Assembly (NCBI GenBank): GCA_937922235.1
Contig: CAKZVC010000068.1
Location: 1-64,000, forward strand
Source of the DNA: an uncultured Acidimicrobiales bacterium
GTDB lineage: Bacteria; Actinomycetota; Acidimicrobiia; Acidimicrobiales; SHLQ01
Length of the DNA stretch: 64,000 bases
Direction of reading: 5' to 3'
Numbering within the stretch: position 1 is the stretch's first letter; each line of letters starts with the position of its first letter. The translations under genes and the position numbers were made by a program. Shown here piece by piece: positions 1-64,000 of the stretch. Below the pieces are notes generated by a model, which was given only the letters and a program-made list of their open reading frames with translations, ran no database searches and was not told where the DNA came from.

Positions 1-315
1 GTCGGCTTCGACGTGAGCCATGATGGCGCTGCCGATGCCCTGTCCTTGGACCGTGGGGTGGACGGCAATGAAGTAGAGGTTCCACATGCGATCGGCGAAC
101 GGTTCCGGTGCGAATTGAGCAGCGCTCACCACGATTCCGTAAGCGTCTTCGACAACAAGCCACGTATGACCCTCGAGGCTGCCGTCGAGTGCGCTGTTGA
201 TCATGTCGTCGAAGAACTCGGCTTCTTCGGTGTTGAACATGTCAACGGCGACAGCGATCTCTTTGATGCGGTCGAGGTCGTCGGCGGTAGCGGGTCGGAT
301 GGTGTGGTCGGTCAT
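1..315 (-). CDS. GNAT-family N-acetyltransferase, cut by window edge
   Basis: The frame reads leftward from an ATG at 313-315 and runs off the window, so only the first 105 residues are visible. The start MTDHTIRPATADDLDRI is the usual first strand and helix of GNAT proteins. Near residue 90 the stretch VQGQGIGSAIM is the acetyl-CoA pyrophosphate loop (Q/RxxGxG/A). The family moves an acetyl group from acetyl-CoA to an amine; the acceptor cannot be told from this part. No operon partner is visible, because the next gene is divergent at 600. The family call is firm, the substrate unknown. Confidence 0.85.
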   Translation of the reverse strand, partial: MTDHTIRPATADDLDRIKEIAVAVDMFNTEEAEFFDDMINSALDGSLEGHTWLVVEDAYGIVVSAAQFAPEPFADRMWNLYFIAVHPTVQGQGIGSAIMAHVEAD

Positions 316-599
316 CGGGCTCTCAGCTCTTCCGTCGTTTGCCCTGACAACCTATGACGCTTCTTTCACAGACACGTCCTGTCGCTTTCCCTACCTCCGA
401 CGCCACCAACTCGTACATCAGCAGCGTCGCCGGTTGACAAGAAGCATGCACCAGACCCGGGTTTCGTGAAGCGGAAACCTACGGCCAAGGAAATCTTCGA
501 AGAATTCCAATCCGATGTTCGAGGTGCTCCGAACTCTTTCCACATGCCGGCGCTAACCGCTCCGGAAACCCCCCCCAACACCCCCGAAAGGCCTGACTG

Positions 600-1793
600 A
601 TGTCACGCAAATCTCTTTATCGAAACACCAAGCTTGCAAGTCTGCTTTTTGCTGGAACCCTCGTCGCTACCGCGTGCGGATCAAGTTCCTCACCAGCCGA
701 GACCGCAGCAACCACCGCTCCCGAAACAACTGCGGTTGTAGAAGAAGCTATGACCGACGAAGCCATGGCCGACGAGGCAATGGTCGAAGACGCCATGCTT
801 GGCGCATTCGGTCCAGCATGTGCAGCTGTTCCCGCTGACGGCGAAGGCAGCTTTGCCGGAATGGCCGACGACCCAGCCGGAACCGCAGCATCGAACAACC
901 CGCTGCTCTCAACCCTCGTCACCGCAGCAACCGAAGCCGGACTCGTCGACACACTCAACAGCGACGGACCATTCACCATCTTCGCCCCAACCAACGAAGC
1001 CTTCGCAGCCATCGACCCAGCAACCCTCGACGCAGTCCTTGCTGACAAAGAGCTGCTGACAGCAATCTTGACGTACCACGTCATCGGCGGTCAGAGCCTC
1101 AGCGCAAGCGAACTGGCTGACGCCGGAACCATCGCAACGGTCGAATCCACCGACATCAGCTTCGGCAGCGATGGCGTGATAGTCAACGCAGCCAACGTCA
1201 TTTGCTCGAACGTTCCAGTCGCTAACGGCACCGTGCACATCATTGACAGCGTTCTGCTTCCACAGGTCGCTCTCGACGCACTCGCAGCAGCAGCTGAGGG
1301 CGCAATGGAAGAAGTTGCAATGCCAACAGGTCCAGCATGTGCAGCTGTTCCCGCTGATGGCGAAGGCAGCTTTGCCGGCATGGCCGACGACCCAGCCGGA
1401 ACCGCAGCATCGAACAACCCGCTGCTCTCGACCCTGGTCACCGCAGCAACTGAAGCCGGACTCGTCGACACGCTCAACAGCGACGGACCATTCACCATCT
1501 TTGCTCCGACCAACGAAGCCTTCGCAGCGATCGACCCAGCAACCCTCGAGGCAGTCCTTGCTGACAAGGAAATGCTGACCGCAGTCTTGACCAACCATGT
1601 CATCGCCGGTCAGAGCCTCAGCGCAGCCGAACTGGCTGACGCCGGAACCATCGCAACCGTTGGTGGTGGCGACCTCAACTTCATGAGCGATGGCCAGCTC
1701 ATGATCGGCGAAGCAACGGCGCTTTGCCAGGACGTGCCAACAGCGAACGCAACGGTGCACATCATCGATCAGGTCTTGCTTCCAGCTAGCTGA
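600..1793 (+). CDS. Lipoprotein with two tandem fasciclin (FAS1) domains
   Basis: 397 residues. A signal peptide ends in a lipobox (LVATAC, Cys about 26), so the protein should be anchored to the outer face of the membrane. A low-complexity linker (Thr/Ala/Glu with repeats such as DEAMADEAM) leads to two FAS1 domains, about residues 85-225 and 258-396. Each carries the family core FTIFAPTNEAF and a late VHIID(S/Q)VLLP strand. FAS1 domains act in adhesion or matrix contact. The two domains are almost identical over their first 110 residues, at DNA level too, which points to recent duplication. The gene ends 50 nt before a strong terminator and appears to be a single-gene unit. Confidence 0.9.
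   Translation: MSRKSLYRNTKLASLLFAGTLVATACGSSSSPAETAATTAPETTAVVEEAMTDEAMADEAMVEDAMLGAFGPACAAVPADGEGSFAGMADDPAGTAASNNPLLSTLVTAATEAGLVDTLNSDGPFTIFAPTNEAFAAIDPATLDAVLADKELLTAILTYHVIGGQSLSASELADAGTIATVESTDISFGSDGVIVNAANVICSNVPVANGTVHIIDSVLLPQVALDALAAAAEGAMEEVAMPTGPACAAVPADGEGSFAGMADDPAGTAASNNPLLSTLVTAATEAGLVDTLNSDGPFTIFAPTNEAFAAIDPATLEAVLADKEMLTAVLTNHVIAGQSLSAAELADAGTIATVGGGDLNFMSDGQLMIGEATALCQDVPTANATVHIIDQVLLPAS
810..1657 (+). repeat. Recent tandem duplication inside the FAS1 gene
   Basis: Two direct repeats, 810-1138 and 1329-1657, are offset by exactly 519 nt (173 codons) with no indel and only scattered, mostly third-position differences. Outside them the two FAS1 copies diverge clearly. The pattern suggests a recent in-frame duplication, or gene conversion that keeps the copies alike. 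Confidence 0.85.
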
Positions 1794-1842
1794 TCATCGA
1801 CCTCGCAACGCTGAGACCCGCCCTCAGTGGGGTGATGGGCAG

Positions 1843-1871
1843 GAGCGCCGACCGAATCTCGGTCGGCGCTC
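1843..1871 (+). terminator. Strong hairpin terminator after the FAS1 gene
   Basis: A 13-bp perfect stem (1843-1855 with 1859-1871), GC-rich, with a 3-nt loop is followed by ttgcgcgtttt. It closes the FAS1 transcript and separates it from the promoter of the next gene. Confidence 0.8.
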
Positions 1872-1922
1872 TTGCGCGTTTTGGCGTTGTGCTCACTTTG
1901 GGCGGACAGAGTCGGCGTGACC

Positions 1923-1937
1923 TACGCTCCTAGGATG
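1923..1937 (+). promoter_or_regulatory. -10 box giving a probable leaderless transcript
   Basis: TACGCT (1923-1928) lies 6 nt before the ATG at 1935. That places transcription start at or next to the start codon. A -35 is weak (ttgggc at 1898-1903). The spacing matches other promoters in this window. Confidence 0.5.
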
Positions 1938-2429
1938 CTGCCGATCGAACACTTCTCGGACTCGCTGTTCAGCGATCTTGGGTCGTTTCAGGTGACCGAC
2001 AAGATGGCTATCGGCGAAAGCCTTGAACAGCTCATTCCCGATGCTGCTGGTATCTGGCGTGTTCGGTGGATCGACATCCCGACCTCCGACAGGATCTACG
2101 ACGACATCGAAGCTGAGGGTGGCGACACCGACGGACGCTGCTGTCAGCAGCTCCAAGTTTTCCTCGAGGACGTCGATCCGAACGAGCTGATGGCGTTGCT
2201 CACACCACTCTGCACCTTGCCGGTCGATGCGGCGAACTTCCGCGTCGGCGACAGTTCGCTCGCTTCGATTTTCGAAACCTTCGGCCCCCTAAGCCCGCTC
2301 TTCGATGGCGTGGAAGGTCGTATTGGTGGCGCTGGCGCGAGCGTGTACCTCGGAGGCGACGGCCGCGCCGAAGTTCACCTCGTGAGCGATGAGTTTGGAC
2401 CTCAGCTAGTCCACGTCAATCTGAAGTAG
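1935..2429 (+). CDS. Hypothetical protein, 164 aa
   Basis: I do not recognise this protein. An in-frame start further left at 1872 would sit in the terminator tail, so I chose the ATG at 1935 (MLPIEHFSDSLF), which has a -10 box just before it. The product is acidic, without a signal peptide or membrane segment, and has two adjacent cysteines (GRCCQQL) mid-protein and a Gly-rich stretch (GRIGGAGASVYLGGDG) near the end. It should be cytoplasmic. It is a single gene between a terminator and a convergent regulator gene. Confidence 0.6.
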   Translation: MLPIEHFSDSLFSDLGSFQVTDKMAIGESLEQLIPDAAGIWRVRWIDIPTSDRIYDDIEAEGGDTDGRCCQQLQVFLEDVDPNELMALLTPLCTLPVDAANFRVGDSSLASIFETFGPLSPLFDGVEGRIGGAGASVYLGGDGRAEVHLVSDEFGPQLVHVNLK

Positions 2430-2452
2430 CCGCCAGGTGACTGACAACGCTG

Positions 2453-2746
2453 CTATCTAAGGCTACTGATGAGGTCGCCTACGGTGTGGTGGCTTTCGAG
2501 CGGGTGCCGTAACGGGATGTCGAGGATGACGCTGTACTGATTGCGGCGCCCGACCTTCTCACTCTTCACGTACCCAGCGTCTTCGAGCTCATGGATGATC
2601 CGCTGGACTGCACCGATTGTGATACCGACTGCATACGCGATGTCTTTTTGGCGTGCCTGGGGGTCTTGGCTGATCGCAAGCAAGACGTGTGCGTGATTCG
2701 ACAAAAACGTCCAGGAAGGGAGCTCAGGCTCGGGTGCGGACAGCAT
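2453..2746 (-). CDS. Small winged-helix transcriptional regulator
   Basis: 97 residues from the ATG at 2744-2746, which has a GGAG sequence just upstream. A GTG at 2797 would extend it and overlap the antiporter stop codon (TAGTG), but lacks a ribosome site. The core is a MarR/ArsR-like winged helix: a helix (HAHVLLAISQD), then DIAYAVGITIGAVQRIIHELEDAGYV as helix-turn-helix, and a wing (KVGRRNQYSVI). It is the last gene of the stress-protein/antiporter operon, so it may regulate that operon; this is inference. The ligand is unknown. Confidence 0.75.
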   Translation of the reverse strand: MLSAPEPELPSWTFLSNHAHVLLAISQDPQARQKDIAYAVGITIGAVQRIIHELEDAGYVKSEKVGRRNQYSVILDIPLRHPLESHHTVGDLISSLR

Positions 2747-2796
2747 GACTCCCACAATACCTCTATTTGTTTGTGCGTTTCCAGAAAGCAACGTCA

Positions 2797-3870
2797 CTAC
2801 ACACCAACCAATTCTGGTTCGTTGCTGACTGGGACATCATCAGCGGCAACCTCGATGGTCGGGGTCGAGCTCGGCGTCACCGCAATGACAACGGTTTGAT
2901 CGAGGTTCTCGAGCGCGTGATGAATCGTGTGTCCCAAGAACAAGTCTTCGCCACCGTTACGACTCGTGCCAGCAAGAATGACGATGTCAGAGCCAACATC
3001 CTTAGCTGTACTGACGATGCGAGCAGCCACGTTCTCGTCTGCTTGGACAATGGTCGTGTGGGTCGCTCCGAGCTTCGTTGCGAAGCTCTCCGCAGCATTG
3101 ACCGCCGTGCGAATGGCCCGGTTCCCAGACAGAGGATCGTCGCCGTTGGCACGCACCCGACGAAGAGAACTGTCGACAACTCGCTGCCCGAGGGTGAAGG
3201 CCAGGCCGAAGAAGAGGAAGAGTCCGCCGATCGTGATGGCGAGTTTGTCGAGCTTGATACCACCCGCTTGCGCGAGGCCAGCAATGACGCCGAGCGCAAT
3301 CCAGCCCACAACATCGTTGGCCATACCAGCAGCAAGGGTGAGCTGGCCGAAGTTGCGGCGCATAAGCCCCATCTCCCCAAGGATCTTGGCGATTACTGGC
3401 AGCGATGAGATCGAAAGCGCAGCAGCGATGAAGAGAGCAAAGATATAGCGCTCGGTTTCTCCGCCAACAAAGGCCACAGGGATATACCAGCCCACGAGGA
3501 ACCCGGCAACTGCGGGCACGATCAGCGACCCAGCAGACACAAAGGTGGCAGCTTTGCCGAGTCGACCAATGAGGCCGAGGTCGGTTTCAAATCCTGTCGC
3601 CACGAGAAGTAGCAGCACTCCGATCCAACCGACGGTGAAGAGCATGCCGGTCTGAACGTCATCGTCGGGAAACAGCCACCCAAAGGTGTCGGGAGATAGT
3701 CGGCCGAGAACCGATGGCCCAATGATGAGGCCTGCGGCGAGCTCACCGACAACCGACGGCTGCCCAATGCGCTGCATGAGTGCCCCAAAGAGCCGTGCGA
3801 CAGCGAGGATGACAAGGAGGCTCACCCAGAAGACGAGTAGTTGGTGTTCTGTTGGTGGGTTCAGATTCAC
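2797..3870 (-). CDS. Shortened CPA2 cation/proton antiporter fused to a universal-stress domain
   Basis: 357 residues from a GTG start whose GTGA overlaps the upstream stop. Residues 1-235 are the N-terminal half of a KefB/NhaP-type Na+(K+)/H+ exchanger with about seven membrane segments (GQPSVVGELAAGLIIGPSVLG is the family signature). Sequence then passes through SLRRVRANGDD straight into a UspA-like domain without its first strand (residues about 245-340), ending in the GTSRNGG...LGHTIHHAL nucleotide-loop pattern. Full-length relatives have about 380 transporter residues before the stress domains, so the second half of the transporter seems to be missing in frame. Whether it still transports is doubtful. 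Confidence 0.75.
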   Translation of the reverse strand: MNLNPPTEHQLLVFWVSLLVILAVARLFGALMQRIGQPSVVGELAAGLIIGPSVLGRLSPDTFGWLFPDDDVQTGMLFTVGWIGVLLLLVATGFETDLGLIGRLGKAATFVSAGSLIVPAVAGFLVGWYIPVAFVGGETERYIFALFIAAALSISSLPVIAKILGEMGLMRRNFGQLTLAAGMANDVVGWIALGVIAGLAQAGGIKLDKLAITIGGLFLFFGLAFTLGQRVVDSSLRRVRANGDDPLSGNRAIRTAVNAAESFATKLGATHTTIVQADENVAARIVSTAKDVGSDIVILAGTSRNGGEDLFLGHTIHHALENLDQTVVIAVTPSSTPTIEVAADDVPVSNEPELVGV

Positions 3871-4319
3871 TGGCGTGCCCCCGTGAGCGAAATTGAGAGT
3901 TCCGAGAGGCTGATGTTGTTCGGGTCATCCTCACTGATACGTATGACGGTTGAGTTGGTTGAGCTTTCGAGCTTCTTCTTGAGATCTTTCGATGGCCACC
4001 ATCTGCGCTTACCCAGCACCACGATGTCGCCTGGGTCGATGTGCGCCGTGAGCACCTTCTCAGGTGCGCCAGGTTGAACGATGGTTTCGGTGGCATCGTG
4101 AGCGCCGAGACCCTGAACAAGACTGTGAACAGTTGCCCACGGCGGGTTACCAAGTTGATGAGCGATAGCGCTCGATGGCCCGTTGAGCACCGCGATGGAG
4201 TCGCTGGATGCGTGCACAACACGGAGTGGGAGTGCTCCACCTTTCGCGACACTGATGGCCCATTGGAGGGCGGCAAGCGACGACGGCCGATCTCGGAAAC
4301 CGACGACAATGCTGCTCAC
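3867..4319 (-). CDS. Universal stress protein (UspA family)
   Basis: 150 residues, the normal length of a one-domain Usp. The GTG at 4317-4319 overlaps the stop of the small membrane gene upstream (GTGA) and begins with the first strand VSSIVVGFRDR. The C-terminal loop is degenerate (VVLGKRRWWPSKDLKKKLESSTNSTVI) compared with the usual GxxGxxxxxxGS ATP-binding pattern, so nucleotide binding is uncertain. Its own stop overlaps the antiporter start. The three genes are therefore translationally coupled, and this protein may sense energy or stress state for the neighbouring transporter. Confidence 0.85.
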   Translation of the reverse strand: MSSIVVGFRDRPSSLAALQWAISVAKGGALPLRVVHASSDSIAVLNGPSSAIAHQLGNPPWATVHSLVQGLGAHDATETIVQPGAPEKVLTAHIDPGDIVVLGKRRWWPSKDLKKKLESSTNSTVIRISEDDPNNISLSELSISLTGARQ

Positions 4320-4489
4320 TCGACTGGCGTTTCTGTTTGACGGACTTCGTACGCCACCGGCAACCAGAGCGGTCCGAAGATCAGGGCTACTGGGGCCCAC
4401 TGCAGACGTTTGCTGTGTTCGTCGTGATACCACCACGAAATTGCCAAACCACTGCCTACCCAAAGTGAAAGAACTACTGCTGGAACCAT
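4316..4489 (-). CDS. Small two-helix membrane protein, 57 aa
   Basis: The ATG at 4487-4489 is preceded by GAGGAAG at good spacing. The frame (MVPAVVLSLWVGSGLAISW ... FGPLWLPVAYEV ... TPVE) ends in a TGA that overlaps the GTG of the universal stress gene. Two hydrophobic stretches, about residues 2-20 and 30-48, flank a polar loop (YHDEHSKRLQ). Its position at the head of a coupled operon with a Usp and an antiporter suggests a membrane anchor or accessory subunit. I recognise no named family. Confidence 0.7.
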   Translation of the reverse strand: MVPAVVLSLWVGSGLAISWWYHDEHSKRLQWAPVALIFGPLWLPVAYEVRQTETPVE

Positions 4490-4592
4490 GGGACTTCCTC
4501 TGTATCAAGTGAATAGTTCGGACGCTGACGGAGCCTTCCGGCGCCATGCGATGTGGTGAACGTAACACCTACTTTGAAATGTGTCAATTAAA

Positions 4593-4631
4593 TTGACGTT
4601 GTTTTGTTTAACCTGTACGATAGCCGCTATG
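4593..4631 (+). promoter_or_regulatory. Sigma-70-type promoter of the mrp operon, leaderless
   Basis: TTGACG (4593-4598), a 17-nt spacer and TACGAT (4616-4621) form a near-consensus promoter. The ATG of mrpA is at 4629, 7 nt after the -10, so the message should start at or next to the start codon. An inverted repeat gtcaat-taa-attgac (4583-4597) overlaps the -35 and may be an operator. Confidence 0.75.
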
Positions 4632-6878
4632 TTGTTAGCCCTTTTTATCGCACACCTTGTTGGTGTCGTTGGTGCAGCGATAGCTGGACGCCGATCCATG
4701 CGCGTTGCGCTACTCGTCGCGGCGATCGCTCCGGCACTCGCGGCCGCATGGGCAGTAGGTCAACTCCTCAACGAGACCACCACAACATCCGCGAGCTACA
4801 CGTGGGTAGACGGCCTTGACCTCGGCTTCCACTTCGCTGCAAACGAGCTCGGTTTGCTGATGATGCTGCTCGTGTCAGGCATCGGCGCAGGGGTGTTCGT
4901 CTACGCATCCGGCTACTTCTCCCCTACTGCGGCTGCGGCCACCCGCTTCCCTGCGACCCTGCTCGCGTTCTCGACCTCGATGCTCGGACTTGTCCTCGCC
5001 GACTCGATCTGGACACTCTTCATCTTCTGGGAGTTCACGACCGTCACGTCATTCCTGCTCGTTGGCCATAAGCACCAAGACCCAACCGTCCGGGCCGCAG
5101 CACGACGTGCACTGATGATCACCGGTGGCGGCGGGCTTGCCCTCTTGGCTGGCCTGATCATCTTGGGTAACGAAGCGGGCACTTCTACGATCAGCGAGCT
5201 CACTCCCGTATCGGGAACTGCGGCCACCGTCGCCGCCGTTCTCGTCATGATCGGGGCCGCAACCAAGTCGGCCCAGTTCCCCTTCCATGTCTGGCTTCCC
5301 GGCGCAATGGCCGCCCCTACGCCGGTCAGCGCTTACCTGCACTCCGCAACAATGGTCAAGGCCGGCGTGCTGCTCGTTGCTGTACTCGGCACAGTCTTCG
5401 CCGACGTCACCTGGTGGAAGACGCTGGGGCTGGCCTTTGGCATCGCGTCGATGTTCTGGGGTGCGATCGGCGCGCTACGCCAGCGCGACGGCAAGCTCAT
5501 CTTGGCCTGGGGAACCGTCTCCCAGCTCGGGCTCCTCATCACGCTGCTCTCGCTCGGCACCGCCAAGGCCACATTCGCTGCGATCAGCCTGCTGTTTGCC
5601 CACGCACTGTTCAAGGCCGCATTGTTCCTGATCATCGGCGAGGTCGACATCCGCACCGGCACTCGAAACATCGACGAGCTAGGGGGTCTGTCTCGCCGCA
5701 TGCCCGTGGCATTCGCCGTAGCCCTCGCCGCCGGAGTGTCGATGATGGGTGCACCGCCACTGCTTGGGTTCATGGCCAAAGAAGCCGCGATCGAAGCGGC
5801 TCTCGGCCTGGCTGGAACCGAACGCATCGTCGTAGCGGGTGCCATCATCGGTGCCTCCATCTTGACCGTTGGGTACACCGTCCGATTCCTGATCGGCGTC
5901 TTCGGTCCGGGGCCAGACACCGCTGTTGCCCCACGTCGCCTGGCGATGACCATTCCGGCCGTTGTCCTCGCGGCACTCAGCGTTGCCGGCTACTTCGGCG
6001 CAGGCATTGTCACAAACATCGTCGGACCAGCCGCCACCCAACTCAACGCAAAGGCCGACGTCTACGAGCTCATCCGTTGGCCCGGACTGAAGACGGCGTT
6101 CGTCATCTCGGTCGGCATCCTCATCGCCGGCTGTGCTCTCGGCACGATCCTCGCTCGTCGATCGATGACCGAGCCAGCAACGATCGGGGCCGAGTCAGCC
6201 GACAGGGCCATCGACGGTGTGCTCGACTTTGCCCCGAAGCTCACCGCTGCAGTCCAACACGGCTCACTCCCCGTCTACCTCGCAACCATGGCCACCGCGG
6301 TAACGGTCGCCGCCCTTCCGTTCCTCGGCGAGCTGTCGTTCGACCACGTCGTGCTGTGGGATCACCCGGTGCAGGGAGTGCTAGCCGTTGCCATCGTCGC
6401 GGCAGCAATCGCTGGCGGCTTCGTCACCTCACGCCTCGGTGCAGCCCTGACCCTTGGCGCCGTCGGCACCGGTATCTCCGGGCTCTTCATCGCCCAGGGA
6501 GCGCCCGACCTTGCACTCACACAGCTCCTCGTCGAAACCGTGATCGTCGTCGGCTTCGTCATCGGACTCGGACATCTCGCGCACAGGTTCCCCGAGTCAA
6601 CCGGCGCCTGGACCACCACTCGTGGCGTCCTCGCGGTCACTGGCGGCGTAGCCGTGGTGGCTGCGTTGGTGGCATCCAGCGCCTCACCGACCGGCACCGC
6701 TCCGATCGACGAACTCACCACGGCCTCGGTTGACGAAGGCGGCGGCAACAACGTCGTCAACGTGATCCTCACCGACATGCGAGCGCTCGACACCCTCGGC
6801 GAAGTCGTCGTCCTCGCCACCGTCGCTATCGGCATCTTGGCCCTCGCCCGCACCCGCACTCCAGAAACAGCTTCATGA
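4629..6878 (+). CDS. mrpA: Mrp Na+/H+ antiporter subunit A
   Basis: 749 residues from the ATG 7 nt after the -10; a GTG at 4581 overlaps the -35 and is rejected. The first about 480 residues are a NuoL-like proton channel subunit: FWEFTTVTSFLLVG holds the conserved membrane Glu, ATKSAQFPFHVWLP the conserved Lys, and YLHSATMVKAG the following His/Lys helix. The last about 250 residues are the MrpA-specific C-terminal domains (ISGLFIAQGAPDLALTQLLVET). The complex expels Na+ in exchange for protons at the cell membrane. It is the first of seven genes that overlap by ATGA. Confidence 0.95.
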   Translation: MLLALFIAHLVGVVGAAIAGRRSMRVALLVAAIAPALAAAWAVGQLLNETTTTSASYTWVDGLDLGFHFAANELGLLMMLLVSGIGAGVFVYASGYFSPTAAAATRFPATLLAFSTSMLGLVLADSIWTLFIFWEFTTVTSFLLVGHKHQDPTVRAAARRALMITGGGGLALLAGLIILGNEAGTSTISELTPVSGTAATVAAVLVMIGAATKSAQFPFHVWLPGAMAAPTPVSAYLHSATMVKAGVLLVAVLGTVFADVTWWKTLGLAFGIASMFWGAIGALRQRDGKLILAWGTVSQLGLLITLLSLGTAKATFAAISLLFAHALFKAALFLIIGEVDIRTGTRNIDELGGLSRRMPVAFAVALAAGVSMMGAPPLLGFMAKEAAIEAALGLAGTERIVVAGAIIGASILTVGYTVRFLIGVFGPGPDTAVAPRRLAMTIPAVVLAALSVAGYFGAGIVTNIVGPAATQLNAKADVYELIRWPGLKTAFVISVGILIAGCALGTILARRSMTEPATIGAESADRAIDGVLDFAPKLTAAVQHGSLPVYLATMATAVTVAALPFLGELSFDHVVLWDHPVQGVLAVAIVAAAIAGGFVTSRLGAALTLGAVGTGISGLFIAQGAPDLALTQLLVETVIVVGFVIGLGHLAHRFPESTGAWTTTRGVLAVTGGVAVVAALVASSASPTGTAPIDELTTASVDEGGGNNVVNVILTDMRALDTLGEVVVLATVAIGILALARTRTPETAS

Positions 6879-7339
6879 CCATTACCCTTCGCAGTCCCAT
6901 TGTTCAGCTCGGCGTGCGCGCCGCCACACCCCTGGCCGTGCTTGTTGGCGTGTACCTCCTGTTCGCCGGGCACAACAACCCTGGTGGCGGGTTCGCCGCC
7001 GGCCTTGTCTTCGGCGCGATCGTGACCTTGCGCACGATGGCGGACATTCAGCGCCCAACCCACGCCTACGGCCTCACGGCGACCGGCATGATCATCGTTG
7101 CCGCCGTGGCCGTCTTGCCGTTGCTCTGGGGCGACGCGCTGCTCGATATGAAAGTCGTCTCCACCACCCTTCCGCTACTCGGCAAGGTGAAATCAGGTTC
7201 GGCACTGCCGTTCGACATTGGTGTAACTCTGATCGTTGTTGGTTTGGTCGTGGCGCTCCTCGACGGACTGTCAGCACCCGCGCTCGACAGCGACAACTCA
7301 TTCGGCACCGTTGCCGACGAAAGCGAGGTTGCCTCATGA
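6875..7339 (+). CDS. mrpB: Mrp antiporter subunit B
   Basis: 154 residues, overlapping mrpA by ATGA. It has four membrane segments. The family hallmark GHNNPGGGFAAGLV lies near residue 36, and the protein ends in a short acidic tail. MrpB sits next to the C-terminal part of MrpA in the complex. Length and order (A then B then C) match the group with a separate MrpB. Confidence 0.93.
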   Translation: MTITLRSPIVQLGVRAATPLAVLVGVYLLFAGHNNPGGGFAAGLVFGAIVTLRTMADIQRPTHAYGLTATGMIIVAAVAVLPLLWGDALLDMKVVSTTLPLLGKVKSGSALPFDIGVTLIVVGLVVALLDGLSAPALDSDNSFGTVADESEVAS

Positions 7340-7686
7340 GCGCGGCACTTCTTCTGGCAATCGGTGGGCTGACATCGGCAGGCATCTACCTCATCACTGC
7401 GCGGTCGTTGTCGCGAATCATCCTCGGGTTCTCGCTGCTCGGTCACGCTGCCGTGCTTGCGCTTATGGCATCGGGCGGCCCCGCTGGCGAGGCACCAATT
7501 GCTCCAACTGACGGCATTGCAAACCCACTCCCACAAGCACTGTCGCTCACCGCGATCGTCATCTCGTTTGGGCTCACCCTGTTCTTGTTGGCCCTGGCCG
7601 CCCGGCAGCGCACGCTCACGGGTGATGACCTTGTCGAAGACGACATCGAAGATCGACGCGTTGCCGCAGCAGGTGACGACGCATGA
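7336..7686 (+). CDS. mrpC: Mrp antiporter subunit C (NuoK-like)
   Basis: 116 residues, starting at the ATGA shared with mrpB. It has three membrane segments, as in NuoK: GIYLITARSLSRIILGFSLLGHAAVL carries the family pattern and LTAIVISFGLTLFLLALAAR forms the last helix. A polar C-terminal tail (DDLVEDDIEDRR) lies in the cytoplasm. MrpC is one of the three Mrp subunits related to respiratory complex I. Confidence 0.92.
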   Translation: MSAALLLAIGGLTSAGIYLITARSLSRIILGFSLLGHAAVLALMASGGPAGEAPIAPTDGIANPLPQALSLTAIVISFGLTLFLLALAARQRTLTGDDLVEDDIEDRRVAAAGDDA

Positions 7687-9158
7687 ACGCACTCGTTGCC
7701 ATCATCATCGTCGGGCCAATCATCGGCGCCACGCTCGGGCTCATGGCTCGCGACTTCCCGCGTCGTCGTGATGCCATCACGCTCCTCGGGCTTGGCGCAG
7801 CATCGGCCGCAGCGTTCGCCATGCTCGTCGACGTCGCCGCCAACGGGACATCGGTCGTTCGCGTGGGAGGCTGGGGGCCCGAGCTCGGCATCGTCCTCGT
7901 CGCCGATCTCTTCGCGGCGCTCGTCCTACCAGTGGCGCTCACCATCATCTTCGTAGTGGAGCTGTTCGCCATCGGCCAGCGACGAACCGCATGGGGCGCC
8001 AACCCCGAGCTCGCCGGACCACTGCTCGGCGTACTCACCTCGGGCGTTGGCCTGGCCATGCTCACCGGTGACCTCTTCACGCTGTTCGTCGCCTTCGAAT
8101 TGATCCTCGTCTCGAGCTACGTACTCCTCACGCACCAAGGCCAGAAAGCCCAAGTCGGGTCGGGCATGACATACGTCGTGATGAACCTGTTTTCGTCGAC
8201 GCTGTTCCTCTTCGGCCTCGCCTTTGTGTATGCCGCAACCGGAACGGTCAACATGGCGTTGCTCGCCGAACGCATTCCTGAACTGTCCGACGGGGTGCGC
8301 CTTGGCATCGGCGCCTGGTTCTTCGTGGTGTTCGGAACAAAAGCTGCAGTTTTCCCGCTGTTCTCATGGCTCCCCGACTCGTACCCAACCGCCCCGACCA
8401 CCATCACCGCAGTGTTTGCCGGGTTGCTCACGAAGATTGGCATTTACGCCATGATTCGATTCCACACGCTCATGGGTATGGACGAGCTCGGTTCGATCAT
8501 GTTGATCCTGGCTGGCGTCACCATGATCGTCGGTGCCCTCGGGGCTCTGGCACAGTCGGATGTGAAGCGGATCTTGTCGTTCCACATCATCAGCCAGATC
8601 GGCTACATGTTGATGGGCCTCGGCCTCTTCTCCGTGGCTGGTACCACAGGCGCAATCCTTTTCCTTGTCCACCACATGCCGGTCAAGACCGTGCTGTTCC
8701 TTGTCGGCGGCTTGATCGAGAACGACCGCGGCACTAGCCGACTCGAGAAGACCGGCGGACTTGCATCTCGCCGTCCGCTCATCGCCGCGCTGTTTGCCGT
8801 TCCGGCCCTTAGCCTCGCCGGGCTGCCACCGTTCTCTGGGTTCGTAGCCAAGTTCGCCGTTGTCAGCGCCGGCATTGAAGCCGCCAACACACCCATCGTC
8901 ATCGCCGCTCTCGTCGGCGGAGTTCTGACACTGCTCTCGATGACGAAGATCTGGCTTGGTGTCTTCTGGGGCGAATCCGACGATGACCTTGCGAACGAGG
9001 CGCCCGGCAATCGGCCACTCATGCTTGGCGCTACGGCCCTCGCCGTTGCGGGCACGATCACCATCTCGATGCTCGCTGGAACGCTCTTCGACCTGAGCGA
9101 GCGGGCCGCCATCGACCTTCGCTCAGACACGGCCTACATCGAGGAGGTCACCTCATGA
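7683..9158 (+). CDS. mrpD: Mrp antiporter subunit D (NuoN/L-like)
   Basis: 491 residues, overlapping mrpC by ATGA. It is a 14-helix proton-pumping subunit. The conserved Glu of helix 5 is in FVAFELILVSSYVLL, the Lys of helix 7 in FGTKAAVFPLFSWLPDSYP, and the following broken helix in GLLTKIGIYAMIR. The pattern DVKRILSFHIISQIGYMLMG is typical of MrpD/NuoN. With MrpA it is thought to form the ion paths of the antiporter. Confidence 0.94.
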   Translation: MNALVAIIIVGPIIGATLGLMARDFPRRRDAITLLGLGAASAAAFAMLVDVAANGTSVVRVGGWGPELGIVLVADLFAALVLPVALTIIFVVELFAIGQRRTAWGANPELAGPLLGVLTSGVGLAMLTGDLFTLFVAFELILVSSYVLLTHQGQKAQVGSGMTYVVMNLFSSTLFLFGLAFVYAATGTVNMALLAERIPELSDGVRLGIGAWFFVVFGTKAAVFPLFSWLPDSYPTAPTTITAVFAGLLTKIGIYAMIRFHTLMGMDELGSIMLILAGVTMIVGALGALAQSDVKRILSFHIISQIGYMLMGLGLFSVAGTTGAILFLVHHMPVKTVLFLVGGLIENDRGTSRLEKTGGLASRRPLIAALFAVPALSLAGLPPFSGFVAKFAVVSAGIEAANTPIVIAALVGGVLTLLSMTKIWLGVFWGESDDDLANEAPGNRPLMLGATALAVAGTITISMLAGTLFDLSERAAIDLRSDTAYIEEVTS

Positions 9159-9661
9159 TGTCGAACCTCACTACTCGACGGGCACTAACCGTTCTTGGCC
9201 TCACGGTTGCTTGGTGCGCGCTGTGGCAGACGATTTCGTTTGCCAACATCGCCGGTGGGCTTGTGCTGAGCACCATCATCACGGGCCTTGGCGTCGGCAC
9301 GAACGCCCATGGGTCGGTGCGCCTTGTGCCTCTTCTCAAACTCGCTGGAGTTATCTTCCTCGACCTTGTCAGCTCGACCATCAACGTCGCCGTCGAAGTG
9401 CTTACGCCAACGGACTACACCGACGAGTCGATTATCGCGGTACCGCTGCCAGCGCATGCGAAAGAGCACATGCTGTTGCTTGTGCTGGCGATCACGTTGA
9501 CCCCGGGGACTGCGGTCGTCGACACCGACACCGATGAGGCGATCATCTACCTTCACCTCCTGCACGACAGTCGGCGAGACGAGACGGTCGCCCACGCCGA
9601 ACGGCTCGCCGAGCTGGCGAACCAAGCCTTGCCGGTACAGCCGATCGGAGCTGCATCATGA
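9155..9661 (+). CDS. mrpE: Mrp antiporter subunit E
   Basis: 168 residues, starting at ATGATG that overlaps the mrpD stop. Two or three membrane segments near the N-terminus are followed by a cytoplasmic alpha/beta part. The family motif LAITLTPGTAVVDTDTDEAIIYLH is clear at about residues 110-133. MrpE is needed for assembly of the complex. Confidence 0.92.
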   Translation: MMSNLTTRRALTVLGLTVAWCALWQTISFANIAGGLVLSTIITGLGVGTNAHGSVRLVPLLKLAGVIFLDLVSSTINVAVEVLTPTDYTDESIIAVPLPAHAKEHMLLLVLAITLTPGTAVVDTDTDEAIIYLHLLHDSRRDETVAHAERLAELANQALPVQPIGAAS

Positions 9662-9942
9662 CCTACACCATCGCCCTAGGCCTCTTCCTTATTGCCGGAC
9701 TGTGCGGGACGTGGCGACTTCTTGTCGGGCCCGGCCTCGCTGATCGAATCATGGCGCTCGACGTGACCCTCATGTCACTGATGGGTGCCATCACCGTCCA
9801 CGCCGCATCGCGTAACGACACCACCTACCTGATACTTCTCGTCGTCATCGCAATCATCGGATTCACCGCGACACTCGCAGCAAGCAAGTTCCTCGAGCAC
9901 GACGGCACCGCGCTGCCCGCAACCGAGGAGGCAAGTTCATGA
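9658..9942 (+). CDS. mrpF: Mrp antiporter subunit F
   Basis: 94 residues, three membrane segments, overlapping mrpE by ATGA. LLVGPGLADRIMALDV, near residue 21, is the MrpF/PhaF signature: the RxxAxD helix that supplies a conserved membrane Asp. The chain ends in a short acidic tail. Confidence 0.92.
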   Translation: MTYTIALGLFLIAGLCGTWRLLVGPGLADRIMALDVTLMSLMGAITVHAASRNDTTYLILLVVIAIIGFTATLAASKFLEHDGTALPATEEASS

Positions 9943-10259
9943 CCATCATCGGAGAGCTTCTGCTCATCCTCGGCGGAATTGTCGCGGTGCTCGCTGGCGC
10001 TGGCCTACTCAAGTTCGAGACTCCCTACGCGCGCTTTCACTCGGCGGGAAAGGCCAGCCCCGTCGCGTTCGTGATCGCCGCAATCGGTGCCTGCTTTGTC
10101 CTTGGCTTTGCTGGTTCGGCCTATCTCGTCATCGCCATCATCGCGATGGTGCTCACCATGCCGGTCGCCGTCCACCTGCTCTTCAGGGCCGTGCATCGCA
10201 CCACCGACTCAGACCACCTTGTCATCGACGAGTTACAGAAGGGTGTGGAAAGCCGCTGA
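9939..10259 (+). CDS. mrpG: Mrp antiporter subunit G
   Basis: 106 residues, overlapping mrpF by ATGA. Three membrane segments carry the family pattern LLKFETPYARFHSAGKASPV, at about residues 24-43. This is the last overlapping gene of the operon. The CaCA exchanger follows after only 25 nt and may share the transcript. Confidence 0.92.
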   Translation: MTIIGELLLILGGIVAVLAGAGLLKFETPYARFHSAGKASPVAFVIAAIGACFVLGFAGSAYLVIAIIAMVLTMPVAVHLLFRAVHRTTDSDHLVIDELQKGVESR

Positions 10260-10284
10260 GCACTCCAATGATGGTTATTGATCG

Positions 10285-11415
10285 ATGAGCTCCGTGCTTC
10301 TCTTTCTGCTTGGTCTCGGAATCCTCTTGGCGGCCGGACACCTAGTTATCGACGCCGCGACGCGGATCGGGACCCGATGTGGTCTGACGCCGCTGGTTGT
10401 CGGGTTGACGCTTATTGCAGCCGCAACCAGTGCCCCTGAACTTGCCGTCGTCTTTCAGTCGATTTCCGTCGACGACACTGAACTAGCGGTCGGGTCGATC
10501 ATCGGCTCCAACATCGCCAACGTGCTGTTGGTGCTTGGACTCGTCGCAGCGACTGGCGCCATCCACGTGACACTTCGGGTTGTGCGTGTCGACATTCCGA
10601 TCATGATTGCTGCGTCGACGGCACTACTCATCTTCAGCCTTGACGGCACGTTGACTCGAAGTGACGGGCTGATGCTGTTTGCAGGCCTTGTTGGGTTCGT
10701 ACTGTGGACGCTGCGCAGCGCTCCACGTACATCCGACCCAGCCCAGTTACAGATGGCGACAACACCATCGGCCTCGAAGATTTCCCGCAGCGACGAACTC
10801 CGCCTAGTGCCGGCAATTGTTCGTCTTGTCGTTGGCATTGCGGGCTTAGCGATTGCTGCACGATTCGTTGTGCGTGGCGCAGAAGAGATTGCGACCTCGC
10901 TCGGAGTTCCCGAGCTAGTCGTTGGCCTGACCGTTGTTGCTCTCGGAACCTCAGCGCCAGAAATCGCCACTACCGCAATGGCAGCGTTTAAGGGTCACCG
11001 GGAGCTGGCGGTGGGAAATGCTGTTGGGTCGAACATCTTCAACATCCTGCTCGTACTCGGGGTTACTGCTACTGCCTCACCGCGTGGCATCGCGATCGGG
11101 TCGGACGCGGTGTCACTTGATCTCCCAATCATGGTGGCGGCCGCCTTTGCCTGCCTTCCACTTGTGTTCTGGGACCACAAACTCGACCGGTGGGAAGGAG
11201 TCGTTTTCCTCTTCTACTACGCCGCCTACCTCACATTCCTGGTGCTCGACTCCACCGGCAACCGCCTGTCCGACCCGTTCGCTCTGGTGATGCTGGGGTT
11301 CGTTACGCCTCTTACCGTGCTCACGATCTCCATCGGCCTACTCCAAACATGGAGGAGGAAGCGCTTCACATCTAGCCGAACTCACCAACTACCCATCCCA
11401 CGAGGGGAGTCCTGA
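10285..11415 (+). CDS. CaCA-family Ca2+(Na+)/cation exchanger, YrbG-like
   Basis: 376 residues, about ten membrane segments, with the two inverted alpha repeats that define the family. Repeat 1 has ATSAPELAVVFQS and VGSIIGSNIANVLLVLG. Repeat 2 has ALGTSAPEIATTAM and VGNAVGSNIFNILLVLG. The conserved acidic residues (TSAPE) and Asn residues (GSNI) bind the ions. It lies 25 nt after mrpG, so a Na+ gradient set by Mrp could drive Ca2+ export here; that link is inference. The linker between halves (about residues 150-175) is polar and cytoplasmic. Confidence 0.9.
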   Translation: MSSVLLFLLGLGILLAAGHLVIDAATRIGTRCGLTPLVVGLTLIAAATSAPELAVVFQSISVDDTELAVGSIIGSNIANVLLVLGLVAATGAIHVTLRVVRVDIPIMIAASTALLIFSLDGTLTRSDGLMLFAGLVGFVLWTLRSAPRTSDPAQLQMATTPSASKISRSDELRLVPAIVRLVVGIAGLAIAARFVVRGAEEIATSLGVPELVVGLTVVALGTSAPEIATTAMAAFKGHRELAVGNAVGSNIFNILLVLGVTATASPRGIAIGSDAVSLDLPIMVAAAFACLPLVFWDHKLDRWEGVVFLFYYAAYLTFLVLDSTGNRLSDPFALVMLGFVTPLTVLTISIGLLQTWRRKRFTSSRTHQLPIPRGES

Positions 11416-11499
11416 TTGTTGTGGGCTGGGGGCGCAAGGCGGTCGAGCTTCTCGTCGACAGTTGTCCCGCTGAGGCTCGGTCTGGTGAGCTCGCTCGAA

Positions 11500-12483
11500 C
11501 TAGGCGAGCTCGACTCGATCCCGTCCCGACTCCTTGGCCCGGTAAAGCGCCGCATCAGCGTCGCGCAACCATGCGTCGAGTGAGTCGTCGTTACGCATAG
11601 CGACTCCGAACGACATCGTTATAGAAAGACCGGCCGGGTTCAGCAATCGAATGCTCTCGCATAACGAACGCGCCATCGTTTCGGCTCGCTCAGCGCTTAC
11701 CCCATCGACAATGAAGGCAAATTCCTCGCCACCAATTCGAAAAGCGGTGTCCTGCGAGCGAAACGCCCGGTTGAGCCCTCTAGCAATTTCCTGCAGTACG
11801 AGGTCACCGACCGGATGGCCGTGGGTGTCGTTCACCCGTTTGAAATGATCAACATCACCGGCGATCAAGGCAGCTGATCCTGGTTGCGTCGATAGACGTC
11901 CCCAGACATGTTCCAGTTCAGCATCGAAGGCTCGACGGTTTGAGAGCCCTGTGAGCTCGTCTTCGAGCGACTCGTTCCGGTATTCCAAACCCGAGTTCAA
12001 GAGGTCGGTACCAAAAACGCGAAGCGCAAGAACTACACAGATGATTGTCCCAAGCCGAAACAGTCCCTCATGATCAGCAACTTGGTCAGGCCCGAGTGAG
12101 GCGAGCACGAGTACACCGAGCAGGTACATGAAGCTCTGGATTGCACGCGCCTTGTCGTACAGCACGGGGAATAGTCCGGCGAAGATCGCAAGGAATGGCA
12201 AGAACGGCGAACTTGCTCCCCCTGAGGCGAAGGCGATCAGTCCAATGAGCGCGACACCCAGGTACTGATTGCAGTTGTACACCAGCTCGGTCCGAAGCCC
12301 GCGAGCCCCCAACGTGTGAGCAACGATGCCCTTCGCCAAATCGAGTCCCACAAAGAGCGCTACCCACCACCCATACGAGGGCACGGAGATGAGAACAAGC
12401 AGACAAAACGCTAGGTAGACGGGGGTGAAGCCGGAGAGGACGCGCGTCCATGCCTCCATGAACTCGCGCTCGTCCGTGCTCAT
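11500..12483 (-). CDS. Membrane diguanylate cyclase (GGDEF)
   Basis: 327 residues from the ATG at 12481-12483; a GTG at 12504 is possible and adds seven residues. The first about 160 residues hold five or six membrane segments without a recognised sensor motif. The GGDEF domain (about residues 165-327) begins with DELTGLSNRRAFD and has the active loop GGEEF plus the nucleotide-binding FKRVNDTHGHPVGD. The enzyme should make cyclic di-GMP from two GTP. There is no obvious RxxD inhibitory site before the GGEEF loop. No EAL domain is attached. Confidence 0.9.
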   Translation of the reverse strand: MSTDEREFMEAWTRVLSGFTPVYLAFCLLVLISVPSYGWWVALFVGLDLAKGIVAHTLGARGLRTELVYNCNQYLGVALIGLIAFASGGASSPFLPFLAIFAGLFPVLYDKARAIQSFMYLLGVLVLASLGPDQVADHEGLFRLGTIICVVLALRVFGTDLLNSGLEYRNESLEDELTGLSNRRAFDAELEHVWGRLSTQPGSAALIAGDVDHFKRVNDTHGHPVGDLVLQEIARGLNRAFRSQDTAFRIGGEEFAFIVDGVSAERAETMARSLCESIRLLNPAGLSITMSFGVAMRNDDSLDAWLRDADAALYRAKESGRDRVELA

Positions 12484-12570
12484 TGTCGTGGAGCGGTGAG
12501 ACACCCTGGCCTATCGACTGCGTAGCGCAGCAGTCCATAGGCCGTTTCGATCGGTCTTGATGCTCGACTG

Positions 12571-13158
12571 CTAGTTGTCCCAGATTCGAGCGACCTCGTT
12601 CGATGCGAAAGACAGACGTGTGCAATCTGCGCTTGCGCTATGAACCGCACCATCTGGAAAGGCGAGGTGAAGGTGCATCAGGCCCGGAGGAGGCACTGGG
12701 GAGATATACACGCGATGCAGTTCGAGCAGCTGGTCGCCCCCGCCGCCGTTGATGTGGAAAATGAAGTCGTCGGTCCACGTCTGGGCCATGTTGTTGGGAG
12801 TAAATGCCATGCGGCCATCGGAGAATTCCAGTCCAAGCCGCCAGACGTCTTGGTTAGGGAAGAGACCATCCGTTGGATGCACGTAGAACGTGTGCGCCCG
12901 CGAATCGGACCCTCCGTAGATCGGATTTCGGTGCGTTATGCGCAATTGAGCATGGACACCCTCTGAATGAACAGCGAATGTGTCCAGCGCAACACAGACG
13001 TCATCAGTAACGATTCGTAGCGCCGGTATCGCCACCGGTACTCCGAGCTCGTGAGGAAATGTACCAAGCGAGGGATTTCGTTCAGGCACAGTTGCTGTCG
13101 AAGCTGAACGAACACGTCTCGAACGCTCGGGGATCTCAGGTAGAGGCGGAAAGACCAT
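12571..13158 (-). CDS. Hypothetical cytoplasmic protein, 195 aa
   Basis: I recognise no family. The ATG at 13158 opens a soluble protein without signal peptide, with a basic N-terminal stretch (ERSRRVRSAS), a probable beta-rich body (VHAQLRITHRNP, DVWRLGLEFSDGRMAF) and a Gly-rich turn (HINGGGGDQLLELHRVYISP). Two cysteines only. It lies 87 nt upstream of the GGDEF gene on the same strand, so the two may be cotranscribed. A function cannot be given. Confidence 0.6.
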   Translation of the reverse strand: MVFPPLPEIPERSRRVRSASTATVPERNPSLGTFPHELGVPVAIPALRIVTDDVCVALDTFAVHSEGVHAQLRITHRNPIYGGSDSRAHTFYVHPTDGLFPNQDVWRLGLEFSDGRMAFTPNNMAQTWTDDFIFHINGGGGDQLLELHRVYISPVPPPGLMHLHLAFPDGAVHSASADCTRLSFASNEVARIWDN

Positions 13159-13259
13159 GAACTGAGACTACGAAACAGTCCTGGCACAAAACTGCCAATT
13201 TTTCTTGGCTTCGCTGGATCACTTCATAAAGCTCGAAGGCCATTCTCTTGAGCGAGAGA

Positions 13260-13952
13260 TCAGCGGTCAGGAGTGATCCAGCCGTTATCAACTGCGAGAG
13301 CGATGGCCTGCTGTTTGTTGCTCACGCCAAGCGTTTTCCACATGGTTGAGAATTCGCGGTAGAGATTCCGGGTAGAGAACCCCCGGTCAGTTGCAATGTC
13401 GATGACCTTGATGCCCTGGGCAAGATCGCCAAGGATCTCGACCTGCACTTCAGTGAGCGGAGCCTCTTTCGTGTTCTCACTACGCAGAAAGATGGCGACG
13501 TTGTCACCAGCTGCTCGAAGTCTTTGCGCTCCCTTCAGCGTGGTGAAGCCTGCAAGCAGATCGAAGCGAACAACAGCTGGGGTGGTTGGTTCGCCGTGAT
13601 CTGTCGGGTCGACCCATGTTGGCTGCAAGTCGAAACCCATTTCATCAGCAATCGCCTCCGACGCGTTCGTCAGGTAGCTGAACACGATGTCCCAGTCCGC
13701 TGCAAGCGAACCTGGAATTGGGTGTTCCTCCATCGTCAGCGAGCATCCGAGAAAGACCGAGGACAATCGATCGAGGTACGTCGCCGGCAAGATGTCCCTA
13801 TAGATCTTCGCCGCATGCCGCTGGAAAGGAAGTTCCCATGGTTCGTCGTCAGTACCTGCGTCACTTCCGAAAAGGTGAGCTTGCTCAACGCTCTTTGCCC
13901 AAAACCTGATGCGGCCTGCGTACAACGCCACCACACCCAAATGCTCTGTCAA
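13260..13952 (-). CDS. LuxR-type transcriptional regulator
   Basis: 230 residues from a TTG at 13950-13952 with a strong GAGGAGA just upstream. The first about 165 residues are a ligand or signal region that I cannot assign. The last 65 residues form a LuxR/GerE-like helix-turn-helix: LTEVQVEILGDLAQGIKVIDIA, then RNLYREFSTMWKTLGVSNKQQAI as recognition helix and last helix. The Glu of the usual SxREFEV start is replaced, so it is a divergent member. Its targets are unknown; the small secreted genes at 14.0-15.1 kb are upstream on the same strand. Confidence 0.75.
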   Translation of the reverse strand: MTEHLGVVALYAGRIRFWAKSVEQAHLFGSDAGTDDEPWELPFQRHAAKIYRDILPATYLDRLSSVFLGCSLTMEEHPIPGSLAADWDIVFSYLTNASEAIADEMGFDLQPTWVDPTDHGEPTTPAVVRFDLLAGFTTLKGAQRLRAAGDNVAIFLRSENTKEAPLTEVQVEILGDLAQGIKVIDIATDRGFSTRNLYREFSTMWKTLGVSNKQQAIALAVDNGWITPDR

Positions 13953-14010
13953 TGCTCTCCTCAGATCACTCGCCGCATGCCCGCTTAAGAGCAGATACTA
14001 GCAAAACCAA

Positions 14011-14043
14011 GAACCTTGAGGGAAGAGAGTTCCCTCAAGGTTC
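14011..14043. terminator. Perfect 14-bp hairpin between two leftward genes
   Basis: gaaccttgagggaa (14011-14024), a 5-nt loop and its exact complement (14030-14043) form a stable hairpin 19 nt after the stop codon of the gene ending at 14063. A terminator for that leftward gene is the simplest reading, although it lacks a long T run. Confidence 0.6.
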
Positions 14044-14062
14044 AATCGGTTGAACGCACGAC

Positions 14063-14671
14063 TCAACGGTCTGTCATTGGAATCGTTTCACCATCAACAA
14101 GCTTGTACGACACATCTTCGACTGTCGTCTTTCCGACGAACCCAGCAAAGTGATCAGTCGTGCCTGAGAGAAGGGTTTTTTCTACACCCGCCGATATGCC
14201 AACGGCGGCAGAAGGCAGGATCGCTGTAAGAAGAGCAGAATCTCCTGATGGCGGAGTGATGATGAGATGAAGCCCGTTCTCATCAATCTCGGATTGACTC
14301 GCACAGGTCGATATCAGCCCTTGCTTTGTGGAACTAACGAGCAAGCATGTTTGAGACTCGAACTCGACTAGGGAAACAGTGGTGCCATCTTCAGTCAAGA
14401 GGTTCTCGACGGAGCGAGCCAACCCAAGGTGTGATTCCCCATGTCCAACTCCGACAGCTGATCGTGACTCAAGATGCTCTGCAACTGTCGGTTCACCGAC
14501 AGTCTCAGCAATCGTGGTTGAATCCATTGTGAGAGGTGCGGCCTGTTCGTCGATGAAGGAAGCGCCAAGGGTCCCCGTAAGTCCCGTGGCCGCCAAGCAC
14601 ATCGCTCCGATAAGGAGACTGAAACGACGGGTTCGTGACGTGGATGACTGGTAGTTGTCGTTGTCTTTCAT
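14063..14671 (-). CDS. Putative secreted or membrane-anchored protein, 202 aa
   Basis: The ATG at 14671 gives a polar, positively charged start (TSRTRRF) followed by a hydrophobic stretch (LLIGAMCLAATGLTGTLGASF). This is a signal peptide or single anchor. The outside part is acidic, with two cysteines (QTCLLV and STCASQ) that could form a disulphide. I recognise no domain. A similar small secreted gene lies 29 nt upstream on the same strand, and the two are probably one operon. Confidence 0.6.
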   Translation of the reverse strand: MKDNDNYQSSTSRTRRFSLLIGAMCLAATGLTGTLGASFIDEQAAPLTMDSTTIAETVGEPTVAEHLESRSAVGVGHGESHLGLARSVENLLTEDGTTVSLVEFESQTCLLVSSTKQGLISTCASQSEIDENGLHLIITPPSGDSALLTAILPSAAVGISAGVEKTLLSGTTDHFAGFVGKTTVEDVSYKLVDGETIPMTDR

Positions 14672-14700
14672 TTGTAAGTCCTTTCGCGTTGATGTTTGGT

Positions 14701-15108
14701 TCAGTCGGTGTCGACGTCGTACTGACAGATGAGTAGTTCATTCCCACCATGTTGAGAGGATGTCCACCAACAATTCAAGGTGTCGAAACGATCGGGGTAG
14801 CCGGTCATGTAGATGTTTCCGGAACTCTCAACGTGGCCTAACTCGTAGCTCTGCACGTGACGGTCGTAGGCACTGCCGACTTGCATCCACACAGAGTTTC
14901 CGTCGTGGCCTACAGAATTGAACGTGGAGCCGATCGCATTCTCAGGCCAATTCTGGTTCCAGTGGTAACTGCCATCCATGGCTGCATTCGCCACACCGGT
15001 AAATCCGGTCAGGAGCACTACCAACACAGCGAAGAATCCAGCGATCCGCTTCCGCCCCTTCCCAGCTGGAAGACAGCGGCGAGTCTGTCTCTCGTCTTGA
15101 GTATTCAA
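14701..15108 (-). CDS. Small secreted protein, 135 aa
   Basis: A basic N-terminus (KGRKRIAGFF) and a hydrophobic core (VLVVLLTGFTGVANA) with an ANA-A cleavage site mark a Sec signal peptide. The mature part of about 90 residues is rich in Trp, Tyr, His and Asn (GSYHWNQNWPENAIG) with two cysteines (NCWW and LICQYD), typical of small secreted proteins in actinobacteria. No named family is recognised. The gene at 14063-14671 follows closely and is probably cotranscribed. Confidence 0.65.
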   Translation of the reverse strand: MNTQDERQTRRCLPAGKGRKRIAGFFAVLVVLLTGFTGVANAAMDGSYHWNQNWPENAIGSTFNSVGHDGNSVWMQVGSAYDRHVQSYELGHVESSGNIYMTGYPDRFDTLNCWWTSSQHGGNELLICQYDVDTD

Positions 15109-15178
15109 TGTTCTTGTCCTTTCGTCTTGAGGTAGATCTCACTTTCTAGGTTTTCTTTGGCACATGTCTGACACTTGT

Positions 15179-15194
15179 TGGCAGCCGGCTGCCA
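15179..15194. promoter_or_regulatory. 16-bp perfect palindrome, possible operator
   Basis: tggcagccggctgcca is its own complement. It lies in the 173-nt divergent gap between the small secreted genes and the MFS exporter, where a dimeric repressor could control either side. The role is inferred from position only. Confidence 0.4.
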
Positions 15195-15281
15195 GATGAC
15201 GCACGGGAGCCATCACTGTTTCATCGACTCGACAAAGGGCCTTTGAGGAAACATGACCGAGCGTTTGACGTCTAGGTTCAC

Positions 15282-16496
15282 GTGCCTATGCCCGATGCAA
15301 GATCATCTCCAAAGAAGCTGTCCGGCCTGCCTGCAATTGGCTTGCTCGCAGCTGGGGCCGCTCTCGCGTTGGCTTTCGGCCGGTTCTCCTACGGCGTGCT
15401 GTTGCCAGCGATTCGGGACGATCTTGGGATATCGAACACGCTTGCTGGCACGTTAGGCACCGTGAACGTCACCGCGTACCTGGCTGGAGCCGTACTCGCT
15501 GGTCTTGCCACAGCACGATTCCGCCTTCTCGTCATCGCAAGAATCGGGTTCGCTCTAAGCCTGAGTGGTCTGGGCCTCGCCGCTTTCGCGTCAGGCCCTT
15601 GGACCCTCGGCGTGTCGCTCCTCCTTACCGGTGTTGGCGGCGCATTCATCTGGATACCCACCCCAGCCATCGCCGCCGACGCTGCACGCCCCGACCAACG
15701 ACGTATGGCGGTCGCGCTCATGAGCTCCGGAATTGGAGTGGGCATCGTGTTCACCGGGCAGCTCAGTGGACTAGTCCGTTCCACCCTCGGCGACACCTCG
15801 TGGCGTGTCGTCTACCAAGTACAAGCAGCCCTCGGGCTCCTCCTAGTTGCGGCAACTGTGACGCTCATCAACCACCACCAAGACCAGCCAACCCAAACTC
15901 ACTCCCAGCTGGGCGGCCTGGCAACCCTTCGACAAATGCGCGGCTGGGCGCCAATCACGTTCTGCTACGCATCCTTCGGCTTCATGTACCTACTCATCGT
16001 CGCGTTCCTCACCACCAAACTCGAAGACGACAACAACTGGACAAGTTCACGAGCCTCACTTGCGTTCACCCTCATTGGGCTCGCCGTCGTATTCGGCGGC
16101 CCCACCTTCATCAAGATCTCCGAGAAAACGGGAAGCCGCAAAGCACTCATGCTCGCCTTCACCTTTTGGGCTCTGCTCGTGCTCACAGCAATACCCGGAT
16201 GGACTACCCCGACCCTCGTCGCATCAGTGGGCATCGGCCTGACCTTCGCAGGAGTACCCGCCCTCGTCACTGTGTACATCGTCGAAAACACCAGCCTCGA
16301 CACCTACGGTCCAAGCTACGCAGCCGCCACCCTCGCATTCGGTCTCGCACAAATGCTGTCCCCACAAGTCGGTGGCTACCTCGCCGACCTCACCGGATCA
16401 TTCACCACCAACTTCGCTTTGTCTGCTGCGTTCGCACTAACCGGCACACTTGCCGCCAGCCGACTCCCCAACCAAGAAGCACTGATGGCCCGCTAG
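15282..16496 (+). CDS. MFS transporter, YbfB/YjiJ-like
   Basis: 404 residues from a GTG, with an ATG two codons later as an alternative. Twelve membrane segments are predicted by eye. The first helix, FGRFSYGVLLPAIRDDLGIS, and the following GTVNVTAYLAGA match the YbfB/YjiJ branch of the major facilitator superfamily. The loop between helices 4 and 5 (AADAARPDQRR) is short. The substrate is unknown. It stands alone between a divergent secreted-protein operon and a convergent lipoprotein gene. Confidence 0.85.
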   Translation: MPMPDARSSPKKLSGLPAIGLLAAGAALALAFGRFSYGVLLPAIRDDLGISNTLAGTLGTVNVTAYLAGAVLAGLATARFRLLVIARIGFALSLSGLGLAAFASGPWTLGVSLLLTGVGGAFIWIPTPAIAADAARPDQRRMAVALMSSGIGVGIVFTGQLSGLVRSTLGDTSWRVVYQVQAALGLLLVAATVTLINHHQDQPTQTHSQLGGLATLRQMRGWAPITFCYASFGFMYLLIVAFLTTKLEDDNNWTSSRASLAFTLIGLAVVFGGPTFIKISEKTGSRKALMLAFTFWALLVLTAIPGWTTPTLVASVGIGLTFAGVPALVTVYIVENTSLDTYGPSYAAATLAFGLAQMLSPQVGGYLADLTGSFTTNFALSAAFALTGTLAASRLPNQEALMAR

Positions 16497-16511
16497 CCCA
16501 GACTCAACTGC

Positions 16512-16910
16512 TCACTTGTTGGAGTATGTCAATCTTTCCGTTTCCGGGGGTACCGAGCAATTCCCACTCAACGAGGGCTGCTTCGCTGGTTGCTGAATCA
16601 TGATGCTCTCACCGGGCACAACATTGCTAGTGAGCGAGGCTAAGACAGTTGCAGAGAAGTCCGTCGTTGCGACGTCGTCAACCGTGACAACAAGTATTTC
16701 GTCGGCGAAGTCCAAGGCGGCCTGAGCATCCGATGGTGGAAAAGCGTAGTCACCTTTGATAATTCTGGCCCCATCGGCATCGTGTGAATGATCGGAGTGT
16801 GAATGATCGGAATGGGCATGATCGGAGTGTGAATGAAGTGACTCCCGTGATGATGTGGCTCCACAGGTTGTTACGCCAATAAGTGACGAGATCAGGAGAA
16901 GCCGTCCCAT
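16512..16910 (-). CDS. Lipoprotein with a His/Asp-rich tract, possible metal binder
   Basis: 132 residues from the ATG at 16908-16910. The signal peptide ends in a lipobox-like GVTTC (Cys about 16). Right after it comes a tract of alternating His with Ser, Asp and Ala (HSHSDHAHSDHSHSDHSHD), encoded by a repeated 12-18 nt unit. Such tracts bind Zn, Ni or Cu in periplasmic metal chaperones and importers. The rest (VDDVATTDFSATVLASL and an end rich in Pro and Ser) is not recognised. The next lipoprotein gene lies 83 nt upstream on the same strand. Metal binding is inference. Confidence 0.6.
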   Translation of the reverse strand: MGRLLLISSLIGVTTCGATSSRESLHSHSDHAHSDHSHSDHSHDADGARIIKGDYAFPPSDAQAALDFADEILVVTVDDVATTDFSATVLASLTSNVVPGESIMIQQPAKQPSLSGNCSVPPETERLTYSNK

Positions 16911-16993
16911 TGCTCTTCGCGATCCCAACACTGAAACGTCAAGTAGTTTCCGATGAGCGCGAAGATGCCTTGTTAGTCGGTCACCCCATGGAG

Positions 16994-17512
16994 TTAGCGC
17001 TGCGTTGAAAGCGCTTCGTCGAAGCAAGATGAGTAGAGGTCGTTGTTGGTTCTCAGAGCTTCGGAAAGTGAACTGGGAGAGGAGTCAGAGAGACTCATCC
17101 CATTTTCGCGGAGGCAATCAGCAATGGACTGGTAGAAGGCGGCCTCCTCATCGGGACTAGCCGCACTATGATCCGCCCACACGCTCTGAATTCGCCCACT
17201 GAACTCGGCTTCGCACGCTGCCACGCTCGCATCAACGTCACGTCCCGAATCATCAACGTTGAACGCATAGAACCTTCCATCAATTAGCTCAAGCTCGCGT
17301 ACGTCGTGTCCCATTTCCCGAATGCACTCGGCCGTTGCCAGCATCGCCACTTCGTAGTTTGCGAATGTGAGCTCCCCCTCGTCCAAGAGGTTCTGCTGGA
17401 ATTCGTTCACCCTCGCCACGACTTCCGCTGATTCATCAACAGCGGCGCTACCACTACATGCTCCAGCAATCGCAGCCACGATCAGGGCTAGTAGTGCACA
17501 TTTCATTCTCAT
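16994..17512 (-). CDS. Lipoprotein of unknown function, 172 aa
   Basis: The ATG at 17510-17512 has GGAGG upstream and starts a signal peptide ending in the lipobox IAGACSG (Cys about 19). A longer frame to 18109 exists but overlaps the divergent lipoprotein gene and has no ribosome site, so this start is preferred. The mature part is acidic and helical with four cysteines (AECIREMG, AACEAEF, ADCLREN, SSCFDEAL). Their spacing suggests two disulphides. No family is recognised. Confidence 0.7.
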   Translation of the reverse strand: MRMKCALLALIVAAIAGACSGSAAVDESAEVVARVNEFQQNLLDEGELTFANYEVAMLATAECIREMGHDVRELELIDGRFYAFNVDDSGRDVDASVAACEAEFSGRIQSVWADHSAASPDEEAAFYQSIADCLRENGMSLSDSSPSSLSEALRTNNDLYSSCFDEALSTQR

Positions 17513-17552
17513 TGTTCCTCCGTTTCGGTCGTAGTTGACCGTGACAGATCGC

Positions 17553-17572
17553 AATGGCAGTGATCTGCCATT
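17553..17572. other. Hairpin in the divergent gap between two lipoprotein genes
   Basis: An 8-bp perfect stem (aatggcag and its complement, 4-nt loop) followed by four T residues lies between two divergent genes. It could be a leader attenuator for the rightward gene or an operator; the sequence does not decide. Confidence 0.35.
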
Positions 17573-17666
17573 TTTGGGCTCCCGGCCAACCACTACGCCT
17601 CTCCGGCCACACCTTTGGCATACAACTGCCAACGACGCCTTCCACACTGGACACAAAGGAAGGTCA

Positions 17667-18113
17667 ATGACTGCTTGCAAACAGACGTTCAAGGTTCTCG
17701 TCGCACTTATGGCGTTCGGTGCACTATCGGCATGTTCCAACGCCCCACAGGTCGGCGACTCTGGGACGTCAAGTCCGCTGGCACTTCGCTCGGTCGACGA
17801 CTCGACGACTTCGGCAGCCGCAGCCGTTCGCGGAACTGTTCGGTGGATCGGCGGCTGCATTGCCCTCGAGATAGAAGGGGATGCGACGTTCGTAACAATC
17901 GTGTGGCTAGGTGATGGGCGCACGTCGTGGGACGCCGACAGTCTGAGCGTCACGATGCAGCGCGGCGGCAGCCTCGACGATCTCGTTGCCACCGTTGGCG
18001 AAGTTGCCGATCTCGGTGGACAGATTCCAACGCAAGAATGGCACAACATCGATTGGATCGATTGGGAGGTCACGCCCGGGCCCGAGTGCCCCCGGAAGGT
18101 TCTCGTCATCTAG
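17667..18113 (+). CDS. Lipoprotein of unknown function, 148 aa
   Basis: The ATG at 17667 follows AAAGGAAGG at good spacing. The signal peptide ends in the lipobox ALSACSN (Cys about 21). The mature part is beta-rich, with a pair of cysteines (GGCIALEIE and PECPRKV) that may link the ends of the domain. The aromatic stretch WHNIDWIDWEV is notable. I recognise no family. It shares a 154-nt divergent gap with the lipoprotein at 16994-17512. Confidence 0.65.
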   Translation: MTACKQTFKVLVALMAFGALSACSNAPQVGDSGTSSPLALRSVDDSTTSAAAAVRGTVRWIGGCIALEIEGDATFVTIVWLGDGRTSWDADSLSVTMQRGGSLDDLVATVGEVADLGGQIPTQEWHNIDWIDWEVTPGPECPRKVLVI

Positions 18114-18213
18114 CTCCTTCTCACCACCACGCGAAACAGCGACGGACCCCTCGGCCGAAACCGAGAGATACGTCGCTGCAAGCGTGCTTAGGCCGAGGCC
18201 TTCCTTAGAGGTG

Positions 18214-19554
18214 CTACGCCTCGTAGGCCACGGTGATTTCGCGGTCACCCTCGGTATCACGGGTGATGATGTCGATCTGCCCGATGGTCTGGGTGATCTC
18301 TTGGAAGTCAACCGAGCGGGTAGTGACGCCATCGAAGCTCATCTGCTCGACGAAGATCAGGGTGCCGTTCGGGTCGTAGACGAATGCTTCAACCGTCTTA
18401 CCAAGCGGACCGGTCACAGTCAGTTCCATCGTTGCTGGAACGTAGGTGAACGACTCGAGCACGGGGACAAGGTCCTTGGTGTTGAAGAGGACGCCGTCGA
18501 AGACCTGCACGGTCTTGCCGTCGAGATCGGCGACAGGAACGGTGATCTCGAAGCTGCCATCAGCGTTGCTCGGAACAACGACCGGTTCATCAACGGACGG
18601 GAGGAGCGAGAGCTCAAGGCCGGTGTTTGGGCTCCACGTCGTACCCGAAATCACTGCTGGACCTGCAAGTGGGTAGTTGACCTCGATGTTTGCGCGAGGG
18701 TCGTTCGAATCGATGCCATCGATAACTTCACACGACGTCAGCGCCGAGTCGACGTTGAGGCAGTTGTCTGCATCATCGCCACCAATGCCGACGTTGAGAC
18801 CGTTGCCGCCGTCGAGGTAGTCGTCACCGGCGCTTCCACGAAGGATGTCTGGGCCACCACCACCGAGAAGGGTGTCGTCTCCGTTGCCACCGGTAAGCGT
18901 GTCATCGCCGCTGCCGCCGACGAGACGATCGTTGCCGTCGCCGCCGCCGATGACGTCGTCCTGAGAGCCGCCGACGAGCGTGTCGTTACCCGCACCACCG
19001 TTGATGGTGTCGGGACCAACTCCACCTTGCAGTGTGTCAATGCCAGCGTCGCCAAAGAGTCGATCGATGCCCTTGTTGCCAATGAGCTTGTCGGTGCCGT
19101 TGCCGCCGCGCATGATGTCATGGCCTTCACCGCCGGTGAGGGTGTCATTGCCGTCGCCACCGCGGACGGTGTCAGGTCCGTTGCCGGCGAGAACACGGTC
19201 GTCGCCGCCTTCGCCCCAGACAATGTCCTTGCCGCCACCGGCGCGAATCAGGTCGTTGCCCTCGCCGCCGTAGACGGTGTCGTCGCCGAAGCCCGCCCAG
19301 ATGATGTCGTTGCCGCCACCACCGAAGATGATGTCGTTCTTGCCCTTAGCGCGAATGATGTTGTTACCGTCGCCGGCGCAAATGAAGTCGTTGCCGGTCG
19401 TACCAACGATGAATCGAGCGTTCGACTCGATCACGTTGTAACCAGCAGGTGCTTCACCGCAAGCGGTGGTGGCTTGGGCTGAGGCCGTTCCCATTGTGGC
19501 GGCCAGCATTCCGGCCGTTGCAAAGGTGGCCAATGTCGTAAATCGACGGGACAT
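18214..19554 (-). CDS. Secreted RTX (calcium-binding nonapeptide repeat) protein
   Basis: 446 residues. A signal peptide (TLATFATAGMLAATMGTASA) is followed at residues about 45-265 by at least twenty RTX repeats of the form GGxGxDxLx (GGGGNDIIWAG, GGDGNDTLTGG), which fold into a Ca2+-filled beta roll. The last about 170 residues are a non-repeat domain without recognised motifs. Strong third-position bias produces a 498-aa shadow frame on the other strand. There is no type I secretion gene nearby and the signal is N-terminal, so export by Sec is more likely. Role: probably a surface structural protein. Confidence 0.88.
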   Translation of the reverse strand: MSRRFTTLATFATAGMLAATMGTASAQATTACGEAPAGYNVIESNARFIVGTTGNDFICAGDGNNIIRAKGKNDIIFGGGGNDIIWAGFGDDTVYGGEGNDLIRAGGGKDIVWGEGGDDRVLAGNGPDTVRGGDGNDTLTGGEGHDIMRGGNGTDKLIGNKGIDRLFGDAGIDTLQGGVGPDTINGGAGNDTLVGGSQDDVIGGGDGNDRLVGGSGDDTLTGGNGDDTLLGGGGPDILRGSAGDDYLDGGNGLNVGIGGDDADNCLNVDSALTSCEVIDGIDSNDPRANIEVNYPLAGPAVISGTTWSPNTGLELSLLPSVDEPVVVPSNADGSFEITVPVADLDGKTVQVFDGVLFNTKDLVPVLESFTYVPATMELTVTGPLGKTVEAFVYDPNGTLIFVEQMSFDGVTTRSVDFQEITQTIGQIDIITRDTEGDREITVAYEA

Positions 19555-19673
19555 AGCTTTGTCTCCTCATCATCGATGCGGTTCGTGTTGAATCACGGTA
19601 TGTCAGGTCGGATGGCCGTCTCTTGGGCCAGTCGGCCCAGATCTGAGATGCCGACAACCCCGCTCTGCAGCCG

Positions 19674-22122
19674 TCAGAGAGCGTTCGTGAGCACGTCCGG
19701 CAGGGCGTCGTCGTGAACAATGACGAGGTGATCGGTCGTGCGAGTCAGCGCAACGTAGAGCAAGCCAAGCCCGTGCTCGTCCTGGAGGATCGCCGACGGT
19801 TCGACGACCACTACCCCATCAAACTCCATGCCCTTCGACGCTCCAGGCGTGAGGGTCGAGATTTGTCGATGGTCGACCTCGATCGGGTCCATGCTCAGGA
19901 TGGCCACCCGTCCGTCGTCGACCTTGTCGACCAGCTCGAGGGCGAGCTTGACCGCACGGGGCGTTCCGGTTTCGATCTGCACCGGGTGGCCCGACGAGCG
20001 GATGGCGATTGGCTGGGTCAGGTTCGGATCGATGGCGTTGAGCACGGCGGTTGCCATCGGCGTGATCTCGTCGGGCGAGCGATAGTTCGTCGAGAGGTCG
20101 AACCGGGCCACGTCGCCAAATGAGGCAGGGAGAAGGTCTTCCCAGCTGCCGCGCTCACCGGTCGTGCGCTGGGCGACATCCCCAACGATGGTCATCGAGT
20201 GACCGCGAGCTCGTCGGGCGATCATCCGCCACTGCATTGGGGTGAGGTCTTGGGCTTCGTCGACGATGACATGGCCGAATCGCCAGGCCCGTTCGCCCTG
20301 CGACCGTTCCTCGATGGTCATCGTGTTTGCGAGTTCGAGGTAGTCGTCACTTTCGAGCTCGGCAATCGGAAAACCGTCAGGGTCGCTGACGACCTCGCCG
20401 GTCATCTCGTCACGCACGGGATAGCTCTGATGTGCTTCTTGTTTGAGGTGTTTGCCGACCTTGTCGTTGTCTATACCCACGTCACCACCCCTCCTCGTCG
20501 TCTTCGCCTTCGCGCCAGGTTTCGAAGCTCTCGACCTCGACATCGCTCGGCACTGGGTCGAGCTCTTCTTCGTCTTCGTCGTCACCGTCGATATCGGGAT
20601 CATCACCGCGGAGTTCATCGAGGGTGAACACGTCGGCCTCATCGGCGAACTGGTGCTCCATGTCGCCGTCGACTTCGTTTGCCTCAGCGACATCACCGAG
20701 CAACCACAGCAATTCGTCAAGCAGCGGCACATCCGAGCGATACCAGCGACGGCGCCACAGGTTGCGCTGCTTGACGCGCGGGCGCACGAGTAGCGCAGCT
20801 GCATGATCATCGAGCCCCGCGGCTTCGCACGACGACTTGAGCAATGCGGTCGACCCGAACAGATCGTTGAGCAGCTGCTCGGGAGTCAGCACCGGCCAGT
20901 GCTTCTCCATGAAGACCGCAACATCGCCAGCCTCGACGAGAGCGTCGCGGATGTCGTTTCGTCCTTCGAACCCGGGCTCGTGAACTTCGTTGATCAACCG
21001 TTCGAAAATCAACCGCTGGAACCGGCCCGAACCCGCGTTGTGCGTCGATTGGCGCTTGGCTAATTCGCGAAACGCTCGGAGCTCATCGATCTCGATCGCG
21101 ATGCGGCGGCTGCCGTACCAGGCAACCAACGGCTCCTTTGGTTCGCGTTGACGGGCCTGCACCGCATCGGCCAGCACATCGGCCATGGCGATGCTGCCCT
21201 TGAGATTGGCGGCCGCATCGGATTCGTCGGGATCGGTGAGCACACCGGGGAACAACCGGTCGGCAGTAACCGACACAACGCCGCTTTCGCCAAGCGACGG
21301 AAGCACGTCAGAGATGTAGTTGAGGAACTCGGGGCTTGGGCCGACGATTAGCACGCCTGTTTCGGCAAGCGCCGCTCGGTCGGCGTATAGCAAGTACGCC
21401 GCACGATGCAGAGCGACGACGGTCTTGCCAGTTCCTGGGCCACCTTGCACGAGCAGTGGACCCTTGGCCGATGCTCGAATCACGGCGTCTTGCTCAGCCT
21501 GGATAGTGGCGACTACCGACTGCATCTTGCCGTCGCTTCGGGCGGCAAGCGTCGCCAGCAAAGCCGCTTCCCCACGAAGCGACTGGTGATCGGCGATGTT
21601 GTCGGTGTCGAAGATTTCGTCGCTGTAGTTGGTGAGCTCGCTACCAGTGAAATGAAGGTGGCGGCGATGCGACAGTCCCAACGGTTCAAGCGGAGTGGCC
21701 CGGTAGAACGCTTCGGCGGCCGGAGCTCGCCAGTCGATGAGAAAGACATCGTCGCCGTCGATGACGCTCATGCGGCCGATGTAGTCGGTTCCGAATTCGT
21801 CAGTTGTCATCCGGCCGAACGCCAGAGCGTCACCTGCTGATTCGAGTTCGCGCACTCGCTTCCATGCCAGCAACACCCTCGCGGATGCTGCACGAGCGCT
21901 CGCAGCTTCAGCCGCAGCCTCGGAATCTTCGTCTCCGAGCTCGGCTTCGGTCTCTCTTGGCCCCTCCTCAGACAGCAGCGACGCTTCGTCAGCGAGGCCT
22001 GTGGCGTAGCGACGCGCAGACTCGATGTGCGCGATATGTGCTGCCTGAATGCGGGTTACCGCTGCACGTTCGAGCTCAAGTTCGTCGGGTGCCGCGTCGG
22101 TGGCGGCGAGCTCGGAGGTCAC
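19674..22122 (-). pseudogene. helD: HelD-like UvrD-family helicase, frameshifted
   Basis: Two frames together make one HelD-type protein. The upstream frame (20482-22122, 546 aa) has the coiled-coil N-terminus, IGRMSVID...DWRAPAAEAFYRATP and a Walker A GGPGTGKT at residues 227-234. The downstream frame, from about 20490 to 19674, has Walker B HVIVDEAQDLTP, TNYRSPDEI and motif VI LYVALTRTTDHL. Removing one G from the GGGG run at 20488-20491 joins them smoothly (DDEEG then GDVGIDND). HelD proteins bind RNA polymerase and recycle stalled complexes. The break may be a sequencing error, a true mutation or a recoding site. Confidence 0.8.
20482..20495 (-). other. Frameshift site in helD with Shine-Dalgarno-like run
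   Basis: Read on the minus strand: AGGAGGGG (20495-20488), then TGG, then the stop TGA (20484-20482) followed by C. The downstream frame is +1. An SD-like run just before a TGA-C stop resembles the layout of the prfB +1 recoding site, though the spacing is shorter and TGG re-pairs poorly. Confidence 0.45.
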
Positions 22123-22178
22123 TCCACTAGGAAACCAGGTTCAGCGGGCCTTGAGGTGTTCCTACCGGATGAAGTGTC

Positions 22179-23147
22179 CTACTTGTCTGCAACAAGGACG
22201 AGCTTGCCAATGTGGCCGCCCGCTTCCATTGCGGCATGAGCCTTGGCTGCGTCCTCGAACGAGAACGTGCTGTCGAGAATCGGCTTGATCGTTCCGTCGA
22301 CGACCGCTGGCCAAAAGTCCTTCATGATCGTGTCGCGAATTGCCCGCTTCTCGTCGTTCGCCCGAGCTCGCAACGTCGTCGCCGTTATGACCAGGCGCTT
22401 CAACAGGACGGGCAGAAAGTTGATCGTTGTTTCAAAGCCGTTCTGGTACGCAATGTTACAGATACGACCGTTGAGCTTGGCGACGGTGATGTTCTTCTGC
22501 AGGTAATCGCCGCCGACCATATCGAGAACCACGTCCGCGCCACCGTGTTCGTTCACCACCTCCACAAAGTCCTGTTCGCGGTAGTTAATCGCAACGTCGG
22601 CGCCGAGCTCACGACACACATCGAGCTTCTCTGGAGATCCAGCTGTAGCAAAGATGGGGCCGATACCTGCGTGCTTGGCCATCTGGATGCCCATGACCCC
22701 AATACCGCTAGTGCCTCCATGCATGAGGAACGACTCACCAGGCTGAATGCTGCACCGCAAGAAGATGTTGGCCCACACCGTCATCATCGCTTCGATAAGG
22801 CACGCCCCTTCGGCGAAGCTCATTGCGTCGGGCAACGGATAGATCGACCCTTCGTCGACAGCCGCGAACTCGGCGTAGCCACCGCCCGCAAGCAACGCAC
22901 ATACTCGATCGCCCACCGACCACTCGGTGACGGCCGAGCCAACCGCAGCTACGACTCCCGCAACTTCGAGGCCGAGAACGTCGGACGCTCCGGGAGGAGG
23001 TGGATAGTTGCCAGCAGCCTGCATGAGATCTGCTCGGTTCAGACCCGCGGCCCGAACATCGATCAGCACATCCGTTGCCGTCACCTCCGGAACGGGAGCT
23101 TCACCGAGAAACAGGGACTGGTCATCTGCGATCTGAACGGCGTACAT
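22179..23147 (-). CDS. NADPH:quinone oxidoreductase, PIG3-like (zinc-free MDR family)
   Basis: 322 residues, the normal length. The N-terminal GroES-like domain has VRAAGLNRADLMQAAGNYPPPPG, typical of the TP53I3/PIG3 branch. The NADPH-binding motif is HGGTSGIGVMGIQMAKHAG, about residues 143-161. There are no zinc-binding cysteines, as expected. It should reduce quinones with NADPH in the cytoplasm. It stands between the helD region and the anti-sigma gene on the same strand. Confidence 0.9.
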   Translation of the reverse strand: MYAVQIADDQSLFLGEAPVPEVTATDVLIDVRAAGLNRADLMQAAGNYPPPPGASDVLGLEVAGVVAAVGSAVTEWSVGDRVCALLAGGGYAEFAAVDEGSIYPLPDAMSFAEGACLIEAMMTVWANIFLRCSIQPGESFLMHGGTSGIGVMGIQMAKHAGIGPIFATAGSPEKLDVCRELGADVAINYREQDFVEVVNEHGGADVVLDMVGGDYLQKNITVAKLNGRICNIAYQNGFETTINFLPVLLKRLVITATTLRARANDEKRAIRDTIMKDFWPAVVDGTIKPILDSTFSFEDAAKAHAAMEAGGHIGKLVLVADK

Positions 23148-23169
23148 GGCTCGACGTTAGATCACGTGG

Positions 23170-23823
23170 CTACTCGACGGTCAGAAGACCTTTGAGCACG
23201 ACCACCCCAGACGATTCACTTTGCGCCTCGGTCTGCAAGGTCACCGTGAACAGCGGGTACTCCGATGGGACGACGCCTGCCCAGAGTTCGATCGTGGCGT
23301 CGCCACCACGCAGGTGGAAGGTCCCTGCGCTGACCCCAACCTCAGCATCCTTGCGCAACCAAGCTTCGTAGTACGTTCCGGGCTCAGCAGGCGGAAGTCC
23401 CGACACATCGAGCACGATCCTCGTTCCAGCTTCGAGCGGGGCGATGATCGCCTCTGCGGTGGCACCGGGAGCATTGTCGGTGCCTTCAAGTGCGAGCACC
23501 GCGCCCTCGGGGTCGCCCGACCCAGCGATCACAAAGCCTGCTATCACGATCATGGCTGCTGCCGCAGCTGCCGCAAGCGGGGCAACCCAGCGACGGGCCC
23601 GAGAGATCGGAATGACATTGCTCGGGAGCTCATCAGATTCGGCGCTCGGCGTCGGGTCGACTGCCGATAGTGGAGCTCGGGCCGACTCGCTGAGGATCGC
23701 GGCGACGATCGCATCTTCGTCAGCAGCACTCGGTTCTACCCAGACCGATGGCTCGTCCAAGAACGCGGCGAGCTGGGCCAGTTCGGCTTCGCTCAGTTCG
23801 TCGTCAAATGGATTGTTGGTCAT
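23170..23823 (-). CDS. Anti-sigma factor, RskA-like
   Basis: 217 residues, overlapping the sigma gene upstream by ATGA. The N-terminal part (LSEAELAQLAAFLDEPSVWVEP) is the sigma-binding region and lacks a HxxxCxxC zinc motif. One membrane helix lies at about 83-105 (WVAPLAAAAAAAMIVIAGFVIAG). The outside part (EAWLRKDAEVGVSAGTF, VTLQTEA) is the RskA C-terminal beta domain. It should hold the ECF factor inactive at the membrane until an outside signal leads to its cleavage. Confidence 0.88.
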   Translation of the reverse strand: MTNNPFDDELSEAELAQLAAFLDEPSVWVEPSAADEDAIVAAILSESARAPLSAVDPTPSAESDELPSNVIPISRARRWVAPLAAAAAAAMIVIAGFVIAGSGDPEGAVLALEGTDNAPGATAEAIIAPLEAGTRIVLDVSGLPPAEPGTYYEAWLRKDAEVGVSAGTFHLRGGDATIELWAGVVPSEYPLFTVTLQTEAQSESSGVVVLKGLLTVE

Positions 23824-24404
23824 CGGTACTCATCTCCCTCTACGGAGGAAACGCCGTCTTGGTTCGCGGCGTTCGACACATAGTGAAGCGCTGCATGCAG
23901 CCGTTTGTGTGCTCGACCGGACCGAGACTTGACCGTTCCGAGCGGCACGCCGAGACGTTCAGCTATCTCCGGATGAGTTAGTCCCATCAGATGCGACAGA
24001 CGGACAACCTCGCGCTCGTCGGTTGGAAGCTCGTCGATGGCTTGTCGCACTTGATAGATCTCCCACGTCCGCTCGAACGAGATCGAGGTGACGGCAACGT
24101 CGGTCTCTGGTTCATGGCCACCGGCTGTCGGTCGTCCTTCTTTGCGTAAGACGTCGATCGCCGTACGACGAGCAATGGCATACAACCACGGTGCAAAGTC
24201 ACGCTGTTCGTCGAAGCTATCGATCGACCGCCAGGCCTTGATGAATGTCTGCTGGACAATCTCGGAGACGAGCTCGGCGTCCGACGTCATCGAGCGCGCC
24301 ACAGTGCCAACCGCGCCGGCATATCGCTGATGAACTGCGCGAATCGCTGCTTCATCACCGGCCCGGAACTGGGCGATCAGCTCATTCATGTCCCGCTCGT
24401 TCAT
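23820..24404 (-). CDS. ECF RNA polymerase sigma factor, SigK-like
   Basis: 194 residues. Region 2 is AELVSEIVQQTFIKAWRSID; region 4 is LPTDEREVVRLSHLMGLTHPEIAERLG followed by the recognition helix PLGTVKSRSGRAHKRL. Partnering with a coupled RskA-type anti-sigma gene places it among the SigK/SigL-like ECF groups. A second ATG at 24387-24389 would remove five residues. It reads away from the membrane protein/cupredoxin/lipoprotein genes that begin at 24520, which are its likely targets. Confidence 0.9.
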   Translation of the reverse strand: MNERDMNELIAQFRAGDEAAIRAVHQRYAGAVGTVARSMTSDAELVSEIVQQTFIKAWRSIDSFDEQRDFAPWLYAIARRTAIDVLRKEGRPTAGGHEPETDVAVTSISFERTWEIYQVRQAIDELPTDEREVVRLSHLMGLTHPEIAERLGVPLGTVKSRSGRAHKRLHAALHYVSNAANQDGVSSVEGDEYR

Positions 24405-24446
24405 TCATGGCCATGATCGCCTGCCAAAGAAATTTTGGCGAATCGC

Positions 24447-24471
24447 GAACCGAACGGCGACGAGCTGCGTA
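24447..24471 (+). promoter_or_regulatory. Possible ECF-sigma promoter
   Basis: GAACC (24447-24451), a 16-nt spacer and CGTA (24468-24471) fit the usual ECF pattern (GAAC, 16-17 nt, CGT). It points to the gene at 24520 and lies in the divergent gap with the sigma gene. This suggests that the neighbouring sigma factor controls the rightward cluster. Proposed from sequence match only. Confidence 0.5.
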
Positions 24472-24519
24472 CAGGTCACCAGAAGCGTTCAGCCGACAGC
24501 GATCCGAAAGAACAAACCG

Positions 24520-25116
24520 ATGCACCCAACCCCGGTTCACGACCACACCTTCGATGCAGATCAATCAGCGCCTGAAGCGCCCAGCGCGCTGCCCCTCATG
24601 AAGTTCGCAGCGATCGGCGGTCTGGTCTCGCTCAGCCTTGGCGTTTACGCCCGTGTGCACACACCCACCGGGCAGGGAATTGCAACCTTCGGGTTTCCAG
24701 CCGTCCTTCCCATGAAGGCATGGTTCACAACCGCCGCAGCAACCCTGGCGATCGGTCAGCTGACATCGGCGCTCTGGATGTGGGGCCGCTTGCCGGGCGC
24801 CGGTTCAGCGCCATCGTGGATCGCTCCTACACACCGGTGGCTCGGAACGATCGCCTTCCTGTTCACCCTCCCGGTCGCCTACCACTGCCTGTGGGCGCTC
24901 GGGTTCCAGCAGACGACGACCCGAGTCCTTGTCCATTCGATCCTCGGTTGCGCCTTCTACGGAGCGTTTGTCACCAAGATGCTCGTCCTTCGCTCAGATC
25001 GTGTACCTGGGTGGGCGCTACCGATTGCCGGCGGCTCTCTCGTCGCCTTGCTCGTCGCCATCTGGTTCACCTCTTCGTTCTGGTTCTTCACCACGATCGG
25101 CTTCCCCGGCGTCTGA
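24520..25116 (+). CDS. Five-helix membrane protein (DUF6529-like)
   Basis: 198 residues from the ATG at 24520; an extension to 24388 overlaps the sigma gene. A polar start with several His (HPTPVHDHTFD) leads to about five membrane segments. His residues near membranes (PTHRWLGTIAFLFTLPVAYHCLWALG, LVHSILGCAFYGAF) could ligate haem, as in small cytochrome b-like domains. The family name is from memory and only moderately sure. Its place ahead of a cupredoxin and a PF03640 lipoprotein suggests a redox role at the membrane. Confidence 0.65.
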   Translation: MHPTPVHDHTFDADQSAPEAPSALPLMKFAAIGGLVSLSLGVYARVHTPTGQGIATFGFPAVLPMKAWFTTAAATLAIGQLTSALWMWGRLPGAGSAPSWIAPTHRWLGTIAFLFTLPVAYHCLWALGFQQTTTRVLVHSILGCAFYGAFVTKMLVLRSDRVPGWALPIAGGSLVALLVAIWFTSSFWFFTTIGFPGV

Positions 25117-25143
25117 GTAGTCAACCCTCCCACGCCGCCCCCC

Positions 25144-25180
25144 AGGTCTGACCCCTGCCCCTCCCCCAGGGGTCAGGCCT
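25144..25180. terminator. 14-bp hairpin, terminator-like or operator
   Basis: aggtctgacccctg (25144-25157) pairs with caggggtcaggcct (25167-25180), with one G-T pair, around a C-rich loop. It lies 28 nt after the membrane-protein stop and 40 nt before the cupredoxin start. No T run follows, so partial termination or mRNA processing is possible. Its core resembles the ggggtcagacccc palindrome at 60260. Confidence 0.45.
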
Positions 25181-25219
25181 CCACTCTCCAAACACCAACC
25201 GTCTCGAAAGGACACCCCC

Positions 25220-25627
25220 ATGACCAAACGCGTCTCTGCAACCCTTGCGATCTGCACTCTCGCCGGACTCGGCGCCGCTCTCGCACTGTTTCTCCCAGCG
25301 CAACAAACATCGACCACTGCGCCGGCCGAGCCCGTCGCCGCACAACCCGAGCCAGCAGCGCCGGCCGCAACGCCAGCTGCACAAGTCGTCAACATTGAAG
25401 GCTTCTCGTTCGGCGGAGCAACGGTCGTCCAACCAGGTGAACAGATCACGGTGTCGAACCTCGACGGCGCCTCGCACACCATGACCGCCAACGACGGCTC
25501 GTTCGACACCGGGCTCATCGCCGGCGGGGCGAGCGCCACCTTGACGATGCCGACGGCACCCGGCACGTACCAGTACTTCTGCTCACTCCATCCATCGATG
25601 GTCTCGACCATCACCGTCCAGTCCTGA
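25220..25627 (+). CDS. Exported cupredoxin (plastocyanin-like)
   Basis: 135 residues. A signal sequence or anchor (VSATLAICTLAGLGAALALFL) is followed by an Ala/Pro-rich linker. The cupredoxin domain starts at about 55 (VVNIEGFSFGGATVVQPGEQITVSN). Type 1 copper ligands are visible: His in DGASHTMTA, then Cys and His in YFCSLHPSM, with the final Met. It would carry one electron at the outer face of the membrane. It follows the DUF6529-like gene and precedes a PF03640 lipoprotein, a common grouping in actinobacteria. Confidence 0.9.
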   Translation: MTKRVSATLAICTLAGLGAALALFLPAQQTSTTAPAEPVAAQPEPAAPAATPAAQVVNIEGFSFGGATVVQPGEQITVSNLDGASHTMTANDGSFDTGLIAGGASATLTMPTAPGTYQYFCSLHPSMVSTITVQS

Positions 25628-25672
25628 ACAACCACCAATCCACCAATCCACCAACAAAAAGGAACAAGACCA

Positions 25673-26680
25673 ATGAACATCACCAGCTCACCCCAGACCA
25701 CAGATCGCACGATCCGCAACCGCCGGACATCGAGCCTGCTTGCAGGCTTGTTCGGAGCCGCGCTCTTTCTGAGTGCGTGCGGCGGCGACCCTGCACCGAT
25801 TGCAGCAGCTGCTGCGCCTGATACACCAGCCGCCACCGATGCGCCCGTCGTCGACGCACCAGCAGCGGCCGGACCGGTAGCTGTCACCGCCGGAGAATCA
25901 CCACTCGGAGACATTCTCATCGGCGCCAATGGCCTGACCGTCTATGGCTTCACCAACGACAACAATGCAACGTCCGCCTGCTACGGCACCTGCGCCGATG
26001 CATGGCCACCGGTCATCGTCGGCGAGGACTGGACGGTTGCTCCCGGACTCGATTCCGGCATCTTCAACGCCGTTGCCCGCGACGACGGACAGCTCCAGCT
26101 GGTGGCCGGCAAGTGGCCGCTCTACTACTTCGCTGGCGACACGGTCTCGACCGACATCAACGGTCAGGGATCAGGAGATGTCTGGTTCGTCGTCGGCACT
26201 GATGGAGCCCTCATCACCGATGGAGCCGCTGTCGAAGGCGAATCGACCAATGACGGAGCCGAAGCGTCGGCTGATCCGGCGATCGTCGCCGTTGGTCAAA
26301 CCTCGATCGGTGATGCGCTCATCGATGATGCCGGTCTCACCCTCTACGGATTCCTCGACGACACGAACGGTATTCCCACATGCGATGGAGCGTGTGCGGA
26401 TGCTTGGCCGCCTGTGCTACTCGATTCAGCCGAGCTTCCCGCCGGGCTTGATGCCAACATTTTCAGCGTAAGCGAGCGCTCCGATGGCAGCTTCCAACTC
26501 AACGCTGGTGTCTGGCCGCTCTACCGCTTCGCTGGTGACGGCGCACCTGGCGACGTCAACGGCCAGGGCTCGGGCGACGTGTGGTTTGTCGCCACCCCTG
26601 ACGGTGGTCTCATTCGAGACGGCGGAGATGAAGCCGCCGCTGCACCAGCTTCGGACGACTCCGAAAGCGACGACTACTAG
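25673..26680 (+). CDS. Lipoprotein with two PF03640 secreted repeats
   Basis: 335 residues. Lipobox FLSACGG (Cys about 36). Two copies of the PF03640 domain follow (about 80-185 and 205-315). Each is built of an LTVYGF/LTLYGF strand, CYGTCADAWPPV or CDGACADAWPPV, and WPLYYFAGD/WPLYRFAGD with NGQGSGDVWF. The paired cysteines C-x3-C in each domain are conserved. The biochemical role of this family is unknown. It ends the presumed ECF-controlled group, just before a strong terminator. Confidence 0.88.
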   Translation: MNITSSPQTTDRTIRNRRTSSLLAGLFGAALFLSACGGDPAPIAAAAAPDTPAATDAPVVDAPAAAGPVAVTAGESPLGDILIGANGLTVYGFTNDNNATSACYGTCADAWPPVIVGEDWTVAPGLDSGIFNAVARDDGQLQLVAGKWPLYYFAGDTVSTDINGQGSGDVWFVVGTDGALITDGAAVEGESTNDGAEASADPAIVAVGQTSIGDALIDDAGLTLYGFLDDTNGIPTCDGACADAWPPVLLDSAELPAGLDANIFSVSERSDGSFQLNAGVWPLYRFAGDGAPGDVNGQGSGDVWFVATPDGGLIRDGGDEAAAAPASDDSESDDY

Positions 26681-26747
26681 CCAGTTCGGGGTCGACGCAC
26701 CGCCCACCCCGACGGGTGGATGCGGGGACGCGTAGGCCTACCGAGAA

Positions 26748-26783
26748 GCGGGTGAACGGGTTCCAGCCAACCTGTTCACCCGC
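26748..26783 (+). terminator. 15-bp hairpin terminator
   Basis: gcgggtgaacgggtt (26748-26762), a 6-nt loop and aacctgttcacccgc (26769-26783), with one G-T pair, is followed by TTT. It closes the cupredoxin/lipoprotein cluster ahead of the GH13 gene. Confidence 0.75.
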
Positions 26784-26833
26784 TTTCCCGCGTACGCCCT
26801 CGCATTCTCGAATCAGCTCTAGCCTGGTGCTCT

Positions 26834-28555
26834 ATGACCGAACAGACCTCGCGCCCGTGGTGGCAAGACGCGCTCATCTACCAGCTCTACATCCGGTCGT
26901 TCGCCGACTCGAACGGTGACGGAGTTGGCGACATTGCCGGCATCCGGTCGCGGCTCGGGCACATCGCCAGCCTCGGCGTCGACGCCATCTGGCTAAACCC
27001 GTGTTATCCGTCCCCCCAGCACGACCACGGGTACGACGTTGCGAACTACTTCGACATTCACGGCGAGTACGGAACGCTCGAAGACTTCGACGAGATGCTC
27101 GCCGAAGCAGCCGAGCACAACATCAAGATCTTGATGGACCTCGTGCCTGGTCATTGCAGCATCGACCACCGCTGGTTCATCGCCGCGCTCGCCTCTCCCC
27201 CAGGCAGCCCCGAGCGCGCCCGGTTCTACTTCCGCGACGGCAAAGGCGAGAACGGCAGCGAGCCACCGAACAACTGGCAGTCGGCCTTCGGTGGCCCGGC
27301 GTGGACCCGCATCAACGAGGACGAGAACGACGGGCAGTGGTACATGCACACGTTCGCCCGCGAACAGCCCGACCTCGACCACACCAACGCCGATGTGCAG
27401 CAGCTGTTCGACGACATCTTCACGTTCTGGTTCGACCGTGGTGTCGAGGGCTTCCGTGTCGATGCGGTGGCGGGCGTTGGCAAGCACCCCGACCTTCCCG
27501 ACCAACCACCGGTTGGCGACGACGCTGGCGTACTCGACGTGACCTGGATCAACCCATACCTCGCGTTCCGTCCGGAGGGCCACGACATCTGGCGTCGGTT
27601 CCGCACGTCGGTCGAGAACTACGTCGACGCACACCCCGAACGTGAGCTCATGATGGTGGCCGAGGCCTACGCGGTGCGCCGCCCCGAGATCATCAAGGCG
27701 TTCACCGAGCCCGACCAGTTCCAGCAGATGTTCTCGTTCGACCTCATGATGACGCCGTGGGAGAAGACCTCGATCGAACGCGCAATGCTCGATCCGATCG
27801 CGATTCTTCGGGAGACCGGCGTCGCCCCTGCGTGGACGCTGAACAACCACGACATCCAACGCGTCGTCACGCGCCTTGGCCGCGCCGATGCGCACGTGCC
27901 GGAGAGCTGGACCAACAACAACTTGTCGTTGTCACGGGCCGATGTTGATCTCGAGCTCGGCGAGCGTCGTGCTCGCGCCATGGCTGCGCTGATCTTTGCT
28001 CTACCCGGAAGCCTGTACCTCTATCAAGGCGAGGAGATCGGTCTTCCTGAGGTCTTCGACATTCCCGACGACCGCCGTGAAGATCCCGTCTTCGACCGAA
28101 CCAACGGCGAAGAGATCGGCCGAGACGGTTGTCGTGTTCCGTTGCCGTGGACGAACGATGCCGCGACGTCGTACGGCTTCTCGACCCCACAAGCCGATGG
28201 AAGCGTCGATGGCCCATGGCTGCCGCAGCCTGCAGGATGGGGCGAGCGTTCACTCGACAGCGTGGAAGCCATCGAGAACTCGACACTCGACGTCTACCGC
28301 ACGCTCGGCCAGATGCGTTCAGCGCACGCTGTGACGCAGCCTCAGGATGCTGAGCCTGTCGAGTTCGGCGCTGGCCTGGTCGGTGTTCGGCGCGGCAGCC
28401 TGGTCGTCATCGTCAACTCGACGATGGCGCCGATCGAGCTCGATATGACCCACGAGGCTTTGGGCGGCGCCGAGCTCGTCTTCACCAGCGAGCCAGGCGT
28501 AGCAACCGCACCCGGCACAATCCCCGCCAACGCCACCATCTGGTTCACCACCTAG
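26834..28555 (+). CDS. GH13 alpha-glucosidase
   Basis: 573 residues, the usual length. The start PWWQDALIYQLYIRSFADSNGDGVGD is the classic (beta/alpha)8-barrel entry of oligo-1,6-/alpha-glucosidases. Catalytic residues: nucleophile D210 in GFRVDAVA, acid/base E277 in MMVAEAY, and transition-state D340 in TLNNHD. The C-terminal beta domain ends in TIWFTT. It should hydrolyse alpha-glucosides or short maltodextrins in the cytoplasm; no signal peptide is present. A perfect hairpin follows, so it is probably a one-gene transcript. Confidence 0.92.
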   Translation: MTEQTSRPWWQDALIYQLYIRSFADSNGDGVGDIAGIRSRLGHIASLGVDAIWLNPCYPSPQHDHGYDVANYFDIHGEYGTLEDFDEMLAEAAEHNIKILMDLVPGHCSIDHRWFIAALASPPGSPERARFYFRDGKGENGSEPPNNWQSAFGGPAWTRINEDENDGQWYMHTFAREQPDLDHTNADVQQLFDDIFTFWFDRGVEGFRVDAVAGVGKHPDLPDQPPVGDDAGVLDVTWINPYLAFRPEGHDIWRRFRTSVENYVDAHPERELMMVAEAYAVRRPEIIKAFTEPDQFQQMFSFDLMMTPWEKTSIERAMLDPIAILRETGVAPAWTLNNHDIQRVVTRLGRADAHVPESWTNNNLSLSRADVDLELGERRARAMAALIFALPGSLYLYQGEEIGLPEVFDIPDDRREDPVFDRTNGEEIGRDGCRVPLPWTNDAATSYGFSTPQADGSVDGPWLPQPAGWGERSLDSVEAIENSTLDVYRTLGQMRSAHAVTQPQDAEPVEFGAGLVGVRRGSLVVIVNSTMAPIELDMTHEALGGAELVFTSEPGVATAPGTIPANATIWFTT

Positions 28556-28570
28556 CCCACTCGGAATTCG

Positions 28571-28603
28571 TTGAGTACCGGTTGGTGGCCAACCGGTACT
28601 CAA
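28571..28603. terminator. 15-bp perfect hairpin after the glucosidase gene
   Basis: ttgagtaccggttgg (28571-28585), a 3-nt loop and its exact complement (28589-28603) lie 15 nt past the stop codon. No T run follows, but the stem is very stable. Confidence 0.65.
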
Positions 28604-28624
28604 CTCAGATCGGCCTGGTAGACC

Positions 28625-29830
28625 ATGATCATGGATGGCATTCCCACGCTGGAGCTCGACTTCACCGAGCAACCACCGATCCCTGAAGCGGGCATCGCTC
28701 GGGCGAACGAACTCATGACCTCCGGACGACTGTTCCGCTACGGCGAGACCAGCGCGGGTGAGCTCGATGTAGCCGAGTTCGAATCGGCCTATGCCGAGCT
28801 CGTCGGCCGCAAGTACTGCGTGGCCTTCAACAGCTGCGGAGCCTCACTTGCAGCTGGGCTGATGGCCGCAGGGGTTGGTCACGGCGACAAGGTGCTGATG
28901 AACGCCTTCACGCTCGCGCCCGTGCCTGGGTCGATTGCACATGCCGGTGCCGAGCCGGTCTTCGTCGGCATCACCCCCGACTACCTCATCGACATCGACG
29001 ACTTGCGCGTTGCCGCCGAACGATCCGGCGCCCGTTACTTGATGCTCTCGCACATGCGCGGGCATATTGCCGACATGGACGCGGTCATGGACGCGGCCGA
29101 CGAGCTCGGCCTCACGGTCATCGAAGACTGCGCCCACACGATGGGAGCGAGCTGGCGTGGAAAGCCAAGCGGTACGTTCGGCGCTGTCGGTTGCTTCTCA
29201 ACCCAGACGTTCAAGCACATCAACTCGGGCGAGGGTGGGCTGCTCGTCACCGACGATGACGACATTGCCGCCCGAGCAATTCTGCTGAGCGGCTCGTACA
29301 TGCTGTACGGACAGCACGGCACCCCGCCTCCCGCGGAAGCCTTCGAACGGAACCGTTTCACCACGCCGAACCTGTCGATGCGAATGTCGGCGCTGGCCGC
29401 ATCGGTTGCCCGCCCGCAACTCGAACTACTTCCCGAACGAGCAGCCATCTGGAACGAGCGCTACGCCGAATTGGCCGAGTTGCTCGCCGCCGACGCACAC
29501 ATCTACATCCCCGAGCGCCACCCTGACGAGCAGTACGTGGCGTCGTCGATCCAGTTCACGGTCGAGGAGCTCGACGAGAGCCAGATGGCCGAGTGGGTGG
29601 CTCTCGCCGCAGATCACGGCGTGTCGATCAAGTGGTTTGGCCGCCCCGAACCGGTGGGCTTCACCAGCCGCTTCGACCACTGGCGATACGCGGACGAGCA
29701 GATGCTTCGCCCAACCACCGAAGTCCTTTCGGGCCTCTGCGACATGCGCATCCCACTACACATGACCGCTGACGATTGCAGGACAGCTGCGACGATCATC
29801 CGAGCCGCATTGGCTACGGTCGCATCATGA
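28625..29830 (+). CDS. DegT/DnrJ/EryC1-family PLP aminotransferase
   Basis: 401 residues from ATGATCATGG (a second ATG two codons later is equal). The fold type I core shows CVAFNSCGASLAAGLMAAGV, the PLP phosphate and Asp regions (VIEDCAHTMGA), and the Schiff-base Lys in STQTFKHINSGEGGLL. The family usually moves an amino group onto keto sugars, though AHBA-synthase-like and other members exist. No sugar-nucleotide genes lie nearby, so the substrate is open. Its stop overlaps the LLM oxidoreductase start (ATGA), so the two enzymes probably act together. Confidence 0.85.
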   Translation: MIMDGIPTLELDFTEQPPIPEAGIARANELMTSGRLFRYGETSAGELDVAEFESAYAELVGRKYCVAFNSCGASLAAGLMAAGVGHGDKVLMNAFTLAPVPGSIAHAGAEPVFVGITPDYLIDIDDLRVAAERSGARYLMLSHMRGHIADMDAVMDAADELGLTVIEDCAHTMGASWRGKPSGTFGAVGCFSTQTFKHINSGEGGLLVTDDDDIAARAILLSGSYMLYGQHGTPPPAEAFERNRFTTPNLSMRMSALAASVARPQLELLPERAAIWNERYAELAELLAADAHIYIPERHPDEQYVASSIQFTVEELDESQMAEWVALAADHGVSIKWFGRPEPVGFTSRFDHWRYADEQMLRPTTEVLSGLCDMRIPLHMTADDCRTAATIIRAALATVAS

Positions 29831-30738
29831 AGTTCTCCATCTGGCCCAGCCCAAGCCGTTCAACCAATGAAGTACTCGACCGTGCCCGAACCGCCGATGC
29901 CGCTGGCTGGTTCGGATTCTGGTTTGCCGATCACTACATGCCGAACTCAGAGAACGAAGCGGTGCTGTCGGGCGACGTGCACGAGGTCTGGTCGATCCTG
30001 CCGGCCGTCGCTGCGGTCACCGAATCGATCCGGGTCGGCCCTCTCGTCTCGCCGACTTCGATTCACCATCCGGCGATTCTGGCGAACCGGGCGACGACCC
30101 TCGACCATGTCTCGAACGGGCGATTCGTTCTCGGTCTCGGTGCGGGCTGGCAGATAAACGAACACCAGGCGTATGGCATCAAGCTCGAAGAGCCCAAGGT
30201 TCGAGTCGACCGTTTCGAAGAGGCCATCCAGATCGTGCGCTCGTTGCTCGACGAAGACCGCACGACCTTCTCCGGGACGCACTACACGATCACCGACGCT
30301 CCTTCTGACCCAAGCCCGATTCAAGACGTGCTGCCGATCGTCGTTGGCACGAGTGGTCCACGCATGTGCCGCATCACCGCCACGCACGCGCAGGAATGGA
30401 ACACCTGGGGCGCACCCGACACCGCCGAACAGACGCTCGGCGTGTTCTCGACCGCCTGTGAGAAGGCCGGCGTCGACGTGGCGACGAAGCACAAGTCAAC
30501 CCAGGCGCTGTTCGTCCTAACCAATGATCAAGCGAAGATCGACAAAGCAGCCGCCGGACCGATGGCGGACAACACGATCGCCGGTTCGGAAGAAGCCATC
30601 CTCGACGCGATCGGCCGATACATCGAACTTGGATTCGACGAGCTCATCGTTCCCGACTTCAGCATGGGCAAGACCGCCGAAGAACGAACCGATTCATACG
30701 AGCACTTCACCAACAGCATCATCCCCCATTTCAGCTAA
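29827..30738 (+). CDS. LLM-class (F420/FMN-type) oxidoreductase
   Basis: 303 residues from an ATG overlapping the upstream stop (ATGA). The luciferase-like barrel starts MKFSIWPSPSRS. It shows FADHYMP, the conserved LGPLVSPTSIHHPAILANRATTLDHVS-type segment (here VGPLVSPTSIHHPA) and GRFVLGLGAGW at about residues 99-109. In actinobacteria such proteins mostly use coenzyme F420. The substrate is unknown; coupling to the DegT-family aminotransferase suggests one short pathway. A palindromic repeat begins 14 nt after the stop. Confidence 0.88.
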   Translation: MKFSIWPSPSRSTNEVLDRARTADAAGWFGFWFADHYMPNSENEAVLSGDVHEVWSILPAVAAVTESIRVGPLVSPTSIHHPAILANRATTLDHVSNGRFVLGLGAGWQINEHQAYGIKLEEPKVRVDRFEEAIQIVRSLLDEDRTTFSGTHYTITDAPSDPSPIQDVLPIVVGTSGPRMCRITATHAQEWNTWGAPDTAEQTLGVFSTACEKAGVDVATKHKSTQALFVLTNDQAKIDKAAAGPMADNTIAGSEEAILDAIGRYIELGFDELIVPDFSMGKTAEERTDSYEHFTNSIIPHFS

Positions 30739-30751
30739 CCGATCGTCCAAG

Positions 30752-30788
30752 AAGTGGCGGATTAGGGACTGTCCCTAATCCGCCACTT
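30752..30788. repeat. REP-like palindrome, copy A
   Basis: Perfect 18-bp arms, aagtggcggattagggac and its complement, around one central T. It lies between the LLM oxidoreductase stop and the transposase gene. The last bases supply part of the transposase TAA stop (30787-30789, minus strand). Confidence 0.9.
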
Positions 30789-31653
30789 AGAGCTGCCATG
30801 AGTTCTCCCACCAGGCTGGTAGTTCTGGAACTCGGCCGATATCGGTCACTGCCTGGCCGAACAGGTAGGAGAAGTCAGCATTTTCAGATCGAGCAGACTG
30901 CGCCCGTTTGAGCAACCGCCTTGCGGTTGTCTCGGACAGGCCAGCAAGCTTGGCAAGCGCTGTCGTTGGAGTTCCGAGCAACTCACTGGCAAGCAGGAAC
31001 ACCATCTGTAGTCCGAGGTTCGGCCGACGGGGTTCGTATTCGATCACTTCACCGGGTGAGGCGAAGTACATCCTTGCGACCGTCTTCTGTATGTCGGTGA
31101 GTGACGGAATCCAGAGGTCGTGCTTGTCATCCTCTACAAAGTCGCGGAACTGCTCGACGGAGTTATCGAAGAGCTCAAGCGTCGGACGTGTCCCAAGCCA
31201 GTGGGTTGGTCGTAGGCCGAGATATGCGCCATGCGACGACCACTCATACGACGCGAGATCCATCTCATCGTCGATGGCGAGTGGGTTGCGATGGATGTAG
31301 CGGACAGCGTTGGCGTGATATTCGGGATCGTTGACCGGCGACGAAAAGAACCGGTCGGAGAAGAGGGGCCCGCGAAGCTCGTGCCGATTGTTGAAGTACT
31401 GCGTGTAGAGAAATCCAACACGATGCAGGGCTCGAGCAAGTTGCTCGAGATCGGCTTCAGCCACGATGTGATAGTGGTTCGTCATGAGGCAGAACGCCTC
31501 AATCTCGACTTTGAACCGCTCGTACAGCTCACTCAGGAGCCATAGGAAGAACTTCCGATCTGCGTCGTCCAGGAACGCTGGGAAGTCTCGTGACGTGCGA
31601 TTCGTGACGTGATGTCGCTCGCCTGGACGGTGAATTCGAGGTACTCGTGCCAT
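30787..31653 (-). mobile_element. REP-associated tyrosine transposase (RAYT, Y1/HUH family)
   Basis: 288 residues. The N-terminal Y1 domain has the metal-binding HUH motif in LMTNHYHIV (H60, H62) and the catalytic Tyr most likely Y119 in AVRYIHRNP. SYEWSSHGAY is the following family motif. An extended C-terminal part (about 190-288) holds a helix-turn-helix-like stretch (ALAKLAGLSETTARRLLK) that could bind DNA. Such enzymes nick single-stranded REP hairpins and are kept as single-copy genes. A palindrome touches its stop codon and another begins 40 nt upstream of its start, the usual RAYT layout. Confidence 0.9.
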
Positions 31654-31692
31654 GACCGCGAAGGTACCGACGGGCTGTGACAGCTATTCGGG

Positions 31693-31727
31693 AGTGGCGG
31701 ATTAGGGACTGTCCCTAATTCGTCACT
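31693..31727. repeat. REP-like palindrome, copy B
   Basis: Arms of 17 nt (31693-31709 and 31711-31727) around a central T, with two mismatches in the right arm compared with copy A. It sits upstream of the transposase start and overlaps the end of the HisD-family gene, whose TGA stop (31723-31725) lies in the repeat. Confidence 0.88.
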
Positions 31728-32991
31728 TGGAGCGGAGGTCGGCGCTTCGGGCGTGGCCTTCCATGCCTTCGAGGCGCGAGATGCGCGCTGCGACCGGAGC
31801 TTCGGCGTTGCCGGCTTCGGGGGTGAGCTCTTGCCACGTGAGTTGCTTGACGAACTTCAGCGAGTTCAGCCCACCGCTGTAGCGGGCCGCTCGGCCTGTG
31901 GGGAGAATGTGGTTCGGGCCCGACGTCTTGTCGCCGAAGGTGACGTTGGTGTTGGGCCCGCAGAACAACGAGCCGTAGTTGCGCAGGCGTGCTCGCCACC
32001 ACGGCAGATCGCTGGCCAACACCTGCAGGTGCTCAGGGGCATAGTCATCACACACGGCAGCCGCTTCTTCGCGAGTGTCGACAAGGATGATCTCGCCGTG
32101 GTCGCGCCAGGCCGCCATCGCCGATGCTCGGGCCGGGTCGGGCAGGTCGTCGGCGTGTTGCTCACAGAGTGCATTGACAGCGTTGGCGAGCTCGGCCGAG
32201 GTGGTCACAAGCCAGACGGGTGAGTCGGGGCCATGTTCGGCTTGGCCAATGAGATCGGTAGCGACCATGACCGGGTCGGCGGTTTCGTCGGCGGCGATCA
32301 TCGACTCGGTGGGGCCGGCAACAACATCGATACCGACGCGGCCGAACAGCTGCCGCTTGGCTTCGGCAACAAAGCTGTTGCCGGGGCCGACGATCATGTC
32401 GGCTTCGAGGTCGGTGTACAGCCCATAGGCCAGGGCACCGATTGCTTGCACTCCCCCAAGGCCGAGCACTCGGTGCGCACCGGCAACCTTGGCCGCATGA
32501 AGGATGGCCGGATGCACGCCACCTCGTGCTGCAGTGGCAGGCGAGGTCACGACGATGTTCTTGACACCGGCAACCGATGCGGTGGTCACGCTCATCAGCG
32601 CTGAGGCAATGTGGGCGAACCGGCCCGCTGGCACGTAGCAACCCGCGACACCGACAGGCACGTTGCGTTGGCCGGCGATGAGGCCGGGTGAGATCTCAAT
32701 CTCGAACTCGGTGAGCGAGGCCAGCTGCGCTTCAGCAAACCGCCGGATGTGGTCGTGGGCGTAGTCGATGTCGGCGAGCACGCTCGGGTCGAGCTGGGCG
32801 CTCGCGGCATCGATCTCGTCGGCACCTACTTCGATGGGCCCGGTCCACTGGTCGAACTGTTCGGCCAAACGCTCGGCCTCGGCTTCACGCCCGGTTTCAA
32901 GGCCCGCAAGCAACTCGGCCACGCGCTCGCGAACGGCGGGGTCGGTCTCGTTCTGCGGACGCGGCGCCTTCTTGATGAACGTGCTGGTCAT
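31723..32991 (-). CDS. HisD-family dehydrogenase, possibly HpsN-like
   Basis: 422 residues from the ATG at 32989-32991, overlapping the decarboxylase stop (ATGA). Histidinol-dehydrogenase features: GCYVPAGR, VGPGNSFVAEAKRQLFGRVGIDVVAGPTES, zinc-ligand region GQAEHGPDSP and the catalytic EH pair in YAPEHLQVL. The start (FIKKAPRP) and NHILPTGRAARYSGG recall the HpsN branch, which oxidises 2,3-dihydroxypropane-1-sulfonate. No other his genes are nearby, so a role outside histidine synthesis is likely. The substrate is not proven. Its last codons lie at the edge of a REP-like palindrome. Confidence 0.75.
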   Translation of the reverse strand: MTSTFIKKAPRPQNETDPAVRERVAELLAGLETGREAEAERLAEQFDQWTGPIEVGADEIDAASAQLDPSVLADIDYAHDHIRRFAEAQLASLTEFEIEISPGLIAGQRNVPVGVAGCYVPAGRFAHIASALMSVTTASVAGVKNIVVTSPATAARGGVHPAILHAAKVAGAHRVLGLGGVQAIGALAYGLYTDLEADMIVGPGNSFVAEAKRQLFGRVGIDVVAGPTESMIAADETADPVMVATDLIGQAEHGPDSPVWLVTTSAELANAVNALCEQHADDLPDPARASAMAAWRDHGEIILVDTREEAAAVCDDYAPEHLQVLASDLPWWRARLRNYGSLFCGPNTNVTFGDKTSGPNHILPTGRAARYSGGLNSLKFVKQLTWQELTPEAGNAEAPVAARISRLEGMEGHARSADLRSK

Positions 32992-34502
32992 GCGTATGCC
33001 TCCATACCTGCGGCATCGATGGCGTCGAGCAACGCGTCGACGTCTTCGGTCTGCAGCGTGGTGCTCATGCAGATCATGCGGAACGTGTTGAGGCCGTGGA
33101 TTGGTTGGTAGCCGATCATCCCCGAACCGTCGGCTTGCATTCGGGCCTTGATGCGTGGCGGGCATGCGTGGAGCTCGGCGTGAACTTCGTCGCGGAGCGA
33201 GCTCGGATCGTCGAGCTGCAACGGACGCAGGTGCGGCGGCACCCAGGCGAACACCTCGTTGGTGAAGTCTCCAGAGACAAGCGACGTGAACGCTCCATTA
33301 CTTGCACCGATTCGAGCTCGGGTGTGGTCGCCCATGGCAACGGCGTGATCGATGCGCTCGGCAAAGCCTTCGTCGCCCCGAGCCTTCCACGTGAGCCAGA
33401 GCTTCAGTACATCGATGCGTCGAGCGCACTGGAACGTGCGGTCGCCCGAGTCGTATTCAGCATTGAGCTTGTCGGATTGGAAGAGATAGTCAGCGCGGGC
33501 AGCAAAGCACGCAGCGAGCTGCTCGGGCTTCTTGACTAGCAGCGCAGTGCACTGCTGCGTCATGCCCATCATCTTGTGGAGGTTCCACACGAACGAGTCG
33601 GAGCGCTCGACGCCAGCGAGACGGTGGGCCTCGCTCTCGGAGAACAGAGCCGACCCGCCATAACAGCCGTCGACGTGCAGCCAGAGGTTGCGGGCTTCGC
33701 AGATATCGGCCAGCGCATTGAGGTCGTCGAATGCCGAGGTGACCGTGGTGCCCGACGTGCCAATGACGGCGAACGGCGTCTTGCCGTCAGCGATGGCCTG
33801 ATCGATTGCTGCGTCGAGGGCTTCGGGGATCATTGCACCGCCATGATCGGACGCCACCTTGATGACGCCCGCGGTGCCGATGCCAAGTAGTGCGGCCGAC
33901 TTCGAGGCAGCGTAGTGGCCGCTGTCGGAAACGAACATGGCCAGGCGGTCGCCGTTCGACCCAGCCGTGGTGACGTCAGGCTGATGGCGGTGACGTGCTA
34001 GCTGCAACGCAAACAATGTGCCCATCGATCCGCCGGCACAGAACAGGCCTGGCGGCAGGGTGGGCAGATGGGCGCTGGCACTGTTGTCATCGTCGCTGTC
34101 GACGTAGCCAGCGAAGCGTCCGAGCTTTGAGAGCACCGCTGTTTCCATCATGGTGAATACCGGCGCTACCTCGAAGGTCGCTCCCGTCGTGTTCAGCGCG
34201 GCACCGAGCCAGTCACCCACGACCGAGATTGGGTCGGGGCCGGCGAAATTCTGGTTCACGAACCGAGGGTGGCTGGTGTGCATCGAATACTCGATGACCT
34301 TCTCGACCGCCGCCAACAGGTCGTCGTCGGCATGGGCCGACGCCGTGTTGGCAAAGTCGAGGCCGACCGATGCCGAGAACGTCTCGACGAGCTCAGCCGG
34401 CGACGCAAGCGAGATAACCGGATCGTCGCCACGAGGTGGGTCGGTCAGATACGCCGATGCTTGCTCGATGATGCGTTCGATCAGGTCGGCTCTCTCAGTC
34501 AT
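32988..34502 (-). CDS. Group II PLP-dependent decarboxylase (GAD/CSAD-like)
   Basis: 504 residues. HPRFVNQNFAGPDPISVVGDW and TFEVAPVFTMME match the glutamate/cysteine-sulfinate decarboxylase branch. PLP contacts: H196 in SDSGHYAASK, D278 in HVDGCYGG, and the Schiff-base K310 in WNLHKMMG. It would release CO2 from an amino acid such as glutamate, aspartate or cysteine sulfinate. It is coupled by ATGA to a HisD/HpsN-like dehydrogenase, which hints at sulfonate or amino-alcohol metabolism; this is inference. Confidence 0.85.
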   Translation of the reverse strand: MTERADLIERIIEQASAYLTDPPRGDDPVISLASPAELVETFSASVGLDFANTASAHADDDLLAAVEKVIEYSMHTSHPRFVNQNFAGPDPISVVGDWLGAALNTTGATFEVAPVFTMMETAVLSKLGRFAGYVDSDDDNSASAHLPTLPPGLFCAGGSMGTLFALQLARHRHQPDVTTAGSNGDRLAMFVSDSGHYAASKSAALLGIGTAGVIKVASDHGGAMIPEALDAAIDQAIADGKTPFAVIGTSGTTVTSAFDDLNALADICEARNLWLHVDGCYGGSALFSESEAHRLAGVERSDSFVWNLHKMMGMTQQCTALLVKKPEQLAACFAARADYLFQSDKLNAEYDSGDRTFQCARRIDVLKLWLTWKARGDEGFAERIDHAVAMGDHTRARIGASNGAFTSLVSGDFTNEVFAWVPPHLRPLQLDDPSSLRDEVHAELHACPPRIKARMQADGSGMIGYQPIHGLNTFRMICMSTTLQTEDVDALLDAIDAAGMEAYA

Positions 34503-34532
34503 CTCCGCATCGTATGACCGAATGCCCTACCC

Positions 34533-35417
34533 CTACGTCATCGCAGCACCGAGGTCATGATTCGCCAAGAAGGCAGCGGTGAGCTCGGCGAATCGTTGCG
34601 GGTACTCCTCGTGGACAAGCAGCTTGCACTTCGCAATGACCTCAAATTCGGTCGGCCCAGCGAACTGGCTCGTCATCGCCCGAGCCTTTTCGACCGGGAA
34701 GAACGGGTCGTCCTCTCCCCACACCAGCAGCACTGGCATCGTCAGCCGGCCGTGAACGTCCTCAAGAGCATCAACATCCTTGCCGGTGAAGTCCCGGATC
34801 ATCGCGGTTAGCCCCGCAATCGCATCATCATCTTGGACGATGGGACCGAGCAGGTTGTCCCGCATCTCGCCATCGAGAAGGGACTTGTCGTAGACCGTGC
34901 CACCGAAGGCCAGCGGCGAGCGCGCCAACACTCGGCTCGACATAATCGCTTTGAACATCGACGCCGCGAACGGCAGCTTTGCCGTCGCCGTGAGTAACCG
35001 AATGAGGGGTGTGTGTAGTCCTGGAATCTCCGTGCCGCACATCGACAACGACGTCACCGCGTGAGGTCGCTGATCAGCCGCGAACCGGCAGACCATGCCG
35101 CCGCTGTCTTGTCCAACGAGGGTTACCTGATCGAGCCCAAGGCCATCGATCATCGCCACCACCGCATCGGCGTGTCCTCGAACGGTGATCGGTGACGCGC
35201 TCGTTGCCTTTGATTGTCCGGTGCCGGGTAAGTCGACGATGTAGCACGTGTACCCGTCGAGGTAGGGAACGACGTGGCGCCAGGTGTTGCCGTTGAGGGG
35301 CCATCCGTGCACGAACAACAAGGTCGGGCCGGTTCCGACCTTCTGGTAACTCATCGTGGTGTGGCCAACATCGATGTCGTGGCGGGTGGTACCGGGGATG
35401 TCTGTGTACGTGTCCAT
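34533..35417 (-). CDS. Alpha/beta hydrolase with Asp nucleophile
   Basis: 294 residues. Oxyanion region FVHGWPLNGNTW; the nucleophile elbow is VGQDSGG with D104, as in haloalkane dehalogenases and epoxide hydrolases, rather than the Ser of esterases. WGEDDPFFP (about 233-241) and H269 in LLVHEEYP complete a likely Asp-Asp-His triad. It should form an alkyl-enzyme ester that water then cleaves. The substrate is unknown. It is divergent from an XRE regulator that may control it. Confidence 0.82.
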   Translation of the reverse strand: MDTYTDIPGTTRHDIDVGHTTMSYQKVGTGPTLLFVHGWPLNGNTWRHVVPYLDGYTCYIVDLPGTGQSKATSASPITVRGHADAVVAMIDGLGLDQVTLVGQDSGGMVCRFAADQRPHAVTSLSMCGTEIPGLHTPLIRLLTATAKLPFAASMFKAIMSSRVLARSPLAFGGTVYDKSLLDGEMRDNLLGPIVQDDDAIAGLTAMIRDFTGKDVDALEDVHGRLTMPVLLVWGEDDPFFPVEKARAMTSQFAGPTEFEVIAKCKLLVHEEYPQRFAELTAAFLANHDLGAAMT

Positions 35418-35493
35418 GTGTTCGACCGTACGGACACACGCCGAACTGGTCGATTACCTGGTGACGTAAGTGCGCCGCAGGTCGACGCTTCCG

Positions 35494-35508
35494 TACGATC
35501 TACCTATG
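35494..35508 (+). promoter_or_regulatory. -10 box giving a probable leaderless transcript
   Basis: TACGAT (35494-35499) lies 6 nt before the ATG at 35506. No good -35 is seen at 17 nt. It fixes the start of the XRE regulator. Confidence 0.5.
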
Positions 35509-36330
35509 GCCACCCCCTCTCGTGAACGAGTTTTCGCCGCACTGCTCAAATATTGGCGAGGACATCGGGGCATGAGCCAGCTCGATCTGTCGATCGCAAG
35601 CGATGTGTCGTCTCGTCACATCAGCTTTCTCGAGACGGGCCGCTCGAACCCGAGCGAGGAGATGGTCTTGGTGTTGGCCCAAGCGCTTGATGTTCCGATG
35701 CGCGACACCAACGGGATGCTTCGGGCTGCTGGTTTCGAGGCTCACTACAGCGAGCCAACCGTCGACGACTTGTTGTCAGGTCCGCTCGGTGACGCCGTCG
35801 ACACGATGTTGCAGCACCACCAGCCGTTTCCGATGATGATCGTCGATCGCTTGTATAACGTGGTTCGCACCAACCACGCAGGCCAACTGCTCTTTGCGAT
35901 GGGCGGTGTCGATCTCGCTACCGAAGACTCCACGGAAAACGAGGCGCCCGTCAACGTGCTGCGTCTCGTCTTCGATCCGGCGAAGCGCGAGCTGATCGGC
36001 GATTGGGAACGGACTGCGGGGACGATCTTGCGACGCCTGCAGCGCGAGGCCTTTCACCGTCCGCACGACCGCGATATGGCCGAGTTGCTCGACGACCTTC
36101 TACAGACCGACGGCTTGCCGGCGAATTGGCGCAACCCCGACCCGACCGCCATCGAAGAACCAATGCTCGGCGTCGAGTTCCGCGCCGGCGACATTGCGTT
36201 GAACTTCCTGACGACGATCACCGAGTTCAACGCTCCGCAGAACGTCACGCTCGATGAGTTGCGGATCGAGAGCTACTTCCCGCTCGACGACCAGACCCGG
36301 GCGTTGTGTGAGGAGCTGTTCGCTCAGTAG
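35506..36330 (+). CDS. XRE-family regulator with MmyB-type ligand domain
   Basis: 274 residues from the ATG next to the -10. Residues about 8-70 are a Cro/CI helix-turn-helix (GMSQLDLSIASDVSSRHISFLETGRSNPSEEMVLVLAQALDV region). The rest is the MmyB-like ligand-binding domain (VDRLYNVVRTNHAGQLLF, LRLVFDP), thought to bind fatty acids or similar small molecules. It is divergent from the hydrolase at 34533-35417, its most likely target. Confidence 0.88.
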   Translation: MATPSRERVFAALLKYWRGHRGMSQLDLSIASDVSSRHISFLETGRSNPSEEMVLVLAQALDVPMRDTNGMLRAAGFEAHYSEPTVDDLLSGPLGDAVDTMLQHHQPFPMMIVDRLYNVVRTNHAGQLLFAMGGVDLATEDSTENEAPVNVLRLVFDPAKRELIGDWERTAGTILRRLQREAFHRPHDRDMAELLDDLLQTDGLPANWRNPDPTAIEEPMLGVEFRAGDIALNFLTTITEFNAPQNVTLDELRIESYFPLDDQTRALCEELFAQ

Positions 36331-36346
36331 GTGGCGAGATGAGGGT

Positions 36347-38800
36347 CTAAGCCCGTGGTCGCTCGTGAGCCGGGTCGAACATGGGCTCGGCTCGCACGAC
36401 AGCAGCGCAGCGTTCGCCGATGATGCCAACCTCGAGCTCGGTGCCCGGCTCTGCGAACTGCGGCTCGACGTAACCCATGGCGATGTTGATCCCCATCGTG
36501 TGGCCGTAGGCGCCACTGGTGGCTACGCCGATGAGCTTATCGCCCGAGTAGATCGGGTCGCCGATGTGCGCAGCGGCCGTGTCGTTGGTGACCTCCATGG
36601 CGACGAACACCCGACGCGGCCCAGCCTCGGCTTGGGCCGCAATGGCGTCCCGGCCGCGGAAGTCCTTCGACATGTCGACGAATCGATCGACGCCCGCTTC
36701 GAGCACGGTGAACTCGGTGTGGAGGTCGGACTTCCACGCTCGGTAGTTCTTCTCGATGCGCATCGAGTCGGTGGCGAGCAGTCCGAAGTCGATGATGCCG
36801 AGCTCGGCGCCTGCGGCATGGATGGCTTCGTACACCGGAACCGATGCGTCCATCGGGATGTGAAGCTCCCAGCCGAGCTCGCCAGTGAAGCTGAGCCGAA
36901 GCGCAACAGCGGTGTGGCCAGCAATGTCGATCTGGCGAACGCTGAGCCACGGGAACGAAGCGTTGTCGAGAGCGTGATCGGTGATCTGTTCAAGGACGGC
37001 GCGGGCGTTCGGTCCGGCGATCATGAGCGCATTGTGATCGTGGGTGAGGTTCGTGATCGACACGCCCTCCGGTGGGTTGGCGTCGGTGAGTAGGTCAAGG
37101 TCGTGCCACTCGGCCGTTGCGGCGCTGAGCAGCCAAAAGCTGTCTTCAGTCAGCCGGGTAACGGTGAACTCAGACCGGAAGCGGCCCTGCTCGTCGCTCA
37201 CGTAGGCCAGCGCGGTTCGGCCAACTGCTGGCATGCGACCTGCGGTGAGGTGATCGAACCACTCGATCGAACCAGCGCCTTCGACGAGGAAGCGAGTGAA
37301 GCCGCTGATCTCGGCCACGCCCACGTTGTCTCGAACCGCGTTGGCTTCGACGCCGACCTGATCGTGATAGGTCGAGAAGCGGAAGGCTGGCACGTGGTCG
37401 AAGTCGTTCTCGGATGGGTGGAAGTAGAGCGAGCGTTCCCATCCGTTGATCGATCCGAACTCGGCGCCCTTGGCGACCAGCACGTCGTAAAGCGGTGTGG
37501 TCTTGGCCTGGCGACCAGCGGGCCGGTGCTCGTCAGGGTGATCGAAGACGAACTCACGCTGGTATTCCTCGATGGCCTTCTTCGATGCGTAGGCCTCGTC
37601 GGCGTACTGGGTGAAGCGCCGAGGGTCGAGCACCCACGTGTCCCACTCCGACTCGCCATCGACGATGACCTCAGCGAGCACCTTTCCAAGTCCGCCACCC
37701 TCGCCGACGCCAGCGCGCAGGCCGAGCATGCAGTAGGCGTTACGACGGCCGGGGATACGACCGACCAGTGGCACGCCGTCACCCGAGTAGGTGATCGGGC
37801 CGTTGACGACCGACGAGATGCCGGCGGTCTGCAGCACGGGAAGTCGATCGAAGACGCGCATCATGTTGTCTTCGAGGCGATCGAGGTCTGGTGGCTCGAG
37901 CTTGTTCGCAAAGTCGACTGGGATGTGTTCGCGACCCCAGGTCTTGCAGCCTTGTTCGTAGATGCCAACGAGCAGGCCCTTGTGTTCTTGTCGGCTGTAG
38001 AAGTCGTCGCCCGGATCACGGAGTAGCGGCACTCGATGGCCGAGCTCCTCGAGCTCGGGGAGCTCTTCGGTGAGGAAGAACTGATGCTCCATAGACGACA
38101 CGGCATGTTCGAGGCCGTAGAAGTTTCCGACCTGGTGCACGCGGTAGCCGCCGGCGTTAACGAAGCTGTCGCATTCGATGTCGCCCTTTTTGGTGTGGAC
38201 GATCCAGCCGTCGGCGGTTTCGGTGAGCCCGATGCAGTCGGTGAACCGGAACGCTTGGCCGCCGTTCTTGCGGCCGGCATGCACGAGGCCGACGACGAGC
38301 CCGGTTGGGTCGATGTCGCCATCGACCGGATCCCACAGACCACCGACAAGGCCGGTGACGTCGAGCAGCGGATGACGTTCTTTCATCTCGCTTGGGCCGA
38401 TGACTTCGAAGTCGACGCCCATGCCCTTGGCCATGCCAACGAAGTGGTGGTAGCCGTCGAGGTCTTGCTGGTCGTAGCCCAGGCGAATGCCGCCGTCGTG
38501 GCTCCGGTAGGTAATCGGCCGATCGGGGTCGGCGGCGAGGCGGGTGTAGAGCTCGCACGAGTACTTCTTCAGCCCGACCATCGTCTGCACGGTGCCGAAC
38601 TGGGTGACCTGCCCAGCCGAGTGCCACGTCGTGCCCGACGCCCATTCGTCGCGTTCGATGAGGACGACGTCGTCCCAGCCATGTTCGGTCAGGTGATAGA
38701 AGGTGCTGGCGCCGCCGACACCTCCGCCGATAACCACAACTCGGGCACGGCTTGGCAACGTGGTGGAAGATGGCGTCTCGTTCGAGTTCACAGTATTCAT
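36347..38800 (-). CDS. Dimethylglycine/sarcosine dehydrogenase-like flavoprotein with GcvT domains
   Basis: 817 residues from the ATG at 38798-38800. The FAD motif VVVIGGGVGGAS lies at residues 21-32. H60 in SGTTWHSAGQ is in the place of the His that binds FAD covalently in dimethylglycine dehydrogenase. The FAD-oxidase part runs to about 430 and is followed by GcvT/FAO-type folate domains (LGWELHIPMDASVPVYEA, DSMRIEKNYRAW). The enzyme should remove an N-methyl group from glycine-type amines and pass the carbon to tetrahydrofolate. The divergent LysR gene probably controls it. Confidence 0.88.
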   Translation of the reverse strand: MNTVNSNETPSSTTLPSRARVVVIGGGVGGASTFYHLTEHGWDDVVLIERDEWASGTTWHSAGQVTQFGTVQTMVGLKKYSCELYTRLAADPDRPITYRSHDGGIRLGYDQQDLDGYHHFVGMAKGMGVDFEVIGPSEMKERHPLLDVTGLVGGLWDPVDGDIDPTGLVVGLVHAGRKNGGQAFRFTDCIGLTETADGWIVHTKKGDIECDSFVNAGGYRVHQVGNFYGLEHAVSSMEHQFFLTEELPELEELGHRVPLLRDPGDDFYSRQEHKGLLVGIYEQGCKTWGREHIPVDFANKLEPPDLDRLEDNMMRVFDRLPVLQTAGISSVVNGPITYSGDGVPLVGRIPGRRNAYCMLGLRAGVGEGGGLGKVLAEVIVDGESEWDTWVLDPRRFTQYADEAYASKKAIEEYQREFVFDHPDEHRPAGRQAKTTPLYDVLVAKGAEFGSINGWERSLYFHPSENDFDHVPAFRFSTYHDQVGVEANAVRDNVGVAEISGFTRFLVEGAGSIEWFDHLTAGRMPAVGRTALAYVSDEQGRFRSEFTVTRLTEDSFWLLSAATAEWHDLDLLTDANPPEGVSITNLTHDHNALMIAGPNARAVLEQITDHALDNASFPWLSVRQIDIAGHTAVALRLSFTGELGWELHIPMDASVPVYEAIHAAGAELGIIDFGLLATDSMRIEKNYRAWKSDLHTEFTVLEAGVDRFVDMSKDFRGRDAIAAQAEAGPRRVFVAMEVTNDTAAAHIGDPIYSGDKLIGVATSGAYGHTMGINIAMGYVEPQFAEPGTELEVGIIGERCAAVVRAEPMFDPAHERPRA

Positions 38801-38856
38801 TGATGTAATCCTGCGGCTGGAGGATCGCTGACACAAGAGGCAATGCCGAACACCAT

Positions 38857-38875
38857 CCATAACAATTCGTTATGG
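38857..38875. promoter_or_regulatory. LysR box (T-N11-A dyad) between divergent genes
   Basis: ccataac-aattc-gttatgg is a 7-bp inverted repeat holding T-N11-A (38860 and 38872), the classic LysR site. It lies in the 90-nt divergent gap between the dehydrogenase and its LysR gene, 16 nt before the latter's ATG. Confidence 0.65.
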
Positions 38876-38890
38876 GTAGTGTCTACGGTG

Positions 38891-39814
38891 ATGCGTCCTC
38901 TCGCCAAACGCCTTCCGCAGCTCAATCGACTCGTCATCTTCGATGCCGTGGCGACGGCGGGAGATTTCACCGCGGCCGCCCGCACGCTGGGCATCAGCCA
39001 ACCAGCGGTGTCTCGACATATGTCTGCACTGTCCAATGAGCTGGGCATTCAGCTGTTCGAGCGAGCCGGCCGATCGTTCGTGCTCACCGAAGAGGGGCGC
39101 GCCCTTGCAACGGCCGCCGACACGGCATTTATCTCACTTGAGCGAGCACTGGCCGAGGTCGATGACCGCAACGGCACGTTCGTCTTCGCAGTGCAGCCTG
39201 CAATGGCAACCACCTGGGTCGTGCCGTTGCTCGATCAGCTTGAAACCGCAGCCGGAGCGGAGATCCGGCTTCGCATCTTCGAGCGCATTGCCGAACTCGA
39301 CGACCGCGACTGGAACCTCGCCATCGTGCCCGGCCGAGGCGACTGGGACAGCTGGGACTCGACCATGTTGTTCCATGAGGCCGTCCGCCCATTCGCGTCA
39401 CCCAGCCTTGCAACCGAGCTCGGACTGACCGCGCAGTCGACGGCCGCCGACCTCTCGTCGCTGAACCTTCTCCACATCGACACCGACGGTCGTCCGAACA
39501 TGACGTGGACGGAATGGTTCGACGAGGCGAGCAATGGCACCGTGTCGCCGTCGACACCTCGACTGCTCTACAACGCGTATCCAACCGTTATCCAAGAGGC
39601 CCTTGCGAGCAATGGCATTGCCCTCGGATGGCAGCACTTGCTCAGCGATATGGTCGAGCGCGGCCTTCTCGTTCCTGTCGGCCCGATCGTGCAGCGCAAC
39701 CGCGGCGGCCATTACATGTGCTGGCGCAAAGGCCGGGCCGACGAGCGCCACCGCGGCATCACGAGCTTTCTCCAAGCCGAGATTCTCGCGTCGTCCGAGT
39801 CGTTCGACGAGTAG
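38891..39814 (+). CDS. LysR-family transcriptional regulator
   Basis: 307 residues from the ATG at 38891; an earlier in-frame start would overlap the operator. The winged helix-turn-helix is FDAVATAGDFTAAARTLGISQPAVSRHMSALSNELGIQLFER in shape, split here as FTAAARTLG and SQPAVSRHMSAL (about residues 27-50). The ligand-binding domain follows from about 90. It probably activates the divergent dimethylglycine dehydrogenase-like gene in response to a methylated amine and represses itself, as is usual in the family. Confidence 0.88.
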   Translation: MRPLAKRLPQLNRLVIFDAVATAGDFTAAARTLGISQPAVSRHMSALSNELGIQLFERAGRSFVLTEEGRALATAADTAFISLERALAEVDDRNGTFVFAVQPAMATTWVVPLLDQLETAAGAEIRLRIFERIAELDDRDWNLAIVPGRGDWDSWDSTMLFHEAVRPFASPSLATELGLTAQSTAADLSSLNLLHIDTDGRPNMTWTEWFDEASNGTVSPSTPRLLYNAYPTVIQEALASNGIALGWQHLLSDMVERGLLVPVGPIVQRNRGGHYMCWRKGRADERHRGITSFLQAEILASSESFDE

Positions 39815-39825
39815 CCCGACGGCGC

Positions 39826-40659
39826 TCAGTTCGTCAGGATCTGCAAGCGCTCGTTGTCGAGGTCTACAAGTTCGCCACGAAGATTCTGCTCATCAGCCGT
39901 GCCCGCTTCGACCGTGTCCTTCAAGGCCCCTCGGACTCGATGTAGCCACGCCCGATGATCGCCTTGGTCATCAAGAATCAGTGATGCCAGCTCTCGAACA
40001 GAAAGGTATGCCTCGGTACCGCCGTTGATTGTTCGGAACGCTTCGAGCTGATCTTTCAGCATCGCTCGGGCAATCGCGGCATCTTCAGAAAGGAAACTCT
40101 GAAGCTGTTCACGCTTGAGTGATGCGCTCTGAAGCTCGACGTACATGTAGTCGGTGCCGTCGTCGGCTTGCTCAGCGCCATCGACCCAGCTGACCAGCTC
40201 GGCCGCCAGCGTCGACACCTCGGTCGCCAGGTTTCGGCGCTGCATTACCGCTTCTCGTTGAGTATCGATCTCGACTAACCGGGCACGTCCTGGATCATCC
40301 GGACTGAGCGCGGCGGTTCGTCGCTTCATCTCCGCCCCCAACGTTGCCCGAGCGAGCTCGGCACCCTGAGATTGCTCGACGTACGTGCGAAGACGCTGTT
40401 GATCCGACGCTTGACTCATTTCCAACGCTGCGATTGTCGAGCGGATGCGATTCAGCTCGACTTCATCTTGCTGCGGATCGGTTCGATTGCGCCGGAGCAT
40501 CCCTCTGACGCCACCCGACTTCGCTATCTCAGTGCGCACGGCCTCGAGCTCGACCAGTTCAGCATCCAGTTGCGCCAGACGCTTTCGCAGATGACCGGCT
40601 TGCTTCTCCGCGGCTGTCTTTTCACGTGCGTCGCGGAGCACCTGTTCCAGATCAGCCAT
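39826..40659 (-). CDS. Coiled-coil protein of unknown function, 277 aa
   Basis: The ATG at 40657-40659 (MADLEQVLRDAREKTAAEKQ) is chosen; a longer frame to 40707 lacks a signal. Residues about 1-60, 78-130 and 135-165 look like long coiled-coil helices (heptads of Leu, Ala, Arg, Glu). The C-terminal half is helical and charged. No signal peptide or membrane segment, and no enzyme motif. It is convergent with the LysR gene, 11 nt apart. No function can be given. Confidence 0.6.
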   Translation of the reverse strand: MADLEQVLRDAREKTAAEKQAGHLRKRLAQLDAELVELEAVRTEIAKSGGVRGMLRRNRTDPQQDEVELNRIRSTIAALEMSQASDQQRLRTYVEQSQGAELARATLGAEMKRRTAALSPDDPGRARLVEIDTQREAVMQRRNLATEVSTLAAELVSWVDGAEQADDGTDYMYVELQSASLKREQLQSFLSEDAAIARAMLKDQLEAFRTINGGTEAYLSVRELASLILDDQGDHRAWLHRVRGALKDTVEAGTADEQNLRGELVDLDNERLQILTN

Positions 40660-40715
40660 GCACGAATAGTAGCGAGCAGCTGTACCGAAGCTCGGGCTGG
40701 TTTGCATCGGATGGC

Positions 40716-41090
40716 CTATTCGTCGATGGCGTAGACCTCGATCTCGATTGTTCGGGCCGGATCATCGAGCGCTGCAACCTGAACGATGGTGGATGCGGGC
40801 ATGACATGTTCGAACCGTTCGAGGTGCGCCCGCGCAACGAGCGGCGCATCATCCATGCTCGTCACATACGTCACGGTCCGAACAACGGACGCAAAGCTTG
40901 TTCCTGCTTCGATGAGCGCTCGCTCAATGATGTCGAAGGCATTGCTGGCCTGGACATAGGTATCGCAGCCCTCGACGAACGGATCTTGAGCAGTGGTCCC
41001 AGACACGTGCGTGTGGTTGCCCACCCGGACAGCTCGGGAGTAGCCGTATTCGGCCTCGTATGGATCACCTGACGAAATGTTTAACCTCAT
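40716..41090 (-). CDS. Rid-family protein (RidA/YjgF-like) without the usual Arg
   Basis: 124 residues from the ATG at 41088-41090; another ATG at 41102 adds four. The fold is clear: YSRAVRVGNHTHVSGTTAQ at the start and IVQVAALDDPARTIEIEVYA at the end. In imine-deaminating RidA the motif before this last strand is PARSTVQV with a catalytic Arg; here it is PASTIVQV, so the Arg is absent. It probably belongs to another Rid subgroup, whose activities are less well known. Confidence 0.85.
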   Translation of the reverse strand: MRLNISSGDPYEAEYGYSRAVRVGNHTHVSGTTAQDPFVEGCDTYVQASNAFDIIERALIEAGTSFASVVRTVTYVTSMDDAPLVARAHLERFEHVMPASTIVQVAALDDPARTIEIEVYAIDE

Positions 41091-41135
41091 GGCGACCAGC
41101 ATCGCACCGGTGGAAGGACAGCATCGAACAAGGTG

Positions 41136-41423
41136 TCAGCCACGCCTCCGTTCGGCCACAAGCAGTTCGATGATGACGGTGACGAGGCCGAGACCAGCGA
41201 CCCCGACTCCCCACATTGCAGCTGGCAGCGCCATCTCGAATTCTCCGTCTCCGTCCATCATGCTGATGGCGGTGAATGCCACGAGACCAAACACGTAGCA
41301 GGCCAGGTTGACCTTGAAGCACAGGCGCATCGCTGCGCTGCCTCGCTCGAGATCGCTTGCGCCGACTCCATCACCGTCGACCGGCGTGGAAGCGTGAAAG
41401 GTGGTGTGTTGACGGACGCTCAT
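41136..41423 (-). CDS. Small membrane protein, 95 aa
   Basis: The ATG overlaps the stop of the oxidoreductase gene upstream (ATGA). After about 30 polar residues come two hydrophobic segments (CFKVNLACYVFGLVAFTAI and MWGVGVAGLGLVTVIIELLVA), then a basic end (ERRRG). No named family is recognised. Its coupling to the oxidoreductase suggests cotranscription under the TetR operators. Confidence 0.6.
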   Translation of the reverse strand: MSVRQHTTFHASTPVDGDGVGASDLERGSAAMRLCFKVNLACYVFGLVAFTAISMMDGDGEFEMALPAAMWGVGVAGLGLVTVIIELLVAERRRG

Positions 41424-42487
41424 GACGAGACCTCCACAACGACCTTGCCCCGCACGAGGCCAGCTTCCATCGAAGCAATCGCGTTTGAAGCGTCGGCGAG
41501 GCGAAAGCTCGACCCAACCGACGGCACGACCTCGCCAGACGCAAGCAGATCCGCAACCGGTTCGATGAACTCGAGGCTTTCCTCACTAAGGAAGAATCCG
41601 AGCGTTTGCGAAACGAACGGGGACAGCATCGCCGCACGAAGTTGTCGACCGATACCACCGGTCAGCGGCCCGCCATCCTCTCCCCCGACCATCACAAGCC
41701 GACCGTCCGTGGTCAGGAGCTTCCGGAGGGTGCTGATGTTGTTGCGGCCGCCGATGTCGATGATGAGATCGAATTGCTCGTCGACGTCGGCGAGGTTGGT
41801 GGTCGTGTAATCGATGACGGTCGTCGCTCCGAGGTCTCGAACGAGTTCGGCCTTGCTTCCGCTTGCAACTCCGGTGACCTCGGCTCCACATGCAACGGCG
41901 ATCTGCACCGCGAACGAACCGACACCTCCTGACGCACCGATGACCAAGACGCGTTCGCCAGCAGCGACGTTGCCTTCCTTGGTCAGTGCCTGGAGTGCCG
42001 TGATTCCCGAGATGGTCGAGACCGCTGCTTCTGCGAACGAGACGTTTGTTGGCTTGTGCACAAGCTTGGCTTCGTCGGCGGCTGCGAACTCGGCGAAGGA
42101 TCCTTTTGCGATTCCCATGACCTCGTCGCCGATGGCGAATCGCGTCACGGCATCACCAATGGCGGCGACGCGGCCTGAGACGTCGAGTCCGAGGACTGGG
42201 TTCTTCGGGCGCCAGAAGCCGAAGCCCATCACGCGTATGAGGTAGGGCATGCCGGTCATGAGGTGGACGACACCACGGTCGAGCCCCGCGGCCACCACCT
42301 CGATGAGGACCTCGGTACTGCTAATCGTTGGTCGGTCGATCTGGTCGACGGCCGTTACCTCGGCGTTGCCGTATCGAGATTGCGTGACGGCCCGCATCAG
42401 TTGGCCGGCTGGCTCGTGTTCGACACTCACGTGTTCGACCCTGGTTTGCTGTGCGTTGCTCTCCGCTACTGCTGTTGATGGTGACAT
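41420..42487 (-). CDS. NAD(P)-dependent alcohol dehydrogenase/quinone reductase, MDR family
   Basis: 355 residues. The ATG at 42485-42487 has AAGGAA upstream; the conserved domain begins at about residue 31 (MRAVTQSRYGN). The nucleotide motif is VLVIGASGGVGSFAVQIAVACG, at about residues 170-192. No catalytic-zinc cysteines are seen, so it is a quinone-reductase or enone-reductase type. It is divergent from a TetR gene and shares two operators with it, so it is probably derepressed by a small reactive compound. Confidence 0.88.
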   Translation of the reverse strand: MSPSTAVAESNAQQTRVEHVSVEHEPAGQLMRAVTQSRYGNAEVTAVDQIDRPTISSTEVLIEVVAAGLDRGVVHLMTGMPYLIRVMGFGFWRPKNPVLGLDVSGRVAAIGDAVTRFAIGDEVMGIAKGSFAEFAAADEAKLVHKPTNVSFAEAAVSTISGITALQALTKEGNVAAGERVLVIGASGGVGSFAVQIAVACGAEVTGVASGSKAELVRDLGATTVIDYTTTNLADVDEQFDLIIDIGGRNNISTLRKLLTTDGRLVMVGGEDGGPLTGGIGRQLRAAMLSPFVSQTLGFFLSEESLEFIEPVADLLASGEVVPSVGSSFRLADASNAIASMEAGLVRGKVVVEVSS

Positions 42488-42510
42488 CGTTCGTTCCTTT
42501 CGGTTGGATT

Positions 42511-42555
42511 CGTACTTAGTACGGTACGTTGACGACCATAACCGTACTTAGTACG
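42511..42555. promoter_or_regulatory. Two TetR operators around a shared promoter
   Basis: cgtacttagtacg occurs twice, at 42511-42523 and 42543-42555, with centres 32 bp (three helix turns) apart. The rightward promoter TTGACG (42529-42534), 17 nt, TACGCT (42552-42557) lies between and under them. A dimeric TetR bound at both would block both divergent genes. Confidence 0.75.
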
Positions 42556-42587
42556 CTTGGCAAGAGAGAACGTTGCGAAGGAGACCG

Positions 42588-43265
42588 ATGGCACGTCAGG
42601 ACGTCAAACCAAAACGGCCGCGCCTTTCGCCTGAACGCGTCCTCGATGCCGCCGTCGCACTTGCCGACGAAATCGGCATCGACGACCTCACGATCCGTCG
42701 CCTCGCTGATGCGCTCGACGTGAAACCAATGACCATCTACCACCACCTCCCAAACAAAGAGGCCATCATCGACGGCATGGTCGACGTAGTCTTTTCCGAA
42801 ATCGATCCTCCGCCAAATGAACTTCCCTGGCGTGAAGCGATCGCCGTCCGGTCACGATCGATGCGACAAGTGCTGGCACGTCACCCATGGGCTTCGCCGC
42901 TCATGGAGAGTCGGACCAACCCAGGAATGGCCACGCTTCGCCATCACGATGCGGTGCTCGGTTGTTTTCGGGGTGGTGGCCTATCGCTCGAGCTAACCGG
43001 TCATGCCTATGCGACAATCGACGCCTACCTCTATGGCTTTGCCCTCCAAGAGGCCTCATTGCCAGCGAGCGGCGGAGACGACCTGGCAGAACTGGCCGCT
43101 CAGATGGCTAGCCAGATGCCCACCGACGTCCTGCCACACCTCGCCGAGTACACAACCGAACGCGTCCTCAAGCCTGGATACGACTTTGGCAACGAATTCG
43201 AATATGGCCTCGCCCTGATACTCGACGGCTTACAGCAGGCAGCCGAGCGCGAGCAATCTGACTAG
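42588..43265 (+). CDS. TetR-family regulator with TetR_C domain
   Basis: 225 residues from the ATG at 42588, 5 nt after AAGGAG. The N-terminal helix-turn-helix is LSPERVLDAAVALADEIG, then LTIRRLADALDVKPMTIYHHLPNKEAII in shape (about residues 12-60). The C-terminal domain resembles the tetracycline-repressor class (RHPWASPLMESRTNPGMATLRHHDAVLGCF region). It most likely represses itself and the divergent oxidoreductase through the repeated cgtacttagtacg sites. Confidence 0.9.
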   Translation: MARQDVKPKRPRLSPERVLDAAVALADEIGIDDLTIRRLADALDVKPMTIYHHLPNKEAIIDGMVDVVFSEIDPPPNELPWREAIAVRSRSMRQVLARHPWASPLMESRTNPGMATLRHHDAVLGCFRGGGLSLELTGHAYATIDAYLYGFALQEASLPASGGDDLAELAAQMASQMPTDVLPHLAEYTTERVLKPGYDFGNEFEYGLALILDGLQQAAEREQSD

Positions 43266-43329
43266 CGAGCCAAAAGCTAGTCACCACAACTATTCCGTCC
43301 TCAGGTGAACTCTGCAGCTACGTCGGCAG

Positions 43330-43758
43330 TCACTTGCTTGGAAGAATCGCCTGTCCGAACCAGAAGTGCTCGATGGCCTGCACGAGATCTTCAAACCCCG
43401 CCAACCGAACGGGCTTTCGCACGTACGCATTGGCAAGTCGGTTGTATGCCGACTCGACATCGCCGCTGAAGTTCGATGTCGAGAGCACGATCACGGGCAG
43501 TTTGCGAGTGTCAGCATCCGACCGGATCTGATCGAGCACGTCCATGCCGGTCATGTCGGGGAGGTTCACATCGAGCAGCACGAGTTCAGGAAAGTCGGGA
43601 GTGCCGAGCGTCTGCTGCAGCACCTCGATAGCGCCCTGGCCGGTCTGACTGACAGTCAACGTATGGTCGAGTGCACCACGATCGAAGGCGTATTGGGTGA
43701 ACTCAATATCCGCGAGCTCATCTTCTACAAGTAACACCCTGGTCTTACGAACTGTCAT
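43330..43758 (-). CDS. Single-domain response regulator (Rcp1-like)
   Basis: 142 residues, overlapping the kinase gene by 14 nt. The receiver fold has acidic E12 and D13 (LVEDE), phospho-acceptor D63 in LLDVNLPDMTG, the Thr/Ser in VLSTSN and Lys in VRKPV. There is no output domain, as in the Rcp1/phytochrome-partner group. The signal must pass to another protein or regulate the kinase. It is the last gene of a three-gene signalling operon. Confidence 0.9.
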   Translation of the reverse strand: MTVRKTRVLLVEDELADIEFTQYAFDRGALDHTLTVSQTGQGAIEVLQQTLGTPDFPELVLLDVNLPDMTGMDVLDQIRSDADTRKLPVIVLSTSNFSGDVESAYNRLANAYVRKPVRLAGFEDLVQAIEHFWFGQAILPSK

Positions 43759-45691
43759 GGATCATCGCCGCCTGTCCGCTGTATGGAAGTGTGAACTCGA
43801 ATCGCGAGCCACGACCGACATCCGACTCAGCGCGAATGTCTCCCCCATAATCCTGCACGATCCGCTTGACGAGTGAAAGACCGAGCCCGACGCCACTTGA
43901 CTCCCGTGAATGATTGAAGGATTCGAAAATCCTGCTGCGTTCTGGCCCTGCAATTCCGATGCCGTTGTCGATGACGCAGAACCGAGCACGTTCGTCATCA
44001 CGGTGACCCGCAATGGTGATGAGCAGCGGACGATCGGCGTGTCTGAACCGGATGGCGTTCTCGATCAGGTTCTGAAATACGCGAGAGAGCTGTGCCGGGT
44101 CGATCCGAGCGTGTGGAAGATCTCCGACCGAGATGGTTCCATCGACCTCGAGCAAGTCTTGCGCCAGATCAGAAACAACCGCGGCGACAATCGGTTGGGT
44201 ATCGACGTCCTCGATCTCTCGCAGGTCGATCTGAACATTTGCCATCCGGGCGTGTTCGAGAAGATTGTCCATGGTGTGGCCCATGCGGTCGTATCCCAGA
44301 ACAATGCGGTCGGCCCAGCGTCGTATTTGCTCGATGTCTGGAGCTTCCTCGGCCGCCTCTCGTCCGATCAGCTCGCTATATCCACCGATCGCACGAAGAG
44401 GCGTACGCAGATCATGTGCTGCGGCGAACGCGTACTCCTCGAGCCCTCGGTTCGAGGCTTCAAGCTCGGCGACCGTGTGAGCGAGCTCGATCTCGACACG
44501 GTTTCGTTCGGTCGATGACTGTTCGGTGAGCGCTTGGCTTTCGACCAGCTTGGTCTCGCTACGAACCAAAAGACGCAAGACCCAGAGAACGGCTAGCAGG
44601 AGAGCAATCAAGATGACCGCACCGGTCACGAAGGCGATCCAGGTGTTTGTTTGCTGGGTTCGTCGAACCTCTGCGAGGAAGTCACTGTTGGGGGCCCAGG
44701 TGCCGACAACCCAGTCTGAGTTTGTCTCGAGGACGTTGTAGACAAACTGGGTGTCCTCGCCGTTGAGGCGTGGCGATTCGTTGAATGTCGCAGAAGTGTC
44801 GACAGGCGGCGCGTCGTCGAAGAGCTGGGCAACCGTCGCTCCTGCGAGCTTGATTGCCGGGTCGTCTACGTCGTCGGCCAAGAGAAGCTCGGTGCCGCCA
44901 TCGATTGCGCCGAGCACCGGATACGCGACCATCTGCTGAGACTTCGTCATGATGAACGCCGATCCGTTGTCGCTCGGCGCACGTTCGGCCATGAAGTTCG
45001 ACAGCTCCTCCAACCGAATGTCGACACCCACCACGTATTCGAGCTCGCCCTCGATGCGGACGGGGGACGATCGAGTTACACCAGGTCGTCCACTGGTGAA
45101 GAAGATGTATGGGTCGGTCCACGCCCCGTCGCTCGAGTCGACCGCGGCGTCAAACCACACACGGGTACGAGGATCAAAGGCATCGGCATCGTCGCGCTCA
45201 CGACTGAGCTCCTGGACGTCGCGGTCGTACACGCCGTTCTCGACGATGCGAGTGCCGTCGCGAGTGGTGATCAACTTGGTGGCGTAGACGGCCTCGATGT
45301 CATCGCTGAGTCGGCTCGCATAAATGAACTCGCCGTCCACGGTGCCCACGAACGCTCCGTCAAAGACCTCGTTTGCCGCAATCACATCGAGCAAGAGCGT
45401 TTCGGCCTCGGGCTGCGATGGGTCGAGCAGTCCGTCCCTGAGAAGCGCACTCAGGAAGTCGGCCGTCGAGACTGCAGGGGCGAGAAAGCTCTCGGTGTTC
45501 GCCACTGCTTGGTCGGCTGATGAGGTGATGATTACGTCCATATCGGCGAGGAGTGCATCTTCGTTGGAGAGACGTGAGGTGAGCACGAGGCTGGTCACCG
45601 CAGTGAGTAGCGCGGTGAACAGCGCCACCGACGCCAAGATGATTGCTCGATTCGATGAGTCCTGTTCGAGCGCGCTACGTAGACGACTCAT
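43745..45691 (-). CDS. Membrane histidine kinase with dCACHE sensor
   Basis: 648 residues from the ATG at 45689-45691, behind a strong GGAGGAG. TM1 is at about 15-38; the outside region 40-345 has the double-CACHE signature (VWFDAAVDSSDGAWTDPYIF in shape, about 178-197) for small-ligand sensing. TM2 is at about 350-376. The H-box is AAAHDLRTPLRAIGGYSE with H426. The ATPase domain has QNLIENAIRF, DNGIGIAG and SSGVGLGLSLVK. It should autophosphorylate and pass phosphate to the response regulator that follows. Its start lies inside the end of the DHp-only gene. Confidence 0.92.
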   Translation of the reverse strand: MSRLRSALEQDSSNRAIILASVALFTALLTAVTSLVLTSRLSNEDALLADMDVIITSSADQAVANTESFLAPAVSTADFLSALLRDGLLDPSQPEAETLLLDVIAANEVFDGAFVGTVDGEFIYASRLSDDIEAVYATKLITTRDGTRIVENGVYDRDVQELSRERDDADAFDPRTRVWFDAAVDSSDGAWTDPYIFFTSGRPGVTRSSPVRIEGELEYVVGVDIRLEELSNFMAERAPSDNGSAFIMTKSQQMVAYPVLGAIDGGTELLLADDVDDPAIKLAGATVAQLFDDAPPVDTSATFNESPRLNGEDTQFVYNVLETNSDWVVGTWAPNSDFLAEVRRTQQTNTWIAFVTGAVILIALLLAVLWVLRLLVRSETKLVESQALTEQSSTERNRVEIELAHTVAELEASNRGLEEYAFAAAHDLRTPLRAIGGYSELIGREAAEEAPDIEQIRRWADRIVLGYDRMGHTMDNLLEHARMANVQIDLREIEDVDTQPIVAAVVSDLAQDLLEVDGTISVGDLPHARIDPAQLSRVFQNLIENAIRFRHADRPLLITIAGHRDDERARFCVIDNGIGIAGPERSRIFESFNHSRESSGVGLGLSLVKRIVQDYGGDIRAESDVGRGSRFEFTLPYSGQAAMIHDSS

Positions 45692-45917
45692 GCTCCTCCA
45701 GCTCGAGCAGCTCTTCGTTGTACTCATCGATGCGGCCAGCGAGCTCCTCAATCCCATCTGCGATCGCTGATGCGAGGCGATCGATCTGCGGAAGCTCGAG
45801 CTCACCCGAGCGGACGTGTGCGGTCAGGAGATCGGAGTAAATGCCGACGGCCCGAAGGGACGATCGAATGTCGTGCGCGGCCTGGCGACGGTCGGTGAGC
45901 TTGCCATTATCAGTCAT
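45675..45917 (-). CDS. Stand-alone histidine-kinase dimerisation (DHp-like) protein, 80 aa
   Basis: 80 residues; it overlaps the kinase gene by 17 nt. The sequence is an H-box helix pair without an ATPase domain: RQAAHDIRSSLRAVGIYSDLL with H15, then a turn and a second helix (LPQIDRLASAIADGIEELAGRIDEYNEELLELEE). It resembles the kinase's own AAAHDLRTPLRAIGGYSEL, but the conserved Pro of HDxRxP is Ser. It could be a phosphotransfer partner or a competing dimeriser of the kinase. This role is inference. Confidence 0.65.
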   Translation of the reverse strand: MTDNGKLTDRRQAAHDIRSSLRAVGIYSDLLTAHVRSGELELPQIDRLASAIADGIEELAGRIDEYNEELLELEEHESST

Positions 45918-46030
45918 CGCAACCCGTCCAACTTTCCTGATGAACCAGCTCGGCTATATCGAATTGTGACCCACCCTGAATGACGGGGCCAAGCCAACAC
46001 GGCAGCACCTCAGTATTGGCAGACTGCGTC

Positions 46031-47560
46031 TTAGGAGATCGTGAAGGTGCCGGCAGCGAGGTCGGCTTCGAGCGTTGCGGTGCTCTCGCCGTTGCTCCAC
46101 CGCAAGCCAAGCACGTTCGGCGCGGTGTCGAGCACGGTGAGCTCGCCATCGAATGCTGGCGAGGTGTTGCGTAGTCGCATCATCTCGAGCTGGTCTTGCA
46201 CGACGCTTCGCTGGAGGCCCTCCTCGATGTCGGCCGCTGTGAGGTTGGTGCGGTTGATCTCTTTATGGCCGCCGGTGCCGCCAGCATCGGCAGCTGCGTA
46301 GTTGTTCGTCCCGGCGAACAGGTCGAGATACCAAACCTGTGGAGTGCCCGGCATGAAGAGCTGGATCGCACGAGCGAGAAGCAGGCGGTCTTCGCTCTCG
46401 CCGAGTGCACTGAAGAAGGTGGCGTTGACTTGGTAGTACGAGATCTTGTTGCCGTCCGGGCCGTAGAGATTCTTGACCCTGCCGCCACGGTCGAGCAACC
46501 GATCGATGATCTCGTCGATCGTCGCATCGTCGATCAAGCCGTTGCTCTGCCCATCACTGCCGTCCCGACCCTTCAGGTCGATGACCGGAATGCCATCGTG
46601 GCAACCGAGCATGTTGACGGTCTTCAAGTTGCGCGACGTGATCTCGTCGATCCAGCGGAGCAGTCGAGTGTTCTCACCGGTGTCGATCGCGTCGATGACC
46701 AGCCCAGGGAAGAAGAAGTCGTAGATCGGATAGTGCTGATCGGACAGCTCTTCGTGGAGCCCGGTGCCGTATTCGGAATGGATCTCGGGCAACAGAATCA
46801 GGCCGCAGTCTTGGGCAATTCCACGCAGACGGTCGAGGTAATCCCATGTGCCAGGCACGTTGAAGAAGTTCGTCTGGCCGATCTCCTTGTGGAGATAGGC
46901 AAACGCATCGAGGCGCAGGATCTTCGCTCCCTGAGCCGCGAGCTTGGTGAGGGTCTCGCGGTAGAAGTCCCACACCTTCTCGCTCTTGGCATTGAGGTCC
47001 ATCTGGCCGAGGTAGGTGCGCTCGTCATCGACGATGTCGACCTGCTGGTAGAACGTGTTCCAGTAGAACCGATCGGAGCCATCTGGGAACCGCACGGCCA
47101 AGATCGGAAGACCGGGCTTGCGCATGAACAGCTGATCGAGGTGCTCCTTCGACGGAACGATGTAACCGTCTTCGTGGAGCTCGCCCTCACCTTCCCAAAA
47201 CGCGTTCCAGTCGATGAAGAAGTCGGCGAACTCCGACTCAGCGCCGTTGGCCAACATGTCTTGGAACTGCGGTGAGCCAACCGACAAATGGTTCAGCACC
47301 AAGTCGTACTTGAGCTCGATGTTCAGGTCGGCGAGTGCATCGAGGTCGGCCTGCTTCACAAGTTCGTCGTTCAGGTCGTAGTCGATGACGGAGAAGCCAC
47401 GGTCGAGATCGCTGTTGAATACCGTCGGCAAGATGTAGAAGAGCGAGAACACGTCGGCAAACTCGGGGCGCTGCAGCATCCGAACCATGCCAGCCAGGTC
47501 GACGTCGATGCTGTCGGGGTAGGCGTTGAGCATGACGCCATTGGGAAGGTCGTGCTTCAT
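46031..47560 (-). CDS. GH13_18 phosphorylase (sucrose or glucosylglycerate phosphorylase-like)
   Basis: 509 residues. The barrel opens with NGVMLNAYPDSI. GFSVIDYDLND and KYDLVLNHLSVGSPQF are typical of subfamily 18. Nucleophile D218 lies in KILRLDAFAYLHKEIGQTNFF, acid/base E259 in LLPEIH and the third acid D322 in GCHDGIPV. Such enzymes cleave a glucoside with phosphate to give glucose-1-phosphate, or run in reverse. The exact substrate (sucrose, glucosylglycerate, glucosylglycerol) cannot be told. It overlaps the P-loop kinase gene by ATGA. Confidence 0.88.
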   Translation of the reverse strand: MKHDLPNGVMLNAYPDSIDVDLAGMVRMLQRPEFADVFSLFYILPTVFNSDLDRGFSVIDYDLNDELVKQADLDALADLNIELKYDLVLNHLSVGSPQFQDMLANGAESEFADFFIDWNAFWEGEGELHEDGYIVPSKEHLDQLFMRKPGLPILAVRFPDGSDRFYWNTFYQQVDIVDDERTYLGQMDLNAKSEKVWDFYRETLTKLAAQGAKILRLDAFAYLHKEIGQTNFFNVPGTWDYLDRLRGIAQDCGLILLPEIHSEYGTGLHEELSDQHYPIYDFFFPGLVIDAIDTGENTRLLRWIDEITSRNLKTVNMLGCHDGIPVIDLKGRDGSDGQSNGLIDDATIDEIIDRLLDRGGRVKNLYGPDGNKISYYQVNATFFSALGESEDRLLLARAIQLFMPGTPQVWYLDLFAGTNNYAAADAGGTGGHKEINRTNLTAADIEEGLQRSVVQDQLEMMRLRNTSPAFDGELTVLDTAPNVLGLRWSNGESTATLEADLAAGTFTIS

Positions 47561-48210
47561 CGCACCGGAATGACGTCGTAGTCGCGGGTGATGATGAAGT
47601 CGGCCAAGTGCTTGTGGCCGGCAATGATCTTGTGCTCGATCTTCAACACGTTCTCGATAAACGGATCGCCGACCTCGTTGCCACGGTTGCGCTTCTGACG
47701 GTGCTCCATCGTGTCGACCCGGTTGCGGGCGATGAAGACCTTGGTGTCGACGTTCTTCAGCAGCGAGGTATAGGTGCCTTCGGCGATGATGACGTCGATG
47801 CCGGCGAGGTCGATCGTCTCGTCCTCCGACGAGTTCGCGTCGTAGTCGATGAGCGGCTTGACGATGTGGTCGGCTCCGTTGATTGCGTCGACGAGGTTCT
47901 GTTCGAGCAACTCGAGGTTGACCTCGACATGTGGGCCGAGCCAGCTGTCGTCTTCACGGCGCATGGCGTCGTTCGAACGTGGGGGCAGATGGAAGTAGTC
48001 GTCCTGGCCGAGCAACACTGCCGAGATGTCGTGCTTCGCGAGCTCGTCGGCGATGGCTTTGCCGGTCTCGGACTTGCCGCTTCCCGACTCGCCGGCGACG
48101 GTGATCGTGTAGCGGCCAGACTTTGAACGAACAGCTTCGAGGATGTCGGGCACGATCGCCGTCGCGGCAGCGATGTGATGTTCCTCAAGAACGATGATGT
48201 CGCCTTTCAT
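47557..48210 (-). CDS. P-loop kinase, uridine-kinase-like
   Basis: 217 residues from the ATG at 48208-48210. Walker A GESGSGKS at 40-47; LGQDDYFHLPPRS carries the acidic substrate site, and DVIIAEGTYTSLLKNVDTKVFI is the Walker B region. It resembles uridine kinase and phosphoribulokinase. Coupling by ATGA to a glucoside phosphorylase suggests a sugar or glycerate substrate released by it; the family alone does not show this. Confidence 0.8.
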   Translation of the reverse strand: MKGDIIVLEEHHIAAATAIVPDILEAVRSKSGRYTITVAGESGSGKSETGKAIADELAKHDISAVLLGQDDYFHLPPRSNDAMRREDDSWLGPHVEVNLELLEQNLVDAINGADHIVKPLIDYDANSSEDETIDLAGIDVIIAEGTYTSLLKNVDTKVFIARNRVDTMEHRQKRNRGNEVGDPFIENVLKIEHKIIAGHKHLADFIITRDYDVIPVR

Positions 48211-48332
48211 GAGGCACTCTCCAAATCTGTGTGATGTACGCCAAGGGCATGGTAGGTGAGCGCGCTCCTTCAACGACATGAGAGCTCGTCGAACCAATTT
48301 GAGCTTCCTCGACCTATGGGTGAGAGTTGCCC

Positions 48333-49973
48333 ATGAACGAGAGCGACATACCTGACGGCGCGGTGAGGAACGTGCTGTTCATCATGTGTGATCAGCTTCG
48401 CTTCGACGCGCTGTCCTGCACTGGCGGGTTGATCGACACCCCGAACATCGATGCGCTTGCGGCACGAGGCGTTCGATTCGATCGAGCATTCGTGCAGGGG
48501 TCGGTGTGTGGGTCATCGCGGATGAGCACGTACACCGGCCGCTACGTGCAGTCACATGGCACTCGGTACAATCGCGTGCCGCTGTCGATCTCGCAGCGCA
48601 CGGTCGGCGACCACCTCGACCCACTCGGGGTGCGCAGTGTTCTGGTGGGCAAGACCCACATGGCCGTCGACAACAGCGGGCTCGACCGACTCCGACTCGA
48701 CCCCGACGACCCAGCAACTACTGTCATCAACCAGTGCGGCTTCGAACCGTTCGAACGAGACGACGGACTGATCCCAAGCGCTAGCCCGGCCCGGTTCGAT
48801 CACCGTTACAACGAGTTCCTCCGAGAGAACGGGTTCGCGGGCGAGAACCCCTGGCACACCGCCGCGAACTCGGTCGTCGGCCCCAACGGCGAACGACTGT
48901 CGGGATGGCTGCTCAGTGCGTCGGCCTATCCGGCGATCGTGCCCGACGAGCTTTCCGAGACCGCGTACATGACCAACCGGGCGATCGACTTCATCCGCGA
49001 GGCGGGCGATGACCGTTGGTGCCTGCACCTGTCGTACATCAAGCCACATTGGCCGTATGTGGTGTCCGAGCCGTACCACGACATGGTGAGCCCGCTCGAT
49101 CTGCAGTCGCCGAACCGGTCGAATGCCGAGCTCGACACAGACCATCCGGTGCTCCGAGCATTTCAGCAAAGTCGTATCGGTTCGACGTTCTCTCGCGACG
49201 AGGTTCGCAACACCGTGTACCCGGCCTACCTCGGGCTGGTGAAGCAGATCGACACCCACCTCGGTCGGCTCTTCGCTGAACTCGAAGCACTCGGCCGCGC
49301 CGACGACACGATGGTCGTGCTCACTGCAGACCACGGCGACTACATGGGCGACCATTGGATGGGAGAGAAGGACTGGCTGCACGAAGAGGTCGTCCACGTG
49401 CCGCTGATCATCGCCGACCCACGAGCGAGCGCCAACGCAACCCGAGGCTCGGTGAACACCGACCTTGTCGAATCGATCGACCTTGCACCGACATTCGTCG
49501 AAGCCCTTGGAGGAACCGTCGACGACAACCTGTGGCTCGAAGGCGACTCGCTCATCAACATCATCGAAGGGCGTCCAGCCTTCGGCGATCAGGCTGCGGT
49601 CTGCGAGTCGGAGTTCAGCTTGATGGAGATCATCGGCGACCTTCCCGATGGGCCAGCGTCGAGTCGTCGGGCGACGATGATCCGCACCGACCGCTACAAG
49701 TACATCCTCAGCGAGACAGGGCCGAACCTGCTCTACGACCTCGAAGACGATCCGGACGAGCTCGTCGATCGGGCCGACGATCCAGCACTCGCCCGTGTGC
49801 GAGCCGAACTGCACGAGCAACTCTTCACCTGGTTTAGAGCTCGATCACACGAAGTGACTCGACGGGTCGCGTCCAGTGACGGCGAGCCCGGAGCGAATGC
49901 CCGTGACGGCATCTTCATTGGTTACTGGGATGAAGCCGACGCTGCAGCCGACGACGCAGCTCATCATCTCTGA
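48333..49973 (+). CDS. Sulfatase / phosphonate monoester hydrolase-type enzyme
   Basis: 546 residues from the ATG at 48333 (a TTG two codons earlier is possible). The metal site begins FIMCDQLRFDALS. The formylglycine motif region is SVCGSSRMSTYTGRYVQSHG with C about 56; the usual C-x-P/A-x-R is C-G-S-S-R here. HTHMA-like VLVGKTHMAVD and LTADHGDYMGDHWM give further metal ligands. RMSTYTGRY with GKTHM resembles phosphonate monoester hydrolases. There is no signal peptide, so it acts in the cytoplasm. An activating FGE gene is not in this window. Confidence 0.87.
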   Translation: MNESDIPDGAVRNVLFIMCDQLRFDALSCTGGLIDTPNIDALAARGVRFDRAFVQGSVCGSSRMSTYTGRYVQSHGTRYNRVPLSISQRTVGDHLDPLGVRSVLVGKTHMAVDNSGLDRLRLDPDDPATTVINQCGFEPFERDDGLIPSASPARFDHRYNEFLRENGFAGENPWHTAANSVVGPNGERLSGWLLSASAYPAIVPDELSETAYMTNRAIDFIREAGDDRWCLHLSYIKPHWPYVVSEPYHDMVSPLDLQSPNRSNAELDTDHPVLRAFQQSRIGSTFSRDEVRNTVYPAYLGLVKQIDTHLGRLFAELEALGRADDTMVVLTADHGDYMGDHWMGEKDWLHEEVVHVPLIIADPRASANATRGSVNTDLVESIDLAPTFVEALGGTVDDNLWLEGDSLINIIEGRPAFGDQAAVCESEFSLMEIIGDLPDGPASSRRATMIRTDRYKYILSETGPNLLYDLEDDPDELVDRADDPALARVRAELHEQLFTWFRARSHEVTRRVASSDGEPGANARDGIFIGYWDEADAAADDAAHHL

Positions 49974-49980
49974 TCGGAAG

Positions 49981-50844
49981 CTACCCCCGTACCTTCGGGA
50001 AGCGATCGCTGCAGAACTGATCGCCATCGGCGAGGGTTGCGTCGACGAAGTCGGGGTCGGTGAAGCCGGGTGATGCGTCGTAGCGCGCGTCGTCGCCGAC
50101 CCAGATGTAGGCGATTGCTCGCCGCACTTGTTCGAGCGTGTTCGCCGGCGCGCCGTGGAGCGTTCGATGAAACCAAACCAGTGCGTCGCCCGGGTTGAGG
50201 TCCCACCACACGTGCTCGTACTCAGCGCCCAGCTCCTCGGGCGAACGACCCGGCACACGATTGCGGGTGATGATGCCGTCGTAGTCGTCGGCGTCGTCAA
50301 AGTGGCCCATGAGGTAGATCGGTTCGTCTCGCTGATGTGACCCGGCCAGGTACTGGAGAGCTGTCTGCGACGGGATGTGATCGAACGCCACCCAGAAGTT
50401 GATGGAGTCGCGTCCGATGACCCGCTGGAACGACGCGTCCTCATGCCATGGCGAGGCCGCTCCTCCCCCGCCGTCCTTGATGAACAGGTTGTCGAAGTAG
50501 CGAACGACCGTCGATGACTCCATGAGCTGCTGGGCAATGTCGGCCATCGGGGTGTCGTCGCGCAGACGGCGGAAGGCTTCGATGCGATCACTCACGTTGA
50601 AGTCGTAGAAGAACGACGGACCACCCTCTTGACCAATCGTGGTGGCCATCTCGGTCGGGTTCGCCTGGGCTTGCTCGCACCCTTCGTGAATCGCCTCGAT
50701 GTCGTCGGCTGGGAGAAAGTTGCGCAGGCACACCACGCCGTCGTGCTTCAGGGCAGCGATTGCGTCGTGGGCAACAACCCCACTCGACGCGTCGAACGAC
50801 GGGCGAGTCGGCTCTCCGGTTGGTGGCGCAAGGTCGAATGCCAT
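49981..50844 (-). CDS. Phytanoyl-CoA dioxygenase (PhyH) family protein
   Basis: 287 residues. The iron-binding triad of this Fe(II)/2-oxoglutarate family is H134 and D136 in SPWHEDASF, and H230 in FHRTLHGAP. The Arg that binds 2-oxoglutarate is probably in VRRAIAYIW. The family hydroxylates many small molecules, including ectoine and acyl-CoAs; no substrate is shown here. It is convergent with the sulfatase gene, 7 nt apart. Confidence 0.88.
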   Translation of the reverse strand: MAFDLAPPTGEPTRPSFDASSGVVAHDAIAALKHDGVVCLRNFLPADDIEAIHEGCEQAQANPTEMATTIGQEGGPSFFYDFNVSDRIEAFRRLRDDTPMADIAQQLMESSTVVRYFDNLFIKDGGGGAASPWHEDASFQRVIGRDSINFWVAFDHIPSQTALQYLAGSHQRDEPIYLMGHFDDADDYDGIITRNRVPGRSPEELGAEYEHVWWDLNPGDALVWFHRTLHGAPANTLEQVRRAIAYIWVGDDARYDASPGFTDPDFVDATLADGDQFCSDRFPKVRG

Positions 50845-50942
50845 GTTGGGGCTACCTATTCATTTTTGCCGCGCCCGATGGAGTGCGGGTGCTAGACATG
50901 ATCACGATTGCGCAAGTGTCGCACGAAAATCGAGGTGGGAAA

Positions 50943-53300
50943 ATGGCGGGCCGATTGTCGACGACGGGTGCACGCGGAACGAAGCGGCGGGCTCGACGCA
51001 AGCTGTTTGTCTTCGCTGTAGTTGCCATGCTGGCCGCGTTACTCCCTAGCGCTGCCGGTGCCGAAAAGGCAGATGATGGCGGCGTGGCTAACGGGATCGA
51101 CGATTGCGGAATCCTTGGTCTTGCCGACGACGGGTTTGAACCCAATGACACCCAAGCCGAGGCACAAACCATCGTTGCAGGCACGCCGTACCTGAACCTC
51201 GGTGTCTGCACCGGCGATCCAGATTGGTACGCACTAGGGACGATCCCAGCCGGGACACAGCTCGTCGTTGCCCTTGATTTCATCGACGCCGACGGCGACA
51301 TCGACGTGCGATTGAAGAACGCGGCTGGCTCGACACTCGACCAGTCAATTTCGGTTACGGACGACGAAGAGATCATCTTCGATGTCGACACCGCTACCGA
51401 GCTCTTCATCGAGGTGTACATCGGCGAAATCGGTGACGTGACGAACTCCTACGGCATGGTCTTCGCATTCGCTTGCTTGGAAGATGGCTTTGAGGACAAC
51501 GACACGCAGGCGACGGCAACGGCGATCAATGTGGGCGAGACGGTTTCAGCTTCGACCTGCGATAACGACGATGACTACTACAGCTTCGCTGTCGATGCCG
51601 GTGACACGATCGATGCATCTCTTCTCTTCGATCACTCCCAGGGTGACCTCGACCTCCAGCTCTACAACCCAGCAGGTGGAGTTGCCCTTCAAAGCAATAG
51701 CACCACAGATAACGAGTCGTTGAGCTTCGTTGCCGACGTTGCGGGAACGTGGTCCGTACGGATAAATCCGTTCTCCACGGCAGAGAACATCTACGACCTG
51801 CTCGTGCAGGTGACACCACCAACGTGCACCGATGACTCATCTGAAGACAACGACACCCAAGCCGCAGCAACAGCGCTCGACCCCGACAACCTGCCAACCG
51901 ACCTCGTGTTGTGCGAGGGCGATGTCGATTGGTACAGCTTCGAAGTCTCCACTGGCGACCAGGTATTCACCAACTACAGCGCGGGCGAAGACGACGTCTC
52001 GATCATGCGGCTTGACGCGCAAGGAAACCCCACACCAGACGTCGCGACCGCCGACGGAACCTGGTTCCTGAAGATCGACCAGGGCACCGCAGCCGAGGTT
52101 CCCTACGACTTACTCGTCAACATCACCCCGGCTCCATGCACCGATGATCAGTATGAGCCAAACAACAATCAGGCTTCGGCGACGTCGCTCACGCCTGGTG
52201 CCGAGCCGCAGGACACCATCCTGTGCCCATCTGATGAAGACTGGTTCAGCTTCCCGGTTTCTGCTGGCGATGACGTGTTCGTGAACTACAGCGCCGGTGC
52301 ACTGGATGTGTCGGTGGATCTACTCGACAGCCAAGGTCATCCAGCCCCGACTGTGGCTCAGTTCGACGACACCTACTTCATTCGGGTTACCGACAATCCA
52401 TTCGTCAACGAACCCGCCGGTGTGCCGTACGACCTCATCGTCGCAATTACTCCCGCACAAGAGTTCTGTGGTGGGGCTGAAGTAACGATCAACATGAGTA
52501 CCGGAGCGAGCGGCATGGGCACGAGCGGCGATGACGTCATCTTGGGCACCGACGGCGCCGACATGATCAATGGCCTCGGTGGCAACGACATCATCTGTGG
52601 CAAGGGTGGCGCGGACACGATCGATGGTGGGCCCGGCGAAGACACGATCTTCGGTGGGAACGATCCCGACATCATCAACGGTGGCGACGACGCCGATGTG
52701 ATCAACGGCCAAGGCGGCAACGACGACATCTTTGGTGACGACGGCGACGACCGCATTAACGGTGGTGCCGGCGACGATGAGATCTACGGCGGCGAGGGTG
52801 ACGACGACCTTCGCGGCCAAGGCAACAACGACATGCTGTTCGGAGAGGCGGGCGTCGACCAGTTCTTTGGCGGATCCGGAAACGACAGGATCGAGACCGG
52901 GACCGGCGGCAATATCGGCACGACTCAGGTGGTTCGCGGTCAAGGTAACAATGACACGATCATCGGCGGCAGTGGAAACGACCGTCTTGAAGGCGGACCA
53001 GGCCTAGACACCATCACCGGAGGTGCCGGCAACGACGTGCTGATCGGCGGCAACGCCGCTGATGTTCTCAACGGTGGAGACGGCAACGACGAGCTCCAAG
53101 GTGGGGGCTCGAACGACACGCTCAACGGTGGAAACAACGACGACAGCCTTCACGGCGGCACCGGGAACGATCGGCTCAACGGCGACGCTGGCGCCGATAA
53201 TTTGAACGGCCAGGGTGGCACCAACGACATCTGCAACGGAGGCGCTGGTGGGTCCGATACGGCAACCTCGACTTGTGAAACCGTCATCGGCGTGCCGTAG
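50943..53300 (+). CDS. Secreted PPC-domain and RTX-repeat protein
   Basis: 785 residues from the ATG at 50943, after AGGTGGGA. An Arg-rich start and hydrophobic core (LFVFAVVAMLAALLPSAAGAE) form a signal peptide. Four PPC-like beta domains follow, each opening with FEPNDTQAEA, FEDNDTQATA, SEDNDTQAAA or YEPNNNQASA and containing DWYS/DWFS. From about residue 520 there are some 25 RTX repeats (GGNDIICGKGGADTIDGG), which bind Ca2+. Each PPC block begins with a cysteine. Function is unknown; probably a cell-surface or matrix protein like the RTX protein at 18214. Confidence 0.9.
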   Translation: MAGRLSTTGARGTKRRARRKLFVFAVVAMLAALLPSAAGAEKADDGGVANGIDDCGILGLADDGFEPNDTQAEAQTIVAGTPYLNLGVCTGDPDWYALGTIPAGTQLVVALDFIDADGDIDVRLKNAAGSTLDQSISVTDDEEIIFDVDTATELFIEVYIGEIGDVTNSYGMVFAFACLEDGFEDNDTQATATAINVGETVSASTCDNDDDYYSFAVDAGDTIDASLLFDHSQGDLDLQLYNPAGGVALQSNSTTDNESLSFVADVAGTWSVRINPFSTAENIYDLLVQVTPPTCTDDSSEDNDTQAAATALDPDNLPTDLVLCEGDVDWYSFEVSTGDQVFTNYSAGEDDVSIMRLDAQGNPTPDVATADGTWFLKIDQGTAAEVPYDLLVNITPAPCTDDQYEPNNNQASATSLTPGAEPQDTILCPSDEDWFSFPVSAGDDVFVNYSAGALDVSVDLLDSQGHPAPTVAQFDDTYFIRVTDNPFVNEPAGVPYDLIVAITPAQEFCGGAEVTINMSTGASGMGTSGDDVILGTDGADMINGLGGNDIICGKGGADTIDGGPGEDTIFGGNDPDIINGGDDADVINGQGGNDDIFGDDGDDRINGGAGDDEIYGGEGDDDLRGQGNNDMLFGEAGVDQFFGGSGNDRIETGTGGNIGTTQVVRGQGNNDTIIGGSGNDRLEGGPGLDTITGGAGNDVLIGGNAADVLNGGDGNDELQGGGSNDTLNGGNNDDSLHGGTGNDRLNGDAGADNLNGQGGTNDICNGGAGGSDTATSTCETVIGVP

Positions 53301-53378
53301 TTAGGGTCTCGGTGATTCGGCTAGGGGCCGATGACGAACATCGTCTAGACAGTCTCCAAGACAGTCCTGGAGAATGAC

Positions 53379-54635
53379 ATGACGTCAGCGCCCGGTGTGG
53401 GTTGGCAGTACAAGGGGTGGCCTCGTGGGGTAAATCCCACAGGTGCCGCCATCGGCAACCAGCAGCTGAACGTGTTCGGAAGCGACTTCCTGTTTCCGCT
53501 CGCGACCATCTCGTCGACCCAGCTCAACCACAACGTGTCCACGGTGGCGCAGTTCTGCACCGACCACGACGTGTCGTTGGCGCCGCATGCGAAGACGACC
53601 ATGGCGCCAGAGATCGTCGAGCAGCAGCTCGGCGCAGGGGCATGGGGAATGACCGTGGCAACGGTCAGCCAAGCCGAGACCCTTCGAGCCTTCGGGGTGG
53701 TGCGCATCGTTATCGCTCATCAGGTCGTCGACCCTGGCGCAGTGCGGTGGATCTCGGACGAGCTCGCCGACCCGGAAGTTCAGATCATCTCGCTCGTTGA
53801 CTCGGTTGCTTCCGTCAACGCTATGGAGCGGGCACTCGTCGACCGGTCGATGGATCGCCCCCTCGATGTGTTGGTCGAGCTCGGGTACACGAACGGCCGA
53901 ACGGGTTGTCGCACAGTGGTCGACGCCATCGAGGTCGCCGAAGCCGTCGCTGCATCAGCCTCGCTTCGGCTCGTTGGGGTCGAGGGCTACGAAGGCATGG
54001 TGCCAACGCCCGACGACGACCACACCGCACTCGACCAGTTCCTCACCGACCTCGGCACCTTGGCGACCGAGCTCGATGCCCGGCAGCTCTTCAACCATCT
54101 CGACGAGGTCATCATCACCGCTGGTGGCAGCATGTTCCCCGACCGTGTCGTCGCGGTCCTTGACGAGCTCGAGCTCTCGAAGCCGAACCGTCTCGTCATT
54201 CGATCGGGCTGCTACGTCACTCACGACTCGGCCTACTACGCCGAGGGCGCTCCGTTCGGCGTACGCCCACCCATGGACACCTATCCCCCGCTGCAAGCCG
54301 CCTTGATGGTGTGGGCCTACGTCGTGTCGCGCCCACAACCCGATCTGGTGATTCTCGGCTTCGGAAAGCGCGACGCTGGCATCGATGTCGACTTGCCCAA
54401 GCCGCACGTGCTTCGTCGCAACGGTGAGATGCGCGAGCTTGACGGCGAGCTCGAAGTCTTCTCACTCAACGATCAGCACGCGTACGTACGAGTCAACCCT
54501 GAGTTCGACGTGGCGGTGGGCGACATCATCGGCTGCGGCATCTCGCACCCGTGCACCACGTTCGACAAGTGGAAGGCCATCCCGCTCGTCGACGACGACT
54601 TCACCGTCGTCGGCACCATCCGCACGTTCTTCTAA
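53379..54635 (+). CDS. DSD1/D-threonine aldolase-like PLP enzyme (alanine racemase fold)
   Basis: 418 residues. The fold III barrel holds the PLP Lys in LAPHAKTTMAPEI, near residue 70. The C-terminal beta domain ends in GCGISHPCTTFDKW, whose His and Cys bind the metal (Zn or Mn) of D-serine dehydratases and D-threonine aldolases. The enzyme should act on a beta-hydroxy D-amino acid. Downstream are a HIBADH-like dehydrogenase and a class V aminotransferase. A 39-nt palindrome starts one base after its stop. Confidence 0.85.
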   Translation: MTSAPGVGWQYKGWPRGVNPTGAAIGNQQLNVFGSDFLFPLATISSTQLNHNVSTVAQFCTDHDVSLAPHAKTTMAPEIVEQQLGAGAWGMTVATVSQAETLRAFGVVRIVIAHQVVDPGAVRWISDELADPEVQIISLVDSVASVNAMERALVDRSMDRPLDVLVELGYTNGRTGCRTVVDAIEVAEAVAASASLRLVGVEGYEGMVPTPDDDHTALDQFLTDLGTLATELDARQLFNHLDEVIITAGGSMFPDRVVAVLDELELSKPNRLVIRSGCYVTHDSAYYAEGAPFGVRPPMDTYPPLQAALMVWAYVVSRPQPDLVILGFGKRDAGIDVDLPKPHVLRRNGEMRELDGELEVFSLNDQHAYVRVNPEFDVAVGDIIGCGISHPCTTFDKWKAIPLVDDDFTVVGTIRTFF

Positions 54636-54674
54636 CAAGTGGCGGATTAGGGACAGTCCCTAATCCGCCACTTG
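54636..54674. repeat. REP-like palindrome, copy C
   Basis: Perfect 19-bp arms, caagtggcggattagggac and its complement, around a central A. It begins at the base right after the TAA of the DSD1-like gene. It is the best-preserved of the four copies, 23 kb from the transposase. Confidence 0.9.
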
Positions 54675-54698
54675 GTCTCAGATGCAATACTGATTGGC

Positions 54699-54860
54699 AT
54701 GGCTATTCTCGGTGGACTTATCGCAGCTGTCGTGTTCGGCAGTCTCGCCTATTCGCGCGCGGCACAATCGCCCTCAAACGTCCGGGCAGTTATCGGCGCA
54801 GCTGGCGCGATTGGCGGCATGTGGGTGGGGTACGTGCTCGTCAACGGGTTGCTCGGCTAA
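54699..54860 (+). CDS. Small two-helix membrane protein, 53 aa
   Basis: The ATG at 54699 gives MAILGGLIAAVVFGSLAYS, then a short polar loop (RAAQSPSNVR) and AVIGAAGAIGGMWVGYVLVNGLLG. A TTG start at 54672 would lie in the palindrome. There is no clear ribosome site, but the frame is hydrophobic throughout and stops cleanly. Its role is unknown and it could be a chance frame. Confidence 0.5.
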   Translation: MAILGGLIAAVVFGSLAYSRAAQSPSNVRAVIGAAGAIGGMWVGYVLVNGLLG

Positions 54861-54929
54861 GACACCGCTGGCTGGCGAACTGAACGCTCCAACATGGCAG
54901 ACTCTCCGGAGTCTTGAAGGAGCACAACA

Positions 54930-55889
54930 ATGAAGATCGGTTTTATCGGACTCGGCAACGTGGGCGGCAAGCTTGCGGGTTCAATTCTGCGCAACGGCCT
55001 CGACCTGATGGTGCGAGATCTAGATGAGGGTGCAGCCCAGCATCTGCTCGACGCTGGCGCATCGTGGGCCGATTCGCCCAAGGAGATGGCCGAGGCGTGC
55101 GACATCGTCATCACCTGCCTCCCATCACCCGCCGCGAGTGCTGCGGTGCTCGAGGCCGACGATGGCCTGCTCGCTGGCTTTGGCCCCGGCAAGGTGTGGA
55201 TGGAAATGAGCACTACCGACGAAGCTGAGGTCAAGCGCCTCGGCGCCATGGTGAAGGCCACCGGTGCCGAGCCGGTCGACTGCCCTGTGTCGGGTGGTTG
55301 CCATCGTGCGGCCACCGGCAACATCGCCATCTTTGCCGGCTGCGAGCGCGAGACGTTCGAGAAGATCATGCCTGTGCTCAAGACCATGGGTCGCCGCCTG
55401 CTTCACACCGGCGACCTCGGCAGCGCGTCGACGCTCAAGGTCATGACCAACTACCTCGCTACCGCCAACCTGCTCACCGTTTGCGAAGCACTCGTGACGT
55501 CGGCAGCTGCTGGTATGGACCTCAACACCACTTATGAAGCCATCGCCATCTCATCGGGCAACAGCTTTGTCCACGAGACCGAAGGTCAGGTCATCTTGAA
55601 CGGCAGTCGCGACATCAACTTCACGATGGACCTTGTGAAGAAGGACATCGGTCTGTTCCAAGCCATCGCCGACCGTCACGACGTGCCGCTCGAGATCAGC
55701 CCGGTGCTCATCGACATCTTCGACGACGGCATCGAGCGCTTTGGCGAGCGCGAGTGGTCGCCCAACATCATCAAGCGCCTTGAGGAAGCGACGGGGCTGA
55801 GCATTCTCGCTCCGGGCTTCCCGCCCGAGATGCTCGATGATGAACCAGAAGAGCCAGGCTACGAAGTCATCCCCACCGGAAAGAGCTAA
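54930..55889 (+). CDS. NAD(P)-dependent 3-hydroxyisobutyrate dehydrogenase-like enzyme
   Basis: 319 residues, with GAAGGAG well placed before the ATG. The Rossmann motif IGFIGLGNVGGKLAGSILR opens the protein; the substrate loop DCPVSGGCHRAATGN (about 112-126) and the catalytic Lys in STLKVMTNYLATANL are in the usual order for beta-hydroxyacid dehydrogenases. The cysteine in GGC replaces a more common Val/Thr. It should oxidise a 3-hydroxy acid. The class V aminotransferase starts 3 nt after its stop. Confidence 0.88.
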   Translation: MKIGFIGLGNVGGKLAGSILRNGLDLMVRDLDEGAAQHLLDAGASWADSPKEMAEACDIVITCLPSPAASAAVLEADDGLLAGFGPGKVWMEMSTTDEAEVKRLGAMVKATGAEPVDCPVSGGCHRAATGNIAIFAGCERETFEKIMPVLKTMGRRLLHTGDLGSASTLKVMTNYLATANLLTVCEALVTSAAAGMDLNTTYEAIAISSGNSFVHETEGQVILNGSRDINFTMDLVKKDIGLFQAIADRHDVPLEISPVLIDIFDDGIERFGEREWSPNIIKRLEEATGLSILAPGFPPEMLDDEPEEPGYEVIPTGKS

Positions 55890-55891
55890 CT

Positions 55892-57085
55892 ATGAGCGGT
55901 CGCGAGCTGAGCACTACCGAGGTTGCTGCGCAACGGGCTATGACCCCTGGCGCCGACAACCGGGCGCACTTCAACCACGCCGGCTCGTCGCTGCCGCCCG
56001 AGTCGGTGGTCGACGCCCAGCATCGCCACATCGACCTTGAAGCATCGATCGGGGGGTACGAAGCCGCGGCCCAGATGGCCGACGAAGAAGAGGCCGTCTA
56101 CCAATCGATCGCCACGCTCATCGGCGCGAAGCCAACCGAGATCGCTCGCGCCGAGCACGCCACGATTGCGTGGTTCGCCGGATTCTGGGCGCTGCCGATG
56201 GAAGCCGGTCAGCGCATTCTCACGGTCGAGGCCGAGTATGCGGCCAATGCCGTGTCGTTCATCCGGGCGAAGGAACGCTACGGCGTTTCCATCGAAGTGC
56301 TGCCGAGCACGCCGGCAGGCCAGGTCGACCTCGATGCGCTCGACGCGACCATCGGGCCCGACGTTGCCGTAATGGCGATGACCCACGTGCCGACGAACGG
56401 TGGCCTCATCAACCCGGCCGCCGAAGTTGGGCGCATCACCAAGGCAGCAGGCGTGCCGTACCTGCTCGATGCCTGCCAGTCGGTTGGCCAGCTCGACATC
56501 AACGTCGACGAGATCGGCTGCGACATGCTGTCGGTCACCGGCCGCAAGTACCTGCGCGGGCCGCGAGGTTCGGGCTTCCTGTATGCGAGCGAAGACATCC
56601 TGCCTCGGCTCAACACCGACCACCCCGATCATCACAGTGCGCACTGGGTCGAGGCCGAGCGGTACGAGCTCCTGCCCAATGCTCGCCGCTTCGAATACTG
56701 GGAGTTCAACCATGCCGCATGGCTTGGACTCGGAGCGGCGGTCGATCACGCCCTGTCGATTGGCATGGATCGCATCGAAACAACCGTGCAGGCTCGTGCC
56801 GCCGAGCTCCGAGCCCGGCTCGACGAGATCGGGTTCGAGGTTCGAGACCTGGGCGAAAACAAGTCAGGCATCGTCACCTCATCGCATCCGAAGATGGCTG
56901 CTGGCGAGCTGAAGGCTGCGCTCACTGAGCGCAAAATCAACTCGTCAGTGACCGACCCTGACTCGACGCTGTGGGATGCGTTGCGCCGCGACCTGCCGCA
57001 TCTGCTTCGCACCTCGGTGCACTACACCACAACCCCCGAAGAGATCGACCAGCTGATCGCTGCCCTAACCGACATCACCACGTGA
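55892..57085 (+). CDS. Class V PLP aminotransferase (cysteine desulfurase-like fold)
   Basis: 397 residues, 3 nt after the dehydrogenase gene. It shows HFNHAGSSLPP at the start, THVPTNGGLINPAAEVG, PLP-binding Asp and Gln in LLDACQSVGQ, and the Schiff-base Lys in SVTGRKYLRGPRGSGFLY. There is no cysteine loop typical of active cysteine desulfurases. It could be an aminotransferase, lyase or epimerase; the neighbours (DSD1-like, HIBADH-like) point to catabolism of a hydroxy amino acid. A palindrome follows 13 nt past the stop. Confidence 0.85.
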   Translation: MSGRELSTTEVAAQRAMTPGADNRAHFNHAGSSLPPESVVDAQHRHIDLEASIGGYEAAAQMADEEEAVYQSIATLIGAKPTEIARAEHATIAWFAGFWALPMEAGQRILTVEAEYAANAVSFIRAKERYGVSIEVLPSTPAGQVDLDALDATIGPDVAVMAMTHVPTNGGLINPAAEVGRITKAAGVPYLLDACQSVGQLDINVDEIGCDMLSVTGRKYLRGPRGSGFLYASEDILPRLNTDHPDHHSAHWVEAERYELLPNARRFEYWEFNHAAWLGLGAAVDHALSIGMDRIETTVQARAAELRARLDEIGFEVRDLGENKSGIVTSSHPKMAAGELKAALTERKINSSVTDPDSTLWDALRRDLPHLLRTSVHYTTTPEEIDQLIAALTDITT

Positions 57086-57098
57086 CAAGCCTTCTGAT

Positions 57099-57137
57099 CA
57101 AGTGGTGGATGAGGGACTGTCCCTAATCCGCCACTTG
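57099..57137. repeat. REP-like palindrome, copy D
   Basis: Arms of 19 nt around a central T; the right arm is identical to copy C, the left arm has two changes (57105 and 57111). It lies between the aminotransferase stop and the end of a convergent small gene. Confidence 0.88.
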
Positions 57138-57142
57138 GGTCG

Positions 57143-57541
57143 TCAGCTATCGCCGTCGCCGGATTCGTCGCCGCTGGCTTCGTCGAGCTCGGCTACGACC
57201 TTGTCCTGAGGTGATTCTTCAGCTGCGGCATCGGAGGAAGCTCCGCTGGTGCGCTTGCTGACTTCTTCGCCCGCGGTGTTGATGGTGACCATGAGTGCGT
57301 CGCGGAAGAGCTTGCCCATGTCCTTCACGTCGTCGTGAACCGCGGTGTCTTTGGCGGCGTTGCCGATCGAGTCGAACGCATCGGTGAGCTTGGTGCCGAT
57401 GTCGTCGATGAGGGCCTTGGTGTCGCCGGGCTCACGTGGCTCGGTCTCGTCCTTCTCTTGTTCGAGGTGCAGTTTGAGCTTGAGGCCAAGTGCCTCCGCC
57501 TTGCTCGCTACTTCTTTCCATGAATCCTGAATCTCTGCCAT
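57143..57541 (-). CDS. Helical acidic protein, 132 aa
   Basis: The ATG at 57541 starts MAEIQDSWKEVASKAEALGLKL. The chain is mostly amphipathic helix, with many Lys, Glu and Asp; the last 30 residues (SSDAAAEESPQDKVVAELDE and on) are low-complexity and acidic. There is no signal peptide or membrane part. It resembles small actinobacterial proteins of unknown role. It is convergent with the aminotransferase gene; palindrome D lies between. Confidence 0.65.
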   Translation of the reverse strand: MAEIQDSWKEVASKAEALGLKLKLHLEQEKDETEPREPGDTKALIDDIGTKLTDAFDSIGNAAKDTAVHDDVKDMGKLFRDALMVTINTAGEEVSKRTSGASSDAAAEESPQDKVVAELDEASGDESGDGDS

Positions 57542-57608
57542 GTGTATCTCCTCAGTGGCGCTGTCTCGAACAGACCAGCGCTCGCAAGGGAGAATCTATT
57601 CCAGCGCG

Positions 57609-58286
57609 TTACCCGGTGACTTGGAACATGGCGATGTTTGCCCGCACGTCGGCGTGGCCGTCGGGGGCGCCTTCGTAGATCGCCACATCGACCAGTTTCG
57701 GTGTCGTGACAAGCCGGGCGTCACCGAGCTCGGCGAAGACCTTGTCGAAACCCATCTCGGTGTAGTGCTCGCTGTTGATGCCGATCGCGCACACGGCGCT
57801 CGGCGCGGCGACACGCACGAGCTCGTGCAGCACTGACGGTGGCAGGTGGCCATGGGTGAAGGTCCCGACACTGATGATGCCGGTGTAGGTGTCGTCAGCA
57901 ATGTCGAGGCCGATGGTCAGGTCGGCCACGTGGAACTCGCGATATGCCAGGTCGCCGAACACGTTCTTCTTCGTACGGGCAACCTCGATCATCTCGGGCG
58001 AGATGTCGACACCATCGATGGTCTCCTCGCCAACGTCGGAAAGCGCGACACCGACAACGCCAGTTCCGCAGCCCACGTCGAGAATCGCCCCACCAGCAGA
58101 ACCGCCAGCGTCAAGAAACGCTCCGACCACGTTCTCGTGGTACACGTAGCCCATCCCGTCGAGCATGTCACGGTCGTACGTCGTGGCCCACTTGGCGTAG
58201 AGGCGACGGCTGTCATCAGGGGTTTCGAGATCGTACGCATCGTCGACCGTGAAGCTGTCGTCGTCTGGGTGGTCTGCGCTGTTCAT
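57609..58286 (-). CDS. Class I SAM-dependent methyltransferase
   Basis: 225 residues from the ATG at 58284-58286; the frame extends to 58406 but the extra part is not conserved-looking. DDAYDLETPDDSRRLYAKWATTYDRDML is the typical Williams-Beuren-like start, and the SAM motif ILDVGCGTGVVGVALSD lies at about residues 64-80. Motif II is near GIISVGTFTHGHLPP. It would methylate a small molecule or protein that is not identified. Confidence 0.85.
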   Translation of the reverse strand: MNSADHPDDDSFTVDDAYDLETPDDSRRLYAKWATTYDRDMLDGMGYVYHENVVGAFLDAGGSAGGAILDVGCGTGVVGVALSDVGEETIDGVDISPEMIEVARTKKNVFGDLAYREFHVADLTIGLDIADDTYTGIISVGTFTHGHLPPSVLHELVRVAAPSAVCAIGINSEHYTEMGFDKVFAELGDARLVTTPKLVDVAIYEGAPDGHADVRANIAMFQVTG

Positions 58287-58332
58287 CTTCACTTCGTAGC
58301 ACGGTGTCGTGCCGCGAATCGAAAGGTGCGAG

Positions 58333-58698
58333 CTACGAGCTCCCGAGCCACCCGCGGCGACGAAGCTCGTCGGTGTGCGACGCAAAGGCAGCGAAGCGAT
58401 CCTCAAAGTCGGAGTCTTGGTCGGGGCGCAGATCGATCACCGTACGAAGGTCGACCTCGTTCACCCGGCCAGCTGAGGGTTCGATGCTGCCTGTGGCTGG
58501 GCTGGTCGCGTGACTATCAGTTCGCTCGTACTGGCGAAGCCGGAGCTCTTTGAGGCGAGCCTCAACGTTGTCGAGTCGGTTGTTCTCCGACTCGAAGACT
58601 GCCGGATCGACACTTGCCGCCTTCGTAAGGTCGATTGCTGGCGGGGCAGCAGGCGCTGGTCGTTTTGCTTTTGAGGAAGATCGTCGGAAGAGGTGCAC
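58333..58698 (-). CDS. Hypothetical protein, 121 aa
   Basis: A GTG at 58696-58698 opens VHLFRRSSSKAKRPAPAAPP, followed by a helical part (FESENNRLDNVEARLKELRL) that may form a short coiled coil, and a charged C-terminus. It is 46 nt upstream of the methyltransferase gene on the same strand and divergent from pirin. No family is recognised. Confidence 0.5.
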   Translation of the reverse strand: MHLFRRSSSKAKRPAPAAPPAIDLTKAASVDPAVFESENNRLDNVEARLKELRLRQYERTDSHATSPATGSIEPSAGRVNEVDLRTVIDLRPDQDSDFEDRFAAFASHTDELRRRGWLGSS

Positions 58699-58802
58699 GT
58701 ACAACTATCGGATCGACCAACGAACGCATAAGCCATTTGACCTACCCATATGGGTGTAATCGCGGTCCGCTATCGACCTGTCTGTACAGCTACCCTCCAG
58801 GT

Positions 58803-59810
58803 ATGGACTCCCCCGTACTCGCCACTGTTCCGTTGAGCATGCAATGGCCGACGCTCGACCCGTTCTTGTTCTGCGCCCATCACGATGACGACTACCCCGC
58901 CGGCGACGGCAACCTTGCGCCAAACGCATCACTCGGTGGGCGGGCTATTGGTCAAGACTTCAGCGATAAGGATGGCTGGAGCATGTACCACGGCTCGAGC
59001 GTGCCAGGGTTCCCGCAGCATCCGCATCGAGGCTTCGAGACGATCACCTACTGCCGACACGGCCTCATCGACCACTCCGATTCGATGGGTGCGACGGCTC
59101 GCTTCGGCCGCGGTGATGTCCAGTGGATGACCGCCGGTGGTGGCGTCGTGCACTCCGAGATGTTCCCGCTCGTCAATACCGACGAACCCAACCCGACCGA
59201 ACTCTTTCAGATCTGGTTGAACCTGCCAGCCGAAGACAAGATGGTCGACGCCTACTTCACCATGTTCTGGGACGAGGACGTGCCCCGTATCGACCTCGAC
59301 AATGGAGGCCAGATCACGGTGCTTGCCGGTTCGCTCGAACACGCCAACCCGCCGGCTCCACCGCCGAACTCGTGGGCATCTCGCACCGAAGCCCACATCG
59401 GCCTGTGGCACATCGTGCTTCCCGCCGGTGCGTCGTGGACCATCCCAGCAACCGTTGCGACGAGCGGACGCATGCTCTACCTGTTCGAAGGTTCGGGCCT
59501 CGATATTGCGGCCACCACATTCGACACGAACACGGGCATTCAGCTCGTCGCCGACACCGACGTCGTCATCACGGCGACGAACGAACCGATCGAGATGCTG
59601 CTCATGCAGGGCACGCCGATCGGCGAACCAGTTGCGAAGTATGGGCCGTTCGTCATGAACACCGAAGCCGAGATCCGCCAGGCGTTCGACGACTACAACC
59701 GCACGAAGTTCGGCGGCTGGCCGTGGGAGTCAGACGATCCGACCCACGCACCCCACGACGTCCGATTCGCCATCCACGCCGACGGCACCAAAGACAGCCC
59801 CGTCCTCTGA
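58803..59810 (+). CDS. Pirin-family protein
   Basis: 335 residues. The N-terminal cupin has the metal-binding His pair in PQHPHRGFETITY (H73, H75) and a further His in VVHSEMFP. The pirin signature GDVQWMTAGGGVVHSE is clear. The C-terminal cupin follows from about 200. Some members are quercetinases, others bind regulators. The protein is longer than the usual 230-300 residues. It is convergent with the DUF3179 gene across a repeat-filled gap. Confidence 0.9.
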   Translation: MDSPVLATVPLSMQWPTLDPFLFCAHHDDDYPAGDGNLAPNASLGGRAIGQDFSDKDGWSMYHGSSVPGFPQHPHRGFETITYCRHGLIDHSDSMGATARFGRGDVQWMTAGGGVVHSEMFPLVNTDEPNPTELFQIWLNLPAEDKMVDAYFTMFWDEDVPRIDLDNGGQITVLAGSLEHANPPAPPPNSWASRTEAHIGLWHIVLPAGASWTIPATVATSGRMLYLFEGSGLDIAATTFDTNTGIQLVADTDVVITATNEPIEMLLMQGTPIGEPVAKYGPFVMNTEAEIRQAFDDYNRTKFGGWPWESDDPTHAPHDVRFAIHADGTKDSPVL

Positions 59811-60289
59811 TTCCCGGGCTTCGCCCTCCATCGCTCGGCTCGTCGCTCCGCTTTGGAGCCTCGGCTGCTGCACGGGAACGCTTCGCGTTTCCTAGCCCTT
59901 TGGTGCCAGGCACAAAGTGGCTCTGGATCTCGTTCTTGCCGTTGCCATAACTCTCTATGCGAGCTCTCCGTGAGTCCGGTGAGCCTGGCACCAAACCGCC
60001 TTTTGGTGCCAGGTACACATTGTCAAAGAACCTCGCAATCAGCGCTTGATTCGCAACGCGTTGACGATACAGTCAGTTGATTTTTCAGCAAACAGCGAGG
60101 TTGGGTGCGGCCCGCTAGTGCCTGGCACCAGGCGTGTATGGCGGTGTCCACCTCTGCACAAAAAGTCACACGCGTATCGCCTTCCCTGCTGGCTGGTGCC
60201 AGGCACGAATTGACCGCTTGGTGCCAGGCACCAAACAGGAACGAGGGCCCGCGTCCAATGGGGTCAGACCCCGGTCGACGCGTTTGGAG
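59811..60289. repeat. Convergent gap filled with short palindromes
   Basis: This 479-nt stretch between two convergent genes has no credible gene. It holds six copies of a GGTGCCAGGCACC-type palindrome: 59899-59916, 59981-59995, 60001-60018, 60118-60132, 60193-60206 and 60217-60236, the last with perfect ttggtgcc/ggcaccaa arms. Copies 2 and 3 face each other as a 12-bp hairpin (59984-59995 with 60002-60013). One ggggtc-a-gacccc palindrome lies at 60260-60272. Spacing is irregular, so it is not a CRISPR array; it looks like a REP/REPIN cluster. Confidence 0.8.
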
Positions 60290-61738
60290 CTAAACGGCTG
60301 GCCAAAGGGTGGTGTCTTCGTAGAACTGGCTCCAGGCGAACCAGAACGCTTGGTGGCCGCCGAGGTCGTTGCCATCGGTATCTTCGGCGCGAACTCCGCT
60401 GCCTGACTTCAGGATGCGGATGCCGTCGACCTCGATGGTCTCGCCACGGTCGAGAGCTGCGAGAGCCGAGGCAACGTGGAAGGCGATCGGTCCGTCGTCG
60501 GTGAGCACACCGAGCACGTCCTCCTGGATCGGGAGGCGAGGGTCGACATCGCCGATCGGGAAGATCGGTCCATCGGCGTCACGGTTGTTGCGGAAGTCGA
60601 AGTCACGACCCAGAGCAAGCTCTTCGATGAGCACGTCGGTGTCGGGATGCTCGGCCTTCCAGTCAGCCCACGTTGAGGTCACGACCGTGTGCTGGTTGAG
60701 CTGCACGCCGATCTCGGAAAGCGGCCCAGTTTGTGCGTCACCAACGAAGGTGTCGAAGACCGAGAACGTATTCAGGTCGTACATGACCTTGTTCGAACGG
60801 CTGAGCAGACCCGACGTCCGAAGCACCGGGCGCTCAACTCCATCGGGCACATCATCGGTGAACCACACCTGCGCTGCGCCGCAAAGGGTGCAGTACGGCA
60901 TCGCAAAGTCACGTCCGCCCAGAGTGTCGTTGACCATCTCACGAACTTCCATGATCTGACGTGGGTACGCCCGGGCCTCGCCGTTGATGACGACGCCGAA
61001 GACGACGTCGTCGTCTTCAAGCCAGGTCGCTTCAGCGGCTGACTCGGTCGTTGGGTTGTCAGCAGCAGGAATGCAGTTGCACGGCTCGTCGGTCATGTCG
61101 AAGCCGCGGTCGTCGATGCGAACGCCGCCCCACGACACGAATCGCCAGTCCATCGCTTCCGACTGCTCGAACAGTGCGCCCCACTCGGGCAGCACCGTCG
61201 AGTAGATCGTCTTCTTGATCTCGGTGTATCCGGGTGGCGCCGGGATATCCCACGCAATGAGCTTGTCGGTGATGTCACCCCACGCCGAGGTCGTGGAGGC
61301 ATCGCTATTGGTCAGCGTGTTCGCCCCATCGGTAAGGCGCTGTGCGTCGGACGCACCACGGGTAAACCGGAGCAGGTCCATCAAGACCCACGCCACACGA
61401 GGGTCGCCCGAGTTACCGAGCGTCACGAGGGCTTCGTTCTGCTCGTCCGTGCGAATGTCGGCGAGAGTTCCTCGCCCAAAGAGCGAATCGAATGCGGCAG
61501 CGATCTCCTCACTCACCTCGCCCTCGGGAACCTCAGGGGCAGGGCCGAAGTCACGAACCTCGCCACGGGGGACCGACGCTGGGTCGATCGACGCGGGTGG
61601 TCCTGGCTCGGGTGGCGTGTCGACAGACTCGACCGCCGTGGATGGAGGGGTGTCGACCTCGGCGGATTCGGTGACCGCGGAGCTACACGACGCGGCCACC
61701 ACTGCAAGAACGACAAGAGCGGAAAGACGAGATGACAT
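60290..61738 (-). CDS. DUF3179-domain lipoprotein
   Basis: 482 residues from the ATG at 61736-61738, after AGGAG. Lipobox AVVAASCSS (Cys about 18), then a Pro/Glu-rich linker. The DUF3179 domain (about 190-480) has NGEARAYPRQIMEVREMVND, PYCTLCGAA with its C-x2-C pair, and GRDFDFRNN. The family is exported, and its role is unknown. It ends one base beyond the palindrome cluster. Confidence 0.87.
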   Translation of the reverse strand: MSSRLSALVVLAVVAASCSSAVTESAEVDTPPSTAVESVDTPPEPGPPASIDPASVPRGEVRDFGPAPEVPEGEVSEEIAAAFDSLFGRGTLADIRTDEQNEALVTLGNSGDPRVAWVLMDLLRFTRGASDAQRLTDGANTLTNSDASTTSAWGDITDKLIAWDIPAPPGYTEIKKTIYSTVLPEWGALFEQSEAMDWRFVSWGGVRIDDRGFDMTDEPCNCIPAADNPTTESAAEATWLEDDDVVFGVVINGEARAYPRQIMEVREMVNDTLGGRDFAMPYCTLCGAAQVWFTDDVPDGVERPVLRTSGLLSRSNKVMYDLNTFSVFDTFVGDAQTGPLSEIGVQLNQHTVVTSTWADWKAEHPDTDVLIEELALGRDFDFRNNRDADGPIFPIGDVDPRLPIQEDVLGVLTDDGPIAFHVASALAALDRGETIEVDGIRILKSGSGVRAEDTDGNDLGGHQAFWFAWSQFYEDTTLWPAV

Positions 61739-61827
61739 GCTCCTAGTAGAGCTCAATATCTGCGCCACGACGTGTGGATCGCCGATCGTTTCGCACAGGT
61801 TCACAAGTAGACCACAGCAAGATCCCC

Positions 61828-61843
61828 TACGATCTCGTCCATG
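61828..61843 (+). promoter_or_regulatory. -10 box giving a probable leaderless transcript
   Basis: TACGAT (61828-61833) lies 7 nt before the ATG at 61841, the same arrangement as at mrpA. Confidence 0.5.
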
Positions 61844-62284
61844 GACGAACTGTTCGGTCTACCCGCCCACCCGCTTCTCGTGCACTTCCCGGTTGTTGCG
61901 ATTCCTACGCTCGCACTGCTCGGAATCGCTCTATCGGTCAGCCCGTCGTTCCGCGAGCGATTTGGCCTCCCCACCCTCGGTCTCGGCATCGTCACGTTCG
62001 TCTCGACCTTGCTGGCAACGAACAGTGGCGAAGCCATCAAGGAAGACTTCTTCAACAAGGAGCTCATCGAGACGCACGAATCACTCGCCGAGACCCTGCG
62101 ACTCTTCGTGCTCGTGCTCACGATCTCGATCGTTGCGCTGGTCTTCACAAAGAAGAAGCTCGACATGGACGACAAACACCCCGCTGTACTCGTCTCGAGC
62201 CTGCTCGTGCTTGCCTTCTCGGTGCTCTCGGCCATTTGGGTGATCCGCACCGGCCACGAAGGTGCTCGACTTACGTGGGAATAA
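61841..62284 (+). CDS. DUF2231-type membrane protein
   Basis: 147 residues with four hydrophobic segments. The start GLPAHPLLVHFPVVAIPTLALLG is the DUF2231 signature, with two His that could bind haem. The second half (LRLFVLVLTISIVALVF, VSSLLVLAFSVLSAIWVIRTGHEGARLTW) has another conserved His near the end. In many genomes these genes lie next to cytochrome c, as here (62350), which supports an electron-transfer role. Confidence 0.8.
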   Translation: MDELFGLPAHPLLVHFPVVAIPTLALLGIALSVSPSFRERFGLPTLGLGIVTFVSTLLATNSGEAIKEDFFNKELIETHESLAETLRLFVLVLTISIVALVFTKKKLDMDDKHPAVLVSSLLVLAFSVLSAIWVIRTGHEGARLTWE

Positions 62285-62349
62285 GCCGACGTAAACGAGG
62301 GGTTGCGCCCGCCTAGGCTTTCCAGAATCTGCCCCCGAAGGAGCTTGAG

Positions 62350-62847
62350 ATGTCGAAACGACTGTTGTCCTTGATCGCCGCACTCGCCGTATTTGCGACC
62401 GCATGCGGAGGATCAACCGATGCAACGGCGACGGCCGACGAGCCTGCTGCGGTCGAACAGACCGAAGCGCCAGAAACCACGGCGGCACCAGAAACCACGG
62501 CGGCTCCAGAAACGACCGCCGAGACTACTACTGAGGCTCCTCCAGAGACTGAAGCTCCGGTTGAAGACACCGAAGCACCAGCAGAAGAAGAGGAAGCCGC
62601 AGCACCAGCTGGCGACCTTGATGGCCTCGCCATTTACCAAGCAACATGTGCGTCTTGCCATGGCGATGACGGCACCGGTCGGCGTGGCCCAACCCTCGTT
62701 GGCGTAGCCGACAAGCGCGACATCGACTTCGGCATCAACATCGTGACCAACGGTGGTTCGAACATGCCAGCGTTCGGCGAGAAGCTCACCGCCGAGGAAA
62801 TCGCTGCGGTCGTCGACTTCGCCTACGCCGAATGGCCCGCTAGCTAA
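62350..62847 (+). CDS. Cytochrome c lipoprotein
   Basis: 165 residues. Lipobox FATACGG (Cys about 19) is followed by a long low-complexity spacer of Thr, Glu, Ala and Pro (about 20-95), which lifts the domain off the membrane. The haem domain has CASCH and the axial Met in GGSNMPAFGEKL. It would carry electrons outside the membrane. It stands 65 nt after the DUF2231 gene and probably shares its transcript. Confidence 0.9.
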   Translation: MSKRLLSLIAALAVFATACGGSTDATATADEPAAVEQTEAPETTAAPETTAAPETTAETTTEAPPETEAPVEDTEAPAEEEEAAAPAGDLDGLAIYQATCASCHGDDGTGRRGPTLVGVADKRDIDFGINIVTNGGSNMPAFGEKLTAEEIAAVVDFAYAEWPAS

Positions 62848-62901
62848 GTCGGAGGTCCGCCCGCGGACCTACTAACCACAGAATCCGTAGCCGGTTGGCC
62901 G

Positions 62902-62916
62902 TAGGATCGACCCATG
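62902..62916 (+). promoter_or_regulatory. -10 box giving a probable leaderless transcript
   Basis: TAGGAT (62902-62907) lies 6 nt before the ATG at 62914. No clear -35 is seen. Confidence 0.45.
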
Positions 62917-63759
62917 CAGATTGGGTCGGTTCGAAACTTTGGTGATGCGACCGCAGTGCGGGTCGAGGGCGACGAGCTCGTCCGACTTTCCTTTACGGTC
63001 GACGAGCTCTTGGCCAACGACCTGTGGGATCTTGCGGCGAGCAACGACCCGGATTACGCAGTTGAACGACTGTCAATCGACGCAGCCAACTGGGCCCCAG
63101 TCGTTGCTCGGCCCGGCAAGATTTTCTGTGTTGGACTGAACTATCGAGCGCACATCGTCGAAATGGGGCGAGAGCTCCCGCCAGCCCCCACCTACTTCGG
63201 CAAATTCGCCGATGCGCTCATCGGCGCTCACGACGACATCGTGCTGCCTCCACCATCAGTGTCCACATCGATCGACTTCGAAGTCGAGCTCTGCATCGTG
63301 ATCGGTTCGCCCGGCCGCTACATCGATCCCGCCAATGCGATCGATCACATCGCTGGCTACACCGTGCTAAGCGATGTCAGCGTGCGCGACTGGCAACGAC
63401 GCACCACCCAGTTTCTTGCCGGCAAAACCTTCGAAGGCTTAACCCCTGTCGGCCCCGTCTTCACCACAACCGACGAGCTCGGCAATGGTGCAGGCCTCGC
63501 CGTGACATCGACCGTCGACGGTGTCGTCAAGCAGAGCTCGAACACCGACGATCTCATCTTCGGAGTACCCGAGCTCATTGCTGACCTCTCAAAGGTCTGC
63601 ACGCTTCGACCCGGCGATCTCATCGCCACCGGCACCCCAAGCGGTGTCGGCGCCGCCCGCACACCACCCGAATGGCTGGCGCCTGGGTCCGAACTCGTCA
63701 CGACCATCGAGGGCATCGGCGAACTACGAAACCGCTGTGTGGCATCGCCCATCGCATGA
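62914..63759 (+). CDS. Fumarylacetoacetate hydrolase (FAH) family protein
   Basis: 281 residues. KIFCVGLNYRAHIVEMGRELPPAPTYFGKF is the FAH core entry in shape, then IDFEVELCIVIG with the metal acids, and GDLIATGTPSGVGAARTPPEWLAPG near the end. Members cleave or decarboxylate C-C bonds in diketo acids from aromatic breakdown. It overlaps the acyl-CoA synthetase gene by ATGA, so they probably act in one pathway. Confidence 0.9.
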   Translation: MQIGSVRNFGDATAVRVEGDELVRLSFTVDELLANDLWDLAASNDPDYAVERLSIDAANWAPVVARPGKIFCVGLNYRAHIVEMGRELPPAPTYFGKFADALIGAHDDIVLPPPSVSTSIDFEVELCIVIGSPGRYIDPANAIDHIAGYTVLSDVSVRDWQRRTTQFLAGKTFEGLTPVGPVFTTTDELGNGAGLAVTSTVDGVVKQSSNTDDLIFGVPELIADLSKVCTLRPGDLIATGTPSGVGAARTPPEWLAPGSELVTTIEGIGELRNRCVASPIA

Positions 63760-64000
63760 ACGCCAACGTCTTCGAACTCTTCCGCACCCATTGGTCGGTC
63801 GCCCTCGACCGCCAGTTTCTTGTCACCGGCGACACGTCGCTGACCTACTCCGAGATGGACCACCGCTCGGCCCAGTTCGCGACCGTGCTCCGATCGCGTG
63901 GCGTCACTCCTGGTGAACGGGTCGTCGTCCAGATCGACAAGTCGATCGACAACGTCGCCATCTACCTCGCTGCGCTACGGGTCGGCGCCATCTACGTGCC
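63756..64000 (+). CDS. AMP-forming acyl-CoA synthetase, cut by window edge
   Basis: Only the first 81 residues are visible: MNANVFELFRTHW at the start, LTYSEMDHRSAQFATVL (the N-terminal helix of the ANL superfamily) and GERVVVQIDKSIDNVAIYLAALRVGAIYV. This resembles malonyl-CoA synthetase (MatB)-type enzymes, but the catalytic motifs lie outside the window. It begins at the ATGA overlap with the FAH gene. Confidence 0.8.
   Translation, partial: MNANVFELFRTHWSVALDRQFLVTGDTSLTYSEMDHRSAQFATVLRSRGVTPGERVVVQIDKSIDNVAIYLAALRVGAIYV

Follow-up and report, generated by a model that had tools for sequence, protein, structure and literature searches.

A Y1 transposase gene bracketed by palindromes

The window, that is, the whole 64,000-nt stretch of DNA analysed here, belongs to a draft genome of 4.40 Mb (G000; 118 contigs, 87.5% complete) and carries, at the 3' end of a hisD-like gene, a Y1/HUH transposase gene flanked on both sides by palindromes, two solitary copies of which lie elsewhere in the window (Table 1). 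A previous sequence-only reading had reported the four palindromes; those of the unit and the one at 54636 are as described, and the fourth pairs imperfectly. The perfect 37-nt palindrome that was said to touch the transposase stop codon overlaps it by two bases, and the 5' palindrome contributes the TGA stop of hisD.

Table 1. Features of the transposase unit and related palindromes in the window
Feature	Coordinates	Strand	Remarks
Y1/HUH transposase, 288 aa, single open frame	30787..31653	-	NHYH at 59-62, Y119 in YIHRNP
Pfam Y1_Tnp match, transposase residues 28-123	31285..31572	-	33.5 bits, cut-off 23
C-terminal domain with predicted DnaA domain IV fold, ~residues 185-280	30814..31101	-	Predicted structure
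3' palindrome of the unit, perfect 18+1+18	30752..30788		Shares two bases with the transposase stop codon
5' palindrome of the unit, 17+1+17, two mismatches	31693..31727		39 nt upstream of the transposase ATG
Open frame with hisD-like gene	31723..33165	-	Unit at its 3' end
Solo palindrome, perfect 19+1+19	54636..54674		Point at which relative G009 has a full palindrome-transposase-palindrome unit
Solo palindrome, 17/19 pairs	57099..57137		Between two convergent predicted genes

The earlier proposal that each copy is a long hairpin in single-stranded DNA agrees with folding: the window palindromes form hairpins of 16–18 bp with a CTG or CAG triloop (one mismatch in the 57099 copy), and the five strands folded gave z-scores of -4.6 to -9.6. 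Two parts of the palindrome can be distinguished, a tip with the exact sequence TTAGGGAC-W-GTCCCTAA, conserved as GGGAC-W-GTCCC and in effect a CWG triloop, and a foot, which is GTGGCGGA in the window and GTGAACAG in a sister family found in related genomes.

The palindrome family in the source genome

Searching G000 with the 17-nt core at up to 2 mismatches yielded 41 copies, compared with none for the reversed-pattern control, confirming that the palindromes constitute a real family, well beyond chance expectation, as the sequence-only reading had supposed from the copies in the window. By a simple score, the arms pair over 16–23 positions in 40 copies and over 9 in one (L041). Across the aligned copies, conservation extends from -18 to about +19 relative to the centre and is near background outside these limits. 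The central base of the oriented copies is T in 40 of 41 and G in the remaining one, so that each copy has a direction. Stem position 10 varies and covaries (29 paired vs 20.5 expected, Fisher p 0.012), as does position 13 (33 vs 28.1, p 0.031); position 7 varies without covariation (28 vs 28.4). The left end reads GTGG in 32 copies and GTGA in 9, and this tag lies within the paired stem.

The expected intergenic enrichment was pronounced, with 40 of the 41 copies located outside predicted coding sequences (p 6e-36) by a home-made gene caller that assigned 88% of the genome as coding. A gene 3' end adjoins 32 copies, and 30 of these are positioned at -13 to +12 bp from the stop codon, a count inflated by the 17 copies in which the palindrome itself provides the stop. 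Among copies with the stop outside the palindrome, 13 of 15 are within 12 bp of it, compared with an expectation of 11% if insertion points were random. Convergent gaps are enriched (13/40 copies; p 0.0009 or 0.017 depending on the weighting), and divergent gaps hold 8/40 (p 0.03 or 0.65, likewise). The closest two copies in the genome are at least 648 bp apart. The sole copy that falls, in frame, within a long open reading frame (L049 3263, frame 583-3846) has a variant arm that gives TCA where most copies would give an in-frame TAA.

Orthologues and a sister family in related genomes

We searched 78 genomes, G000 included, most of them related at the genus to order level, and found the footed family in only two, G000 (41 copies) and G009 (5 copies). 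Full-length orthologues of the transposase were identified in G009 (72% identity) and G007 (62%), with a second one in G009 (59%), so that both genomes with the footed family have an orthologue. G000 itself encodes one full-length gene, and the six paralogues found there are 39–47% identical to it.

The palindromes differ among these orthologues. The 72% orthologue of G009 is bracketed by the same palindrome as in G000. In G007, a genome of the same genus, the 62% orthologue is bracketed by TGAACAGTTAGGGACAGTCCCTAACTGTTCA, which has the same tip on the foot GTGAACAG, and the second orthologue in G009 is bracketed by a decayed form of the palindrome with this foot. At up to 3 mismatches, the GTGAACAG family has 11 copies in G007, 9 in G010, 3 in G005 and 2 in G009, and none in the other 7 of the 11 genomes of the genus, including G000. 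The search for full-length orthologues gave none in G010 and G005, which are drafts of 89% and 90% completeness, suggesting that copies may persist after loss of the gene. Further transposases in the relatives have palindromes on both sides whose tips differ from this one, namely, GGGTC, GGTGC and GGGGC.

Judged by the central base, the flanking palindromes are in direct orientation in G000 and on contig C88 of G009, and inverted in G007 and on contig C96 of G009. All four orthologues (L016, L061, L072, L091) have a 5' palindrome that reads CAG on the strand of the transposase; at the 3' side, CAG and CTG each occur in two of them.

Empty sites and insertion of the unit

In three relatives (G003, G005 and G006), a helicase-like gene adjoins the orthologue of the gene at 54930 in the window, which we take from its sequence to be 6-phosphogluconate-dehydrogenase-like. 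In G009, a complete palindrome-transposase-palindrome unit is inserted between these two genes. G000 has at the same point the solo palindrome at 54636, with the central base flipped, and its helicase-like gene is located 32 kb away. Recombination between palindromes was rejected as the full cause of this break, given the absence of a palindrome on the helicase side in G000 (near 22137). The neighborhood of the unit in the window differs from that in relatives as well: in five of them, an aminotransferase gene directly follows hisD, and in G000 the unit sits at the hisD end, with the aminotransferase gene inverted and beyond another gene.

Five relatives were searched with the joined flanks of 16 of the 41 sites, and 72 of 80 match rows were used after 8 weak ones had been dropped. 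Syntenic flanks were present in at least one relative for 8 of the 16 sites. No core palindrome was detected at up to 4 mismatches in 14 of the 16 relative junctions read (6 sites), and one further empty site was found in G009. At the other two junctions, a palindrome of the sister family, decayed in one case, stands next to the same stop codon (L053 3175 vs L317 1696; L028 3219 vs L321 1611), with a GTGGCG foot in G000 and the GTGAACAG foot in G007 or, decayed, in G010. These two stop codons with different feet may represent either insertion hot spots or replacement of one foot by another. The relatives' flanks are mostly 65–91% identical, and the alignments agree only within several bases, a resolution at which the exact insertion point, the cut site and any target duplication are not fixable. 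These genome comparisons document the association of the palindromes with the gene, their dispersal, the empty sites and the insertion of the unit in G009.

At one site (L050 3204), the flanks are adjacent in G000 and 2.33–2.35 kb apart in G009, G007 and G010, which places it at a junction of gene loss or gain. Of the rest of the 16 sites, some have their two flanks at separate locations and some have a single flank. A role of the palindromes as general markers of synteny breaks may at most be a lead.

Domain architecture of the transposase

The catalytic residues reported by the sequence-only reading, H60, H62 and Y119, are present, and, together with N59 and N123, are invariant in an alignment of 61 rows. 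The AlphaFold (AF2) model of the protein has a mean pLDDT of 91.3, and the top Foldseek matches are 4er8 (E. coli TnpAREP on a REP hairpin) and IS608; 4er8 is also the sole PDB sequence match of the profile at E 0.01. The best NCBIfam match is REP_Tyr_transpos, which scores 44.8 bits where the cut-off is 80. The residues of E. coli TnpAREP that contact the GTAG tag, named in PMC6006769 (W94, Q95, E100, H101 and R104), align with F98, S99, S104, S105 and N108 in the profile alignment with 4er8, so that 0/5 are kept.

When folded alone, residues 183-288 match the box-bound DnaA domain IV (1j1v; TM 0.75 query / 0.84 target, rmsd 1.8) and 3pvp (TM 0.75/0.83). In a Pfam search of the protein, HTH models appeared below the cut-off only and Bac_DnaA_C gave no match. 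The four orthologues share 74–85% identity over residues 1-185. Within the HTH stretch, residues 228-256, identity is 48% and 72% within a foot type and 24–31% between foot types, a link between HTH and foot that amounts to one evolutionary contrast because the four proteins fall into two clades. Long-footed palindromes also accompany two Y1 proteins that are 182 aa long and lack the C-terminal domain (L073, L078), so that a footed palindrome does not always require this domain. A relationship between presence of the C-terminal domain and palindrome length was considered and rejected (Mann-Whitney p 0.017, Spearman p 0.21, kinship ignored).

Distribution of the tip beyond the genus

Among 396 genomes sampled across the phylum, the exact core occurs in two, G000 and Collinsella intestinalis. 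A scan of species genomes yielded at least 114 core stretches, and those listed come from Clostridia, Collinsella, Roseburia, Sphingomonads, Elusimicrobia, Verrucomicrobia, Acidobacteria, Bacteroidales and others; some single matches with short arms may be due to chance. The foot sequence varies from genome to genome.

Using the 61-row profile, we detected a class-2-type Y1 gene in 11 of 14 core-bearing genomes, and in 6 of the 11, among the loci listed, a GGGAC-tip palindrome adjoins such a gene. In the other 5, no core palindrome was found beside the Y1 genes among the loci listed, which for two of these genomes cover only about half of the Y1 loci. Of these, Kribbibacterium carries a GGGGAC-tip palindrome approximately 0.9 kb from a Y1 gene, and C. 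stercoris has a GGGGTC tip at a Y1 gene. Comparison of the flanking foot with the common dispersed foot at hand-picked loci of seven genomes showed that the two are equal in three (Roseburia, G007, G000), near-equal in two (Lachnospiraceae and one actinobacterial MAG) and loosely similar in two.

Collinsella intestinalis has 13 exact core palindromes; at the seven loci examined (L099-L105), the foot resembles ACCTCAAT. The profile found no class-2 Y1 gene in this genome or in two Elusimicrobia MAGs, all incomplete drafts, and the Collinsella palindromes have, on the present assembly, the appearance of an orphaned family. The coupling of palindromes to the transposase implied by the sequence-only reading holds for the exact footed family in the 78 genomes and does not hold for the sister family, as far as orthologues were found in G010 and G005, or for the bare core in C. 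intestinalis.

We also compared the flanks of 61 Y1 genes selected by protein, 36 from the relatives and 25 from the phylum set. The same CWG-tipped 13-mer is present on both sides of 15/61 (13/36 and 2/25, respectively); in the phylum set, 3/25 genes have a CWG-tipped 13-mer on either side and 22/25 have none. Some 12-mer is common to both flanks of 54/61 genes (33/36 and 21/25), compared with 152/5000 controls, and 625/5000 in loci partly overlapping Y1 genes. Bracketing repeats are therefore general in this sample, and the CWG palindrome type is not. On the protein tree, tip class is clustered (11 changes vs a shuffled mean of 17.4; 0/200 shuffles as low). A single origin of the GGGAC tip was rejected, given that the tree needs at least 3 changes, in a sample that is biased because many loci were fetched by tip.

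Relationship to known systems

The sequence-only reading assigned the locus to the RAYT/REP pattern, and the general layout stands, with a bracketed Y1 gene, dispersed cognate copies and co-occurrence with the orthologue. As in canonical REPtrons, there is a Y1 HUH core with Y---NP, hairpin repeats on both sides, dispersed cognate repeats and co-evolution of the two (Nunvar 2010, PMC2817692; Corneloup 2021, PMC8266576). Nevertheless, the transposase is not a canonical RAYT: the GTAG-contact residues are absent, the REP_Tyr_transpos score is below its cut-off, and there is no unpaired GT[AG]G tag at the foot of the hairpin. The protein additionally carries the predicted DnaA-IV-like domain, and the flanking palindromes are direct by central base in two of the four units. 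Canonical REPs, moreover, usually number more than 100 and are often arranged in BIMEs, in contrast to the 41 well-separated copies in G000.

The unit resembles two other groups more closely. In the TIRtrons of Di Nocera 2013 (PMC3733652), a Y1 transposase (TIRYT) is flanked by repeats other than GTAG REPs, some of them self-complementary, that form moderately abundant dispersed families and share the motif GGGGWSAS. This motif is matched at 7/8 positions by AGGGACAG of the window palindrome and at 8/8 by GGGGACAG of the paralogue L018. Unlike the TIRtron repeats in that account, the repeat here is a single near-perfect palindrome, in which the motif corresponds to one arm and the centre of the tip, followed by a lineage-specific foot; the palindromes thereby offer a simple account of GGGGWSAS. 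The terms 'Actinobacteria' and 'Acidimicrob' are absent from the main text of PMC3733652.

The other group is subclass 2.1 of TnpAY1, which Quentin 2018 (PMC6006769) equates with RAYT group 1 and describes as the second largest Y1 subclass, found in 14.9% of strains. Members share with the window protein NH[YF]H, Y---NP and a C-terminal HTH/DnaA-like domain, differing in the finer consensus Y[IV]HLNP, which has L where the window protein has R (YIHRNP). According to the same study, REP-like sequences were not found for this subclass by automatic or manual search, and whether its C-terminal domain recognises a repeat is left undecided; here, by contrast, a palindrome family is associated with the gene on both sides, and the HTH differs between feet. 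The IS200/IS605 elements (IS608, ISDra2) have the Y1 domain fold in common with the window protein and differ in that G000 has no second full-length gene copy and contains 39 further palindromes. In open-licence PMC literature searched by tip sequence and by RAYT/TIRYT, no paper among the matches listed describes such a repeat, and a term search of a 2025 REP survey (PMC12306157) gave no occurrence of RAYT, GGGAC or Collinsella.

Interpretation and alternative explanations

From the comparative evidence, we consider the unit to be probably a REPtron-like or TIRtron-like element, with the solo palindromes as its non-autonomous units. One full-length Y1 HUH transposase gene would be bracketed by palindromes able to form single-stranded hairpins of 16–18 bp, and the same palindromes would disperse through the genome as solitary units of approximately 37 nt. 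We infer the cleavage step, its intermediates, the choice of strand and the assignment of domains, under which the Y1 domain would recognise the conserved tip, and the DnaA-IV-like domain the foot specific to each genome.

An ordinary RAYT/REPtron, with the 5' GTGG as the usual GT[AG]G tag (a 'double foot') and the C-terminal domain as decoration, seems unlikely. It would fit the GTGG left end of 32/41 copies, the identity of the best NCBIfam match, the position of 4er8 as both sole PDB profile match and top fold match, and the double-foot REPs known in subclass 2.4 (PMC6006769). Yet the tag lies inside the paired stem and reads GTGA in 9/41 copies, the sister foot GTGAACAG and the feet in other genomes have no common GT[AG]G end, none of the five contact residues is kept, and the NCBIfam score falls short of the cut-off. 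We hold as similarly improbable an autonomous IS200-like insertion sequence with palindromic ends, whose solo palindromes would be leftovers after gene loss. In its favor, the point occupied by the full unit in G009 carries a solo palindrome in G000, and the unit as a whole is interposed as a block between two genes that are neighbors in three relatives; however, G000 has 39 palindromes at a distance from its one full-length gene, and the shared sequence of the copies ends at about -18/+19, so that there are no gene remnants.

The placement of the copies raises another explanation, that they are 3' elements selected by the host, such as terminator-like or mRNA-stabilising hairpins, with the transposase merely located among them. 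The 30/32 copies next to stop codons, where random insertion would give 11%, the enrichment in convergent gaps (13/40) and the high stability of the hairpins are all compatible with such a function. On the other hand, stop-proximal placement is usual for REPs too (PMC3733652), the listed copies have no T run after the stem, the footed family is confined to 2/78 genomes that both have the gene, the foot changes together with the transposase, and the palindrome is absent at 14/16 of the orthologous junctions read. We regard this explanation as quite improbable.

Within the reading of the unit as a REPtron-like or TIRtron-like element, a two-part address is a tentative possibility that we would not favor at present: the Y1 domain might read the shared tip, a CWG triloop on GGGAC, GGGTC or GGTGC arms, and a captured DnaA domain IV might read the lineage-specific foot. 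The foot, of 8–9 bp, would be recognised in double-stranded form within the stem of the hairpin, in a manner similar to the recognition of the 9-mer box by DnaA. Exchange of the DnaA-IV head could then give the enzyme a different palindrome family as its target, and at a given stop codon an old foot could be replaced by a new one, as might have happened at the two G000 sites with a sister palindrome in G007 and G010.

Substrate, specificity and domain roles are directly testable in a system that offers a defined palindrome, a sister family differing from it in the foot and sharing its tip, and a predicted reading head, the fold of which is already solved in DnaA. The system would also show a DNA-binding domain of the replication-initiator type joined to a single-strand transposase, and would give a short palindrome family marking gene ends. 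A palindrome family is now associated with an enzyme resembling a subclass that had been reported without REP-like partners.

Other repeats in the window

The window contains additional repeats of related appearance. Within 370 bp at 59902-60272, other REP-like motifs (GGTGCCAGG, GGTGCCWGGCACC and GGGGTCWGACCCC) are clustered in what looks like a mosaic element, and their tips also bracket other Y1 transposases in relatives. At 25144-25180, there is an inverted pair, AGGTCTGACCCCTG / CAGGGGTCAGGCCT, that resembles a doublet of the GGGGTC-tip type. A perfect 16-nt inverted repeat with a 3-nt loop (GTTGAGTACCGGTTGG) is located at 28570-28604, between amylase-like and aminotransferase open frames.
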